DNA from: Gammaproteobacteria bacterium
Lineage (GTDB): Bacteria; Pseudomonadota; Gammaproteobacteria; Competibacterales; Competibacteraceae
Length of the DNA stretch: 64,000 nt
Reading direction: 5' to 3'
Assembly (NCBI GenBank): GCA_020846135.1
Contig: JADLEK010000080.1
Location: 1-64,000 of the forward strand
This document shows, piece after piece, positions 1 through 64,000 of the stretch. The position numbers were made by a program, and so were the translations under genes. Numbering within the stretch: position 1 is the first letter of the stretch; every line of letters starts with the position of its first letter. The notes under the pieces were generated by a model. It did not search any database, was not told where the DNA came from, and saw only the letters and a program-made list of their open reading frames with translations.

Positions 1-119
1 CCAGCGTCATCGATACCTGCCGCCAGCGGGGTCATGACCCTTGGCGCTATCTGGAACGCGCCATTGCGGACCGCCGTGCTGGACTGCCCTTGGCACCCTT
101 GCCTCAGTCAGGGGGATGA
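1..119 (+). mobile_element. 3' end of an IS66-like transposase gene
   Basis: The first bases read open from position 3 to a TGA at 117-119. The encoded tail contains TCRQRGHDPWRYLERAI followed by GLPLAPLP, which resembles the C-terminal end of IS66-family transposases (a Thr-Cys-Arg-Gln motif, then a proline-rich stop). The gene begins outside the window, so its state is unknown. Family assignment rests on about 38 residues and is tentative; another transposase family with a similar tail is possible. Confidence 0.45.
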
Positions 120-122
120 ACG

Positions 123-430
123 CGTACGATCCGTTTTCCGCTGACCGATTTGCCGAATCAGCAAGAATGTTACAATTTTTTGCTGGATATTCTCGATCCG
201 CAAGGTTTGTGTTGCTCATAGGGGCATTTCCTGCCGGCAGGATAGCGTCCCCCTATGTGCGACCGTATGCCGATCCTGGATGATTGTTGCCGGGAATGCG
301 GTACCGTGTTTAATGTCTTTACGGGGACCGTCTGGGCCGGCACCACGACTCCTGTGCAAAGATCATTCTGATTCTGCGAGGATTTACCCAAGGAGTCTCC
401 GACGATCCGCCATCGCCGGGCTGCCAGCGA
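123..430 (+). pseudogene. Decayed zinc-ribbon transposase (IS1595-like)
   Basis: One frame from 123 to about 350 encodes FPLTDLPNQQECYNFLLDIL and then a zinc-ribbon piece CRECGTVFNVFTGT, typical of the N-terminal part of IS1595-type transposases. It is broken by TAG codons at 219-221 and 243-245. Near 355 the similarity shifts frame to IILILRGFTQGVS, the helix that usually follows the ribbon. Two stops plus a frameshift make it a dead fragment. From about 430 to the sugar operon at 677 I see no gene; a short inverted repeat GTTCG/CGAAC lies near 570-585. Confidence 0.5.
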
Positions 431-676
431 TGGGTTGACAGCCAGAGGTGTGGTTTCAAAGAGTGCCCAGGATGCTCATCCCCGTTCCCAATCCAGCAAG
501 GGACTGAGGAACAGCTTATCCTTCGTTTAGATGACCACCCATCACGCTTGGTTCGTAAAAGTTACTGTTCGTTCAAGCGAACTATAGGCTACTGTGTTCC
601 GGATTCTGAAAAGATACCGCAACCTCTATAAGGTTCGTCCCACCTCACCCACTTTGAACTTCATCCATTTACCAAC

Positions 677-1462
677 ATGAGCGAAAAACCAATGAAAGCA
701 GTGCTTCTTGCCGGCGGTTTTGGCACTCGCATCAGTGAAGAGTCACATCTTAAGCCCAAGCCGATGATTGATATCGGCGGTAAGCCGATCATTTGGCATA
801 TCATGAAACTCTATTCTTGTTATGGAATTAACGATTTTCTGATTTGCCTCGGTTATAAGGGGTATCTGATTAAGGAGTATTTTGCTAATTATTTTCTGCA
901 CATGTCTGATGTGACGTTCGATATGCAGAAAAATCAGATGCATGTTCATGAGCGGCATGCCGAGCCGTGGCGGGTAACGTTGGTGGATACCGGCGAGCAA
1001 ACGATGACAGGCGGGCGTTTGCGGCGGGTGCGCGAGTATTTGCAGGAGGAAGAAGCATTCTGTTTTACCTATGGTGATGGAGTGGCGAATGTAGATATTC
1101 CCGCTCTGTTGGCATTTCATCGTGTGCAGGGCCGGTTGGCGACGATAACAGCGGTGCAGCCGCCGGGGCGGTATGGGGCGCTGACTGTTGAAGATGATCG
1201 AGTACGGGGTTTTCAGGAGAAGCCACAGGGAGATGGCGGCTGGATCAATGGCGGTTTTTTCGTGCTGTCGCCGCAGGTTATCGATTACATTGCCGGGGAC
1301 GCCATCACTTGGGAGCGGGAGCCGCTGGAGCGGTTGGCGCGGGAAGGGCAATTGGCGGCCTACGGTCACCGAGGGTTTTGGCAACCGATGGATACCTTGC
1401 GGGATAAGGTGTATTTGGAGGAACTCTGGGCCTCAGGGCGGGCGCCGTGGAAAATTTGGTGA
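677..1462 (+). CDS. rfbF: Glucose-1-phosphate cytidylyltransferase
   Basis: This 261-residue enzyme makes CDP-glucose from glucose-1-phosphate and CTP, the first step of CDP-deoxysugar synthesis in the cytoplasm. The nucleotidyltransferase signature [12 protein letters not shown] lies at residues 11-22, followed by [18 protein letters not shown], which is characteristic of RfbF rather than of RmlA (dTDP) or GalU (UDP). The length matches the family. An in-frame ATG at 692 (MKAVLL) is an alternative start. The stop overlaps the next start in a TGATG arrangement, so rfbF and rfbG are probably translationally coupled. Confidence 0.93.
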
Positions 1463-2541
1463 TGGCTGACGGATTTTGGCGGGATAAGACGGTTTTTATC
1501 ACTGGGCATACCGGGTTTAAAGGCGGATGGCTGGCGCTGTGGTTGCAAAAGCTGGGAGCGCGAGTCGTGGGTTATGCGTTGCCGCCACCGACGACGCCGA
1601 GTTTGTTTGAAACCGCGCGAGTGGCGGAGAGCATGGTTTCGCTGGAAGGAGATATTCGGGATTTTTCCAGGGTGCAGAAGACTCTCGGTGAGCGCCAGCC
1701 GGAGATCGTCTTTCATTTGGCGGCGCAAGCGCTGGTGCGTTATTCCTATGCGCAGCCATTGGAGACATACGCAACCAATGTGCTGGGGACCGCCCATGTG
1801 CTGGAGGCGGTGCGGAGCGTCCCCAGCGTCCGGGCCGTGGTGGTGGTGACCAGTGATAAGTGTTATGAGAACCGGGAATGGTTGTGGGGTTACCGCGAGG
1901 ATGAGGCGATGGGCGGTTATGATCCGTATAGCAGCAGCAAGGGCTGTGCAGAGCTAGTGACGGCGGCTTACCGTCGCTCGTTCTTTAATCCAGCGTGTTA
2001 TGCCGAACATGAGGTTGCGGTCGCCAGCGCTCGCGCTGGCAATGTGATTGGCGGCGGCGACTGGGCGGCGGATCGTCTGGTGCCGGACATGATCCGGGCG
2101 TTGTTGGCCGGGGCGCCGGTCAGAATCCATAATCCGCAAGCGATTCGCCCCTGGCAGCATGTGCTGGAGCCGCTGAGTGGTTATTTGCGGTTGGCGCAGA
2201 AGCTGTATGAGGAGGGGGTGGCTTATGCGGAGGGCTGGAATTTTGGCCCTGACAGTGAGGATGCCAAACCGGTGCATTGGCTGGTTGAGCGGTTGATCCA
2301 GGCTTGGGGCGAAGGGGCGAGTTGGCAAATGGATGCCGGATCGCAGCCGCATGAGGCCCATTATTTGAAGCTGGATTGCGCGAAGGCGCGTGAGCGGTTG
2401 GGTTGGCGGCCGCGCTGGTCTTTGGAGCAGGGTTTGCAGGCGACGATGGCCTGGTATCGGGCTTATGCGGATGGTGTCGATTTGCGCGCTTGGTCGCTAC
2501 AGGAAATTGCGGATTACCAGGCGGATTCGGGAGGTATTTGA
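1462..2541 (+). CDS. rfbG: CDP-glucose 4,6-dehydratase
   Basis: An SDR-superfamily dehydratase of 359 residues that converts CDP-glucose to CDP-4-keto-6-deoxyglucose. The NAD-binding loop [14 protein letters not shown] is at residues 15-28 and the catalytic YxxxK (YSSSK) at about 156-160. The motifs [11 protein letters not shown] and [10 protein letters not shown] are typical of RfbG. The ATG at 1462 overlaps the rfbF stop (TGATG) and is preferred over an in-frame GTG at 1447. The 3' end overlaps the start of the next gene by one base (TGATG at 2539-2543), again implying coupling. Confidence 0.94.
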
Positions 2542-4151
2542 TGTTAAGCCTTGGTGATGTGGTGTTGCTGGATTTTCCCGATGCCCATCAGGCCGGCGGT
2601 CAGGCCAGGCCGGGGGTGGTAGTGGCGGTTGACCATGAGCCGGGTTATGGCGATGTGCAGGTCGCTTATTTGACGACCGGGGTGGATTCCTGTGCCGTTA
2701 ATCCGTTTGCGGTAATGATGGGTAACGCTGATTTGGCTGAGGGCGCGCTGGAACGGGATAGCGTGGCGCGGGTGGACCAGGTGATCACGATGGATTCCCG
2801 CCAGTGCCGGAAGGTGGCCCGACTGGGGGCGGCCAAGCTGGATGAGGTGTTGCGCAAGGCCACTCGCCATCGGGTGGCTCATTACGCGGCGCATCAGTTT
2901 GCGCCGACGGCCTTTGTGCCGGGCGTTTCGGCGATCCCGCCTGCGGGTAAGGTTCTGGGCGAGGCTGAGTTGCAGTTGATGGTGGAAGCGGCGCTGGATG
3001 GCTGGCTAACGACTGGACGGTTTAATGCGGAGTTCGAGCAACGGCTGGCGGCGGTGCTGGGGGTGCAGCATGTGTCGACGGTCAATTCCGGTTCATCGGC
3101 GAATCTGCTGGCGTTTTCGGCGCTGACGTCGCCGCGTCTGGGGGAGCGGGCGATTCAACCCGGGGATGAGGTAATTGCGGTGGCGGCCGGGTTTCCAACG
3201 ACGGTGAATCCGATCCTGCAGTGTGGGGCGATCCCGGTGTTTGTGGACGTTGAACTGGGAACCTACAACATCGACGCCAGCCGGATTGAGGAGGCTATTG
3301 GCCCGCGGACCAAGGCGATCATGCTCGCCCATACTCTGGGCAACCCGTTTAATCTGGAGGTCGTTACCGATCTTTGTAAGCAGTACAACCTCTGGCTGAT
3401 CGAGGATTGCTGCGATGCCCTGGGTTCCACCTATCAAGACCAGAAGGTCGGTACCTTTGGCGACATCGGGACGCTGAGTTTTTATCCCGCGCATCACATT
3501 ACTATGGGTGAGGGCGGCGCCGTTTTCACGTCGAACCCGGAGTTAAAAACGATTGTGGAGTCGTTCCGGGATTGGGGGCGGGATTGTTATTGTGCGCCGG
3601 GGCGAGATAACACCTGTGGAAAGCGATTTCAATGGCAATTGGGGGATTTGCCGGTTGGCTATGATCATAAGTACATTTATACGCACGCCGGTTACAATCT
3701 GAAGATCACTGATATGCAGGCGGCCTGTGGTCTGGCGCAGTTGGATCGGTTGCCCAGTTTCATTGCGGCGCGGCGGCGAAATTTTGCTGTTTTGCGAGAG
3801 CGGTTGGCGAGTTGCGAGGAGCTGTTGATTTTGCCGGAGGCGACCCCGCACAGTGAGCCGTCGTGGTTCGGGTTTCCGCTGACGCTGCGTCCGGAAGCGG
3901 GGGTGACGCGGGTTGATTTGCTGCGCTATCTGGATCAGTACCGGATTGGGACGCGGTTGCTGTTCGCGGGGAATCTGACCCGGCAGCCGTATTTTCAGGG
4001 GCGGCAGTATCGGGTCAGCGGGGAGTTGGTGAATACCGACAAGGTTATGAATCATACCTTCTGGATCGGGGTCTATCCGGGGTTGACGGAAGACATGCTG
4101 GATTATGCGGCAACGCAAATCGAAACTTTTCTTGGGATCAATTTTTGCTGA
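2541..4151 (+). CDS. rfbH: MazF/PemK-like domain fused to CDP-4-keto-6-deoxyglucose 3-dehydratase (RfbH/E1)
   Basis: A 536-residue protein in one uninterrupted frame. Residues about 125-536, from FVPG onward, form a complete RfbH/E1 dehydratase. It has the PLP-site histidine that replaces lysine ([13 protein letters not shown]) and the [2Fe-2S] cysteine spacing C-X57-C-X1-C-X7-C known for this enzyme, built from EDCCDALG and DCYC...C. It removes the 3-hydroxyl of CDP-4-keto-6-deoxyglucose. Residues 1-108 look like a full MazF/PemK-type domain: [18 protein letters not shown] with Arg23, YLTTG with Thr45/46, then [11 protein letters not shown] and [10 protein letters not shown]. RfbH normally lacks this (about 435 residues). 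The start is fixed by a GGGAGG ribosome site six bases upstream and by TGATG coupling with rfbG. Whether the toxin-like domain cuts RNA is unknown. Confidence 0.88.
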
Positions 4152-4237
4152 GTTGCTGACCCACTGACTGAACAGGAGATCTGGATCATGCTGCCCCCTA
4201 TTCGCGAATCGATGTCCGCTATAAAGGAGCTGTAACG

Positions 4238-4640
4238 ATGAAATGTCCCGTTTGCGGCGGTGCGGAACTGGTGCGCGGTACTCGTGACCTGCTTTATCTC
4301 TATAAAGGTGAGACGACCTTCATTCCAAACGTGACCGGTGATTTCTGTCCGGCCTGTGCTGAGGTTGTGTTGGATTCGGCGGAAGCAGACCGCTATGGCG
4401 CCGAGGTGCGTGTGTTTAACCAACAAGGTCAATGCGGCGAGGGTTGATCCGGTGTTCATCGCCAGCGTCCGCTAGAAGCTGGATTTGGATCAACGAGAAG
4501 TGGCAGAAATTTTTGGAGGCCGTGTCGAGGCCTTTTCTCAATACGAAACCGGTAAAGCAAGACCATCTTTGGCGCTAGTGAAGTTGCTGAAGGTCCTGGA
4601 TCGGCATCCCGATCTGCTTAATGAAGTGCGGGGTCAACTG
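4238..4640 (+). pseudogene. Broken MqsA-type antitoxin
   Basis: The first piece (4238-4447) encodes the zinc-binding N-terminal half of an MqsA/YgiT-type antitoxin, with CPVCGG and FCPACAE. The helix-turn-helix half follows in another frame from 4443: VDPVFIASVR, a TAG stop at 4473-4475, then DLDQREVAEIFGG and LVKLLKVLDRHPDLLNEVR. Removing one A near 4426 would restore the frame. One frameshift and one nonsense codon therefore kill the gene. A good ribosome site (AAAGGAG) precedes the start. No toxin partner is recognisable between 4152 and 4237; only a 15-codon reading frame (4188-4235) sits there. Confidence 0.75.
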
Positions 4641-4738
4641 ATCGAAGCGTTTTCTATCACCGTTCAAGGCGGTTTCTATTCACGGTATGGTTGGGTTGCA
4701 TTCGCAATTCAACCTGCGCGGCTACTACACCGCCTCAG

Positions 4739-5420
4739 TTCGAAGCGTAAGTCGCTTGCCCTCAGATGCTCGATGACCAATATGCTCATTACGGGCGGTG
4801 GTTCGCAGAGATTTTCCTGTATCTGTACCGCATGGAACCGGTGCGATCATGGCGGGCAGTGGTGATTTATCCCGGTCGGCAGGTAGAGCGTCTGGATGAG
4901 CGGCGCTATGGTTCGGCGGTGAAGCTGCCGGAAGTTTATCGCGTATATTTGGAAGATTGGGTGGATGTGCCGGCGTCGACGCTGGGATTGCAACTTATGC
5001 AGCTCATGGTGGGCAAGGCGGCGGATGCGCCGGTCAAGGCCCGGCAGTTGGTACAGGATTCGTCAGCAGGAATGGAGCTTCCGCAAGCGGTGTTGCTGGA
5101 TTTGGTTGAGACGATGGTGGTCTATAAGCTACCAGACATGAGTCGAGAGGAGGTCAGGCGGATGTTGGAACTACACGATATTGATTTGCGACAGACCCGG
5201 TTTTATCGGGAAGTATTCGCGGAGGGTGAAGCGCGGGGTGAGGCGCGGGGTGAAGCGCGGGGTGAGGTCAAGCTATTGCGGAAGTTGTTAATCCGTCGCT
5301 TTGGCGTATTGACCGGAGTGGGTGGGGGCAAAGCTGGCGAGGGCAGAACCCGCGCAATTGGAGACGTGGGGAGAGCGGGTGTTGGAGGCGCAGTCGCTGG
5401 AAGCGGTTTTCGTGGCATGA
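4739..5420 (+). pseudogene. Decayed DUF2887/Rpn-type PD-(D/E)XK nuclease-like gene
   Basis: The body encodes YGRWFAEIFLYLYR, WRAVVIYPGRQVE and a repetitive GEARGEARGEAR tail followed by LLRKLLIRRFGVL, all typical of DUF2887-type proteins (Rpn/transposase-associated nucleases). The N-terminal half is missing. A residual FEA-stop-V at 4739-4753 shows a CAA to TAA change. After the tail the homology moves one frame: PEWVGAKLARAEP to LEAQSLEAVF, ending at TGA 5418-5420. It is therefore truncated, nonsense-mutated and frameshifted. It lies inside the sugar cluster next to the dead mqsA, so the whole of 4152-5420 is a scar of decayed accessory DNA. Confidence 0.65.
5225..5266 (+). repeat. 12-bp in-frame tandem repeat
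   Basis: Three and a half copies of GGTGARGCGCGG encode the Gly-Glu-Ala-Arg repeats near the C-terminus of the decayed DUF2887-type gene. Such charged repeats are common in this family and prone to slippage. Confidence 0.85.
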
Positions 5421-5534
5421 GGATGTGGGGCATCAACGCCGCTAAACTGGAGTTTACTCATAGCCATGATCGCCGGTCGGTTGGCGACGTGCCTGTGACC
5501 GATCACTGAGAGATTGTCAAAAAAGTAAATCGCC

Positions 5535-6644
5535 ATGAACCATATTGCACAACGTGATAAAGATCTCTTTGAGAATCTCTTTGTTCTCGAAATTGCGAAT
5601 AATCACTGGGGAAAGGTTGAGCGGGGCCTCAAAATTATTCGTGATCATGCCGCGATTGTTCGTTTCAATAACACAAAAGCGGCTATCAAGCTCCAATTCA
5701 GGGATGTTGATGCGTTTATACATCCAGAATTTAGAGGCAATAAAGAGCATCGTTATATAAAAAAAACCGAAGATACTAAGCTCAGCAGGGCCGATTTTGC
5801 TCGCATGGTCGAGGAGATAAGGAATCTCAGTTGTATACCAATGGCAACTCCATTTGATGAGGCATCGGTTGATCTTTGTGTCGAATTTAATATGCCCATC
5901 ATCAAGATTGCCAGTTCAGATATCAACGACTGGGTTTTGATCGAGAAGATAGCGACAACACGACGTCCAGTCATTGCTTCAACTGGCGGCGCTTCGGAAA
6001 AAGACCTGGACGATCTGGTTAAGTTTTTTGAAAAGAGGAATATTTCCCTGGCGATCAATCATTGCATTGCTCTTTATCCATCGGAAGATGATGAACTCGA
6101 ACTGGATCAGATTGACTATCTCAAAGCACGATACCCGAATCATATCATTGGTCTATCGACCCATGAATATAGCGACTGGCATTCATCCATGCTGATTTCC
6201 TATGGAAAGGGAGCGCGCACTTGGGAGCGTCATATCGATATTGATTATGAAGGCGTGGTTGTTTCGCCTTACTGTTCCAGACCGTACCAAATCGATGAGT
6301 GGTTCAAGGCGTATCGTAAGGCTGCAGAGATGTGCGGGGGCCGTAGTTATTCAAGGCGGGTTATTCCAAAAAGAGAAACAGAATATCTCAATGCCTTGGT
6401 ACGCGGCGCTTATGCCCGGCGTGATCTTGAGCCGGGTTATGTATTTAGTAAAGAGGGCTTTGAAAGAGATTTTTATCTTGCCATTCCACTCCGAAAAGGC
6501 CAATTGTCTTGTCGGGAAGTGATGAATGGGGTTGAGTTAGTAACCGGAATTCAAGCTGACGAGCCACTGACTATCAATCATATTAATGGCCCGTACAGTG
6601 AGAATGAGGGCTTAAGACAATTAATTCTGAATCGTGGGCTATGA
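5535..6644 (+). CDS. NeuB-like N-acetylneuraminate synthase family protein
   Basis: A 369-residue protein of the NeuB fold (TIM barrel plus C-terminal SAF domain), a family that condenses phosphoenolpyruvate with an amino-sugar or aldose to give nonulosonic acids. Visible family features are EIANNHWG (residues 19-26), the barrel strands IASSDINDWVLI, VIASTGGA and IGLSTHE, and a SAF-like end around RDLEPGYVF. The usual KFQ strand reads IKLQF here, so the substrate may differ from ManNAc. Neither NeuA nor NeuC is in the window, so a complete sialic-acid pathway is not encoded here. The ribosome site is weak, and base composition is visibly more AT-rich than in rfbFGH, suggesting a different origin. 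Confidence 0.75.
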   Translation: MNHIAQRDKDLFENLFVLEIANNHWGKVERGLKIIRDHAAIVRFNNTKAAIKLQFRDVDAFIHPEFRGNKEHRYIKKTEDTKLSRADFARMVEEIRNLSCIPMATPFDEASVDLCVEFNMPIIKIASSDINDWVLIEKIATTRRPVIASTGGASEKDLDDLVKFFEKRNISLAINHCIALYPSEDDELELDQIDYLKARYPNHIIGLSTHEYSDWHSSMLISYGKGARTWERHIDIDYEGVVVSPYCSRPYQIDEWFKAYRKAAEMCGGRSYSRRVIPKRETEYLNALVRGAYARRDLEPGYVFSKEGFERDFYLAIPLRKGQLSCREVMNGVELVTGIQADEPLTINHINGPYSENEGLRQLILNRGL

Positions 6645-6691
6645 TTAGGCGCAGCGTCTATGGACAAGATTAACAGTACGCACGACACGCC

Positions 6692-8491
6692 ATGAATGTC
6701 TCCCAACAGATCGCCGACTGGTTGGTGGAACAAGGCATTGAGCAGGTGTTCTGCGTCACCGGCGGCGGATCGATGTTCCTGAATCATGCGCTAGGTACCC
6801 ACCCTCATCTGCGCTGTACCTACATGCATCATGAGCAAGCCTGTGCGATGGCGGCGGAAGGCTACGCGCGGATCACCGGCAAACCTGCGGTAGTGAATGT
6901 CACCACCGGCCCCGGCGGGATCAATGCGCTGAATGGTGTATTCGGCGCTTATACCGACTCGATACCAATGCTGGTGCTGTCTGGGCAGGTTAAGCGTGAA
7001 ACCTGTCTGGATTTCATCCCAGTCACCGGTTTGCGCCAACTCGGCGATCAGGAAGGTCCGGTAATTCACATGGCCAAATGGGTGACTAAATACGCCGAAA
7101 CGGCGCGCCGTCCGGAAGACCTATCGACATTACTGCCGGATGCGCTCTTTGCCGCGACGACGGGTCGCCCCGGCCCTGCCTGGATCGATATTCCACTCGA
7201 TATTCAGTCTGCAACGATCAAACTGTCGTGGTTGGCCTCGTCCCCGGTCCTGGTAGTGGAAGATGCAACCTTGGTGGGTGACTGCAAGCGGATCATCGCC
7301 GGGCTGCGTACCGCACACCGCCCCTTGATCCTGGCCGGCAGTGGGGTGCGCATTGCCGGCGCCAGCGCTGCCCTGCTTGCGCTGGCCGAGGCTACGGGCA
7401 TTCCTGTCGCTACTGCTTGGACGCACGACCTCATTGCCAATGATCACCCGCTGTTTGCCGGGCGTCCCGGTACGATCGGTAGCCGCGCCGGTAATTTTTG
7501 CCTGCAAGCGAGTGATTTCGTGGTGGTGATTGGTTCGCGCCTCAATATCCGTCAGGTCAGCTATAACTGGTCCCGGTTCGCGCCACAGGCGTTCGTGGTT
7601 CAGATCGATATCGATCCGGCTGAACTTGCCAAGCCTTTTGTACAACCCGCGCTGGCCATCGTCGCCGATGCGGGGAGGTTCATTGACACCCTCGCTGCTC
7701 AGCCCGAACTCAAGGATCTGCCTGACTACGGGGATTGGGCGCGCTGGTGCCATGCACTACAGGGGCGTTACCCCGTTTTACAGCCACAGCAAACGCTTAC
7801 ACCCAGATTGAATCCTTACGCTATTGTGGCGCGTATCTTTGACCAGTTACGCGACGATGACATTATCGTGTGCGGCAACGCCTCTGCCTGTATCCTGCCG
7901 TTCCAGGTCGGTTGTCTGCGTACCGGGCAGCGGATGTTCAGCAATTCGGGTTCAGCGTCGATGGGCTACGATCTGCCGGCGGCGATCGGCGCAGCGGTGG
8001 CTGCGGGCGCAAGGCGGGTTATCTGTTTCGCCGGCGATGGCAGTCTGCAAATGAATGTGCAGGAATTGCAGACCCTGAAGACCTTGGGTATATGTGTGCT
8101 GGTGATCGTTCTCGCCAACGATGGCTATTTGTCGATCCGCCAGACCCATGAAAATTTCTTTGGCCGCGTTGTTGGCGCTACCCCGGCCTCGGGCGTGGAG
8201 TTCCCCGATTTCAGTTTATTGGCGCGGGCCTATGGCCTAAGCGCGGTCCGGATTGCCGGACCGGGTGATTTGCCCGAACTGGAGCGAATGCTGGCGCTTG
8301 ATGGTCCGGCGCTGATCCAGGTCGATGTCGATCCTGCACAGCCCTTCGAGCCGCGGATCAAGTCGCGGATGCTGGAAAACGGCACATTTTCTACCCCGGA
8401 ACTGGACGATATGTTTCCGTTTTTACCGCCCGAGGAACTTGCTGCCGTGCGAGCGGAAGCGGCGACGCTTCGTGCAAAAGCGGTGGAATGA
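6692..8491 (+). CDS. ThDP-dependent acetolactate-synthase-like enzyme (YerE-like candidate)
   Basis: A 599-residue thiamine diphosphate enzyme of the acetolactate synthase superfamily. The activating glutamate lies in MHHEQACAMAAEGYAR (Glu48), and the ThDP/Mg motif GDGSLQMNVQEL near residue 448 ends with ANDG about 27 residues on. In Yersinia, YerE of this superfamily adds a two-carbon unit from pyruvate to C4 of CDP-3,6-dideoxy-4-ketoglucose, exactly the product that RfbF, RfbG and RfbH would make here. That role is inferred from context. A housekeeping acetolactate synthase is less likely, because no ilv genes are nearby and the gene sits among sugar genes. Confidence 0.75.
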   Translation: MNVSQQIADWLVEQGIEQVFCVTGGGSMFLNHALGTHPHLRCTYMHHEQACAMAAEGYARITGKPAVVNVTTGPGGINALNGVFGAYTDSIPMLVLSGQVKRETCLDFIPVTGLRQLGDQEGPVIHMAKWVTKYAETARRPEDLSTLLPDALFAATTGRPGPAWIDIPLDIQSATIKLSWLASSPVLVVEDATLVGDCKRIIAGLRTAHRPLILAGSGVRIAGASAALLALAEATGIPVATAWTHDLIANDHPLFAGRPGTIGSRAGNFCLQASDFVVVIGSRLNIRQVSYNWSRFAPQAFVVQIDIDPAELAKPFVQPALAIVADAGRFIDTLAAQPELKDLPDYGDWARWCHALQGRYPVLQPQQTLTPRLNPYAIVARIFDQLRDDDIIVCGNASACILPFQVGCLRTGQRMFSNSGSASMGYDLPAAIGAAVAAGARRVICFAGDGSLQMNVQELQTLKTLGICVLVIVLANDGYLSIRQTHENFFGRVVGATPASGVEFPDFSLLARAYGLSAVRIAGPGDLPELERMLALDGPALIQVDVDPAQPFEPRIKSRMLENGTFSTPELDDMFPFLPPEELAAVRAEAATLRAKAVE

Positions 8492-8511
8492 AAGAGCAGA
8501 GGGAGAGTTAA

Positions 8512-9615
8512 ATGATGTTCGATTTTTTTGATATTAATCTGCAAATCGACAAGTTGCTTGAAGAGGCTCGACACGACGGAATTACCTTGTTTGGTGCGGG
8601 CGGCTTTGCCCGCGCGGTTTATTCAGCACTCCAGAAACTTGGCGTTCAGGTACATACGTTCGTGGTTTCTGGTCCATCGGCGGGCATGATCGAAACGGTT
8701 CCGGTGGTTTCACTCAATGAGTTGGATGACGCATTGTGTTTATTGCCAATATGGCTGGCGGTGTTTAACCGCAACGCCGCATCGGACTTGGTTACTCTCG
8801 CGAGAGCCTGCAAGGCTCGGGGTATCGATCGCCCGCGACTGCCTCAGGATTATTTCGAGGCGATTGAACAACAGATGGGTTGGCGTTTCTGGTTGACTGA
8901 CCGCAGGCAGTACGCCGGCAACCTGCCACAAATCGAAGAAGCTTTTCGGATGCTCCGCGACGATGAAAGTCGGCAACAATTCATGGAGGCCCTTCGTTTC
9001 CGGCTAGGCGCATCAATAGACCAGGCACCACAGCCGTCAAACACTGCCCAATACTTTCCAGACGAGGTGAACGGACTTGTATCGTCCAGGCGGGAAATCG
9101 TTTTTGTCGATGGCGGTGCCTATGATGGCGATACCATTGCACAGGCCGCCAGTCGCCTTCCCCTTGCGACCGCCTACGCATTCGAACCAGATTTGGCGAA
9201 TTTTTCGAGGCTTGCCCATAATGTCAAGGCGCTCAATTTTCCGGTAGTTTGCTTTCCTTGCGGTTTATCGAACGTGACTGAATGGCTGTCGTTCTCGTCG
9301 CAGAGCGGCGAAGCCAGCGCGGTTACGCCCGATGGAAATACCAGGGTTCAGTGCGTAAGACTGGATGAATGCCTTGTTGGTCAGCGGGTCGATTATATTA
9401 AGCTGGATGTTGAGGGCCACGAACTCGCGGCGCTTGAAGGCGCACGGGACATTATTGATCGGTATCGTCCGCTCCTGGCGATTGCCCCCTATCACCGCTG
9501 GGATGATCTCTGGCGTATCCCCAAGTTTTTACAACGCTACGCTCCCGATTATCGGATCACATACCGGGCGCACGAATCCAATACCTTTGATAGCGTGTTT
9601 TATGCCGCTTGCTGA
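8512..9615 (+). CDS. FkbM-family methyltransferase with an extra N-terminal domain
   Basis: A 367-residue protein. The C-terminal half (from about residue 190) is an FkbM SAM-dependent methyltransferase: IVFVDGGAYDGDTI binds SAM, and DYIKLDVEGHELAALEGA is the family's second signature. The N-terminal 120 residues contain TLFGAGGFARAVYSAL, a Rossmann-like glycine motif seen in proteins of polysaccharide clusters. It probably O-methylates a sugar of the glycan made here. The start is ATG 8512 (a second ATG follows at 8515) behind GGGAGAG. The end overlaps the next gene if that gene starts at 9602. Confidence 0.8.
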   Translation: MMFDFFDINLQIDKLLEEARHDGITLFGAGGFARAVYSALQKLGVQVHTFVVSGPSAGMIETVPVVSLNELDDALCLLPIWLAVFNRNAASDLVTLARACKARGIDRPRLPQDYFEAIEQQMGWRFWLTDRRQYAGNLPQIEEAFRMLRDDESRQQFMEALRFRLGASIDQAPQPSNTAQYFPDEVNGLVSSRREIVFVDGGAYDGDTIAQAASRLPLATAYAFEPDLANFSRLAHNVKALNFPVVCFPCGLSNVTEWLSFSSQSGEASAVTPDGNTRVQCVRLDECLVGQRVDYIKLDVEGHELAALEGARDIIDRYRPLLAIAPYHRWDDLWRIPKFLQRYAPDYRITYRAHESNTFDSVFYAAC

Positions 9616-10861
9616 AAACTCGTCGCCGACCATGCCAAAATTGCGTGGTGCTTCCGTTACGAGCAGGCGTCCTTGCCCCGTATGCAATTCGCATGAAGCT
9701 CAGTACCTGCACACGATGCATTTTGCTCTGCCAGAAACATCACCACTGCCGGCGAATTATAATGTGGTTGTATGCGTGAGATGTGGTAGCGGGTTTGCAG
9801 ACTCGGATGCGCCAGCTGACGCCTATAATGAGTATTATCAGTCATTCTCGAAATATGAGGATTCAAGCGTCGCAACCGGGGGTGGTGATGATCCGGCAGA
9901 TCGGCAACGAATCGAAGAACTAGCAGACTTCCTCTCGGGATATTTGCCACACAGTGCGCGCATTGTTGACATCGGTTGTGGCAATGGGGGCTTACTGTCT
10001 ACTCTGAAAAACCTCGGCTTTTCAGATCTGACGGGGTTCGATCCATCACCTGCATGTATAGCGCACGTTCAGTCCAAGGGCATAGATGCCTTCAATATTA
10101 CCTTGCCCCTGAACAACATGGAGTGCAGCAGTTTTCACCCCGAGCGCCCTTTCGATCTGATCGTGCTGAGTCATGTCCTTGAGCATGTATTCGATGCGCG
10201 GGCAGTTCTGGTATCCCTACTGCCACTACTTGCAGTTGGAGGCAGGATTTACATTGAGACTCCTGATCCGGCCCGATACGATACTCATCAGTTTCCACCT
10301 TTTTATTTCTTTGATCCAGAACATATCAATCACTTTGGAAAAGGATCACTGGCATTTCTGGCTGATAGTTTGAATCTGAAAATTCTGACCATCGATAAAA
10401 AAACACTGAGGCTTTCAAATGGAACTCATTATCCCGCAGTTTTCGGACTTTTCGAGTTAAGTCATTTGAACAGTCAAAGGGAAATAACGGGTGAATCCGT
10501 GTATGGTCTACTTGCGAATTATCTTGAAGAAAGCCGCTTAGGGATCAATCAACTAAAAACCCGGATTCTGGCACTCATCGGCGATGGCACACCTTTTGTG
10601 TTGTGGGGAGCTGGCTCCCTGGCGCAGCGACTCATCGGTGAATCTTGGTTCCCACTGGATTTGCTACAGGCTGTCGTTGATCGCGACAGCAAGAAACAGG
10701 GGTTGCGCTTTGCGGGTAAAACCATCGTCAGCCCCGAGATCGGGTTACGAAATTTGCCAGAGAAGACTCTCATCCTTTGCGCAGCAGCCATTGCAACCGG
10801 ACGGATTGAACAGGATTACTGCTCGCTGGGTTTGCCGTATAAATTTCATTTGATGGTTTAG
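9602..10861 (+). CDS. Class I SAM methyltransferase, sugar C-methyltransferase type
   Basis: About 419 residues. A zinc-ribbon-like N-terminus (CPVCNS near residue 26, CVRCGSGF near residue 61) precedes a SAM-binding core (IVDIGCGNGGLL). The C-terminal domain has a second glycine motif (VLWGAGSLAQRLI) and a substrate-like lobe. This three-part layout is that of nucleotide-sugar C-methyltransferases such as TylC3 or NovU, which act on 4-keto-deoxy sugars, so the CDP-4-keto sugar is a plausible substrate (inference). Starts at 9602 or 9632 are both possible; neither has a strong ribosome site. The stop abuts the next start (TAG then ATG at 10862). Confidence 0.75.
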   Translation: MPLAENSSPTMPKLRGASVTSRRPCPVCNSHEAQYLHTMHFALPETSPLPANYNVVVCVRCGSGFADSDAPADAYNEYYQSFSKYEDSSVATGGGDDPADRQRIEELADFLSGYLPHSARIVDIGCGNGGLLSTLKNLGFSDLTGFDPSPACIAHVQSKGIDAFNITLPLNNMECSSFHPERPFDLIVLSHVLEHVFDARAVLVSLLPLLAVGGRIYIETPDPARYDTHQFPPFYFFDPEHINHFGKGSLAFLADSLNLKILTIDKKTLRLSNGTHYPAVFGLFELSHLNSQREITGESVYGLLANYLEESRLGINQLKTRILALIGDGTPFVLWGAGSLAQRLIGESWFPLDLLQAVVDRDSKKQGLRFAGKTIVSPEIGLRNLPEKTLILCAAAIATGRIEQDYCSLGLPYKFHLMV

Positions 10862-11836
10862 ATGAAATCCTCTCCGCATATTTTTCTAACAGGCGGAACC
10901 GGATTCTTTGGTCGCGCCTTACTTCGTAGTTGGTACGCTGCGTATGAGGCTGGCGCATCTGTTCCTGTAGTGACAATTCTCTCGCGTTCTCCAACTAATT
11001 TTGTTAATCGTTATCCCGAGTTTTCTAACCTGTCATGGCTTAAGTTTCATGTCGGTGATATTTGCGAATCAGCTACTTTTCCGAGAGGAAATTCTTTTTC
11101 CCATATCCTGCATGCCGCTGCTGACTCGACTTTAGGACCGAAACTTTCTCTGCTCCAACGCTTTAACCAAATTGTCGACGGTACGCGCAATGTGCTTGAG
11201 TATGCTGTAGCCTGTGGCGCCAAGCGCTTTTTGTTGACCAGTTCGGGCGGAGTTTATGGCCCACAGCCCCCGGATATGGAGAAAATCCCCGAGGACTATA
11301 ACGGGATACCGGACCCACTGAATCCAGCCAATGCTTATAGCGTGGCCAAGCGGACTGCAGAGCATTTATGTACGCTCTACCAGGACGCTCATCATATAGA
11401 GATGGTCATTGCCCGCTGTTTCTCTTTTGTAGGCCCGGATTTGCCCTTGGATGTTCACTTTGCTATTGGTAACTTCATTCGTGACGCCCTGCATGGTGAT
11501 TCAATCCAGGTCTTCGGAGACGGTACACCACTGCGGACCTATCTCGATCAGGAAGACTTGGCCCATTGGCTAATGACGCTGTTGGAGCGGGGCCAGTCTG
11601 GCGAAGCCTACAATGTTGGGTCCGATGAGGTCGTGAGCATTGCTGAGTTAGCTTATCGGGTGCGCGATCTGCTGGCCCCCCACAAGTCAGTCGAGATTCG
11701 TGGTCAATCTAGCGCTGGGCAAGGCCGTAACCGCTATGTCCCTGATATTCGCAAGGCTCGGGAGAAATTGGGCTTGGCCGTGCGCATTCCACTGGCTGAG
11801 GCAATCCAGCGAGCGGGCGCGGGATGTCCGATATGA
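10862..11836 (+). CDS. NAD-dependent epimerase/dehydratase (extended SDR)
   Basis: A 324-residue extended short-chain dehydrogenase. The N-terminal TGGTGFFGRAL binds NAD(P), the catalytic Tyr and Lys are in AYSVAKR, and the C-terminal DQEDLAHW and YNVGSDE blocks are typical of nucleotide-sugar epimerases and reductases. It probably reduces or epimerises the 4-keto sugar after the ThDP or methyltransferase step; sequence alone cannot say which. It starts directly after the methyltransferase stop and overlaps gtrA through ATGA at 11833-11836. Confidence 0.8.
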   Translation: MKSSPHIFLTGGTGFFGRALLRSWYAAYEAGASVPVVTILSRSPTNFVNRYPEFSNLSWLKFHVGDICESATFPRGNSFSHILHAAADSTLGPKLSLLQRFNQIVDGTRNVLEYAVACGAKRFLLTSSGGVYGPQPPDMEKIPEDYNGIPDPLNPANAYSVAKRTAEHLCTLYQDAHHIEMVIARCFSFVGPDLPLDVHFAIGNFIRDALHGDSIQVFGDGTPLRTYLDQEDLAHWLMTLLERGQSGEAYNVGSDEVVSIAELAYRVRDLLAPHKSVEIRGQSSAGQGRNRYVPDIRKAREKLGLAVRIPLAEAIQRAGAGCPI

Positions 11837-12270
11837 AATTTACTACCTTGAGTATGTTTCAATCCCGCAAGGTCCGGTACCTGATCGTAGGTGGCGCCAA
11901 CACGCTGATTGGCTACAGTCTCGGTGTCGGTCTTTATTATGTATTGTCGCCCACACTCCATATTCTGCTGATTGGCGCGATATCAAGCGTTCTCGCCATC
12001 TCGGTTTCATTCACAACCTATAAGCTATTCGTTTTCCGGACGCGCGGGCATTGGCTCACCGAATACTTGCGCAGTTATGTGATCTACGGCGGTATGGCCT
12101 TGTTGGGTATTATCCTGCTGTGGGTACTCGTCGATAGTATGCAGCTACCCATCTGGCTGGCGCAGGGCGTGTCGATACTCATCACGGTGGTGATCTCCTA
12201 TGTGGGCCACGCTAGATTCACCTTCCGCCTCACAAGCAACGGCGAAGTACGAGGATCGAAATCGAAATGA
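11833..12270 (+). CDS. gtrA: GtrA-family membrane protein (lipid-linked sugar flippase)
   Basis: A small inner-membrane protein of 145 residues with four predicted membrane segments (LIVGGANTLIGYSLGVGLYY, an Ile/Leu-rich second helix, VIYGGMALLGIILLWVLV and the last near VSILITVVISYVG). The KVRYLIVGGANTLIG opening and the FTTYKLFVFR linker are the GtrA signature. GtrA proteins are thought to flip polyprenyl-phosphate sugars. The ATG at 11833 overlaps the SDR stop (ATGA), which favours it over the ATG at 11824. The stop overlaps gtrB in the same way. Confidence 0.88.
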   Translation: MKFTTLSMFQSRKVRYLIVGGANTLIGYSLGVGLYYVLSPTLHILLIGAISSVLAISVSFTTYKLFVFRTRGHWLTEYLRSYVIYGGMALLGIILLWVLVDSMQLPIWLAQGVSILITVVISYVGHARFTFRLTSNGEVRGSKSK

Positions 12271-13235
12271 CAACAGCGAAGAAACGGGTGAGCCTGATCT
12301 CGCCATGCTTCAACGAAGAAGCCAATATCGAAGAGTTATATCGACGTGTCCGCGAGGTGATGGAGCGGTCGCCCCAGTATGATTTTGAGTATCTGTTCAT
12401 TGATAACGCTTCGACTGATCGGACCCTGGAAAAGCTAAGAAAAATTGCTGAACAGGATTCGCGCGTCAAGATCATCGTTAATACGCGAAACTTCGGTCAT
12501 CTCCGCTCTCCTTACTGGGGGATCATCCAGACTAGCGGCGACGTGACAGTGTACATGGCCTCTGATCTCCAAGACCCACCAGAGCTGATCCAGGAGTTCC
12601 TTACCGCCTGGGAACAGGGCTACAAGGTTGTTCTGGCGGTTAAGCCGATAAGCCAGACGAATCCGCTGATCCACCGGCTTCGTAAACTCTATTACCGTTT
12701 CCTGGATGCTATCTCAGAGGTTTCCATCGTCAAGGATGCCACCGGTTTCGGCCTTTATGATCGGGTCGTACTCGATAAATTACGAGAGATTCACGACCCT
12801 TATCCGTATATGCGTGGCCTGATCTGCGAACTGGGATACCCGATCAAAACGATTCCCTTCGATCAACCGCGGCGCTTGCGGGGGGTGTCAAAGAATAATG
12901 CCTACACCCTGTACGACCTTGCTATGCTGGGCATCGTCAGTCACTCCGTCGTACCGATTCGACTGGCGGCGATGGTTGGCTTTTTGACTGGATTCCTCAG
13001 CATCTTGGTGGCCTTGGTGTTCCTGATCTTGAAATTGGTCCTGTGGAACGCTTTTCCAGTGGGGATCGCCCCGATCGTGATTGGCATGTTCTTCATGTTT
13101 GGTGTGGTACTGTTGTTTATTGGCATCCTCGGCGAATATATCGCTTCTATCCACACCTATGTGCGCAATCGACCGGTAGTCGTGGAAAGAGAACGGATCA
13201 ACTTTAATTCGGCGGACAATTCAGGTCATCAGTAG
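12267..13235 (+). CDS. gtrB: GtrB-like polyprenyl-phosphate glycosyltransferase (GT2)
   Basis: A 322-residue family 2 glycosyltransferase with two C-terminal membrane helices. The GT-A core shows SLISPCFNEEANIEELYRRV, the nucleotide-binding IDNASTDRT and the metal-binding DLQDPP. The membrane pair lies at about residues 235-300. This is the architecture of GtrB/DPMS-like enzymes that move a sugar from a nucleotide donor to polyprenyl phosphate. It overlaps gtrA by four bases (ATGA), giving the usual gtrA-gtrB module, and is the last gene of the plus-strand cluster. Confidence 0.87.
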   Translation: MTTAKKRVSLISPCFNEEANIEELYRRVREVMERSPQYDFEYLFIDNASTDRTLEKLRKIAEQDSRVKIIVNTRNFGHLRSPYWGIIQTSGDVTVYMASDLQDPPELIQEFLTAWEQGYKVVLAVKPISQTNPLIHRLRKLYYRFLDAISEVSIVKDATGFGLYDRVVLDKLREIHDPYPYMRGLICELGYPIKTIPFDQPRRLRGVSKNNAYTLYDLAMLGIVSHSVVPIRLAAMVGFLTGFLSILVALVFLILKLVLWNAFPVGIAPIVIGMFFMFGVVLLFIGILGEYIASIHTYVRNRPVVVERERINFNSADNSGHQ

Positions 13236-13363
13236 GTTGTCAATTAGACCACGAGATTCCTTGACGCTAATGCTCGAAATCTTTCAAAGCCTATGGGCAA
13301 GTCTGACATTTTTGTGATGCTGTTTAGCAAATTCGCTATCCGATCTTGGCGCGACTTGAATCT

Positions 13364-15238
13364 TCAGGCTGATGTGCCAAATTTATTGCTTAAGTTACGC
13401 ACTAAACCATAAATCCAAAAAAGCAAAACTGTTATCGCCAATGCTAAGCTGATCATTGTGACATAATCAGCAACTTTCTGTTTTAAGCTTTTTTCAAAGT
13501 ACCAAGGACGATATTCGACAAAAGCCTGCGCTCGGTCATAGTCATTAACAGCAAAATGATCGCCTGGCTCACAGTGATTCTCTTTTGGAAAAACATAGCA
13601 AGCTGGATTTTTTATATTAAGAATCCCATCCTGTTGCTCAAGAGCAGGTCCCGGTTGAAGTGATTTAATCGGAAACTTCTCCAATCCATATCCAAAAATT
13701 GGATTATAACAATACAACTGGGAAAACCCAAAGGCGACAGCGTCATTTCGGGATAAGGGCGCGATAACATTGCCTTCTGTATCTTGTATAACAACAATTT
13801 GCGTAATAGGAGGCGCTATTGAAGTAGATTTTACCTGATTAAAGGCATTTTCTATTATGGATGGATCATACGACAAATTGTTTTTAGATTGATCCGAGTA
13901 ATAATCTCTTGGTTCAAAAATATTTTGCAATAGCATCAGCGTAAGCAGCGTATAGAGCATAATATAGCTATAGCGTTTTATAAAAGGTATCCAGTCAAAA
14001 ATTAGAGCAGTTATGACAACCAAGATGGGTATATAAATAATAGTCCAGCGGAATGGCCAAGCCGTTGCATTGATTAGTGGGATAGATTTAAGCACATTGT
14101 TCCAACTGGGAGAATAAACAAGGAGTGAAATGGGAATAATAATTATTATTAAAAATATCGTTAGGGAAAATATGGAGCTTGATTTTAGGTTTATGCGGAT
14201 AGTGGTGCCGCGATTTTTCATGATCAGCAAGCCAGCAAGACCTGCCAGCAGAATTACGAGAGGAACAATCGATAAACTGTATGCCCATTCATGAGGCAAA
14301 ACAGACCACTGCATATTCCTGATCAATGGATTGGCTTGTCTTGTTGCGCCTTCGCTTGAGAAAAACAGGGCTTGTATAACAAGCCATATCGTGTTGCCAA
14401 TGCCCTCAATGCCCGGCATTGAATATTGAGTCCGGGGAAAATTGCTAAAAAATGCCCAGCTTGCTACCAGCTTAGACGCTGAGATTGCTAGCGCCAAGAT
14501 ACTGGCAATGGTTGATCGAAGCAGAAAAGATCGCCAATCGGCGCGATCAAGTATAAAGGCGATACAGGCAACGGCGACAACAGATAAGGCTGAGGGAATA
14601 ATTAGTGTGGTCAACCCCGATTGTAGCCAGTAGGCGATTAATAATCCGGCGAACACTGAGGCAGTCAGGTTAGCTTGTTTGCTTGGTCTGGAGGATTGAT
14701 TTTTAGCTGGGGCAATGAGCAAGGATGCAATCAGTGGGACCAGCATAATGCCATGAAACCCATATTCACCCACTAGAGAGCGAAGCGACAGGAAACTGTT
14801 GAACATGAACAACGCTCCTGCCAGGATTGAAGCGGGTACGGAAGCATCAAAAGTCCTCCGCATCAATCGATAGAAACCCCAGTAACCTAGCGCTGCTGAA
14901 ATAAGAACGGTCAAATAAGCTGATTTTAAAGGAGAAACGATGAAGCCCAGAAATTGTGGTAGAGAATAGTAGCCAGATTGCGGATCAGCAAAGTTTGGAA
15001 CGCCACCACAGAATGAAGGGGTAAACCAAGGTGGGGTAAAAATGCTATTATTAATAAACCATAAAAATCCATCATAGGTTCCTGGTAAGGCAAGACTGAA
15101 ATCATGTCCAACTGTACCACTAGTGGTTGGGAAAAAATTCTTAAAAATAATATGGTAACCCGTAATTAATACCAAAAAAATTAGGATTGGTTTAACGGCA
15201 AACTTTTTAAAGTAAGCGGTGATTAAATATATACTCAT
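13364..15238 (-). CDS. Large multi-spanning membrane protein (YfhO/GT-C-like)
   Basis: About 624 residues with roughly twelve hydrophobic segments and a C-terminal soluble stretch followed by a last helix. After the first helix comes an exoplasmic loop with GHDFSLALPGTYDGFLW and FCGGVPNFADPQSGYYSLP, the layout of YfhO-type and GT-C membrane glycosyltransferases, which use a lipid-linked sugar at the outer membrane face. It could be the third, acceptor-specific member of a gtrAB set. ATG 15238 is preferred to a TTG at 15250. Base composition is strongly AT-rich compared with the flanks, suggesting transfer. The gene converges on gtrB; the 128 bases between hold nothing recognisable. Confidence 0.6.
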   Translation of the reverse strand: MSIYLITAYFKKFAVKPILIFLVLITGYHIIFKNFFPTTSGTVGHDFSLALPGTYDGFLWFINNSIFTPPWFTPSFCGGVPNFADPQSGYYSLPQFLGFIVSPLKSAYLTVLISAALGYWGFYRLMRRTFDASVPASILAGALFMFNSFLSLRSLVGEYGFHGIMLVPLIASLLIAPAKNQSSRPSKQANLTASVFAGLLIAYWLQSGLTTLIIPSALSVVAVACIAFILDRADWRSFLLRSTIASILALAISASKLVASWAFFSNFPRTQYSMPGIEGIGNTIWLVIQALFFSSEGATRQANPLIRNMQWSVLPHEWAYSLSIVPLVILLAGLAGLLIMKNRGTTIRINLKSSSIFSLTIFLIIIIIPISLLVYSPSWNNVLKSIPLINATAWPFRWTIIYIPILVVITALIFDWIPFIKRYSYIMLYTLLTLMLLQNIFEPRDYYSDQSKNNLSYDPSIIENAFNQVKSTSIAPPITQIVVIQDTEGNVIAPLSRNDAVAFGFSQLYCYNPIFGYGLEKFPIKSLQPGPALEQQDGILNIKNPACYVFPKENHCEPGDHFAVNDYDRAQAFVEYRPWYFEKSLKQKVADYVTMISLALAITVLLFWIYGLVRNLSNKFGTSA

Positions 15239-15333
15239 TTTGATATCCAAGCTGTGGTGTCCAGCTACTTAACTCAAGCAATACGCATGTTGTACGTACC
15301 AAGCTTCGGCTGAAACATGAAAAAATCGATGAT

Positions 15334-17181
15334 TCAGTTTTGCACCTCATTAAGTTTGCATGAAGTTTCCATTTGTTTCAATACATGTCTTATTATCATT
15401 TCTGCATCTTTTTTCGCAGCGTCAATATACCTGTAAAGCCCAGCTTGATACGCTTTATCTCCATCATCACAAAGGGATTGTCCATAGAAAGCCATCGCTA
15501 ATGATAAATAAGCTGGTGGGTAATCGGATTGATATAAAATTGCTATTTCTGCATTAGTCTGCGCTTGATGAAATTTTTTCAAGCTGATCTGGGATTCTGC
15601 TAGTGCCACGTAAGCAAAAGACATTAAATGTAGTTCTGCTAATGGGATGGAAAAGCTATTATCACTTACTCTATAATGATTTATCGCTATGTTTATTACA
15701 GCACTCAACTCTTTTTCAGCCTCTTCAGCTTTTCCTGATCTACCCAAAAAAGCACCATACACTACTCTAACTCGTGGATTTAAATTTTCTGGATTTCCGC
15801 CAATTTCATTGAGTATTTTATCGAAGGCTTTTTGGGCTCCATTATAATCACTTTTTTTCAGCATCCCAGATATATAAGAAAATTGCACATATGGGTTATT
15901 TGGATACTTTTCATAAGACCATGACCAAAGACTATAGTCACTTTTCCAAAGTGGAAGAGTTATTTTTATATTTGCAAAGCTCAATATTATCCAAATTATC
16001 ACTATTAAATTTATCAGAAATTTAAATATTGCCTTGTTTTTTTCTAAAATAAAACTTATGGAAGTTACTAATGAAATTACAGCAAACACGAGTGGAAGTG
16101 TGAGAAATCTTTCATTTCCTATATTACCACTTATCGGTAAAGGGATCATATTTAAAACAGGTAGTAAAGCTATTAACCACATTAAAATCAGAATAAAAGG
16201 TATATAACCTTTTAGAGCTTTCCAGACAACAAACCCAACAAATGAAAAACCAAAAAAAATATTTAAAATAATTGTAAAAATACTACTTTCTTCAAATTGA
16301 TAAGGATGCATAGGATTAATATCAGCGAAAGGCCATATCGTCATCTTCAAGTAGAAAATGAATGTATCTATAACCATTAAAAAGTGATTCCAAATACTAA
16401 TAGATTTGTGATCAAAATAAATAGTCGTACCTTGAGCTTCTACACGAAGGATGAAGTATAGCAACAATGCTATAATCAGCGACAGTAACGTCCAATGCTC
16501 TGACTTGTTCTTTCTGATATAAATATAGAATTCAAGCCAGTTAATTTTGCTATCATTTACCTTATATATAGCGTATTTATAGCAAACTAATATTATTGGA
16601 AAAGTAATAGCCATCTCCTTGCTTAATAGTGCCGAAAAAAATAGAAAACCTATGCTAATCGCACGCCATTTTTGCGAAATATAATGCTCTGCCACCAATG
16701 CACTTAATATGAAAAAAGTGACTAACACATCAAATCGTCCAGCAACCCACACAGTAGATTCGATAAGCGCCGGATGTAGTGCATATAAAATCCCAGATAA
16801 AAAAGCCAATATATTGCAATTCTTGTTATTTATAACTATTGGATATGTTAAAAAAACCACCATAACAGTATTTAATGTATAGATAACAAGATTTACTGCG
16901 TGAGATAAATAAGACTCAACACCGATAGTTAAAAATTCTATAATAAAAGTGATCATTGTTAGGGGTCTAAAATAGGAAGTTCCAGAAATTATTGGTGAAG
17001 ATATAGAATTCCAAAGTAGTGAAAGATCCTTAAAAACATTTGGATCTCTTAGTTTGGTAGAATAAATAAAAAGCGCTTGATCATCCCAAACATACTCCAT
17101 TTGGAGTGCAGGATAGTAAACACAAACAGCTATTACAGCGACTAGCAAAGGGGGAAAGATATAAACTGGTATACGTTTCAC
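15334..17181 (-). CDS. GT-C membrane protein with C-terminal TPR region (TMTC-like)
   Basis: A 615-residue protein. The N-terminal two thirds carries about ten or eleven membrane helices. The first loop contains YVWDDQALF, an acidic pair typical of GT-C transferases, then YFRPLTMI, ALHPALIESTVWVAGRFD and LLSKEMAITFP, which resemble TMTC/PMT-type proteins. The last 200 residues look like tetratricopeptide repeats (PNNPYVQFSYISG, AQKAFDKIL, YPPAYLSLAMAFYGQ). It is AT-rich like its downstream neighbour and lies behind pilA on the same strand, separated by the pilA terminator. A role as pilin or surface glycosyltransferase is an inference from position. Confidence 0.62.
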   Translation of the reverse strand: MKRIPVYIFPPLLVAVIAVCVYYPALQMEYVWDDQALFIYSTKLRDPNVFKDLSLLWNSISSPIISGTSYFRPLTMITFIIEFLTIGVESYLSHAVNLVIYTLNTVMVVFLTYPIVINNKNCNILAFLSGILYALHPALIESTVWVAGRFDVLVTFFILSALVAEHYISQKWRAISIGFLFFSALLSKEMAITFPIILVCYKYAIYKVNDSKINWLEFYIYIRKNKSEHWTLLSLIIALLLYFILRVEAQGTTIYFDHKSISIWNHFLMVIDTFIFYLKMTIWPFADINPMHPYQFEESSIFTIILNIFFGFSFVGFVVWKALKGYIPFILILMWLIALLPVLNMIPLPISGNIGNERFLTLPLVFAVISLVTSISFILEKNKAIFKFLINLIVIIWIILSFANIKITLPLWKSDYSLWSWSYEKYPNNPYVQFSYISGMLKKSDYNGAQKAFDKILNEIGGNPENLNPRVRVVYGAFLGRSGKAEEAEKELSAVINIAINHYRVSDNSFSIPLAELHLMSFAYVALAESQISLKKFHQAQTNAEIAILYQSDYPPAYLSLAMAFYGQSLCDDGDKAYQAGLYRYIDAAKKDAEMIIRHVLKQMETSCKLNEVQN

Positions 17182-17267
17182 AGTTAAGATCCTACTTATT
17201 CATTGCCAATATATAAAGTGAAGACCATCGGGGCTTTTCGTTCTAACTGCCCGAATTACGCAGACAG

Positions 17268-17296
17268 AAAAAAACCCTGTCAAGCAGGGTTTTTTG
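17268..17296 (-). terminator. Rho-independent terminator of pilA
   Basis: Read on the minus strand, AAAACCCTG pairs with CAGGGTTTT around a five-base loop and runs into a stretch of T. It lies about 30 bases after the pilA stop, between pilA and the TMTC-like gene. Confidence 0.85.
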
Positions 17297-17323
17297 GAAA
17301 TCGAATACTAAACGACCGTTAGC

Positions 17324-17761
17324 TCAGTTTCGGCAGTTAGACGGACGATACTTGTTATCCAGCGTAGTGTCACTAGTCTTGCAATCCCAAGTGATCGAGT
17401 TGGTGGGTACCACACCTTGCGCAATAGCAGCACCACCCGACTTGGGCACCAACGCTATGTTGCCACTACCCGCCTTAGCCGTGTAGGTAATAGTGATTTT
17501 ACCAGTAGGTCCATCAACCGCCACGGCTGACACGGCATCAGTAGCGGTGGGCGCAGTCCAGCCAAGGCTCAACGGGGTAGTGCCATTGGCCGCATTTTCA
17601 GCAACAGTCGTTTTGGCGGCTGAGGCTAAACTTAGCCCTTCTGTAACTTTAGCACGGACAATGTAGTCCTGATAAGCCGGAATCGCGATAGCGGCCAAAA
17701 TACCGATGATCGCGACAACGATCATGAGTTCGATCAAGGTAAAGCCCTGTTGCTTCTTCAT
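17324..17761 (-). CDS. pilA: Type IV pilin (PilA)
   Basis: A 145-residue type IVa major pilin. It starts MKKQQG followed by [18 protein letters not shown], so the prepilin peptidase PilD would cut after Gly6 and methylate the new Phe1; Glu5 of the mature protein is present. Two cysteines near the end (WDC and NC) would form the C-terminal disulfide loop. ATG 17761 is chosen because the leader peptide begins there and GGAG precedes it; the frame stays open further upstream without family similarity. A sigma-54 type promoter lies about 90 bases upstream and a strong terminator follows. Two AT-rich membrane glycosyltransferase-like genes lie downstream. Confidence 0.95.
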
Positions 17762-17847
17762 GGGGTAACTCCGTAGTGCTGATTGAAAAAACCCGGATGG
17801 GTTGGGAGGTTGGGGGATGAGCATTCTATCCCTTCGCGGTTCGCTAA

Positions 17848-17864
17848 TGCAACGGATGCGCCAA
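17848..17864 (-). promoter_or_regulatory. Sigma-54 promoter of pilA
   Basis: The minus strand reads TTGGCGC-ATCCG-TTGCA, one mismatch from the sigma-54 consensus TGGCAC-N5-TTGCW with correct spacing of the GG and GC elements. Transcription would start near 17837, giving a leader of about 75 bases. PilA in pseudomonads is driven by RpoN with PilSR, so the same control is likely here. Confidence 0.75.
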
Positions 17865-18078
17865 GCCAGGAACTTCCCGCGCATGGATTGATTAACCGGT
17901 TATGGAATAAACAGATAAAAAGTGGATGAATCGAGCATTGACCGTCAGACCTGATCCATGCGGGAACTTTTGCCGGCAGGGTGGTGACGCAATACGACGG
18001 ACAGTGACCTTTTTGGTCAGGGAGGTGGTGAAGTAGACTCTAGATGAATGTGCTTGACGAAATAACCGATAAAAACCA

Positions 18079-18092
18079 AACTAAGTTTAGTT
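18079..18092. promoter_or_regulatory. Palindromic operator candidate upstream of the toxin-antitoxin pair
   Basis: AACTAA-GT-TTAGTT is a perfect inverted repeat 23 bases before the antitoxin start, close to a TTGACG (-35-like) at 18054-18059. Antitoxins of this type repress their own operon, so this is a natural binding site. The rest of 17885-18111 holds no gene. Confidence 0.45.
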
Positions 18093-18114
18093 CAAAATTT
18101 GACGAGATCCTGTG

Positions 18115-18357
18115 ATGATTCAGCAAATCAACATCCATGAAGCGAAAACCCAACTATCCCGACTGCTCGAGCGGTCGCTGTCGGGTGAAGAATTCATCAT
18201 TGCCAAAGCCGGCAAGCCGGTCGCCCGCCTCACCCCGATCAAGCCGGCCCGTCAGCCGCGTCGGCTGGGGTTATTGGACGGCGAACTCCAGATTCCCGAC
18301 GACTTCAATGCACCACTGCCGGAGACCCTCCTCAGCGCCTTCGAGGGGCGTAGCTAA
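18115..18357 (+). CDS. Phd/YefM-family antitoxin
   Basis: An 80-residue antitoxin. The N-terminal DNA-binding region IQQINIHEAKTQLSRLLER and GEEFIIAKAGKPVARL are typical of Phd/YefM proteins; the C-terminal tail would wrap the toxin. ATG 18115 is preferred to a GTG at 18112. The stop overlaps the toxin start (TAATG), so translation is coupled. It would neutralise the PIN toxin and repress the operon, possibly through the palindrome at 18079-18092. Confidence 0.88.
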   Translation: MIQQINIHEAKTQLSRLLERSLSGEEFIIAKAGKPVARLTPIKPARQPRRLGLLDGELQIPDDFNAPLPETLLSAFEGRS

Positions 18358-18746
18358 TGCGCCTGCTGCTGGATACCCACATTTTGCTATGGACGATTGG
18401 CATGAGTCGCCGACTGCCCATCGCGACGCGCCAATTGCTGGAAAATCCAGACCATGAGATTTACTACAGCGCTGCCAGCTTGTGGGAAATTGCGATTAAA
18501 CGCGGCCTGGGGCGACCTGACTTTCAGGCGGATCCTGAACGCCTCCTTGCCGTACTCCCCGAGATGGATTTCATCGAATTACCGATCACCGCCGGCCATG
18601 CAGCGGCGGTGATCCACTTGCCGACGCTGCACAAGGATCCCTTCGATCGGCTACTGATCGCCCAGAGCCGGACGGAACCGATGATTCTGCTCACCAACGA
18701 CGATCTGGTCATCCAGTACGGAGAACCCGTGCGGCGGATGAGCTGA
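18357..18746 (+). CDS. PIN-domain ribonuclease toxin (VapC-like)
   Basis: A 129-residue PIN-domain protein of the type paired with Phd/YefM antitoxins. The first acidic residue lies in LLLDTHILLW (Asp5), the second site in SAASLWEIAIK, and the third in DPFDRLLIAQ. The end holds LLTNDDLV. These residues form the metal-binding RNase site, so the toxin appears intact. It starts on the last base of the antitoxin stop codon. Confidence 0.9.
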   Translation: MRLLLDTHILLWTIGMSRRLPIATRQLLENPDHEIYYSAASLWEIAIKRGLGRPDFQADPERLLAVLPEMDFIELPITAGHAAAVIHLPTLHKDPFDRLLIAQSRTEPMILLTNDDLVIQYGEPVRRMS

Positions 18747-18804
18747 AAACTGCAACCGGAGAGCAAGAGAAACCTATCGAATCGCCGCGGTCGAGACGAT
18801 CGCT

Positions 18805-19029
18805 GTGGGAAACAGCATTCGGGAGCTGGCATGGCTGCGCTCCCACTACGGTCAGGGGCGATGGAAAAAGAAAAAAGGTATCGCGACGGTCCAACAAGAC
18901 GATGGCTCCACCCGTCTGGCTGAAATTCACTGGTATGAAGCGCACGGGATCGGCAAGGTGAAGTTGAAAATCAGACGGTGGTTACCCCAACCGGATTGCC
19001 ATATTATCGCCAGCTCAAATCTCGGATAA
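18805..19029 (+). CDS. Small conserved basic protein of unknown function
   Basis: A 74-residue frame starting at GTG encodes IRELAWLRSHYGQGRW, KKKKGIATV and RLAEIHWYEAHGIGKVKLK. The pattern (tryptophan-rich, Lys/Arg-rich, ending in IKR-like residues) recurs in small bacterial proteins of unknown role near toxin genes, as far as I recall. No ATG is available in frame, and the ribosome site is weak. It might belong to the preceding toxin-antitoxin operon, 58 bases away. Confidence 0.5.
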   Translation: MGNSIRELAWLRSHYGQGRWKKKKGIATVQQDDGSTRLAEIHWYEAHGIGKVKLKIRRWLPQPDCHIIASSNLG

Positions 19030-19056
19030 ATGCTTAAGCTGCTGTTCCATTGCCGG

Positions 19057-19815
19057 TTAAGCGCCGCCAGTCGGTTTGCCCACCGGGCCGGCATGTTGCG
19101 CCAATCGCCGCAAGGCGCTACTCAACCGCACATCCGGCACCGTGCAGGCGGCAACCTCCAGCAATTGCGCATTCTGCCGGGTCAGCGTCAGCCGGAGCCG
19201 CCGGGATTGCGCCGGACGGGCGATGGGCACCACCCGGATATGCGGTTTAGGCAACGGGAAACCGACCTGTTGTCCGAGCGTCAGCCGAATGTCGTGCAGG
19301 GCATAGCGCAACCGGGTTGCCCAACTGGCCGATTCGGTCTGCACCGACCACGCCTCCTGATCCATCTGGAGCAGAATCGTGTGATCGCGCAGATGTGGCG
19401 GCAGGTACGCCTGAAACACCCGGTTGGACTGCGCCAGTTGGCTGGCTTGCGTCATCAGTCGCCCCAGGGCGTCGCTGGGCTGGCGGAGTAGCGCCTCCCC
19501 GACCGTCGGGGTATTGCCGGTTCGCCGCCGTGGCGGAGCGGGCGCGGCTTGAGTGAGATCGGCGTGGGCAGGATTAGCGCCGGGCTGCGATCCCGGTTGC
19601 CGGCGCGGCGCCGGCAGGAGCCGCAGGTAAGCGCCTGCGGCATCAGCGACGATGGGGGAAGCCGATTCAGCCGCCGCAACCGGATTGGCCGCCGCCGGGG
19701 TAGCCGCAGCGGGGTCCGCCGGCCCGTAGCCACGCAGCATTTTCAGCAACGGCGTGATGTGTTGGCGGGCAACAACGCGAGGATCGGAGCCAGCCGAACC
19801 CTGCTTTCCGCTCAT
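19057..19815 (-). CDS. DciA/DUF721-like protein with long proline-alanine-rich region
   Basis: A 252-residue protein. The central part (SNRVFQAYLPPHLRDHTILL and SASWATRLRYALHDIR) matches the DciA/DUF721 domain, which helps load the replicative helicase DnaB at replication forks. Around it are low-complexity Ala/Pro-rich stretches (residues about 35-105) and a further C-terminal arm, making it longer than typical gammaproteobacterial DciA. ATG 19815 is chosen because AGGGGGT precedes it; an in-frame start at 19866 has no such site. It lies downstream of pat on the same strand. Confidence 0.65.
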   Translation of the reverse strand: MSGKQGSAGSDPRVVARQHITPLLKMLRGYGPADPAAATPAAANPVAAAESASPIVADAAGAYLRLLPAPRRQPGSQPGANPAHADLTQAAPAPPRRRTGNTPTVGEALLRQPSDALGRLMTQASQLAQSNRVFQAYLPPHLRDHTILLQMDQEAWSVQTESASWATRLRYALHDIRLTLGQQVGFPLPKPHIRVVPIARPAQSRRLRLTLTRQNAQLLEVAACTVPDVRLSSALRRLAQHAGPVGKPTGGA

Positions 19816-19890
19816 TGCGCACCCCCTGGTTTGATGAGTCCGCCGCCAGTAGCCATGACCGGCCATCCTGATGGCGGCAGATTGGATCGC

Positions 19891-22584
19891 TTAAATCAGC
19901 GGCAAACTCACATGCAGCACCCCGGGATCGTCCTGGGTAGCGCTGAGCTTGAAATTCAATGCCCGGTTGAGCCGCAGCATCGGCTCATTTTCCCGCAGCA
20001 CTTCGCCATAGAGTTCCTTGATGCCACGACCACGCGCGTAATCAATAATATAGCGCATCAGCATCGGCCCCAGCCCCAGCCCGGTTATCGCCCGCTCCAC
20101 CAGGATCGAATACTCGGCCTTTTCCATGTCGGGATCGGCGTTGCAGCGCACTACTCCCCAGATTTTACCTTTGCCCGGCACCTGATTCGGCTCGGTCACG
20201 ATAAAGGCCATTTCCCGCTCATAGTCCAGTTGGGTCAGCCGCGCCGCCATCTCGTGCGACAACTCGCGGATCGGCTGGAAAAACCGCATTCGCACATCCT
20301 CGGCGGGCAGGCGCTTGATCAGTTCCTTCAATTCCGGCTCATCTTCTGGGAGAATCGCCCGCAGCAGGAACGAACGGCCATCCGGCAAGGTGTAAAGTCG
20401 CTCCAGATGCTTCGGATAGGGTGAAATCGCCAGTCGCTCAGTCGCCGATCCGGTCGCCGGTTCAATCAGGATATTGGCGTCCAGCGCCAGCAGGCCATTT
20501 TCATCCGCCCAGATCGGGTTGATGTTCATTTCGACCAATTCCGCCAGATCGATCACCATCTGCGACACCTTGATCAGCGTCAGGGCGATGGCGTCCAGAT
20601 TCACCGGCCGGCCCCGATTGGTGCTGAGGCGGCGGTACAGCCGGGTGCGCGACATCAGATCCCGGGCCAGTTGCATGTTCAGCGGCGGCAATGCATAGAC
20701 GATATCGTCGATCACATCCGATTCGGTGCCACCCTGGCCGAAAAAGATCACCGGGCCAAACCGTCGCCCGGTTCGCACCCCAACCATCAGTTCATACGCA
20801 CCATGCCGGAACTGCATCGGCTGCACCGCAAAACCGTCAATCGCGGCTTCCGGCGCCAGCGTACCGACCCGCTTGAGCATTTCGGTCGCGGCTACCAGCA
20901 CTTCCAGCGGATTTTTCAAACCGAACGCCAAACCACCGACATCGGACTTGTTAACAATGTCCGGCGAGAGAATTTTCAGCGCCACCGGCGTTTTCAGTTC
21001 CAGCGCCAGATCGGTAGCCGCTTCCGGGGTAGCGGCGAATTGCAGCGGCACGGTCGGGATTTCATAGGCGCTAAGCACCTGGCTGGTTTCGTAAGCATTC
21101 AAGCGCCGCCGACCTGCGGTCAATGCGATCTCGATAATCCGGCGGGCGGTTTCGGTATCGGGGGTAAATTCTTCCGGAATCGACGGCGGCGTTTCCATCA
21201 ATAATTCCTGACTGCGCCGGAACCGGGCCAGGCGCATGAAGGCCGCTACCGCATCCTCGGGCGCTTCGTAGGTCGGAATATGGACACCGTTGAATAGCTC
21301 GCGGGCTGGCTCTACCGCCGATTCGCCCAGCCAGCAGGTCATGATCAAGCGCCGACTCTTGGCCCGCTCCACCACGGCCTTGGCGCATTCCGCCGAGCGG
21401 TTGACCGAGGCCGGGGCATGGATCACCAGTACCCCATCGGTGCCCGGCTCCTGCAACAGCAGATCCAGCGCCTTGCCGTACTCAGCAGGACCGGCGGTAT
21501 CGCCCAGATCCACCGGATTTTCAATCGGATAACCCGGCCGACAGGTGCGGGCCAGATCCTCGCGGGTTTTCTCGCTGATGTCGGCCAACCGACCGTTCTG
21601 GCGGGCCAGGGCGTCGCTGGTCAACAGCGCCAGACTGTAGCTGTTGCTGAGAATGGTCAGCCGGTCGCTGTAAACCGGCTTGGCGGTGGCCAGGGTTTCG
21701 GCGGCGCTGAACAGTTGTTCAATGTTGTCCACCCGCAAAATGCCGGCGCGCTGAAAGACCGCGTCATAGACCGCATCCTCGATCGGCCCGGCCCGGAAAT
21801 CGCGCGGTTTCAACACGATCACCGGTTTGACCCGGGCGGCGGCGCGGGCGGCGGAGACGAACTTGCGGCGATTACGGGTATTTTCCATGTACATCAGGAT
21901 GGCGTGGGTATTGCTATCCCGCAGCAGGTAATCGATCAGATCGCCGAAATCGACATCCCAGCGCATTCCGATCGAGATGACATGGGAAAAGCCGATCTCG
22001 CGGCTGCTCGCCCAGTCGATCACGCTGCGCATCACCGCCGCCGACTGGCAGAGCAGGGCGACGTGACCCGCCAGCGGCCGGTTACTGCTCAGGCTGGCGT
22101 TAACATTGGCCGAGGGCACCGCATAGCCGAGATGATCCGGCCCCATGATCCGCAACAGATAGGGTTTGGCCGCATCCAGCACCCGCTGCCGCAGCGTTTC
22201 GCCGTCATCCGGGTGGCTCTGCTGCAATTCCGGGCTGAGCAGAGCGGGCCGGTCGCCGCGATGGTCTTGCAACATTTCCCGGCTGATCAGCAGGGCGGCC
22301 CGGGTACCGCGCGCGCCCAACTGGCTGATCAGGGCCGGGGTCTGCTCCAGTGGTACGGTCAGAATCGCTAAATCCGGGGTGACCGGCAGGCTCTCGATAT
22401 TTTTGTAGGCCAGCACCCCGGAAATCGACTGGCGATCCGGGTTGACCGGCATTACCGGCCCCTTGAAACCGCCTTCGATCAAATTAAATTCCAGGGCGGA
22501 ATCGACGCCATCGGGTTGCTTGCCAGCGCCGATGACCGCAATGGAGCGGGGCTTGAACAGGTATTTGAGATTACGGATGGTCAT
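19891..22584 (-). CDS. pat: Protein lysine acetyltransferase Pat (NDP-forming acyl-CoA synthetase-like/GNAT fusion)
   Basis: An 897-residue protein with an N-terminal CoA-binding domain (PRSIAVIGAG), succinyl-CoA ligase-like and ATP-grasp regions in the middle (PVALKILSPDIVNKSDVGG), and a C-terminal GNAT domain (EYSILVERAITGLGLGPMLM with the acetyl-CoA loop). Order and length match Salmonella Pat and E. coli PatZ, which acetylate and inactivate acetyl-CoA synthetase. It is divergent from an acetyl-CoA synthetase gene 164 bases away, which supports that role. No sirtuin deacetylase gene is in the window. Confidence 0.9.
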   Translation of the reverse strand: MTIRNLKYLFKPRSIAVIGAGKQPDGVDSALEFNLIEGGFKGPVMPVNPDRQSISGVLAYKNIESLPVTPDLAILTVPLEQTPALISQLGARGTRAALLISREMLQDHRGDRPALLSPELQQSHPDDGETLRQRVLDAAKPYLLRIMGPDHLGYAVPSANVNASLSSNRPLAGHVALLCQSAAVMRSVIDWASSREIGFSHVISIGMRWDVDFGDLIDYLLRDSNTHAILMYMENTRNRRKFVSAARAAARVKPVIVLKPRDFRAGPIEDAVYDAVFQRAGILRVDNIEQLFSAAETLATAKPVYSDRLTILSNSYSLALLTSDALARQNGRLADISEKTREDLARTCRPGYPIENPVDLGDTAGPAEYGKALDLLLQEPGTDGVLVIHAPASVNRSAECAKAVVERAKSRRLIMTCWLGESAVEPARELFNGVHIPTYEAPEDAVAAFMRLARFRRSQELLMETPPSIPEEFTPDTETARRIIEIALTAGRRRLNAYETSQVLSAYEIPTVPLQFAATPEAATDLALELKTPVALKILSPDIVNKSDVGGLAFGLKNPLEVLVAATEMLKRVGTLAPEAAIDGFAVQPMQFRHGAYELMVGVRTGRRFGPVIFFGQGGTESDVIDDIVYALPPLNMQLARDLMSRTRLYRRLSTNRGRPVNLDAIALTLIKVSQMVIDLAELVEMNINPIWADENGLLALDANILIEPATGSATERLAISPYPKHLERLYTLPDGRSFLLRAILPEDEPELKELIKRLPAEDVRMRFFQPIRELSHEMAARLTQLDYEREMAFIVTEPNQVPGKGKIWGVVRCNADPDMEKAEYSILVERAITGLGLGPMLMRYIIDYARGRGIKELYGEVLRENEPMLRLNRALNFKLSATQDDPGVLHVSLPLI

Positions 22585-22748
22585 GGCAACTTCTCAGGCC
22601 GGAGTGACCGGCAGGGCCAGGGGGAATAGCGCTATGGTAACGCGATTCAAATGGCGGGCGCTCGCCCGGATTCAACGGGTACGCCGGTTTGGCTGTTTTT
22701 CTTTAGAATGGCGACTCCCTGACTTTTGGCAACCCCTGCGAGGCCCCG

Positions 22749-24524
22749 ATGACCTGGACAACGCTGCCCAAAATGCCGGAATCCGGCGAATCTACGCCAC
22801 AGCTATTAAATTTGGACCACGCCGCAATGCAAACCGGTTTTTCCTGGGACGCCGCCCGCGCTGAATTGGCGGGCTTGCCCAACGGCGGATTAAATATCGC
22901 CTTTGAAGCCGTGGATCGCTGGGTGGCCGCTGGTTTCGCGTCGCGAACTGCATTGCGCTGGCTGGGTAAAAATGGCGAGCGGCGCGAATTCAGCTATGCC
23001 GATCTGGCCGGGTTAAGCAACCGCTTCGCCAACCTGCTAGAGCGACTGGGCGTTGTCCCAGGCGACCGGATCTGCGTCCTGACCGGGCGGATTCCTGAGC
23101 TGTACATCGCCGCACTGGGGACGCTGAAAGCCGGGGCGGTGTTCTGCCCGCTGTTCTCGGCCTTTGGCCCGGAGCCGGTGCGGGTGCGGCTGGTCAAGAG
23201 CCAGGCGCGGGTTCTGGTGACGACGACGCTGCTGTATGAACGCAAGGTGCGGGCGCAATGCGACGAACTGCCCGATCTGCGCCAGATTTTGCTGACCGAT
23301 TTGCTGGCCGATGGCGATGATGCAACCGGTCTACTCCCGTTCCATGAACAGCTCATGATGGAATCCGCTGAGCGCGGTCCGCCCGCGACCCGGCCTGAGG
23401 ACATGGCGCTGCTGCACTTTACCAGTGGCACCACCGGCACCCCCAAAGGCGCGGTTCATGTTCATAACGCGGTGATTGCCCACCGACTGACCGGGCGGCT
23501 GGCGCTGGATGTGCGGCTCGGCGATATTTACTGGTGTACCGCCGATCCCGGCTGGGTTACTGGCGTGTCTTACGGGATCATTGCCCCGCTGGCTAATGGC
23601 GCGACTCTGGTGGTCGATGAGGCTGAATTCGACGCCCGCCGCTGGTATGCAATTCTGGAGCAGGAGCAAGTGAACGTCTGGTATACCGCCCCGACCGCGA
23701 TCCGAATGCTGATGAAAGCCGGCGCAGTCGCCCTGCAAGGCCGCGATCTGGGCGCATTGCGCTTCATGGCCAGCGTCGGCGAACCGCTGAATCCGGAAGC
23801 GGTGATCTGGAGTCGGGAAGTTCTGGGCCAGCCGTTTCACGATACCTGGTGGCAGACCGAAACCGGGGCGATCATGATCGCCAATACCCCGGGGTTGGCC
23901 ATCCGTCCGGGGTCGATGGGGCAGCCGTTGCCCGGCATCGAGGCGGCGATTGTCCGGCGGCGGACCGATGGCGGGGTGGATATTCTGGCGTCCGACACAG
24001 AGGGCGAACTGGCGCTGCGGGTTGGCTGGCCGTCGCTGTTTCGGGATTATCTGGGCGATTCCGACCGCTACCAGCGTTGTTTCGCCGGCGACTGGTATCT
24101 CAGCGGCGATCTGGCCCGCCGTGATGCCGACGGCTATTTCTGGTTTGTAGGCCGCGCTGATGATGTCATCAAGACTGCCGGGCACCTGATCGGGCCGTTT
24201 GAGGTTGAAAGCGCGCTGCTGGAGCATCCAGCGGTCGCCGAGGTCGGGATGATCGGCAAGCCCGATGAGTTCGCCGGTCAGATTATCAAGGCGTTCGTGG
24301 CGCTCAAACCCGGTTATGAACCCAACGACGGGCTGCGCAAGGAATTAATCGGCTTTGCTCGCACCCGGCTGGGGCCGGCGGTGGCTCCGCGTGAACTGGA
24401 GTTCATGGTGGATCTACCCAAAACCCGCAGCGGCAAGATCCTGCGCCGACTACTGCGCGCCAGGGAGCTGGATCTGCCGCTGGGCGATCTGTCGACCCTG
24501 GAAGGCGACGCGGCAGAAAGTTAG
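22749..24524 (+). CDS. acsA: Acetyl-CoA synthetase, short AcsA type
   Basis: A 591-residue AMP-forming acyl-CoA synthetase. Motifs in order are [15 protein letters not shown] (ATP loop), [10 protein letters not shown], the hinge region [20 protein letters not shown], and the C-terminal [13 protein letters not shown] holding the acetylatable lysine. It is closer in length to Bacillus AcsA than to E. coli Acs; a second, longer Acs lies at 43259-45196. It activates acetate, or perhaps propionate, to its CoA ester. ATG 22749 follows GAGG. Its neighbour pat probably controls it by acetylating that lysine. Confidence 0.85.
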
Positions 24525-24570
24525 TTCTGCCTAACATCCGGTTTTGACTCGCCCGTCGATTCAGCGCAAC

Positions 24571-24600
24571 TTGTAAGATGCTGCATAGCCACATTAGAAT
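24571..24600 (+). promoter_or_regulatory. Possible sigma-70 promoter of aceA
   Basis: TTGTAA, an 18-base spacer and TAGAAT lie about 150 bases before aceA in a 223-base gap otherwise without genes. The -10 is good, the -35 only moderate. Confidence 0.35.
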
Positions 24601-24747
24601 AACTGGGGTTTTTTGCGGTATGCCGAGTCTCACTAACCCTGACCCCATTCGCTCGTCGTTCCACAACCGCGCCAGGCGGGTTGGAGTCGGCGCATCATCT
24701 CCCCCAACCCCCTAACCACCCCGTAACCATCAAAGAGGAATCAAAAA

Positions 24748-26040
24748 ATGGCGTTCCTGACCATTGAACAACTCAAAAAAGACTGGGCCGAGAATCCCCG
24801 CTGGAAGGGCATCAAGCGCGGTTATAGCGCCGAAGACGTAGTGCGGTTGCGCGGCAACCTGCCGGTCGAATACAGCCTGGCGCAACGAGGCGCTGAAGGT
24901 CTGTGGAAATTGATCACCACCGAACCCTATGTCAATTGCCTGGGCGCGTTGACTGGTGGTCAGGCCATGCAGCAGGCTAAGGCCGGGATCAAGGCCATCT
25001 ACCTGTCCGGCTGGCAGGTCGCGGCGGACAACAACACCTACATGGCGATGTATCCCGATCAGTCGCTGTATCCGGTCAATTCCGTGCCGGCGGTGGTCGA
25101 GCGCATTAACAACACCTTCAAGCGGGCTGACGAGATTCAGTGCGCCCGTGGCATCGGCCCTGGCCACAAGGATTTCGTCGATTACTTCCTGCCTATCGTC
25201 GGCGATGCCGAAGCCGGGTTTGGCGGGGTGCTGAACGCTCATGAGTTGATGAAGTCGATGATCCGCGCCGGCGCTGGCGGCGTGCATTTCGAGGATCAAC
25301 TGGCCTCAGTCAAGAAGTGCGGCCACATGGGCGGCAAAGTGCTGGTGCCGAGCCAGGAAGCAGTGCAGAAGCTGATTGCAGCCCGGCTGGCGGCGGACGT
25401 TTACGGCGTCTCAACCATCATTCTGGCCCGCACCGACGCCGAAGCAGCTGATCTGCTGACCAGCGATTGCGACGAGAATGACAAGCCGTTCTGCACCGGC
25501 GAGCGCACCCCGGAAGGCTTCTACAAGACCCGCAAGGGTTTGGATCAGGCGATTTCCCGCGGCCTGGCCTATGCGCCTTATGCCGACATGGTGTGGTGCG
25601 AGACCGGTACCCCCGATCTCAACTTCGCCAGGAAATTCGCCGAGGCGATCCGCGACAAGTTCCCCGGTAAGCTGCTGGCTTATAACTGCTCGCCGTCGTT
25701 CAACTGGAAGAAGAACCTCGACGACGCCACCATCGCCAAATTCCAGCGTGAACTCGGCGCGATGGGCTACAAGTACCAGTTCATCACCCTGGCCGGCATT
25801 CATAATATGTGGTATCACATGTTCGATCTGGCGCAGGATTATGTGCAGCGCGGCATGTCGGCTTATGTCGAAAAGGTGCAGGAGCAGGAATTTGCGGCCC
25901 GCGACCGGGGCTACACCTTCGTCAGCCATCAGCAGGAAGTCGGCACCGGCTACTTCGACGACATGACCACCGTAATTCAGGGCGGCGTCTCCTCCGTCAC
26001 CGCGCTGACCGGCTCGACCGAAGAAGAACAGTTCCACTAA
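24748..26040 (+). CDS. aceA: Isocitrate lyase
   Basis: A 430-residue enzyme that splits isocitrate into glyoxylate and succinate, the entry to the glyoxylate shunt. The catalytic KKCGH motif lies at about residues 189-193. [22 protein letters not shown] and [13 protein letters not shown] are family blocks. Length matches E. coli AceA (434). The start follows AAAGAGG. A strong terminator separates it from malate synthase, so the two are probably separate transcripts or linked by read-through. It lets the cell grow on acetate made into acetyl-CoA by the Acs enzymes here. Confidence 0.96.
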
Positions 26041-26083
26041 GCCTTGCCGCCCCGCATTGATCGGGGCGTTCAGCGTTTGCCTA

Positions 26084-26111
26084 AACCCGGAGGCTCAACC
26101 TCCGGGTTTTT
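26084..26111 (+). terminator. Rho-independent terminator of aceA
   Basis: AACCCGGAGG pairs with CCTCCGGGTT around a five-base loop, followed by a run of T. A smaller hairpin (CCCCGC.../GGGGCG) lies just before it. Confidence 0.88.
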
Positions 26112-26174
26112 GCCATTGCAGGCGCTAAAATAATGCTGATCTCTGTTAACACGAATATCCATCAAGGAGTCGCC

Positions 26175-27773
26175 GTGAGCCTCAATCTACCTGCTGGCGT
26201 ACAAATCAACGCCCCGCTGCATCCCCGCTTTGACGAAATTTTCACCCATGACGCACTGGCCCTGGTCGCCAAGCTGCATCGCACCTTTGAAGGCCGCCGC
26301 CAGGACTTGCTGAAAGCCCGTGTGGCCCGCCAGACCCGGATCGACGCCGGCGAACTGCCCGATTTCCTGCCGGAAACCAAGGCGATTCGTGAGGGCGAGT
26401 GGAAAATTGCGCCGCTGCCCAAAGCCTTGGAACGGCGCCGGACTGAAATTACCGGTCCGGTCGAAGCCAAAATGATCATCAACGCCTACAACTCCGGCGC
26501 TGATTCCTACATGACCGATTTTGAGGATTCCAACAGCCCCAACTGGTACAACCAGATTCAGGGTCAGGTGAATCTGAAAGACGCAATTCGCCGCAAGATC
26601 AGTTATGTCAATGAAGCCGGCAAGGAATACCGACTGAATGATCAAATCGCCACTCTGCAAATTCGTCCGCGTGGCTGGCATCTGGACGAGAAGCATGTGC
26701 TGGTTGATGGGCAGCGCGTCTCTGGCGGTATTTTCGACTTTGGCTTGGTGTTCTTTCACAACGCCAAAGAGCAAATCGCGCGTGGCGCTGGCCCGTTCTA
26801 TTACCTGCCGAAGATGGAATCGCATCTGGAAGCGCGGTTATGGAATGACATTTTTATCATGGCGCAGAATGAGTGCGGCATTCCCCAGGGCACCATTAAA
26901 GCGACGGTATTGGTCGAAACCATTCTCGCCACTTTCGAGATGGAAGAGATTCTTTACGAATTGCGCGATCATTCGGCGGGACTCAATGCCGGGCGCTGGG
27001 ATTACATTTTCAGTTGCATCAAAAAGTTCAAGAAAAATAAGGATTTCTGTCTAGCCAATCGCGGCGCGATTACCATGGAAGTGCCGTTCATGCGTTCCTA
27101 CGCCCTGCATCTGGTTAAGGTCTGCCATAAACGCGGCGCACCGGCGATGGGCGGGATGTCGGCGCTGATTCCGATTAAGGGCGACCCGGAAGCCAATGAA
27201 AAAGCATTGGCCGGGATTCGCCACGACAAGACCCGCGATGCCAACGATGGCTTTGACGGCGGCTGGGTGGCGCATCCGGGCCTGGTGCCGATTGCCCACG
27301 AGGAGTTTGTCAAAGTATTAGGCGATAGGCCCAACCAGTGGGAAAAGCAGCGCGATGAAGTGTTCACCGCCAAGGATTTTCTCAACTTCCAGCCGGAGCA
27401 ACCGATTACCGAAGCCGGAGTGCGCAATAACATCAATGTCGGCATTCACTATCTGGGTTCGTGGCTGGCCGGCAATGGCTGCGTACCGATTCACAACCTG
27501 ATGGAAGACGCCGCGACGGCGGAAATTGCCCGTTCACAGGTCTGGCAGTGGGTGGTCAGTCCTAAAGGCAAGCTGGATGATGGCCGCAAAGTCACTGCGG
27601 AACTGGTGAAAGCGATGATCCCGGAGGAACTGGCCAAGGTGAAAGCGGCAGTTTCGGCCCAGAGCGAAGACACCGCAACCTATGATCAGGCGGCGGGCAT
27701 TTTCGAGACGATGAGCCTGTCCGCCGATTACCCGGAATTTCTGACGTTGCCGCTGTATGAGGCGATGGATTAA
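26175..27773 (+). CDS. aceB: Malate synthase A
   Basis: A 532-residue enzyme that joins glyoxylate and acetyl-CoA to give malate, completing the glyoxylate shunt. Typical blocks are TGPVEAKMIINAYNSGA, YMTDFEDSNSPNW and GAITMEVPFMRSYA. The length equals E. coli AceB (533). I chose GTG 26175 because AAGGAG lies just before it and the family starts there; a frame open to ATG 26133 adds 14 unrelated residues. It follows aceA by 134 bases across a terminator. Confidence 0.95.
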   Translation: MSLNLPAGVQINAPLHPRFDEIFTHDALALVAKLHRTFEGRRQDLLKARVARQTRIDAGELPDFLPETKAIREGEWKIAPLPKALERRRTEITGPVEAKMIINAYNSGADSYMTDFEDSNSPNWYNQIQGQVNLKDAIRRKISYVNEAGKEYRLNDQIATLQIRPRGWHLDEKHVLVDGQRVSGGIFDFGLVFFHNAKEQIARGAGPFYYLPKMESHLEARLWNDIFIMAQNECGIPQGTIKATVLVETILATFEMEEILYELRDHSAGLNAGRWDYIFSCIKKFKKNKDFCLANRGAITMEVPFMRSYALHLVKVCHKRGAPAMGGMSALIPIKGDPEANEKALAGIRHDKTRDANDGFDGGWVAHPGLVPIAHEEFVKVLGDRPNQWEKQRDEVFTAKDFLNFQPEQPITEAGVRNNINVGIHYLGSWLAGNGCVPIHNLMEDAATAEIARSQVWQWVVSPKGKLDDGRKVTAELVKAMIPEELAKVKAAVSAQSEDTATYDQAAGIFETMSLSADYPEFLTLPLYEAMD

Positions 27774-27787
27774 GCGTCGGAATAAAA

Positions 27788-27814
27788 CTCCTCTCTCGGT
27801 TAGCGGGAGAGGAG
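27788..27814 (+). other. Hairpin downstream of aceB
   Basis: CTCCTCTC pairs with GAGAGGAG around an eleven-base centre, 14 bases after the aceB stop. There is no T run, so it may protect the 3' end or be a repeat element rather than an intrinsic terminator. Confidence 0.55.
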
Positions 27815-27843
27815 AAGTGATCGTTACGGAAGATTTTGCAGTC

Positions 27844-28065
27844 ATGTTGCACCGTCATTTAAACCATCAGCAATTCACCCTGGCTGCGATTGATGATGGT
27901 ATCGCTCGTGGCAAGCGGCGGGACTGGGCCGATTTACGGCGTGCGGCGCTGGCGGATCGAGCCGTGTTGGAAAAAGCGTTGCGGGTCTGTCAGGTGCATG
28001 TCGCTGATGTTTATGCCCAGCGTTACCATTTTTGGATGCGCTACGCCGAACGACACTTGGCCTGA
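27844..28065 (+). CDS. Small protein of unknown function paired with a nucleotidyltransferase fragment
   Basis: A 73-residue protein, MLHRHLNHQQFTLAAIDDGI to RYHFWMRYAERHLA, helical and rich in Arg and His. Proteins ending in YAQRYHFW often stand directly before an AbiEii-like nucleotidyltransferase gene, as here. I do not know its function; it may be the partner of that enzyme in a toxin-antitoxin-like unit. The gene seems intact, but its partner is truncated. Confidence 0.5.
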   Translation: MLHRHLNHQQFTLAAIDDGIARGKRRDWADLRRAALADRAVLEKALRVCQVHVADVYAQRYHFWMRYAERHLA

Positions 28066-28069
28066 ATAG

Positions 28070-28315
28070 GAACGGGTACTGTCCGCAGCCGCCCATTTGC
28101 AGCGCATTCTGCCCGAAGCAGTTCTGGTGGGCGGCGCCACTTCGGCCTTGTACGCTAAACACCGTTTATCCACCGATGCCGATCATATAGTTACCGATTT
28201 ACGCCATCGCTTTGATACGGTTCTGGCTGAATTGGAGTCCGTCGCCGGGTGGAAAACGGCCCGCACCCAGCGTCCGGTGCAGATTCTTGGCGGCCTGGAC
28301 GAGCTGGAAGAGTGA
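28070..28315 (+). pseudogene. N-terminal fragment of an AbiEii-type nucleotidyltransferase
   Basis: The frame opened at 28070 encodes RILPEAVLVGGATSALYA, HRLSTDADHIVTDL and [10 protein letters not shown]. The GG and DAD elements are the nucleotide- and metal-binding start of AbiEii-like nucleotidyltransferases, which usually run to about 200 residues or more. Here the frame stops at 28313-28315 after about 80 residues, and no continuation is visible before clpS. There is no clear ATG (TTG 28094 is possible). I read it as a truncated gene, coupled in origin to the small gene before it. Confidence 0.55.
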
Positions 28316-28425
28316 GGTCAGGCCAGGAAGCGGGGTTTTTATTGCACACTCCGGCCTTGAGGAAACTTGCAGAGCGCATATTATCTAAAATGACGCTTCT
28401 CCGAACCGAACCGAACCGTGCCGCC

Positions 28426-28764
28426 ATGAGTCAGGACCATTCCTTACCCCCCAACGATCTAGACGATCAAGACCGCGACATTGCGGTAGCCACCGAGAAA
28501 CCGGCGCTCAAGAAACCGCCGCTGTACAAGGTGATCCTGCTGAATGACGACTACACGCCGATGGATTTCGTGGTGCTGGTTCTCGAACATTTCTTCCGGA
28601 TGAACCGCGAGAAAGCGACCCAGATCATGCTGCACGTCCATGTCCGTGGTCGGGGCGTGTGCGGGGTCTTCACCCGTGAGATTGCTGAAACCAAGGTGGC
28701 GCAAGTCAACGAATTTTCGCGCCGCAATCAGCACCCGCTGTTATGTACAATGGAAGAAGCCTAA
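28426..28764 (+). CDS. clpS: ClpS adaptor for the ClpAP protease
   Basis: A 112-residue adaptor that binds N-degron substrates and hands them to ClpA. The core has [19 protein letters not shown], the residues that bind destabilising N-terminal amino acids, then [21 protein letters not shown], which contacts the ClpA N-domain. ATG 28426 gives the usual length; an in-frame ATG at 28390 would add 12 residues. clpA follows 51 bases later, the conserved arrangement. Confidence 0.95.
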
Positions 28765-28815
28765 GCACCCACTTTTCAGCAGCCGCTAACCCCAGCGCGA
28801 TTCGAGGTATCCGTT

Positions 28816-31080
28816 ATGTTGAGCAAGGAACTGGAATTTTCCATCAATCTTGCTTTCCGCCAGGCGCGGGACCGGCGCCATGAGTTCATGACCGTAGAGC
28901 ATCTGCTGCTGGCCTTGCTGGATAATCCGGCGGCGGTCGAGGTGTTGCGAGCCTGCGGCGCCCATCTGGACTCACTGAAGCGGGAGCTGCAAATGTTCAT
29001 CCGCGACCATACCCCAGTGCTGAATCCAGGCGACCCGCGGGAAACCCAGCCCACCCTGGGATTTCAGCGGGTGTTGCAACGGGCGGTGCTGCATGTCCAG
29101 TCCTCCGACAACCGTGAAGTCACCGGGGCGAATGTGCTGGTCGCCCTGTTCGGTGAGCAGGAATCGCACGCCGTCTACCTGCTCAAGCAGCAGGAAGTCA
29201 GTCGGCTGGACGTGGTCAACTTTATTGCCCACGGCATCTCCAAGGTAGCCGACGAGCAGGATGCCGTATCTTCAGGTGACGAGAATAGCGAATCTCAACC
29301 GCAGCAAAATGTCAAGCCGTTGGAACATTTCGCCAGTAATCTCAATGAACTGGCGCAGAAAGGACGGATTGATCCACTGATTGGCCGCCGCGAGGAAATC
29401 GAGCGAACCATCCAGATTCTCTGTCGCCGGCGCAAGAATAATCCATTGTTCGTTGGCGAAGCTGGAGTCGGCAAAACCGCCATCGCCGAAGGACTGGCGA
29501 AAATGATCGTCGATGGCGAAGTGCCGGAGGTGCTGCGCAACGCCACCATTTACGCCCTGGATTTGGGATCGCTGGTGGCCGGCGCCAAGTATCGCGGCGA
29601 TTTCGAGAAACGCCTGAAAGCCGTGCTGGCGCAACTGCGCAAGGAACGTCATGCCATTCTGTTCATCGATGAGATTCACACCATCATCGGTGCCGGCGCG
29701 GCCTCGGGCGGAGTGATGGACGCCTCCAACCTGATCAAGCCGATGCTGGCTTCCGGTGAGATGAAGTGCATTGGCTCAACGACCTATCAGGAATATCGCG
29801 GTATTTTCGAGAAAGACCGGGCGCTGGCGCGGCGTTTCCAGAAGATCGATATCTCCGAGCCGAGCATTGAAGAGAGCTATCAGATTCTCAAGGGCCTCAA
29901 GACCCGGTTCGAGGATCATCATGATGTGAAGTACGCCGACAAGGCGTTGCGGGCGGCGGTGGATTTATCGGCCCGCTATATCAATGACCGCCATTTGCCG
30001 GACAAGGCGATTGATGTAATTGACGAAGCCGGAGCCAGCCAGCGGCTGTTGCCGGCAGCCAAGCGCAAGAAAGTGATCAACGTCACCGACATCGAAACCA
30101 TTATCTCCAAGATCGCCCGGATTCCGCCCAAGACCGTCTCCTCGTCGGATAAGGACGCGCTGCGCACTCTGGATCGGGATTTGAAACTGGTGGTATTCGG
30201 CCAGGATGAAGCGATAGGGCACCTGACCACCTCGATCAAAATGGCCCGGGCCGGGCTGGGCAATGAGCAAAAGCCCATCGGGTCGTTCCTGTTCGCCGGC
30301 CCCACCGGGGTGGGCAAAACCGAAGTCACCCGGCAACTGGCGCGGATCATGGGCATCGAGTTGATCCGCTTCGATATGTCGGAATACATGGAGCGGCATA
30401 CGGTGTCGCGATTGATCGGCGCGCCGCCTGGCTATGTTGGCTTCGATCAGGGCGGGCTGCTGACTGACGCCATCCTCAAGCATCCCCACGCGGTATTGCT
30501 GCTCGATGAAATCGAAAAGGCCCATCCCGACGTGTTTAACCTGCTGTTGCAAGTCATGGATCACGGCACACTGACCGATAACAACGGGCGCAAAGCCGAT
30601 TTCCGCAACGTGATCCTGGTGATGACCACCAACGCCGGCGCAGAACTGATGGAGCGGTCCTCAATGGGCTTTACCGCCCAGGATCACAGCAGCGACGGGC
30701 TGGAGGCGATTAAGCGGATGTTTTCGCCAGAGTTCCGCAACCGACTGGATGCCATTGTCCAGTTCAAGGCGCTGACCCCGGTCACCATCGCCCAGGTGGT
30801 TGATAAGTTCCTGATCGAACTGGAAGCGCAACTGGAGGCGAAGAAGGTGACGGTCAGCGTGGACGATGAAGGGCGGGTGTGGCTGGCCGGGCGCGGCTAC
30901 GATCCGAAGATGGGCGCACGGCCGATGGCGCGGCTGATTCAGGAAAACATCAAGCGCCGGCTGGCCGAGGAGTTGCTATTTGGCCGACTGATGAATGGCG
31001 GCCACGTCATGGTGACGGTGCGCAATGGCGAATTGCAGGTGGAGATCGCGGAAGAAGAAACGGCGCTGACCACGCCGTAA
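28816..31080 (+). CDS. clpA: ATP-dependent Clp protease ATP-binding subunit ClpA
   Basis: A 754-residue AAA+ unfoldase that feeds proteins to ClpP. It has the double Clp-N repeat (residues 1-145), the first AAA module with GEAGVGKT and FIDEIHTIIGAG, and the second with GPTGVGKTE and LLLDEIEKAHPDV. The C-terminal ClpB-D2-small domain ends about residue 750. The IGF/IGL loop used to grip ClpP is expected late in the second module but was not pinned down. It lies directly after clpS and converges with infA, as in E. coli. Confidence 0.96.
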   Translation: MLSKELEFSINLAFRQARDRRHEFMTVEHLLLALLDNPAAVEVLRACGAHLDSLKRELQMFIRDHTPVLNPGDPRETQPTLGFQRVLQRAVLHVQSSDNREVTGANVLVALFGEQESHAVYLLKQQEVSRLDVVNFIAHGISKVADEQDAVSSGDENSESQPQQNVKPLEHFASNLNELAQKGRIDPLIGRREEIERTIQILCRRRKNNPLFVGEAGVGKTAIAEGLAKMIVDGEVPEVLRNATIYALDLGSLVAGAKYRGDFEKRLKAVLAQLRKERHAILFIDEIHTIIGAGAASGGVMDASNLIKPMLASGEMKCIGSTTYQEYRGIFEKDRALARRFQKIDISEPSIEESYQILKGLKTRFEDHHDVKYADKALRAAVDLSARYINDRHLPDKAIDVIDEAGASQRLLPAAKRKKVINVTDIETIISKIARIPPKTVSSSDKDALRTLDRDLKLVVFGQDEAIGHLTTSIKMARAGLGNEQKPIGSFLFAGPTGVGKTEVTRQLARIMGIELIRFDMSEYMERHTVSRLIGAPPGYVGFDQGGLLTDAILKHPHAVLLLDEIEKAHPDVFNLLLQVMDHGTLTDNNGRKADFRNVILVMTTNAGAELMERSSMGFTAQDHSSDGLEAIKRMFSPEFRNRLDAIVQFKALTPVTIAQVVDKFLIELEAQLEAKKVTVSVDDEGRVWLAGRGYDPKMGARPMARLIQENIKRRLAEELLFGRLMNGGHVMVTVRNGELQVEIAEEETALTTP

Positions 31081-31101
31081 CCATAAATCGGGGGCGGGCG
31101 A

Positions 31102-31320
31102 TCAGCGTCCCCGATAAACGATCCGGCCCTTGGTCAGATCGTAGGGCGTCAGCTCGACCTTCACCTTGTCTCCGGTCAGGATCCGGATGTAATGCTTGCG
31201 CATCCGCCCGGAAATGTGGGCGGTGACGGTATGGCCGTTTTCGAGTTGCACCCGGAAGGTAGTATTGGGCAGGGTGTCAACGACGGTGCCCTCCATTTCA
31301 ATATGATCTTCTTTCGACAA
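31102..31320 (-). CDS. infA: Translation initiation factor IF-1 (TTG start)
   Basis: A 72-residue OB-fold protein that binds the ribosomal A site during initiation: [29 protein letters not shown] and [10 protein letters not shown] are the full IF-1 sequence. Its start codon is TTG (minus strand, 31320-31318), since the conserved N-terminus [10 protein letters not shown] begins there and no ATG or GTG occurs between it and the upstream in-frame stop. AAGGGA lies about nine bases upstream. It converges with clpA, a synteny shared with many gammaproteobacteria. Confidence 0.95.
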
Positions 31321-31405
31321 GGTCTTAATCCCTTTTTGGGCGATGGTTCAGAGGGCGCAACCTTAACCAAAATCCCGGTATGCGGCAAGTTGCGCCGATT
31401 CCTAC

Positions 31406-31830
31406 TTATCCAGAAGGCGATCCAATGACTGCACTGCTGATACCCGGGGTCACATTCACAGCCAGCCCCTGAACAATGTACCCCTGCAAGAAACGGCACT
31501 GCTCATTGGCGTGAGCAATGTTGAGAATGCCCTGGTACAGCAGCAACGCTCCGCTGTGGCAAGGAGCCAGGGCTTGCACATCATCCAGGCGGGGATTCAC
31601 AAACAGCGACCGCACATCCCAGACTTCGCCGGGAGTAATCGGCGGCGGCGAAACGGTCCAGCAGCCACAGCGATTCGCGGAGTTGCTCGATGGTAACGCC
31701 GCGACTTTTCAGCACCGAGGCCAGCCACAGCACATAGTCCTCGAATGGACACGACGATCCGCTGTCATGCCGGGATGCGCCTCGTAAAACCGCGTTGTCG
31801 CCTCATTTGCAAGGTGCGCCCTGTCAGTGT
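31406..31830 (-). pseudogene. Decayed helical gene of unknown family
   Basis: Three pieces of protein-like sequence follow one another on the minus strand in different frames: HLANEATTRFYEAHPGMTA (about 31830-31770), then FEDYVLWLASVLKSRGVTIE and LRESLWLLDRFAAADY (about 31750-31640), then EVWDVRSLFVNPRLDDVQAL onward to a stop at 31406. Joining them needs two frameshifts. The middle part resembles the helical C-terminal region of some sensor or regulatory proteins (DYV-W...ARG), but I cannot name the family. It sits between infA and a membrane protein gene. Confidence 0.4.
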
Positions 31831-31863
31831 AACCCCAAGCAAGAGCCACTGACGCCGCCGGTT

Positions 31864-32289
31864 TCACAGCGCGCCAGGCCATGGATGACCGGCGTTGTCC
31901 AGCGGAATATCCAACCATTCATCGCGGTAGATACGCCGCAAGTCAATGATCGACCAAGGAATAAGAATCAGCGCCGCCAGAATCCAGGCCAGCAGGTGCC
32001 ATTTCCAGCCGCCGCCGGGGATGAACGTAGCGATCACAATGAAAAAGCCGGTGACGCCATAAAACCGGTAGGCGGCCTGCTGAGTATAGTGACCGACTTT
32101 CGGATCGGGATGATGGCGATTGAGGGCGTACACCAGCATCGAAGCGCCGAACCAGAAGATCAAGAGTGGAAACGGCAACAGAATCGCGACCAGGTTGCCA
32201 TAATTCATCAGCGCTGCGGCGCGCCGGGAGGATGAACCACGCGCGATTTTGCCGATAAGAGTGTCTTCACTTTGTTCGAGAATGTGCAT
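31864..32289 (-). CDS. Inner-membrane protein of unknown function
   Basis: About 141 residues with three hydrophobic segments: LVAILLPFPLLIFWFGASML, FYGVTGFFIVIATFI and HLLAWILAALILIPW. The short basic N-terminal part (LIGKIARGSSSRR) is probably cytoplasmic. No catalytic motif is visible. ATG 32289 (MHILEQ) or 32295 are possible starts. It is divergent from comF, and its 5' end overlaps the region before comF. Confidence 0.6.
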   Translation of the reverse strand: MHILEQSEDTLIGKIARGSSSRRAAALMNYGNLVAILLPFPLLIFWFGASMLVYALNRHHPDPKVGHYTQQAAYRFYGVTGFFIVIATFIPGGGWKWHLLAWILAALILIPWSIIDLRRIYRDEWLDIPLDNAGHPWPGAL

Positions 32290-32385
32290 GATCAACGGCC
32301 TTTGCGTGAGAAACAGGTGGTGAACGGGTTATTAACGGGCATCTTGAGAAAGCCGCTTGGCGCTGTCAATCCAAGCGTGGGCGCG

Positions 32386-33099
32386 ATGATCGCCGCTAGC
32401 GCCTATCGGTTGCAACGCCTGCTGTTGCCACCGACCTGTCTGCTGTGCGGAGCCGATGGGGCGCTGGGCCGCGACCTGTGCGCCGGGTGCGCCGCTGGGT
32501 TGCCGCGCAATCTCTTGGCGTGTTCCGGCTGCGCGATTCCGTTGGCGGAGAATAGCGCCGCTGGATTTTGCGCCGAGTGCCAGACGCAGCCCCGCAGTTT
32601 TGATCGGACCTTCGCGCCATTCCGTTATCAGCCGCCAGTGGACTTCCTGATTTGTGGTCTCAAGTTCGAAGGCCGATTGAGTCACGCCCGGTTGCTGGGC
32701 GAATTGCTCACCGCCGCGCTGGTGGAGCGTACCGAACCCTTGCCGGATTGCATCATCCCGGTCCCGCTGCACCCGCGACGACTGCGCGAGCGCGGTTTCA
32801 ATCAAGCCTTGGAGTTGGCTCGCGTCGCCGCCCGCCAGTTCCGGATTCCGTTGCTGGCCGGCGGTTTGCGGCGGGTTCGCTACACCACGCAGCAAACCCG
32901 GTTGGATGCCCACCGTCGCCAGACCAATCCGCTGGGTGCCTTTGCCGTGGGCCGATGGGAAACTGGCGCACGGGTGGCGCTGATCGACGATGTGATGACG
33001 ACGGGCAGCACGGTAGGGGAATGCGCCCGGGTGCTGCGGGCTGGCGGCGCAAGTGAAGTCGAGGTCTGGGCGCTGGGCAGGACCGGGGTCAGTGTTTGA
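32386..33099 (+). CDS. comF: ComF-family phosphoribosyltransferase-like protein
   Basis: A 237-residue protein with an N-terminal zinc ribbon (CLLCGADGALGRDLCAGC, then CSGC and CAEC) and a C-terminal phosphoribosyltransferase domain (CIIPVPLHPRRLRERGFNQA; VALIDDVMTTGST is the PRPP loop). ComF/GntX proteins are linked to DNA uptake and use of DNA as a nutrient. This pairs well with the type IV pilin in the window. ATG 32386 fits the family start (MIAASAYRLQRLLLP); a frame continues open upstream to 32272. Confidence 0.88.
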   Translation: MIAASAYRLQRLLLPPTCLLCGADGALGRDLCAGCAAGLPRNLLACSGCAIPLAENSAAGFCAECQTQPRSFDRTFAPFRYQPPVDFLICGLKFEGRLSHARLLGELLTAALVERTEPLPDCIIPVPLHPRRLRERGFNQALELARVAARQFRIPLLAGGLRRVRYTTQQTRLDAHRRQTNPLGAFAVGRWETGARVALIDDVMTTGSTVGECARVLRAGGASEVEVWALGRTGVSV

Positions 33100-33125
33100 A
33101 ATTCAACGGTTGCGCTCACTGGCCA

Positions 33126-33179
33126 ATATGAATTTGTGCGATTCGCACAAACATATGAATTTGTGCGATTCGCACAAAC
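33126..33179. promoter_or_regulatory. Two 27-bp direct repeats, each holding a perfect palindrome (operator)
   Basis: The 27-base unit ATATGAATTTGTGCGATTCG... occurs twice head to tail (33126-33152 and 33153-33179). Each contains TTTGTGCGA-T-TCGCACAAA, a perfect 9+9 inverted repeat (33133-33151 and 33160-33178), centres 27 bases apart, about two and a half helical turns. It lies 21 bases before the start of a Phd/YefM-type antitoxin gene, so it is almost certainly that antitoxin's autoregulatory operator. The operator is perfect although the gene is broken. Confidence 0.75.
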
Positions 33180-33199
33180 CGTGCGTTAGGAGACTGCTG

Positions 33200-33486
33200 A
33201 TGCAAATGATTACCGCTACCCATTTAAAGCAACACTTGGGGGCTTGCTTCGAGCGAGTCCAGACCAACCCTTTGGTGGTGGAGCGTTCTGGGCGACCTTG
33301 GCAGTTCTGCTATCCTACGAGGCTTTTCAGGCGTTAAAACCGCTGGTTGACCTGCTCGAAGATCGCTATTGGGGGATTGAAGCCGAAAAAGTGAAGGCGT
33401 GAGGGGAGTTCTTGCGCAGCGTGGAAGCGGTCGATTGGCTGAAGAAAATGGAACAACGATTGGAGCAGATGGATGCTGCCGCTTGA
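33200..33486 (+). pseudogene. Frameshifted Phd/YefM-family antitoxin
   Basis: ATG 33200 after TTAGGAG begins MQMITATHLKQHLGACFERV and VVERSGRP, a Phd/YefM N-terminus. At about 33295 one base is missing: the expected continuation AVLLSYEAFQALKPLVDLLE appears in the next frame. That frame then meets TGA at 33400-33402 and continues as EFLRSVEAVDWLKKMEQRLE to 33486. So one frameshift and one nonsense codon. No toxin gene follows; the next gene is msrQ on the opposite strand. The DNA-binding N-terminal half could still be made as a short protein of about 46 residues. Confidence 0.7.
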
Positions 33487-33494
33487 TCCGGCAA

Positions 33495-34097
33495 TCAACA
33501 GACTCCTCGCCACCGCCGCCACCGCCGATAACCCAGCAACATCGCCAGCACGCCCCCGTACAGCAGCGGCTCGCTCAGATCAGCCTTGACCAGCCATGCA
33601 TAGTGCAACACGCCCAGCACCGCAATGAGATAAACCAGCCGATGCAAGCGCTGCCAGTTCTTCCCCAACCGCTTCATCATCCCGCGAGTCGACGTGATCG
33701 CCAATGGAATCAGCAGCAGGAACGCCGCAAAGCCGACGGTCAGATAAGGCCGCTTGACCACGTCCGCAGCAATGGCCGACCAGTCGAAAAACTGGTCGAA
33801 AATCAGATAGACAGCCAAATGCAGGCTGACGTAGAAGAACGCAAACAGGCCCAGCATTCGCCGGAATTGCTGCAACCGGTTCCAGCCGGTTAAGCGCCGC
33901 GCCGGAGTGATCGCCAGGGTCAGCAGCAGGAAGCGCAAACTCCAGTCGCCGGTGCGGTGACTGAGCGTTTCCACCGGATTAGCGCCCAACTGCCCTTGCC
34001 AGGCCAGCCAGCACAGCCACGCTAGCGGCAGGAGACAGCCAATAAAGATCAAAGGCTTGGCAGTGAGCCATAGCCGGCGGGCGAAATCAGGGTTCAT
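33495..34097 (-). CDS. msrQ: MsrQ, haem-binding membrane subunit of the MsrPQ methionine sulfoxide reductase
   Basis: About 200 residues, a ferric-reductase-like (YedZ) membrane protein with six helices. Visible features are SLHLAVYLIFDQFFDW, the histidines in LHRLVYLIAVLGVLHY, and ITSTRGMMKRLGKNWQRLH. It passes electrons from the quinone pool to periplasmic MsrP, which repairs oxidised methionines. msrP is normally the gene before it in the same operon; here none is present in the window. ATG 34097 is preferred over an in-frame start at 34109. Directly upstream on the same strand lie the two small RNA genes. Confidence 0.87.
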   Translation of the reverse strand: MNPDFARRLWLTAKPLIFIGCLLPLAWLCWLAWQGQLGANPVETLSHRTGDWSLRFLLLTLAITPARRLTGWNRLQQFRRMLGLFAFFYVSLHLAVYLIFDQFFDWSAIAADVVKRPYLTVGFAAFLLLIPLAITSTRGMMKRLGKNWQRLHRLVYLIAVLGVLHYAWLVKADLSEPLLYGGVLAMLLGYRRWRRWRGVC

Positions 34098-34121
34098 GGC
34101 GGGAGGCATTCATGCGGACAC

Positions 34122-34200
34122 AAAAAAAGCCGGAACTCGCGCTCCGGCTAAAGAACCACCAAAGGAAGGTTTGGAGAAGAACAACATCTAAACGATGTTA
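34122..34200 (-). ncRNA. Small RNA A, downstream member of a tandem sibling pair
   Basis: On the minus strand a complete transcription unit is visible. It has a sigma-70 promoter (34207-34236), a predicted start near 34200, a first hairpin AACATC-GTTTA-GATGTT, a single-stranded pyrimidine-rich linker with TCCTTTGGTGGTTCTTT, and a terminator hairpin (AGCCGGA/TCCGGCT) ending in seven T at 34128-34122. The transcript would be about 79 bases. Promoter, linker and terminator position are shared with unit B 157-160 bases upstream, while loop sequences differ. No plausible reading frame is conserved between the two. The terminator lies only 25 bases before msrQ. Confidence 0.7.
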
Positions 34201-34206
34201 GCAAGC

Positions 34207-34236
34207 AGTTTAGTCGGTTTTGCTGCAATGCGTCAA
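34207..34236 (-). promoter_or_regulatory. Sigma-70 promoter of small RNA A
   Basis: Minus strand: TTGACG (34236-34231), 18-base spacer beginning CATTGCAGCA, TAAACT (34212-34207). The spacer start is shared with the promoter of unit B (CAGTGCAGCA). Confidence 0.65.
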
Positions 34237-34277
34237 GATTTTCCGGGAATGCAACAAAAAAATTTTCGCAGGCGCAT

Positions 34278-34357
34278 AAAAAAACCGGAGCAATTAGCTT
34301 GCCCCGGTAAAAGAACCACCAAAGGAGGATTGAAAAACAACACCCAGATGAATGTTG
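34278..34357 (-). ncRNA. Small RNA B, upstream member of the sibling pair
   Basis: Predicted transcript of about 80 bases from near 34357 to the T run at 34284-34278. It begins with a weak hairpin CAACA...TGTTG, has the linker TCCTCCTTTGGTGGTTCTTT (an anti-Shine-Dalgarno-like CCTCC in a pyrimidine-rich stretch) and ends in a terminator (ACCGGGGCAA/TTGCTCCGGT with one mismatch). The 15-base block CCTTTGGTGGTTCTT is identical in unit A. The arrangement recalls tandem sibling sRNAs such as NmsRA/NmsRB of Neisseria, but sequence homology to these is not claimed. Confidence 0.72.
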
Positions 34358-34363
34358 CAGTGC

Positions 34364-34392
34364 AATATAAGATACTTGCTGCACTGCGTCAA
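34364..34392 (-). promoter_or_regulatory. Sigma-70 promoter of small RNA B
   Basis: Minus strand: TTGACG (34392-34387), 17-base spacer, TATATT (34369-34364). It is a near-consensus promoter, directly behind the end of the zinc-type alcohol dehydrogenase family gene. Confidence 0.75.
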
Positions 34393-34435
34393 CACTTGCG
34401 GAAAAATCATATAACGCCATTATTAATCAATGGAT

Positions 34436-35455
34436 TTAGTGATTTCGTAGCACGATCTTGCCCATCTGTTCCGCTGCCAGCAACCGCTGATGCGCAGCAA
34501 CCGCCTGCTCCAAAGGCAAAACCTGATCGATAATCGGCTCAATTCGGTACTCGGCGACAAAGCGCAACATCGCGGCAAATTCATCAGGCGATCCCATGGT
34601 CGATCCAACGATCCGCACCTGGCGGAAAAACAGCCGCACCAGGTCCAGCCCAGCGGGATTGCCGGTGGTTGAACCATAAACGACCAGCCGTCCGCCAGGC
34701 TTCAGTACCGAAAAACAGCCCTTGAACGCTGGCCCGCCGGTCCCATCCACCACTACATCCACCCCGCCGGTCAGTTTCGCCAACTGCTTATCCCAATCGT
34801 CGGCCCGGTAATTGACGCCGCCGGTCGCGCCCAGTTGCCGCGCCTGTTCCAGCTTGCGGTCATCGCCACTGGTGACGAAGACCTTGGCGCCCAATGCCAC
34901 TGCCCATTTCAAGGCAAAAGTCGCCACTCCGCCGCCAATCCCGGTCACCAGCACCGTCTCGCCCGGTTGCGCCGCGCCCTGGGTCATCAGCGCCCGCCAC
35001 GAAGTCAGCCCAGCCAGCGGGATCGCCGCTGCCTGTTCCCAGTTCAAATGCGCCGGTTTGGGAAACAGATGACCGGCGGGAACGCACAGGTATTCAGTGA
35101 AGGTTCCCGGATCGGGCATGCCCAGCACCCGGAAGGCCGGACTCGGAAAGCGGGGATCGGAACCCCAGTCATAGGCGGGATAAATCACCACTTCCTGACC
35201 GAGCCAATCCTGTTGCAGCAAGTCATCGGGAACATTCGGGCCGATTTTGTCCACCACCCCGGCTCCATCGGAACCGGCAGTGCAAGGCAGGTGGATGCCT
35301 GGATATTGGCCGAGGGTGATCCAGACATCGCGGCGATTCAGCGCCGAGGCGTGGAGGCGCACCCGCACCTGGCCAGGACCGGGTTCCGGGACAGCGACTT
35401 CTTCAACCTGCAACTGCTCAGGACCGCCGAGTTGGCGGAGGATGACTGCTTTCAT
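34436..35455 (-). CDS. MDR-superfamily NAD(P)-dependent oxidoreductase (quinone oxidoreductase-like)
   Basis: A 339-residue medium-chain dehydrogenase/reductase. The N-terminal GroES-like part holds SALNRRDVWITLGQYPG and the Rossmann part VLVTGIGGGVATFALKWAV (NADPH loop), followed by VDVVVDGTGGPAF. The cysteine cluster of the structural zinc is absent, as in quinone oxidoreductases and zinc-free MDRs. Substrate unknown. It stands alone on the minus strand, with the small RNA genes just downstream and the GltD-nifJ cluster divergent. The 291 bases between 35456 and 35746 hold no gene. Confidence 0.82.
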   Translation of the reverse strand: MKAVILRQLGGPEQLQVEEVAVPEPGPGQVRVRLHASALNRRDVWITLGQYPGIHLPCTAGSDGAGVVDKIGPNVPDDLLQQDWLGQEVVIYPAYDWGSDPRFPSPAFRVLGMPDPGTFTEYLCVPAGHLFPKPAHLNWEQAAAIPLAGLTSWRALMTQGAAQPGETVLVTGIGGGVATFALKWAVALGAKVFVTSGDDRKLEQARQLGATGGVNYRADDWDKQLAKLTGGVDVVVDGTGGPAFKGCFSVLKPGGRLVVYGSTTGNPAGLDLVRLFFRQVRIVGSTMGSPDEFAAMLRFVAEYRIEPIIDQVLPLEQAVAAHQRLLAAEQMGKIVLRNH

Positions 35456-35746
35456 GGACTGATTTCCTTGTGAATTGAAAGGTTGCTGCCAGAAAAGCCG
35501 GGCTGAAATTGCCGGCCATTATTCACTTCCCGCCAAAATGGTCTACGTTTAGCGGGTAAGTCTAGTTTGACCGGGTGCGCCGCGCCGGGAAGGGTTCCAA
35601 AATTAGCGCAGCGCACCACTCACAGCGTATGCCCAACGACCGGGCCGGCGGTTACCGCTCAGGCACGGCGCATACTTGAAAAACTGTATCGGGAACCCCG
35701 GCCTCCGGGCCTCCCGCCACCAGAGACGACGAAGAAGAGAAGCACG

Positions 35747-37387
35747 ATGACTGATAGCCCTATCAATATGACCCGCCCGCTGGACCTGACGCACGAGAAG
35801 CACAATGTCGGTCCGCAGCGTATCCAGCGGCCGATTTATGCCGATTTGCTCCCGACCTGCAATAACGCCTGCCCGGCGGGCGAAAATATCCAGGCCTGGC
35901 TGACCCACGCTCAGGCCGGGCGGTTCAAGGAAGCCTGGCAGAGCCTGACCGAGAACAATCCGATGCCGGCCATTCACGGGCGGGTGTGCTACCACCCCTG
36001 CGAAACCGCCTGTAATCGCGGCAAGCTGGATTCCTCGGTGAGCATCCATGCCGTCGAACGGTTTCTCGGCGATATGGCCTTGCAGGAAAACTGGCAGTTT
36101 GAAGTGACGGCTACGGCGACCGGGAAGCGGGTGCTGGTGGTCGGCGCCGGCCCCAGCGGCCTGTCCGCCGCCTACCACCTAGCCCGACTCGGCCACGAAG
36201 TCGAAATTTACGAAGCCGGACCGATGGCGGGCGGGATGATGCACTTTGGCATTCCCTCCTACCGGTTGCCCCGCGACGTGCTGGACGCCGAGATCAAGCG
36301 GATTGAAAACATGGGGGTCAAGATCGTTCTCAACCACCGCGTCGATGATCTGGTGGCCGAGAAGGAAGAAGGCGATTTCGACGCGATCTTTATTGCGGTC
36401 GGCGCCCACATCAGCAAACGCACCGACATTCCCTCACGCGACGCTGGCAAGATGCTGGATGCGATCAGCTTCCTCAAGGATGTCGAGACCGGCAACGCGC
36501 CGAAACTGGGCCGGCGGGTGGCGATTTACGGCGGCGGCAACACCGCGATGGATGCGGCCCGGGTCGCCAAGCGCCTGGGGTATGAGCCGCTGATCATCTA
36601 TCGCCGCGACCGCGCCCACATGCCCGCCCATGATTTCGAGGCGACCGAGGCGCTGGAAGAAGGGGTCAAGATTCACTGGCTGCGCACCATCAAGAACATC
36701 ACCGAGACCACCTTCACGGTGGAAATCATGGAGGTGGACGACAAGGGCCGGCCGCGTCCCACCGGGCAGTTTGAGACACTCGAAGCGGACGCGCTGATCA
36801 TGGCGCTGGGTCAGGATGTCGATACCAGCTTCATGCACAAGATGCCGGGACTGCAATTCAAGGAAGACGGGGTCGTGATCGTCAACGACCAGATGATGAC
36901 CGGCTGTCCGGGGCTATTTGCCGGCGGCGACATGGTGCCCTCCGACCGCACCGTGACCATCGGGGTCGGCCACGGCAAGAAAGCCGCCCGTAATATCGAC
37001 GCCTGGCTACGCGGCGAATCCTTCGTCAAGCCGCGCAAGCATGATCTGGCGACCTTCGACAAGCTGCACGTCTGGTATTACACCGACGCTGCCCAGCGTC
37101 CGCAAGGTCATCTCGACATCAAGGGCCGCCAGAGCAGTTTCAAGGAAGTGGTGGAAGGCCTGACCCCGAAAGAGGCGCTGTATGAGGCCAAGCGTTGCCT
37201 GTCCTGCGGCAACTGCTACGAGTGCGACGGCTGCTTCGGCGCCTGCCCGGAAGACGCTGTCATCAAGCTCGGACCCGGCAAGCGCTACCGCTATGACTAC
37301 GATCTCTGCACCGGCTGCGCGGTGTGCTTCGAGCAATGCCCCTGCCATGCCATTGAGATGATCCCGGAACCGGCGACGGCGGGCTAA
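35747..37387 (+). CDS. GltD-like NAD(P)H:ferredoxin-type oxidoreductase with C-terminal ferredoxin domain
   Basis: A 546-residue iron-sulfur flavoprotein related to the glutamate synthase small subunit. The N-terminal cysteine domain shows CNNACPAGENIQAW and CYHPCETACNRG. Next come an FAD site (VLVVGAGPSGLSAAYHLA), an NAD(P)H site (VAIYGGGNTAMDAARVA) and a second FAD contact (GLFAGGDMV). A C-terminal bis-[4Fe-4S] domain follows: CLSCGNCYECDGCFGACP and CTGCAVCFEQCPC. No glutamate synthase large subunit is present. Placed directly before nifJ (65-base gap), it most likely exchanges electrons between NAD(P)H and the ferredoxin used or made by NifJ (inference). Confidence 0.85.
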   Translation: MTDSPINMTRPLDLTHEKHNVGPQRIQRPIYADLLPTCNNACPAGENIQAWLTHAQAGRFKEAWQSLTENNPMPAIHGRVCYHPCETACNRGKLDSSVSIHAVERFLGDMALQENWQFEVTATATGKRVLVVGAGPSGLSAAYHLARLGHEVEIYEAGPMAGGMMHFGIPSYRLPRDVLDAEIKRIENMGVKIVLNHRVDDLVAEKEEGDFDAIFIAVGAHISKRTDIPSRDAGKMLDAISFLKDVETGNAPKLGRRVAIYGGGNTAMDAARVAKRLGYEPLIIYRRDRAHMPAHDFEATEALEEGVKIHWLRTIKNITETTFTVEIMEVDDKGRPRPTGQFETLEADALIMALGQDVDTSFMHKMPGLQFKEDGVVIVNDQMMTGCPGLFAGGDMVPSDRTVTIGVGHGKKAARNIDAWLRGESFVKPRKHDLATFDKLHVWYYTDAAQRPQGHLDIKGRQSSFKEVVEGLTPKEALYEAKRCLSCGNCYECDGCFGACPEDAVIKLGPGKRYRYDYDLCTGCAVCFEQCPCHAIEMIPEPATAG

Positions 37388-37452
37388 GGCGAATCAACGG
37401 ACTTTCACCGCCCGCCGTCTGCGCGGGCCAGATTAACGAAAAGAGAAGCGCA

Positions 37453-41037
<3,585 letters not shown>

Positions 41038-41044
41038 TCTAAGG

Positions 41045-41072
41045 TTAAAGGCTAAAGGCTAAAGGCTAAAGG
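41045..41072. repeat. 7-bp tandem repeat
   Basis: Four copies of YTAAAGG stand 8 bases after the nifJ stop, in the 156-base gap before the DHOD-like gene. No terminator is clear in this gap. Confidence 0.8.
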
Positions 41073-41193
41073 CAAGCGGGGCAGGTTGACGTATCCAGGT
41101 TTTTCCTGCTCCTTGACGCCTTGAGCCGGATGCTCTTGATAACCCGAACCTTTGGCGCGGAACTTTTCCTGCACACCTTTTAGGAAATGAATC

Positions 41194-42195
41194 ATGGATT
41201 TAAGAACGACTTATATGGGGATGGAACTGAAACATCCCATCGTGGCGTCATCGTCGCCGCTGGCGGGGAGCGTCGCTAATATCAAGCGTCTGGAAGATGC
41301 GGGCGCGTCGGCCGTCGTGCTGTTTTCGCTGTTCGAGGAACAGTTAAAGCACGATAGCGCGGCGATGGAACACCTGATGACCGCCGGGACCGAGAGTTTC
41401 GCCGAGTCACTGAGTTACTTCCCGGAAGTGGACGACTATACGGTCGGTCCCGATACCTATCTGGATTTGCTGCGGCGTTCGTCAGCAGCGGTGGATATTC
41501 CGGTGATTGGCAGCCTGAACGGCATTACCAACACCGGCTGGATCGAGTACGCCCAGTTGATGCAGCAGGCCGGGGCGCGCGGGATCGAGCTGAATATCTA
41601 TTACATCCCCGCCGATCTGACCACCAGTGGCCGCGAGGTCGAAGATCGTTACCTGGATATCGTCAAAGCGGTCAAGGCGGCGGTCACGGTGCCGGTGGCG
41701 GTCAAGCTCAGTCCGTTCTTCAGCGCGATTGGCTCAATGGCGAAGTCGCTGGATGACGCCGGGGCCGATGCGCTGGTGCTGTTCAATCGCTTCTATCAGC
41801 CGGATTTTGATCTGGATCGGCTGGAAGTCGCGCCGAACCTGCAACTCAGCACCCCGGATGAGATTCGCCTGCCGCTGCTATGGATCGCGGTGCTGTACGG
41901 CAAGTTACGGGCCTCGCTGGGCGCGACCCGTGGGGTGCATACCCCGATTGAAGTGGTGAAGTATCTGATGGCGGGGGCCGATGCGGTAATGACCACGTCG
42001 GCGCTGCTCAAAAATGGCGTCAATTATCTTTCAACCCTGCGCGATGGCCTGAAAACCTGGATGGAAATTCACCAGTATGAATCCGTGGCGCAGATGAAGG
42101 GGTCGATGAGCCAGCAGAATGTGGCCGATCCGACCGCCTTTGAACGGGCCAATTACATCAAGACCTTGGAAAGCTATAAGGGCAATTACGCCTGA
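41194..42195 (+). CDS. Dihydroorotate dehydrogenase-like FMN protein
   Basis: A 333-residue TIM-barrel protein of the dihydroorotate dehydrogenase family. It has LKHPIVASSSPLAGSVANIK, ARGIELNIYYIPAD, VAVKLSPFFSAI, and the phosphate-binding end AGADAVMTTSALLKNG. The residues around the usual catalytic Cys/Ser of PyrD are not clearly conserved, and such proteins usually accompany PFOR rather than pyrimidine genes. I infer an FMN-dependent redox role with NifJ rather than pyrimidine synthesis. The start follows AGGA; a strong terminator follows the stop. Confidence 0.8.
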   Translation: MDLRTTYMGMELKHPIVASSSPLAGSVANIKRLEDAGASAVVLFSLFEEQLKHDSAAMEHLMTAGTESFAESLSYFPEVDDYTVGPDTYLDLLRRSSAAVDIPVIGSLNGITNTGWIEYAQLMQQAGARGIELNIYYIPADLTTSGREVEDRYLDIVKAVKAAVTVPVAVKLSPFFSAIGSMAKSLDDAGADALVLFNRFYQPDFDLDRLEVAPNLQLSTPDEIRLPLLWIAVLYGKLRASLGATRGVHTPIEVVKYLMAGADAVMTTSALLKNGVNYLSTLRDGLKTWMEIHQYESVAQMKGSMSQQNVADPTAFERANYIKTLESYKGNYA

Positions 42196-42250
42196 TCCGG
42201 TAACCGCGCAGTCAGTTTGATTGACCTCGGTTATTCGCTTGGAGGTCTTC

Positions 42251-42280
42251 AGGGGATCGCAGGGAGCGGTCCCCTTTTTT
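42251..42280 (+). terminator. Rho-independent terminator of the GltD-nifJ-DHOD cluster
   Basis: GGGGATCGC pairs with GCGGTCCCC (one G-T pair) around AGGGA, followed by six T, 57 bases after the DHOD-like stop. Confidence 0.88.
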
Positions 42281-42447
42281 ATTGAACTTCGGCGGGCAGC
42301 CACAGGCTTTTGCCAAACCAGCGCGGGCGCAGGAACAGTAACTGGCTACCCATCTCCTCGATCAATGGAATCTGGTCGGTGCGATCCACATAGAAATAGC
42401 CGCTGGCGCGAATTTTGTGAATCGGCAATACCGTAGGGAAAGCGCAT
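42279..42447 (-). pseudogene. N-terminal fragment of an AAA-ATPase-like (DUF1703-type) gene
   Basis: Behind a good ribosome site (AAGGAG) an ATG at 42447 begins MRFPYGIAD. After one frameshift the sequence continues KIRASGYFYVDRTDQIPLIE, LLFLRPRWFGKSLW and stops at 42281-42279. These are the first 55 or so residues of the AAA-ATPase-like family (PF09820), including the P-loop region LRPRRFGKS, here with Trp for Arg. The rest of the gene is gone, replaced by the terminator of the opposite gene. Confidence 0.65.
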
Positions 42448-42525
42448 GATTTATCTCCTTAAGGCGATTTCCTGAGATGAAGTTCCCCCTTTAGCAACAA
42501 CCGACCGCCCAACCGCCCCCTCGCA

Positions 42526-42558
42526 GAGCCTGGCGTACGGAATGACCGCACCAGGCTC
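42526..42558 (-). mobile_element. Group II intron domain V remnant
   Basis: The minus strand reads GAGCCTGG...CCAGGCTC over 33 bases. The outer arms pair perfectly over eight bases. An inner helix TGCGG/CCGTA with a short loop sits on top, and a two-base bulge (CG) lies on the 3' side, the characteristic shape of group II intron domain V. It is preceded by TTTGAA and followed by TGCGAGGGGG, as in bacterial introns. No intron-encoded reverse transcriptase is recognisable in 42559-42787, so this is only a 3' fragment. Confidence 0.5.
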
Positions 42559-42645
42559 TTCAAAATCGCTTGCTTCGCACACGACTTTGAGCGCAGCACC
42601 CAGGGTTGTCGGGCGCCCCTAGCAGAGTGCAATCATTGACAAAAG

Positions 42646-42681
42646 GTGATACCCGAGAAAGTGAACCAACGCGGGTATCAC
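42646..42681. repeat. Inverted repeat GTGATACCCG/CGGGTATCAC
   Basis: Perfect ten-base arms separated by 16 bases in the gene-free stretch before the DUF6763 gene. There is no T run, so it is not an obvious terminator. Its function is unknown. Confidence 0.6.
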
Positions 42682-42702
42682 AAGATTTGAAAGCCTGGAA
42701 AA

Positions 42703-42735
42703 TTTTCCGTGTGTTTCCGTATGGTTCCGTGGCTG
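42703..42735. repeat. Half copy of the palindromic element at 52842-52918
   Basis: TTTTCCGTGTGTTTCCGTATGGTTCCGTGGCT-like sequence resembles the right arm of the longer element near lpd. The left arm is missing. It lies among other debris between the group II intron remnant and the DUF6763 gene. Confidence 0.4.
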
Positions 42736-42743
42736 GCTTCTGG

Positions 42744-42772
42744 AATGACCATCGACGCTCGGTATGGTCATT
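42744..42772. repeat. Inverted repeat AATGACCAT/ATGGTCATT
   Basis: Perfect nine-base arms around eleven bases, just beyond the 3' end of the minus-strand DUF6763 gene. It could stabilise that transcript's end, though it lacks a T run. Confidence 0.5.
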
Positions 42773-42787
42773 TAATGAAATCGCCGC

Positions 42788-43102
42788 TCAGTCCTCATCC
42801 CGGTCGGCTAGCAGATCGTCCTCATCGCTGAATTCCTTATCCTCCTCTTCTTCGTCGTCTGCTTCGTCTTCATCCAGATCGTCGGCCTTGATCACATCGA
42901 ACGGCCCGGATTCGTCTTCCGGGGTTTCAATGGATTCAATTGCCAAGTCGTACCAGTCATCCAGATCCAGTTCTTCAATCTCGCCGTCGAAATACTGGAT
43001 TTCGATGGTATGGGCGTCCTCATCCAAGGCCACTACCTCGAAATCGTTGCCGGTTTCCTGATTGCGGTACCAATTGCCGATGATGGGATCCACATCACTC
43101 AT
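42788..43102 (-). CDS. DUF6763-family acidic protein
   Basis: A 104-residue very acidic protein. The conserved first 65 residues read IGNWYRNQETGNDFEVVALD, TIEIQYFDGEIEELDLDDWY and ESGPFDVI, the DUF6763 pattern known from gammaproteobacteria. The tail is almost all Asp and Glu. No function is known; it has no membrane segment or signal. It is a single gene downstream of acs on the same strand, separated by the acs terminator. Confidence 0.75.
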   Translation of the reverse strand: MSDVDPIIGNWYRNQETGNDFEVVALDEDAHTIEIQYFDGEIEELDLDDWYDLAIESIETPEDESGPFDVIKADDLDEDEADDEEEEDKEFSDEDDLLADRDED

Positions 43103-43210
43103 GACTGATCTCCTGCTTTGGATAGGGGGCGGGCTTCCTAGTCATTTTGACCAATATCCCTGACTCAATTCAACCTGAATCGCAGAAATTCAGGTTGACC
43201 GCGAACAATA

Positions 43211-43246
43211 AAAAAACCCGGCTACCTTACAAAAGGCAGCCGGGTT
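43211..43246 (-). terminator. Rho-independent terminator of acs
   Basis: Minus strand: AACCCGGCTGCCTT pairs with AAGGTAGCCGGGTT around TTGT and runs into seven T. It lies 13 bases after the acs stop. Confidence 0.9.
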
Positions 43247-43258
43247 ATCCCGCTCCGG

Positions 43259-45196
43259 TTATTTAGTGGCGCGGTTATCGACCAGATCGGTCACCACGTT
43301 TGGATCGGCCAAGGTCGAGGTATCGCCCAGCGCATCGACTTCGTTGGCGGCGATCTTGCGCAGAATGCGGCGCATGATCTTGCCGGAACGGGTCTTGGGC
43401 AGACCGGGCGCCCATTGCAGCGCATCGGGCGAGGCAATCGGGCCGATTTCCTTGCGGACGTGGGCGATCAGCTCCTTGCGCAGCTCCTCGGTGGGTTCGA
43501 CGCCGACTTTCAGGGTGACATAGGCATAGATGCCCTGACCCTTGATGTCGTGCGGGAAACCGACCACCGCCGCCTCAGCGACCGCCGGATGCAGCACCAG
43601 CGCCGATTCGACTTCCGCCGTTCCCATCCGGTGCCCGGAGACGTTGATTACGTCATCCACCCGCCCGGTGATCCAGTAGTAACCATCCTCGTCGCGGCGC
43701 GCGCCGTCACCAGTGAAATACAGACCCTTGTACATCGAGAAATAGGTGTCGATGAAGCGCTGATGATCGCCGTACACGGTCCGCATGATCCCCGGCCACG
43801 GGCGGGTAATCACCAGATTGCCATCGGTGGCGCCTTCCAGGAACTGGCCTTCGGCATCTACCATCGCTGGGCAGACCCCGAAGAACGGCCGGGTGGCCGA
43901 ACCGGGTTTCAGCGCAGTCGCGCCGGGCAGCGGGGTGATGAGAATGCCGCCTGTTTCGGTCTGCCACCAGGTATCCACAATCGGGCAACGGTCATCGCCG
44001 ACATGGTGGTAGTACCACTCCCACGCTTCCGGGTTGATCGGCTCGCCGACCGAACCCAGCAACCGCAGGCTCTTGCGGGAGGTACGCTTGACCGGCTCTT
44101 CGCCCTCGCGCATCAGTGAGCGAATCGCGGTCGGGGCGGTGTAGAAAATGTTGACCTGATGCTTGTCCACCACTTCCCAGAACCGGCTGACGTTCGGGTA
44201 GGTGGGGATGCCTTCGAACATCAGCGTCGTTGCGCCGTTGGTCAGCGGGCCATAGACGATGTAGCTGTGGCCGGTGACCCAGCCCACGTCGGCAGTACAC
44301 CAGTAGATGTCGCCATCGTGATAATCAAAGATGTACTTGTGGGTGATCGCAGTGTGCAGCAGATAACCGCCGGTGGTGTGCAATACCCCCTTGGGCTTGC
44401 CGGTGGAGCCGGAGGTATAGAGGATAAACAGCGGGTCTTCGGCGCCCATGTGTTCCGGCGGGCAGTCAGCGGAAGCCTTCGCCATCAGTTCGTGATACCA
44501 GACATCACGGCCTTCCTGCCAGGCGACGTTGCCGCCGGTGCGCTTGACCACCACGGTGTTCTTGACCGTGGGCGTGCTGAGCAGGGCCTTGTCGATATTG
44601 GCTTTCATCGGCACCTTGCGCCCGCCGCGCATCCCCTCGTCAGAGGTGATGACCAGATTGCAGGTGGCGTCGATGATCCGGTCCTTGAGCGAATCCGGCG
44701 AGAAGCCGCCGAACACGATGGAATGCACCGCGCCGATCCGGGTGCAAGCCAGCATCGCGACCGCCGTTTCAGGAATCATCGGCATATAAATGCAAATCCG
44801 GTCGCCTTTCTTGATGCCGAGGTCCTTGAGGACGTTGGCGAACTTGCAGACATCCTGATGCAGCTCCCGGTAGGTAACCTTTCGATCTTCATTCGGGCTG
44901 TCGCCTTCCCAAATGATCGCCACCTGATCACCGCGCTGCTCCAGATGCCGATCCAGGCAGTTGTAGCTGACATTCAGGGTCGCGCCGTCAAACCAGCGGA
45001 TATGGCCTTTGGTGAAATCCCAGTCCAGCACCTTGTCCCAGGGCTTGAACCAGGTTACGAACTGCTGCGCCTGCTCCGCCCAGAAACCTTCCGGGTCGTC
45101 CACCGACTGTTTATACATCGCCTGATATTTGGCATCGTTGATCCAGGCGTGGGCGGCGACTTCGGCGGGGACGGGATACAGCTTGACATCGGACAT
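43259..45196 (-). CDS. acs: Acetyl-CoA synthetase
   Basis: A 645-residue AMP-forming acetyl-CoA synthetase of the E. coli Acs type (652). Motifs: [19 protein letters not shown] (ATP loop), [37 protein letters not shown], and [17 protein letters not shown] with the lysine that Pat acetylates. It activates acetate to acetyl-CoA through acetyl-AMP. It is transcribed alone on the minus strand with its own terminator. The window thus carries two Acs enzymes of different length, plus Pat, aceA and aceB, a coherent acetate-assimilation set. Confidence 0.96.
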
Positions 45197-45373
45197 GAGG
45201 GTGTTTCTCCTTTGGTGAAAGGGTCGTTGTGCTGTTTACAACCGGATGAGGCGAGTCGTTGCGGGTCTTTCGCGTCCATCCGGTTCAAGCATTTTTATTC
45301 TAGTCTACGGTTGAACAGTTTGAGTCAACTGATTGGGAGCCAGATTAGCAATCTTCATATCATGGCGCCGAGA

Positions 45374-45577
45374 TCAGGCATCAGGATCAATGCCCGCCTG
45401 CTTCAGCAAGGCTAACAGGCGTTCCTTCTCGGCCCGTTCCCGCTCGATTGCGCGTTCCATATCCTGCAGTTCTTCCAACACCTCGTCCTCCAATTCTATC
45501 GCATCGGCAATCTCCGGTTCCGCCACTGCCCGTTGCAGGCGCCGCAACAGCGGCGTGACCGGACGGTAGGGACGCTG
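45374..45577 (-). pseudogene. C-terminal fragment of an unidentified coiled-coil gene
   Basis: A minus-strand frame reads RPYRPVTPLLRRLQRAV, then an acidic/charged helix (ELEDEVLEELQDMERAIERE) and LLALLKQAGIDPDA before a stop at 45376-45374. This looks like the end of one of the mobile-nuclease-associated proteins that finish in RERAEKERLLALL. It has no start of its own and overlaps the last 27 codons of gluQ in another frame. It is probably a fragment joined to gluQ by a rearrangement. Confidence 0.45.
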
Positions 45578-46443
45578 GCCACCCCCCAGTGAGCCAGCGC
45601 CCAGGCAACGATTTCAACAGCGGGCGCATGCGCCAGTTCCGGCAGCGGCGATTGCCCCAAAAAGCGCAGTGCGCTCCACAGGGTGGGACCAGGATCATTC
45701 TCATCGAGCGATTTCGCTCCGGTTTGCTTGCTGAGCTTGTCGCCATACCGATCAACGGCAATGGGCAGATGGGCATATTCCGGGGTGGCAACGCCAAGCA
45801 GTCGCTGCACATAAATCTGCCGGGCGGTGGAATCAAGCAGATCGCTGCCGCGCACCACTTGGGTGATGCCCTGATCAGCGTCATCCACCACGACCGCTAA
45901 TTGATAGACAAAGCAACCATCGGCGCGGCGGATCACAAAATCGCCGACTTCGGTTTCCAGGCATTGCCGGTAGTCGCCCTGAATGGCGTCGTGGAAAGTC
46001 AGCGGCGCATCATCAACCCGCAGCCGGATGGCCTGGGGACGGTCGGGATCGCGAACACCGGATCGACAATGGCCGAGATAGATTGGACTGCCGTCGTGGG
46101 CGCGGGGCTGAGTCGCCAGTTCCCGCCGGGTGCAGGTACACGGATAGGCCAGCCCGAGGTGCAGCAACCGATCCAGCGCCGCCTGATAGGCTTCGGTTCG
46201 CCGGCTTTGGTATAGAACCGGTCCATCCCAGGTCAGTCCACAGCGTTCCAGTACCCGAAAAATGGCGTCCGCTGCGCCAGGAACGGTGCGAGGCCTGTCC
46301 ACATCTTCAATCCGCACCAACCACTCGCCGCCCTGGCAACGGGCCTCCAGAAAGCTGCCGAGCGCGGCGATCAGCGAACCAAAATGCAGCGGCCCGGTGG
46401 GGGAGGGCGCAAACCGGCCGCGCACTGCCGGCGATTTCGCCAT
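45496..46443 (-). CDS. gluQ: Glutamyl-Q tRNA(Asp) synthetase
   Basis: A 315-residue truncated GluRS paralogue that attaches glutamate to queuosine in tRNA(Asp). The class I HIGH-like motif is FAPSPTGPLHFGSL and the KMSKS-like motif GDKLSKQ. The four-cysteine zinc site (PCTCTRREL...C) is present. The anticodon-binding domain is absent, as in the family. The tail after WALAHWGVASVPTVRS (SRRCCGACNGQWRNRR) looks unlike GluQ and is read from DNA that also encodes another protein fragment. dksA lies upstream, the usual dksA-gluQ pair. Confidence 0.9.
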   Translation of the reverse strand: MAKSPAVRGRFAPSPTGPLHFGSLIAALGSFLEARCQGGEWLVRIEDVDRPRTVPGAADAIFRVLERCGLTWDGPVLYQSRRTEAYQAALDRLLHLGLAYPCTCTRRELATQPRAHDGSPIYLGHCRSGVRDPDRPQAIRLRVDDAPLTFHDAIQGDYRQCLETEVGDFVIRRADGCFVYQLAVVVDDADQGITQVVRGSDLLDSTARQIYVQRLLGVATPEYAHLPIAVDRYGDKLSKQTGAKSLDENDPGPTLWSALRFLGQSPLPELAHAPAVEIVAWALAHWGVASVPTVRSRRCCGACNGQWRNRRLPMR

Positions 46444-46455
46444 ATGGGCCGGGAT

Positions 46456-46881
46456 TCAGCCCTGTTTTTCGCGGATCTCTTCCAGCATCTTGCAATCAAT
46501 ACACAGAGTAGCGGTTGGCCGGGCCTGCATTCGCGGCAAGCCGATTTCCACCCCGCACCCCTCGCAATAGCCATAATCGCCACTATCGATCTGCGCCAGC
46601 GACTCGCTGATCTTCTTGAGCAATTTGCGCTCCCGGTCGCGGGTCCGTAGCTCCAGGCTGAATTCCTCTTCCTGGGTGGCACGGTCGTTCGGATCAGGAA
46701 AGGCAGTGGATTCATCCTGCATGTGATTGACCGTGCGGCTCACCTCATCGATCAATTCCTGTTTCCAGTCCAGCAACGCCTTGCGGAAGTAGGCTCGCTG
46801 GGCATCGCTCATATAGGCTTCATCTTCAGCGGGCTGATAGCTAGTAGGCGCCGCCGGCGCAAGCGGGTGGGTGGAAGCCAT
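46456..46881 (-). CDS. dksA: RNA polymerase-binding transcription factor DksA
   Basis: A 141-residue DksA. The coiled coil carries DPNDRATQEEEFSLELRTRD with the acidic tip used in the RNA polymerase secondary channel, and a four-cysteine zinc finger follows (CEGCG ... CIDC). With ppGpp it adjusts rRNA and amino-acid promoters. The start at 46881 (MASTHP) has GAGGGA eight bases upstream; an ATG at 46899 is also in frame. gluQ follows 12 bases downstream. sucA is divergent. Confidence 0.94.
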   Translation of the reverse strand: MASTHPLAPAAPTSYQPAEDEAYMSDAQRAYFRKALLDWKQELIDEVSRTVNHMQDESTAFPDPNDRATQEEEFSLELRTRDRERKLLKKISESLAQIDSGDYGYCEGCGVEIGLPRMQARPTATLCIDCKMLEEIREKQG

Positions 46882-47043
46882 CGCGATTCCCTCGTGCATG
46901 GAGTCAAGTTTTAAGCGGCGGAATCCGTGATTGCTCCATCCGCCACAGTGCTGACATCGGCATTGGACGATGTCATTAGGGAAAATGTACAGCAGCCCGA
47001 TGCGCATGGCAAAAACCGGTTCGGAATAAACCCTGAACGCAGG

Positions 47044-47072
47044 TTTATCCGTACCCGTGCTGTCGCTATAAT
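47044..47072 (+). promoter_or_regulatory. Sigma-70 promoter candidate of sucA
   Basis: A perfect TATAAT at 47067-47072, with only a weak -35 (TTTATC at 47044). Transcription would begin near 47079, leaving a leader of about 110 bases before sucA. Nothing else is recognisable in 46923-47190. Confidence 0.5.
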
Positions 47073-47190
47073 TTCACGGCGACTTCTCCAAAAGCATCGG
47101 CGCTTATCCGTCTGCGCTATCCCCAAGACCGCTGCCCCGTCGGGCAGGCTTTCATCAGCGCCTCCCCAAACCCCGTGAGTCGATAATTGA

Positions 47191-50022
47191 ATGAGCACAC
47201 TCATTGAACAATTTCGCCAAAGTTCGCCGCTGTTCGGCGGTAATGCCGCTTTCATCGAGGAACTGTATGAAAACTTTCTGAGCGATCCGGAATCGGTCAG
47301 CCCCAACTGGCAACAGTACTTCGGGACGTTGCCGGGCCAGACTGAGGGTGCCCGCGATATAGCCCACGGTCCGATCCGCGAGGCTTTCACCCGGTTGACC
47401 CCGCGCCCGCAGCCGGTTAGCGGGGGGGGCGGCGCACAGGTGCTAAGTCCCGCCGCGGCGGAAAAGCAGGCTTCGGTGCTGCGGATCATTAACGCCTACC
47501 GCAACCGGGGTCATAAGGCCGCTGATCTGGATCCATTGCGGTTGCGGGAACGGCCTCCAGCTCCGGATCTCGATCCCGCCTACCACGGCTTGACCGATGT
47601 TGACCTGAACGCCTCGTTTAACACCGGCTCGCTGGTTGCGCCTTCGCAATGGCCGTTGCGGGAAATCCTCGCCCTGATCCGCGAGGTGTACGTCGGGACC
47701 ATTGGCTCCGAGTACATGCATATCAATGAAACCACTGAGAAGCGCTGGATTCAGCAGCGGCTGGAAGGGCAGCGGGCCAAGCTCAATCTCAATGCCGAAC
47801 AGCGTAAGGAATTGCTGCACTGGCTGATGGCCGCCGAGGGCCTGGAGCGCTATCTGCACACCCGCTACGTCGGGCAGAAGCGCTTTTCGCTGGAAGGCGG
47901 CGAGAGCCTGATCCCGATGATGGACGATCTGGTGCAACAGGCCGGCGCGCAGGGGGTGCAGGAAATCGTGATCGGCATGGCCCACCGGGGTCGCCTGAAC
48001 GTGCTGGTCAATATCATCGGCAAATCGCCCGCCGAGCTATTCGAGGAATTCGAGGGCAAGCGCCGGGTCGGCAGCGCCGGCGATGTGAAATACCACATGG
48101 GCTTCTCCTCCGATGTAGCCACGCCCGGCGGGCCGCTGCATCTGGCGCTGGCCTTCAATCCCTCGCATCTGGAAATCGTCAATGCGGTGGTAGAAGGTTC
48201 GGTGCGCGCCCGCATGGAGCGGCGGCGACAAGCCGGCGCGGAAACCCCGCCGTTTAATTCGGTGATGCCGGTGCTGATTCACGGCGACGCCGCGTTTGCC
48301 GGGCAGGGCGTGAACATGGAGGGTCTGCAATTTTCGCAGGTGCGCGGTTATCGCACTGGCGGCACCGTCCATATCGTGATCAATAACCAGATCGGCTTCA
48401 CGACCAGCAACCCGCTGGATACCCGCTCGGCGCTGTATTGCACCGATGTGGCCAAGATGGTCCAGGCCCCGATTTTCCATGTCAACGGCGATGATCCGGA
48501 AGCGGTGCTGTTCGTCACCCGGCTGGCGCTCGAATACCGGATGACCTTTAACAAGGATGTGGTGATCGACATGGTCTGCTACCGGCGGCTCGGTCACAAC
48601 GAGGCCGACGAACCTGCCGCGACTCAGCCGATGATGTACAAGAAAATCCGGGCGCGGAAGACGACGGCGACCCTGTACGCCGAGAAGCTGGTCGCTGAGG
48701 GCGTGATCGGCGAGACCGATTTCGCGGAGATGCAGGCGCAGTATCGCGCCGACATGGACGCCGGCAAGCAGGTATCCCGGCCCACGTTGCCGGTACTCAA
48801 GAGTCCCTACTCCATCGACTGGACCCTGTACAGCAACGAAGATTGGAGCCTCCCGGTGCATACCGCAGTGCCGCTACCGATGATCCAGGATCTGTCGGAA
48901 CGGCTGTTGAAAATGCCGGAAGGTCTGGAAATGCACCCCCGGGTTGCCAAGCTCATGGATGACCGGCGCAAAATGGCGGCGGGCGCGTTGCCGCTGGACT
49001 GGGGTTTCGCCGAGAACCTGGCCTATGCGACGCTGTTGAAGGAAGGCTATCTGGTGCGGATTTCCGGCCAGGACTGCGGGCGCGGCACGTTTTTCCACCG
49101 CCATTCGGTGTTGCACAATCAAAAAGACGGCACCAGCTATGTGCCGCTGATGAATCTGTTCCCCGGCCAGCCGACCTTCATGGTCATCGACTCGATTCTG
49201 TCTGAGGAAGCGGTGCTGGGCTTTGAGTACGGCTACGCTACCGCCGAGCCGAATGGCCTGACCATCTGGGAAGGGCAATTTGGCGACTTCGCCAATGGCG
49301 CGCAAGTGGTGATTGACCAGTTCATTACCTCCGGCCAGACCAAGTGGGGCCGGCTGTGTGGGCTGGTGATGCTGCTGCCACACGGCTTTGAAGGCCAGGG
49401 ACCGGAGCATTCCTCGGCCCGACTGGAGCGCTACCTGCAACTGTGCGCCGAGAACAATATCCAGGTGGTGGTGCCCTCAACCCCGGCGCAGTGCTTCCAC
49501 ATGCTGCGCCGACAGATGAAGCGCGGCTTCCGCAAGCCGCTGGTGGTGATGAGTCCCAAGAGCCTGTTGCGGCATCGGCTGGCGGTTAATACCCTAGAAG
49601 ATCTGACCGAGGGCCACTTTCAGGAGATCATCCCGGAGATCGATGCCCACGATCCGAACAAAATCACCCGAGTGGTCGCCTGCAGCGGCAAGGTGTATTA
49701 CGACGTGCTGGAAGCCCGCCGCGAGCGGAAACTGGAAAATGTCGCCATCATCCGCATCGAGCAGCTCTACCCGTTCCCGCAGGCGCTGTACAACCAGATC
49801 CTGAATCAATATCCCAAACTGTTCGATGTGGTCTGGTGTCAGGAAGAACCGAAGAATCAGGGCGCCTGGTACCAGAGCCTGCATCATCTGGAACGCGGCC
49901 TGCAGCCGCACCAGCGGCTGATTTATGCGGGCCGCGCACCGCTGGCATCGCCTGCCGTCGGCTATTACAGCGTCCATGTTGAGCAGCAGCAGCAACTGGT
50001 CGACGACGCCCTGGGCCAGTAG
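47191..50022 (+). CDS. sucA: 2-oxoglutarate dehydrogenase E1 component
   Basis: A 943-residue ThDP-dependent decarboxylase, the first subunit of the 2-oxoglutarate dehydrogenase complex. Family blocks are [19 protein letters not shown] at the start, [43 protein letters not shown] (ThDP site) and [17 protein letters not shown] in the transketolase-like end. Length matches E. coli SucA (933). It leads the sucA-sucB-lpd operon; sucB begins 52 bases later. Confidence 0.97.
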
Positions 50023-50074
50023 CCACGGCCACTCAGACCGAACCATAACTCGGAACTACATAAGGGAAACTGAA

Positions 50075-52814
<2,740 letters not shown>

Positions 52815-52841
52815 TCCGAGTATCGATCATCATTCCAGAGA

Positions 52842-52918
52842 TTAGCCACGGAAAAACACGAAAAAAACACGGAAAATCCCTTCTTTTTCCGTGTCATTCC
52901 GTGTTATTTCGTGGCTAA
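52842..52918. repeat. 77-bp imperfect palindromic element
   Basis: TTAGCCACG at the left end pairs with CGTGGCTAA at the right. Internal CACGGAAAA/TTTTCCGTG arms extend the pairing. It lies 27 bases after lpd. One arm-like sequence (TTTTCCGTGTGTTTCCG ... CCGTGGCT) recurs at 42703-42735. It looks like a short dispersed repeat (MITE- or REP-like); it might also act as a processing or termination hairpin for sucAB-lpd. Confidence 0.6.
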
Positions 52919-53052
52919 AATTCTTACGTTTGGCTGGAGTGAGGATCAAGACGGGTATCCTCTTTTCAGGAAATCGCCTAAGTACTGGGTTAAACAAGGG
53001 CGCTATAAGCGCCTTTGTCTTTTCCCCTTGATGAGTTGCGGTAGACCTCGAC

Positions 53053-54378
53053 ATGAATCAACCACACGCTCCGGTTTTTGCGCCTGCCCCGAACCGTCGC
53101 CTCGATCTCGCCGAGGCGTTTTTCTGGTTTCTGGATCACACCTCCCCGATGAACTTCATGGTGATCGCCGAAGGACGCGGCCCACTCGATGATGCGGCGC
53201 TGCGGGCGGCGCTGACCCGCGCCCAGCGGGAACATCCCCTGCTGCGGGCCACGATTGCAATTAACCCCGAACAGCGGCTGATCTGGGTTCCAACCGATGC
53301 GCCGATGGATTACCTGGTCCGCGCCGTCGAATCGGACTGGCAGACGCCACTGGCCGAAGCGTTGATCCAGCCGTTTCCATTGAGCGACGCCCCGCTGGTC
53401 CGGGTGATCCGCCTCAACCAGACCGACGGGCGCTGGGTGGTGGCGCTGATTTTCCATCACAGCGCGGGCGATGGCCGGTCCGGTTGCCGGTTGCTGGCGG
53501 AAATTCTGGCGAATACCGCCAATCCGGATCGACCTGCTACGCCACACCCCGGCTATCCGCCTTTGCATACGCTCTATCCGCCGGTCTACGCTGATGCCGA
53601 GGTCATTCAGAATTTCAAGGCGCAACGCAAAATTGAGCTGCAGCGCTATGGCGCGTTTGAAGAGTTGCCGGGTTTCAATCGCCGCGCCCCGGTCCGGCAG
53701 CCACATCTCCAGACCTTGCGGCTGGAGCCGGAACCGTTGGAGCGGTTGACCCAGCGGTGCCGCGCTGCCGGAGCGACGGTTCACGGCGCGATCAGCGCCG
53801 CGCAACTGCTGGCGGTGTACGGAGCCTTTGGCGATGCCGCGCCGCACACGCTGGGTTTGACGACCCCGGCGGATCTGCGGGGCTATTTACGCGAGCCGCT
53901 GGATGCCGATTCGCCGCTGCTGTGCGCAACCATGGTCACCAGTGTTTACCGGATTGCTCCAGACACGGAGTTCTGGGCGTTGGCGCGGGAGATATCCGGC
54001 GATCTGAAGCGCCAGATGCAGCGTGGCGACGGCAATCTGTTTTTCGAGCTGTTTCCGCCGCTGGCCGAGTTTCCGGCGACTCCCGAAGGCATCGCCGGCT
54101 TCGCCCGGATGATGGAAAACGCGCCGCAGGTGTCGATGTCGAGCAATGTGGGCCGGCTGGCGCCGTTGCCGGCAGCGACTCCGTTTCAGGTCGAAGCGCT
54201 GTCCTTTGCCCTGTCGCCGATGTTCAGCCATGTACTGTTTAACGCGGTCAGCACCTTCAACGGGCGGATGACCCTGAACATCAACTTCGATGCTGCCCGA
54301 CTGCCGCTGGAACAAGCCCGGTCGATCATTACCGATTTGGCAGCGACCTTGGCGCGGGTTGCCGCCGGTTCAGACTGA
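53053..54378 (+). CDS. Condensation-domain acyltransferase-like protein (PapA5/wax synthase superfamily)
   Basis: A 441-residue protein of the CoA-dependent acyltransferase superfamily. The catalytic motif HHSAGDG (HHxxxDG) lies near residues 136-142, and the second half has NVGRLAPLP and [19 protein letters not shown], typical of condensation/PapA5-type enzymes. Such proteins esterify alcohols or hydroxy lipids with acyl-CoA or carrier-bound acyl groups. No carrier protein or synthetase is near, so a stand-alone lipid acyltransferase is likelier than a peptide synthetase part. The stop overlaps purC tail to tail by nine bases. The ribosome site is weak (GAGTTGCGG). Confidence 0.7.
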
Positions 54379-55266
54379 TCCCGTCAACCGCTGCTGGGCT
54401 TCCCGGTACTTGGCGACGGTGCGTTCGACAATCGCCAGCGGTAATTCCGGCCCCGGTGGTTGTTTGTTCCAGTCCAGCGCTTCCAGATAATCGCGCACAA
54501 ACTGCTTGTCGAAACTGGGCGGATTAACGCCGGGCAGATATTGATCCACCGGCCAGAACCGCGATGAATCCGGGGTCAGCGCCTCGTCCATCAGGGTCAG
54601 TTGCCCCTGTTCATCCAGCCCGAACTCGAACTTGGTATCTGCGATGATGATGCCTCGGCTCAAGGCGTAATCCGCTGCTTCCCGGTACAGGCGCAAACTC
54701 ACCTCCCGCACCTGCTCAGCCAAGGTCGCGCCGATCTGCTCAACAATCGCCGCAAAGCTGACGTTTTCGTCATGGCTGCCCAGCGCGGCTTTGGTGGAAG
54801 GGGTGAAGATCGGCTCCGGCAACCGCTCGGCCAGTCGCAGTCCCTCCGGCAGGCGAATCCCGCAGACCTGGCCGGTGCGTTGATAATCCTTCCAGCCGGA
54901 GCCGATCAGATAACCACGCACGATGGCTTCCACCGGCAAGCCGTTCAGTCGCCGCGCCACCACTGCCCGCCCGGCTACCAAAGCCCGTTCCACCGGATCG
55001 GGCAAGGCTTCCTCCAGGGTTTTTTCCGCCCGTTGCAGATGATTGGGAGTGATGGCGCGGCTCCGGGCGAACCAGAAGTTGGAAACCGCCGTCAAGACTG
55101 CGCCCTTCCCGGGAATGGCCGTGGGCAAAATCACGTCAAAGGCCGACAGCCGGTCGCTGGCGACCATCAACAGATGCCGGTCGTCGATGGCGTACAGATC
55201 GCGGACCTTGCCACGATAACTCAGCGGCAGACTGGAAATTTCCGGGGGAGTGGCGAGGACGGACAT
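54370..55266 (-). CDS. purC: SAICAR synthase (purine synthesis)
   Basis: A 298-residue phosphoribosylaminoimidazole-succinocarboxamide synthase of the longer, yeast Ade1-like type (E. coli PurC has 237 residues). [14 protein letters not shown] and [18 protein letters not shown] form the ATP site. [20 protein letters not shown] and [20 protein letters not shown] are family blocks. It joins aspartate to CAIR with ATP. The gene is single on the minus strand, divergent from glk. Confidence 0.95.
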
Positions 55267-55423
55267 CGGGCAATGACTCCTAGAGGGGGAAGGACGCAGC
55301 GCCGGGCATTGTAAACGGTCAGGCGATTTCGCTACGGATCAGTTGCGTGATCAACAGGAAAATGGCTGCGCTAAACTCAAACGGATTCATTATCATCTTC
55401 GTTTTCCAATCCGGAATCCTGCC

Positions 55424-56383
55424 ATGCCTACTGCCTTCACTACCCCGCCTGATCTGGTCGCCGACATTGGCGGCACCAACGCCCGGTTCGCCCTGATTGA
55501 CGCCAACCGCCAGCCTTATGCCGAACAGACCCTGTCCTGCGCCGCTTTTTCGGGCCTGACCGCGGCGATGCAAGCCTATCTGGCGGCAGTTGGCGGACCC
55601 CGCCCAACCCAGGCCGCGGTTGCGGTCGCTACGCCAATCAATGGCGACTGGATTCAGTTCACCAACAGCGATTGGTCGTTTTCGACCGAAGCGGTGGGCC
55701 GGGAACTGGGTCTGGAGCGGTTACAAATTCTGAATGATTTCACCGCGCTGGCGTTGGCGCTGCCGTTACTGAATCCTGATGAACAGCGGTCGGTCGGCGG
55801 GGGAACTGCGGTCGAAGAAGCGCCGATTGGCCTGCTCGGCCCCGGTACCGGGTTGGGCGTATCGGGGCTGGTGTGGTCGGGGCAATCCTGGATTCCGCTG
55901 CAAAGTGAAGGCGGCCACGTCACTTTTTCGCCGGTCGATCAGCGGGAATGGGCCATTACCCAGGTTATCCAGCGCCGCTTTGGTCATGCCTCGCCGGAAC
56001 GGCTGCTGTCCGGGCCGGGACTGGTGAATCTGTATCTGGCGCTGGCAGAGCTGGAAGGCTGGTCGGCGGAGACGCTGGAGCCGTCGGTGATCACGGACCG
56101 GGCGCTAGCCGGAGCCTGCCGCCATTGCCGGGACGTGCTGGACATCTTCTGCGGGGCGCTGGGGACTGCGGCGGGCAATCTGGCGATCACGCTCGGCGCG
56201 CAGGGCGGGGTTTATATCGGCGGCGGCATCGTGCCTCGCTTGGGCGAGTTTTTCGACCGCTCGCCGTTCCGCGCTCGCTTTGAAGCCAAGGGCCGGTTCA
56301 GCGACTACCTGGCGGCAGTGCCGACCTGGGTGATTACCGCCGCCAATCCGGCGCTGCGTGGGGTCGCGGCGGCGCTGACCTGA
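55424..56383 (+). CDS. glk: Glucokinase
   Basis: A 319-residue glucokinase of the proteobacterial Glk type. LVADIGGTNARFALID is the first phosphate loop, NDFTALALALP holds the glucose-binding Asn-Asp, GPGTGLGVSGL the second loop, and GGIVPRLGEFF the adenosine loop. It makes glucose-6-phosphate, for instance from glycogen-derived glucose. ATG 55424 is the family start; the frame is open upstream to 55343. Confidence 0.93.
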   Translation: MPTAFTTPPDLVADIGGTNARFALIDANRQPYAEQTLSCAAFSGLTAAMQAYLAAVGGPRPTQAAVAVATPINGDWIQFTNSDWSFSTEAVGRELGLERLQILNDFTALALALPLLNPDEQRSVGGGTAVEEAPIGLLGPGTGLGVSGLVWSGQSWIPLQSEGGHVTFSPVDQREWAITQVIQRRFGHASPERLLSGPGLVNLYLALAELEGWSAETLEPSVITDRALAGACRHCRDVLDIFCGALGTAAGNLAITLGAQGGVYIGGGIVPRLGEFFDRSPFRARFEAKGRFSDYLAAVPTWVITAANPALRGVAAALT

Positions 56384-56453
56384 AGAGCGATTGACGACGG
56401 CAGATTCGCCTATACTTTTCTCATATCCACCTTTTAATCGAACCGGAGCTTTT

Positions 56454-57047
56454 ATGAAATCCGCCCTGATGCTCACCCTTGGCGCACTGCTGCTAACCGG
56501 TATCGCCCAAGCCCGGCAGGAACCCGCCGCCAAATCCCCCGATGCACTGCCGGAAGTTAAAGCCAGTCGCGCCGCTGCGCAACAATTTGGCGGCGCATTG
56601 AAAGAGGCGTTGCAACAGGCCGTACAAAATGGCGGTCCGGTGAATGGGATTGCGGTCTGTCACGACAAGGCAGAACAAATCGCCGCTGATCAGTCGCAGA
56701 AATCAGGGTTCCTCATCGGGCGGACCAGCCTCAAAACCCGCAATCCCGCCAATGCGCCTGATAACTGGGAGCTGGCGGTGCTTCGGCAATTTGAAGCCCG
56801 CAAAGCCCAAGGCGAACCTGCGGATAAACTGGAATTTTTCGCGGTGATTGACGATGACAAGGGTCAGAAAACCTTTCGCTATATGAAAGCGATTCCCACT
56901 GCTGCACTGTGCCTGAATTGCCATGGCGAAACCCTGAGTTCCGAAGTCGCCGCTAAAATCAAGGAACTGTATCCAAATGATCAGGCGCACGGTTTTAAGG
57001 AAGGCGATCTGCGCGGCGCGTTCACCATTGCCAAACCACTACCGTAG
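56454..57047 (+). CDS. Exported DUF3365-type haem-motif protein
   Basis: A 197-residue protein with a signal peptide (MKSALMLTLGALLLTGIAQA). The DUF3365/Tll0287-like domain contains GIAVCHDKAEQIA and KAIPTAALCLNCHG, whose CxxCH motif would bind haem c in the periplasm. Such domains occur in sensors and stand-alone proteins and may sense redox state or gas. ATG 56454 follows GGAG. The Nudix gene starts 12 bases downstream, but a functional link is not evident. Confidence 0.78.
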   Translation: MKSALMLTLGALLLTGIAQARQEPAAKSPDALPEVKASRAAAQQFGGALKEALQQAVQNGGPVNGIAVCHDKAEQIAADQSQKSGFLIGRTSLKTRNPANAPDNWELAVLRQFEARKAQGEPADKLEFFAVIDDDKGQKTFRYMKAIPTAALCLNCHGETLSSEVAAKIKELYPNDQAHGFKEGDLRGAFTIAKPLP

Positions 57048-57059
57048 GGAATCAGCGTT

Positions 57060-57512
57060 ATGGAATCCGTGGAATGGCTACCACGTCTGACCGTCGCCAC
57101 GATTATCGAGCGCGACGGGCAGTTTTTACTGGTCGAGGAATATGCCGGCGGCGAAGAACTGGTTTATAACCAGCCCGCCGGTCATCTCGACGAACATGAA
57201 ACGCTAGCGGCAGCGGCGATTCGGGAAACCCTGGAAGAAACCGCCTGGGAAGTGGAAGTGAGCGCAGTGGTCGGAGTGTATTACTGGACTCATCCTAAAG
57301 GCCACACCTTCGTCCGCACCTGCTTTGCCGGAAGGGCGCTGTATTACCACTTGAATCAACCGCTGGATGACGGTATTCAGCGGACGGTGTGGCTGACCCG
57401 GGATGAGGTCGCTGCGTTGGGGCCGGCATTGCGCAGTCCGATGGTGTTGCGCTGCATTGACGATTATCTGGCGGGGAAGCGCTATCCGCTGGAAATGTTC
57501 AGCTATCTCTGA
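57060..57512 (+). CDS. Nudix hydrolase (NudJ-like)
   Basis: A 150-residue Nudix protein resembling the phosphatase NudJ. PRLTVATIIERDGQFLLVEE opens the fold; the Nudix box GHLDEHETLAAAAIRETLEE contains the metal-binding glutamates, followed by TAW, where the usual glycine of REx2EExG is alanine. It should hydrolyse nucleoside or thiamine pyrophosphates. The change next to the metal site may alter activity. The gene converges with livF, ending seven bases before it. Confidence 0.85.
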   Translation: MESVEWLPRLTVATIIERDGQFLLVEEYAGGEELVYNQPAGHLDEHETLAAAAIRETLEETAWEVEVSAVVGVYYWTHPKGHTFVRTCFAGRALYYHLNQPLDDGIQRTVWLTRDEVAALGPALRSPMVLRCIDDYLAGKRYPLEMFSYL

Positions 57513-57518
57513 GTCTGG

Positions 57519-58244
57519 CTATGCGCCCAGATACGCTTCCTTGACCCTGGGATCGCCCAGCAGCTCCCGCCCGGTTCCGGCTAGGGTGATCGCCCCGGTT
57601 TCCAGCACATAGGCGCGGGCGGCGATATGCAGCGCCATGTTGGCGTTCTGCTCCACCAGCAGCACCGTAACCCCGGTTTTGTTGATGTCCTCGATGATCC
57701 GGAAAATCTCCCGCACCAGGCGCGGAGCCAGACCCATCGACGGCTCATCCAGCAGCAGTAGTCGCCCCCGGCTCATCAAGGCCCGGCCCACCGCCAGCAT
57801 CTGCTGTTCGCCGCCGGAAAGCGTGCCACTGGCCTGATCGCGTCGTTCCTGCAAGCGGGGAAACAGCGCAAACACCCGGTCGTAATCCGCGGCAATTTCA
57901 CCTTTGTCGCTGCGTTGCCAGGTCGCCAGTTGCAAATTTTCCTGCACGGTCAGATTGCCGAAAATGCCACGCCCTTCTGGGACATGGGCGATGCCGCGTC
58001 CGACGATCTGGTGCGCCGGGACCCGCCGCAAATCCTGGCCCTCAAAGGCAATGGCGCCGGTGTACGGCGTCAATCCCGAAATCGCCCGCAGGATCGAGGT
58101 CTTACCCGCGCCGTTCGCCCCAATCAGGGTGACGATCTCGCCCTTCGGCACACTGAACGAAACGCCATGCAGCGCCCGGATGCCGTCGTAATGGACTTCC
58201 AGATCGCGCACTTCCAATTGAATGGCTGGTGATGGATGACTCAT
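57519..58244 (-). CDS. livF: Branched-chain amino acid ABC transporter ATP-binding protein LivF
   Basis: A 241-residue ABC ATPase: Walker A LIGANGAGKTSIL, signature LSGGEQQML, Walker B LLLDEPSMGLAP. The GLTPYTGAIAFEGQDL region and the short length mark the LivF type. It is the last gene of livK-H-M-G-F on the minus strand, and its start overlaps the end of livG by four bases (ATGA). Confidence 0.93.
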   Translation of the reverse strand: MSHPSPAIQLEVRDLEVHYDGIRALHGVSFSVPKGEIVTLIGANGAGKTSILRAISGLTPYTGAIAFEGQDLRRVPAHQIVGRGIAHVPEGRGIFGNLTVQENLQLATWQRSDKGEIAADYDRVFALFPRLQERRDQASGTLSGGEQQMLAVGRALMSRGRLLLLDEPSMGLAPRLVREIFRIIEDINKTGVTVLLVEQNANMALHIAARAYVLETGAITLAGTGRELLGDPRVKEAYLGA

Positions 58245-59011
58245 CCCACCGACTCCTGGCCCAAATAAGCCTCCAGTACCTTGGGATCATTCTGAATCGC
58301 CAACGGCGGCCCTTCAGCCAGCGTCTCGCCGAAATCCAGCACCTTGATCCGTTCGCAAATCCCCATGACCAGTTTCATCTGATGTTCAATCAGCAGAATG
58401 GTCAATTTGAACTCGGTGCGAATCCATTGAATAAACTCCATCAGCTGATCGATCTCATTGGGATTCATCCCCGCCGCCGGTTCGTCCAACAGCAGCAGCT
58501 CCGGGTCAATCGCCAAAGCACGGGCAATTTCCAGTCGCCGTTGCAGGCCATAAGGCAGATTTTTAGCCATTTCACCCGCCAAATGCTCCAGCTTGAAGAT
58601 TGCCAGCAAACGCCGGGAATTATCAATGATCCGCTGTTCCTCACGACGATAGCGGCCAATATGCAACAGCGCTTCCAACGGACTGTAATCCGCTTGGGCG
58701 TAATGGGCGATCCGCACATTATCCAGCGCCGACAAATCCCGGAACAGCCGGATATTCTGAAAGGTGCGACCAATCCGCAACGCCGTTATCTGATGCGGGG
58801 TCAGACCCACCAACTCAGTGCCCTTGAAGCGAATACTGCCTTCGGTGGCCTGATAAACCCCGGTGATCAGATTAAAGATCGTGGTTTTACCCGCGCCATT
58901 GGGGCCGATAATTCCCATCAATTGTCCGGCTTGAAGATCAAGATTGAAATCGGCCACCGCGCACAGTCCGCCGAATAAATGCCGAACCTGAGTCGCCTCC
59001 AGCAAGGTCAT
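58241..59011 (-). CDS. livG: Branched-chain amino acid ABC transporter ATP-binding protein LivG
   Basis: A 256-residue ABC ATPase with Walker A GIIGPNGAGKTTIFNLITG, the LivG-type ITALRIGRTFQNIRLF, and Walker B LLLDEPAAGMNPNE. The signature LSGGQ is replaced by NLPYGLQRRLEIARAL, as is normal in LivG. It pairs with LivF to power uptake through LivH and LivM. It overlaps both neighbours by four bases, so translation is coupled. Confidence 0.93.
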   Translation of the reverse strand: MTLLEATQVRHLFGGLCAVADFNLDLQAGQLMGIIGPNGAGKTTIFNLITGVYQATEGSIRFKGTELVGLTPHQITALRIGRTFQNIRLFRDLSALDNVRIAHYAQADYSPLEALLHIGRYRREEQRIIDNSRRLLAIFKLEHLAGEMAKNLPYGLQRRLEIARALAIDPELLLLDEPAAGMNPNEIDQLMEFIQWIRTEFKLTILLIEHQMKLVMGICERIKVLDFGETLAEGPPLAIQNDPKVLEAYLGQESVG

Positions 59012-60105
59012 GGTTTTTCTCCTGGTGCGTTAACCGGAGCATTAATTCGACGATACGCATCCCGATCCCGCCGAGGGATAAAGCCGCGAAACTCACGCTG
59101 GCCCATCATTCCGCGTGGCCAGTACAGCATCACCAGCACCAGCAGCAAAGGCATGATCACCATCCGCCACACACCCAGATTCTGAATGATGTACTGATTC
59201 AGTGGGTCGAAAATGAGATCGGGCAGCCAGTTGAACAACGCCGCCATCGTCGAGGGCCGCAACACTTCCATTAATGCCGTGTAGGCCGTTGCGCCGAGAA
59301 TGGAACCGCCAATCGAGGCAATCCCGCCCAGATACACCATGATCAACACATCCGTGGTTTTAATGATATCGAAGACTCGGGGACTGATAAATTGCAGCAA
59401 GTGGGCAAACAAGGCTCCGGCAATGCCAGCGCAGAATGACGACAGCATAAAGGCCAGAAATTTCACCCGCTTGGTATTCACACTCATTAAATCGCTGGCG
59501 ATTTCATCTTCACGGATCGCGAGAACTCCGCGCCCATATTTGGAATAAACGAAGTTGCGGATCATCCACACCGTCGCCACCGTCCAGAAAAAGACCCAGG
59601 GCAGCGTGGTTAGCCGTTTAATGCCGGGAATCCCGCGTGGCCCGCCAATGTAGTCGATATTCTCAATCGCAGATTTGACGATCATTAGAAAGGCCAAAGT
59701 AATGATCGCCAGATAATCGCCGCGAATTTTGAACGAGGGAACCGCGACAATGAGTCCCATAATGGCCGCCACGATACCCCCGGCCAGCACCGCCAGCGGG
59801 AACAACACCGGATAAGCAGCCACAGGAAGTACTTTCATAGTCAACAGCGCGGCGGTATAGGCGCCGACCGCCATGAATCCAGCATGAGCCAGTGAAAACT
59901 CGCCCATGTAGCCATTCACCAGGTTCAGGCTGACCGTCAGGATGATATTGATCCCGATGTACATCAGCACTAACTGAATGTACTTGTTCAGCAGATTGTA
60001 TTCGGGAATGGCGAAAGCCAGGCCGAACCCGATCAGCAGCAACGCCGGGACCAGCCAGGCTTGATCCAGCAGCCCGTTCCAAGCGTCTTTCAGCACAGCG
60101 CTCAT
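59008..60105 (-). CDS. livM: Branched-chain amino acid ABC transporter permease LivM
   Basis: A 365-residue permease with about ten membrane segments. LVNGYMGEFSLAHAGFMAVGAY is the conserved LivM/LivH loop, and IRGDYLAIITLAF and IREDEIASDLMSVN contact the ATPases. The C-terminal tail is basic and cytoplasmic. Start and end overlap livH and livG by four bases each. Confidence 0.92.
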   Translation of the reverse strand: MSAVLKDAWNGLLDQAWLVPALLLIGFGLAFAIPEYNLLNKYIQLVLMYIGINIILTVSLNLVNGYMGEFSLAHAGFMAVGAYTAALLTMKVLPVAAYPVLFPLAVLAGGIVAAIMGLIVAVPSFKIRGDYLAIITLAFLMIVKSAIENIDYIGGPRGIPGIKRLTTLPWVFFWTVATVWMIRNFVYSKYGRGVLAIREDEIASDLMSVNTKRVKFLAFMLSSFCAGIAGALFAHLLQFISPRVFDIIKTTDVLIMVYLGGIASIGGSILGATAYTALMEVLRPSTMAALFNWLPDLIFDPLNQYIIQNLGVWRMVIMPLLLVLVMLYWPRGMMGQREFRGFIPRRDRDAYRRINAPVNAPGEKP

Positions 60106-60977
60106 ACTTTTTGCGTCCGTGGCTTGCCTAAAATCCCGTAGGGTCGCACAACAATCAGCAGTAATAACAGGGTGAACGCGACAAAATCCCGGTAGGTCGA
60201 GGGAAAGAAGGCCGTCACCATAATCTCCACTCCACCCAGAATAAATGCGCCGATCATCGCCCCGCGAATATTGCCAATCCCGCCAACTACCGCCGAAATA
60301 AACGCTTTCCAGCCGACCATGATCCCCATATACGGATCAATCACCGGATAAGCCAAGGCATACATCACGCCGGCGGCGCCCGCCAGTCCCGCGCCAATTG
60401 CGAAAGTGACCGAGATGATTAAATCGACTGGAATCCCCATCAACGGCACGAAAGTTTTATCCCAGGAAATCGCCCGCATAGCCATTCCGACTGGAGTGCG
60501 GTGGACGACATAATCGAGTAGAAACATCAGACCCAGCGACAGAAAAATAATCAGAACCTGTAGCGAGGATAGCGACACGCCGCCCATGTCCCAGGTCACG
60601 TTTTCCAGCAGTGGAGGAATGTGTTTGGGATAGGGAGCCAAGGCCAGAGTGAAGTTTTCCAGAAACAGTCCCAGTCCCAGCGCGGTAATAATCGCCGAGA
60701 CCCGGGGCGCATTTCGCAACGGTTTATACGCCAGCCGTTCCAGCAATACGCCGACCAATGCCGCACCGATCATGGTCAGCAGCAGGGTCGGCACAAACGG
60801 CAACCCCAGATAGGTCGCCGCCAGAAAACAGAAAAACGCCCCGACCATAAATACATCGCCGTGGGCAAAATTAATCATGGTCAGAATGCCATAGACCATC
60901 GTATAGCCCAGGGCGATCAGGGCGTAAATACTGCCTAGTTGCAAGGCGTTCAGCATTTGCTGAAGCCAGTAAACCAT
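60102..60977 (-). CDS. livH: Branched-chain amino acid ABC transporter permease LivH
   Basis: A 291-residue permease with about eight membrane helices. LGSIYALIALGYTMVYGIL and INFAHGDVFMVGAFF are the LivH opening, and AISWDKTFVPLMGIPVDLI is the ATPase-contact loop. ATG 60977 (MVYWLQQMLNALQLG) fits the family; a GTG at 60998 would add seven residues. The substrate-binding gene lies 102 bases upstream beyond a hairpin. Confidence 0.92.
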   Translation of the reverse strand: MVYWLQQMLNALQLGSIYALIALGYTMVYGILTMINFAHGDVFMVGAFFCFLAATYLGLPFVPTLLLTMIGAALVGVLLERLAYKPLRNAPRVSAIITALGLGLFLENFTLALAPYPKHIPPLLENVTWDMGGVSLSSLQVLIIFLSLGLMFLLDYVVHRTPVGMAMRAISWDKTFVPLMGIPVDLIISVTFAIGAGLAGAAGVMYALAYPVIDPYMGIMVGWKAFISAVVGGIGNIRGAMIGAFILGGVEIMVTAFFPSTYRDFVAFTLLLLLIVVRPYGILGKPRTQKV

Positions 60978-61026
60978 GACTTCGCTCAAGCAGGGCACCT
61001 GTCTTATTCTGGCTGATCAACAAAGA

Positions 61027-61050
61027 AAAGCGGCCCATTGGGGCCGCTTC
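61027..61050 (-). terminator. Attenuating hairpin between livK and livH
   Basis: Minus strand: AAGCGGCCC pairs with GGGCCGCTT around CAAT, then TTCTTTG. The T run is short, so partial termination is likely. This would leave the binding protein better expressed than the permeases, a common arrangement. Confidence 0.65.
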
Positions 61051-61078
61051 GTGTGTAGTCAAACCGTTCCCGAATCGC

Positions 61079-62239
61079 TTAGGGATTGGCGTTAGTGAAA
61101 TAGGTGAACTGGCCGTCCTTGATTTTCAGAATCACCGCGCTCTTGATCGGATCGCGGGAATCAGCCTGGAACTTCATGTCGCCCGTGACGCCCTTGTAGC
61201 TGGGTAAGGTGGACAGGGACGCGCGAATGGCTTCGCGGTCGGCCTTGCCAGCGGCCTTGATCGAGTTGAACAGCAGCCCGAACGCATCATAGGTCAGCGC
61301 CGCGACGTCATCCGGCTTGGCCCCATAGGCTTTCTCGTAGTCGGTGATGAACTTCTTGGCGACCGGCGCAGCATTGTCAGCCGCATAATGGGTGCTGAAA
61401 TAATAGCCATTCAGCTCAGCGCCGCCCAGTTTCAGCAATTCAGCGCTGCCCCACGAGTCGCTGCCAATGAACGGGGTGGTTATGCCCAGCCGCTTGGCCT
61501 GCTGCACCTGCAACGGCACTTCACTGTAGTAGTTCGGCAGAAAGATCACGTCCGGCTTGGCATCCTTGATCTTGGTGAGCTGAGCCGAGAAATCCTTGTC
61601 ATTGGTGGTGTAGGTCTCAAAAGCCACGATCTTGCCGCCGAGCTTTTCGTAGTTGGTCTTGAATACCTCAGCGATGCCTTTGTTGTAATCCGAAGCCACG
61701 TCATACAGCACGGCAGCCTTCTTGGCTTTCAGATTCTCCAGCGCGAATTTGGCCAGCACCCCACCCTGGAACGGATCGATGAAGCAGGCCCGGAATACAT
61801 ATTTCTTGGGCTGGTTGGTGTTGGCGTCCAGGGTGGTCTTGGGATTGGTCGACCACGGCGTGATCAGCACGGTCTCAGAACTTTCAGCAATTTCCGAGGC
61901 GGGAATCGCGTAGCGGCTGGCATTAGGGCCAACAATCGCCAGCACTTCATCCTGGGTGATCAGCTTCTGGGCGGCGGCGGCGGATTGATCGGCCTTGCCG
62001 GCGTTATCCTCAACCACCAGTTCCACCTTCATCTTTTCCTTGCCGACTTGCAGACCACCGGCGGCGTTGATCTCCTTGACCGCCAGTTCCGCGGCGTTCT
62101 TGCAGGAGGTTCCCACCGCCGGCATGTCACCGGTCAGTTCGGCGATTACGCCCAGTTTCAGGGTTTTCTCGGCGCTCCAAGCGGAAACGCCCATGGTAAC
62201 CAGCACCGAAAACAACAGCAGGGACAGCATTTTTCTCAT
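61079..62239 (-). CDS. livK: Branched-chain amino acid ABC transporter substrate-binding protein
   Basis: A 386-residue periplasmic binding protein with a signal peptide (MRKMLSLLLFSVLVTMGVSA, cut after WSA). LKLGVIAELTGDMPAVG opens the type I fold; EINAAGGLQVGKEKM, VDDNAGK-like VVEDNAGKAD and IVGPNASRYAIPASEI line the amino-acid site. It delivers ligand to LivHM. The start at 62239 follows GGAGAGAA; an upstream in-frame start at 62293 would bury the signal peptide. Its ligand could be leucine, isoleucine, valine or a related amide. Confidence 0.92.
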   Translation of the reverse strand: MRKMLSLLLFSVLVTMGVSAWSAEKTLKLGVIAELTGDMPAVGTSCKNAAELAVKEINAAGGLQVGKEKMKVELVVEDNAGKADQSAAAAQKLITQDEVLAIVGPNASRYAIPASEIAESSETVLITPWSTNPKTTLDANTNQPKKYVFRACFIDPFQGGVLAKFALENLKAKKAAVLYDVASDYNKGIAEVFKTNYEKLGGKIVAFETYTTNDKDFSAQLTKIKDAKPDVIFLPNYYSEVPLQVQQAKRLGITTPFIGSDSWGSAELLKLGGAELNGYYFSTHYAADNAAPVAKKFITDYEKAYGAKPDDVAALTYDAFGLLFNSIKAAGKADREAIRASLSTLPSYKGVTGDMKFQADSRDPIKSAVILKIKDGQFTYFTNANP

Positions 62240-62343
62240 CAGGATTCTCTCCAGAAAGTCATTAAGAAGAGCCAAGGCGCAGGAACCGCTCAATCGCCCG
62301 CCTTGATTATAGCGTTGCTGCGGTCATTTGCCTGCGCCACTGC

Positions 62344-63402
62344 CTATCGCGCCAAGCCCTTGGCTTCCCACGATGGCGCAATGATCTGGTTGGAGCGCTT
62401 GCGGCAGACCTCCTCCAGTTCCTTAATCAGGGTCTCCATGCCAAACAGCTTCTCCACAATCTCCCGGATGTCGCGCAGGGTGAAAATCACGTCGACGTCC
62501 ATTTCCAGATATTTCTCGCGCTCGATCTGCTCAGCTCGTTCGATCGCGGCCTGAATGCTGTCCGACTTTTCTACATCGGTCCCTAGCAAGCGCATGAAGA
62601 CCCGCAGTTTTTGCCGTTGCTGCGATAGCCACTCATTATAAAGGTAGAGCAGTTCATAGCCATCTTCAACGGAATAGGCCTTGTAGCGGAATTTGAGCTT
62701 GATATCGTCAAGCGTGACGCGTCGCAGGACCTTGCCGGCTTTCCAGTCATCAATGGTGTGCTGGAATTCAACCGGCAGAAAATCGACCCCAGCCTGAATC
62801 CGGTTCTTGACGTAGTCCAGTTCCTGGGTCTCTTTTTCCACCAGTTCCGCAGTTGAGCGCACCTGCTGATGAATAGCTGCGATCCGGGTGTAGGCCGTTT
62901 GATCGGACCGGGTCGGTTTGCCCGGGACCGGTGGGGAAACCGCCGCCAGGCGACTGCCTTCGCGCTCGACCTCAACCCATTCCGCGATGGCATCTTCGAC
63001 CGCCCGCAATCGCCCTTCCCGTTCTTCGGATTCGCGCCGCTCCTCGGTCGCCCGCCGCACCTGTACCCGTTCAGCTTCGGCCTGTTCCGCCGCCGCCCAC
63101 TCGGTAATGGCCTGTTCCACTGCCGCTTTTTCCGCCGCTGCTTTCTCGGCCCCTGATTTTTCCATCGCCGCCCGTTTCATGGCCATCCGTTCCGCCGCCA
63201 CCCGTGCGACCGCAATCTTTTCCGCAGTGACTTTATCCAGCGCCGCCTTTTCCGCTGCGGTTTTTTCAGCGATGGCCTGCCGGATCGTTGCCAACTGTTC
63301 CCCGGATCGCTGTTTCCATTGCCGGACGTAGCGGACCAGCAGTACGCCAGCCAGCGCCGCGACAATTATGAAAATCACGCCCGTCAGTTGCCAAGTACTC
63401 AT
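62344..63402 (-). CDS. Membrane-anchored coiled-coil protein of unknown function
   Basis: A 352-residue protein with one N-terminal membrane helix (VIFIIVAALAGVLLVRYV), then about 120 residues of Ala/Glu/Lys repeats (AEKTAAEKAALDKVTAEKIA and similar), which form a long single helix or coiled coil as in TolA. A folded C-terminal domain of about 190 residues follows (DWKAGKVLRRVTLDD, ELLYLYNEWLSQQRQKLRVF). I do not recognise that domain. It might bridge membrane and cytoplasm. It lies between livK and rdgC on the same strand, with no clear operon partner. Confidence 0.6.
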   Translation of the reverse strand: MSTWQLTGVIFIIVAALAGVLLVRYVRQWKQRSGEQLATIRQAIAEKTAAEKAALDKVTAEKIAVARVAAERMAMKRAAMEKSGAEKAAAEKAAVEQAITEWAAAEQAEAERVQVRRATEERRESEEREGRLRAVEDAIAEWVEVEREGSRLAAVSPPVPGKPTRSDQTAYTRIAAIHQQVRSTAELVEKETQELDYVKNRIQAGVDFLPVEFQHTIDDWKAGKVLRRVTLDDIKLKFRYKAYSVEDGYELLYLYNEWLSQQRQKLRVFMRLLGTDVEKSDSIQAAIERAEQIEREKYLEMDVDVIFTLRDIREIVEKLFGMETLIKELEEVCRKRSNQIIAPSWEAKGLAR

Positions 63403-63431
63403 AAGCCGTGTTTCCCTGTCAGTTGAATCGG

Positions 63432-64000
63432 TCAGGCCTCGCCGCCAAACAGCTCCAGCAACCGCGGCAATAGTAGCGCCAGCTCACCGGTCATCAGCGC
63501 AAATTCAGCATCAAACAGCGCCGCCGCCGAGTCTGCGCCATCCCGCAACGATTCGTGGACCACATCGAGGAACTGAAGCCGGCGGATCGCCAGCATCTCG
63601 TCCAGCACAAACGCGATCCGCTCATTCCAGATCAGACCCAGTCGGGTGACCTGCTTACCCGCGTCCAGATGGGCGCGAATCTCGTCACCGGTCAAATCCT
63701 GGCCCCGACAGCGCACCACTCCGCCGTTCTCGCCACCCTCCTGCAACTCGCAGATATCGCCAAAGGCAAAGTCCGCCGGCGCCTGTCCCGCCACCAGCCA
63801 GGCGGTCATCACCATGGCCGGGGACTGTTTAACTCTCGGCGGGGCTATCGGCAACGAATCCAGGGTTTTACGCAAGGTTTCGGTGAGTTCCTCGACCGCG
63901 CGCGGACTGGCGCTGTCCACGACCAGCCAGCCCCCCGCAGCATCCAGATAAGCATAGCTGCGCCGGCTGCGAGTCAAGGCGCGCGGTAACAATTCATGCA
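63432..64000 (-). CDS. rdgC: Recombination-associated protein RdgC, 3' part
   Basis: The minus-strand frame runs open to the window edge and encodes about 189 C-terminal residues: ELLPRALTRSRRSYAYLD, GWLVVDSASPRAVEELTETL, CELQEGGENGGVVRCRGQDL, AHLDAGKQVTRLGLIW and the end ALMTGELALLLPRLLELFGG. These match the C-terminal half of RdgC (about 300 residues), a ring-shaped DNA-binding protein that restrains RecA. The 5' end is outside the window, so an internal TTG near 63992 is not the start. Confidence 0.93.
   Translation of the reverse strand, partial: HELLPRALTRSRRSYAYLDAAGGWLVVDSASPRAVEELTETLRKTLDSLPIAPPRVKQSPAMVMTAWLVAGQAPADFAFGDICELQEGGENGGVVRCRGQDLTGDEIRAHLDAGKQVTRLGLIWNERIAFVLDEMLAIRRLQFLDVVHESLRDGADSAAALFDAEFALMTGELALLLPRLLELFGGEA

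Follow-up and report, generated by a model that had tools for sequence, protein, structure and literature searches.

Two tandem sibling small RNA (sRNA) genes, units A and B, lie on the minus strand at positions 34122-34392 of the window (the whole stretch of DNA analysed here, 64,000 nucleotides), and their reading as sRNA genes with an anti-Shine-Dalgarno core is well supported, since conservation, covariation, synteny and further siblings all back what the first-pass annotation had proposed from the letters. What is added here are PhaR-type operators in the promoters of both units, two dispersed siblings, a class-wide spread of the family and a match of its linker to the ribosome-binding site of acs (acetyl-CoA synthetase). 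The reading that we lean towards is a circuit in which accumulating polyhydroxybutyrate (PHB) would titrate PhaR, the siblings would be made and acs translation would be blocked. In wastewater treatment, the contest between glycogen- and phosphate-accumulating bacteria is governed by PHB storage and acetate uptake; Plasticicumulans, in which the RNA family is also present, is a strong PHB producer. If the circuit is true, a post-transcriptional link from a storage sensor to acetate activation would account for the matching of uptake to storage, and the feedback would operate in those glycogen accumulators that vie for acetate in phosphorus-removal plants. With this family, about a fifth of the genomes sampled from the class gain a previously unannotated sRNA.

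Both units are about 80 nt long and are built in the same order, i.e., promoter, first hairpin, linker and a GC-rich terminator hairpin followed by a U-run, this 3′ U-run being the one feature seen that bears on Hfq binding. The predicted transcript of unit B (34278..34357, minus strand; 5′ end placed about 7 nt past the −10 box) follows the promoter TTGACG-17-TATATT (34364..34392, minus) and contains the anti-Shine-Dalgarno linker CCTCCTTTGGTGGTT (34314..34328, minus), near-invariant across siblings and relatives, and an intrinsic terminator (34278..34308, minus), whose hairpin at 34308-34284 runs into the U-run. Unit A, with a predicted transcript at 34122..34200 (minus), has the promoter TTGACG-18-TAAACT (34207..34236, minus), the linker CTTCCTTTGGTGGTT (34154..34168, minus), conserved in relatives, and a terminator (34122..34149, minus) with compensatory changes in which the hairpin at 34149-34128 precedes the U-run. 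The near-consensus sigma-70 promoters and the terminator hairpins with T-runs, which the first-pass annotation had described for both units, were found again by a consensus scan; two promoter-like sites were seen against 0.7 expected in shuffles. The linker copies (34314 and 34154) are exactly 160 nt apart, in agreement with the earlier figure of 157-160 bases, and the linker block that had been called identical in A and B measures 16 nt (CCTTTGGTGGTTCTTT). The CCTCC had been read correctly in unit B; unit A has CTTCC at the same place, and one relative has TTTCC. The two units align with 76% identity over 61 nt, R1 is 77 bits for unit B and 75 bits for unit A, and the folding of each 80-nt unit beats 200 of 200 dinucleotide shuffles (z −4.61 for A and −4.45 for B), the linker being unpaired only to about half in the model fold.

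The tandem pair recurs in most of the Competibacteraceae genomes searched, several of which are incomplete, and at most loci it is placed between the same two genes that flank it here on the minus strand: a zinc-type alcohol dehydrogenase-like gene (34436..35455) and an msrQ-like gene for a ferric-reductase-type membrane protein (33495..34109). The A-type, with the CTTCC variant, is conserved in 22 loci and the B-type in at least 25, where CCTCC is kept with few exceptions. One genome of the window's own genus (L116, G003:C92) has unit B alone at the locus, beside the same neighbours. Among 24 B-type sequences two-sided changes were found in 10 of 22 pairs, and double-change cells numbered 46 against 14.5 in shuffles, a value that none of 500 shuffles reached, which bears out the earlier proposal that pairing is kept despite divergence. 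The unit B terminator alone has compensatory changes in seven of its nine stem pairs.

Besides A and B, this genome carries two dispersed copies, C (contig 78) and D (contig 71), so that four copies are present in total. C and D have the same linker and terminator as the tandem pair; their first hairpins are unrelated, and their promoter block differs from that of A and B and is likewise conserved. Of 369 genomes sampled from the class, 79 proved to carry the family when searched with a covariance model, a check that the first-pass annotation had suggested; the E-values are rough, and the distant matches are independently backed by rplM synteny. Pattern and covariance searches together placed the family in Plasticicumulans and in all 12 Cardiobacteriaceae searched (Cardiobacterium, Dichelobacter, Rappaport and others). 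Among 24 loci inspected in other families, 17 have the element immediately upstream of rplM-rpsI and in the same orientation; a ferredoxin-like gene usually precedes it, and coq7 is sometimes nearby. This arrangement suggests an ancestral site.

The rplM-rpsI position, together with the fact that the pair in the window shares its strand with both neighbours, could also speak for a cis-acting role of the elements as leaders or attenuators, or for mere tandem terminators of the alcohol dehydrogenase-like gene, in place of trans-acting RNAs. We consider this very improbable, because both units come with a conserved promoter and a terminator of their own, just the linker and the terminator are common to siblings at unrelated loci, the Competibacteraceae and Cardiobacteriaceae copies persist without rplM nearby, and the linker is conserved more strongly than either stem in A- and B-type relatives. 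One further candidate, a putative fifth sibling at C48:46347 (G000:C48, L145 1548-1572), was rejected, as it has only a partial motif, CAATCCTCCTTCGGTGTTTC, with no U-run after it; it adjoins a long AT-rich inverted repeat. A viral origin was likewise dismissed: the 16-mer gave 101 IMG/VR matches, and among the loci examined only one had a nearby U-run, which belonged to a different RNA.

The promoters of A and B both carry palindromes of the TGCANTGCA type, whose core fits the consensus YGCRNYGCR. Unit B has two such cores on the minus strand, one (CGCAGTGCA, 34380..34388) overlapping the end of the −35 box and one (TGCACTGCA, 34356..34364) overlapping the end of the −10 box and the start site, while unit A has a single core (CGCATTGCA, 34224..34232, minus). 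The core is present in all 22 A-type promoters, in 26 of 27 B-type promoters (two cores in 23 of them) and in 24 of 25 phasin promoters, and in one of 38 promoters of C/D-type siblings; 0.2-0.7 is expected by shuffling. The TATATTGCACTGCAACA block of the second core of unit B also occurs in phasin promoters, and the TATATTGCANTGCAACA block is likewise found at two phasins of this genome that Pfam confirmed. The published PhaR motifs are YTKNTGCRNYGCANMAR in R. eutropha (PMC12849132) and YGCRNYGCR with AT-rich arms in S. meliloti (PMC12542648). The present genome encodes phaR itself (PF07879 at G000:C53:121581, 99 bits).

Co-occurrence of operator and regulator was followed in the 12 Cardiobacteriaceae. 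The operator is found at the −35 box in all eight phaR-positive genomes and is missing in three of the four in which phaR was not detected, all three being Cardiobacterium-type (p about 0.02, hand-computed Fisher test); these three look like one clade, so that the loss may be a single event. Motif, position and co-occurrence taken together suggest that PhaR represses the A and B promoters. Binding of the TGCANTGCA elements by a regulator other than PhaR, the RNAs themselves being real, would fit the small genome G418, which kept the operator and in which phaR was not found, and those Cardiobacteriaceae that have phaR without a neighbouring phaC. It seems to us unlikely, given that the element agrees with two published PhaR motifs (PMC12849132; PMC12542648), that the phasin promoters of these genomes carry it too and that it is missing in the Cardiobacterium-type clade without phaR. 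As a side observation, the small Cardiobacteriaceae genomes of Rappaport and Dichelobacter (L249, L250) keep phaR, and phaC is not beside it.

The predicted main target of the siblings is the acs mRNA (43262..45196, minus strand; Pfam ACAS_N and AMP-binding), whose ribosome-binding site contains CACCAAAGGAG (45207..45217, minus), an 11-nt complement of the linker stretch CTCCTTTGGTG. A target search seeded with the linker had been among the checks put forward in the first-pass annotation, and it was run as ACCAAAGGAG located 3-10 nt before ATG in 26 Competibacteraceae genomes with no preselection of genes. Perfect 10-nt complements at the Shine-Dalgarno position were found for 30 genes, and acs led with 10 of them; four others are one DctP-type TRAP carrier gene, two are lactate permeases, and the remaining matches include ABC or TRAP binding proteins and an acyl-CoA ligase. 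The total of 30 is weak taken alone, because a control with the reversed pattern yielded roughly half that number. In this genome acs is the sole perfect 10-nt match, 9 kb from the pair and in the same window, and it is an outlier among 799 candidate starts examined (11 nt, the next reaching 8).

Within Competibacteraceae 14 of 28 acs leaders have a perfect complement of at least 10 nt and the other half less than 10 nt, these orthologous leaders being non-independent observations and the Shine-Dalgarno sequence itself making up part of the match. The complement is at most 7 nt in 20 leaders of the prpE-like paralogue, none of which reaches 8, and at most 8 nt in acs leaders from 12 other families. 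Unreliably placed starts were left out of these comparisons; they belong to some acs leaders outside Competibacteraceae and, within the family, to four or five leaders that are fragmentary or misplaced. The calculated core duplex with acs has an energy of −17.9 kcal/mol for A, −20.4 for B, −22.5 for C and −20.4 for D. Phasin mRNAs, expected as the main target from the case of MmgR, were considered and set aside, as their leaders are not outstanding (ranks 20 and 27 of 90).

One may ask whether acs is singled out by the siblings at all. PhaR-controlled anti-Shine-Dalgarno RNAs could act on a broad, unspecific set of mRNAs, either all those with strong Shine-Dalgarno sequences or mainly those of transporters, acs being one of many. 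With its CCTCC(TTT) the linker is complementary to every strong Shine-Dalgarno sequence, TRAP, ABC and lactate carriers occur among the perfect matches, and sibling families of Burkholderia are predicted to hit a broad carbon-transport set (PMC5688073). We regard this as a less probable alternative that deserves some weight: perfect 10-nt matches number just 30 across the 26 genomes, with acs making up a third of them, and the conserved acs block extends upstream past the Shine-Dalgarno sequence, with CACCA conserved at 71-89% against 32-50% just upstream.

With acs as the preferred first target, the proposed circuit would run as follows. The sigma-70 promoters of A and B would be repressed by the PHB-binding PhaR at operators placed over the −35/−10 region, two in B and one in A. 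Titration of PhaR by PHB accumulation is established in other bacteria (PMC12849132; PMC12542648), and here PhaR would likewise be drawn to the granules once PHB accumulates, so that the siblings A and B would be transcribed. The exposed CTCCTTTGGTGG linker would then pair with ribosome-binding sites of mRNAs for carbon uptake and activation, acs first, and block translation of acs and of some carriers. The outcome would be a negative feedback, in which full storage leads to less acetate activation, and the operator-less siblings C and D may feed other signals into the same targets. While the RNA family, the operators, the phaR gene and the complementarity can be read directly from the genomes, we infer the transcription of the siblings, the binding of PhaR, the repression and the sign of the effect on physiology. 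A longer history, in which an anti-Shine-Dalgarno family that ancestrally sat next to rplM-rpsI underwent duplication in Competibacteraceae and came under PhaR control, with full PHB stores shutting down acs and the carriers, is plausible, and we place it slightly short of an even chance.

The family had not been recognised in the first-pass annotation, and every Rfam 15 family stays below its gathering score, both in the window region 34080-34440 and in distant members; a literature search with the linker sequence found no paper. The closest models below threshold are RF02278 (22.2 bits for unit A and 15.2 bits in the window, 31.1 bits for L265; gathering score 50), ncS16 (RF02866; 26.2 and 19.5 bits in the window; gathering score 48) and MmgR/alphaR8 (RF00519; 19.4 bits for unit A and 22.1 bits for L265; gathering score 41). 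In its working the pair would be most like MmgR of Sinorhizobium (S. meliloti), which is repressed by PhaR (AniA) and limits PHB accumulation (PMC12542648; PMC12559287). RNAs of the MmgR/alphaR8 group, including SisA-D of Caulobacter, share with A and B an unpaired anti-Shine-Dalgarno motif, a terminator hairpin and often several siblings, and the PhaR-type operator that marks the A- and B-type promoters stands in the MmgR promoter too (PMC12542648). However, that group is alphaproteobacterial and has a different core (CTCCTTTGGTGGTT), whereas here two tandem genes have one and two operators and the predicted lead target is acs, not a phasin. The link between PhaR and an sRNA is reported in S. 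meliloti; to meet it again in another class, with an sRNA family of different sequence, would point to more than one origin of the circuit.

The comparison with NmsRA/NmsRB of Neisseria (RcoF), drawn in the first-pass annotation, holds for the architecture, i.e., tandem siblings with UC-rich anti-Shine-Dalgarno regions in central carbon metabolism (PMC5362039), but extends neither to the sequence model nor to the predicted lead target. The NmsR model (RF02877, gathering score 52) is absent from matches up to E 10 in 34080-34440 and gives 17.6 bits on L265, and the Neisseria RNAs are tied to RelA and the stringent response, with targets in the TCA and methylcitrate cycles. The double-hairpin RNAs of the Betaproteobacteria toxic small RNA family (RF02278) resemble the present ones in their two hairpins and CU-rich ribosome-site complement and, in Burkholderia, in having 3-5 dispersed siblings with predicted carbon-uptake targets; they form no tandem pair, and in the accessible part of that report a PhaR operator is not described (PMC5688073). 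In ncS16 of Burkholderia the order of hairpin, CTCCT linker and terminator is similar to that of A and B. The RNAs are best filed as an sRNA family outside Rfam that belongs to a known kind and has, in Competibacteraceae, a variant that is tandem and operator-controlled.

Several smaller observations accompany these results. The C-type siblings have a long common promoter block, GCCGAAAAACAACGAAAAGTAGTATGTTTRCTCTAAATTTTTTGTTAGAATG, without the PhaR operator, which is carried by L143 1419-1575 (G000:C78), L191, L194-L195, L199, L211, L218, L227, L230, L234 and L237. Typical Competibacteraceae siblings of this type were also met on two contigs labelled as other phyla, 'Phycisphaerales bacterium GAO1' (L202, JACSSB010000394.1) and 'Synechococcaceae SM1_2_3' (L222, JAAUTD010000247.1), both of which are probably misbinned or mislabelled. 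Several promoters of rplM-linked loci among L258-L281 have TTGACA...AATATTAGAnAAT in common, and PhaR-type sites are present at L260, L261 and L267 from other families of the class. In this genome, PhaR-type sites stand upstream of an uncharacterised gene (L158, G000:C76:112177) and near an ABC binding-protein gene (L155, G000:C64:1131), both of which are possible members of the PhaR regulon.
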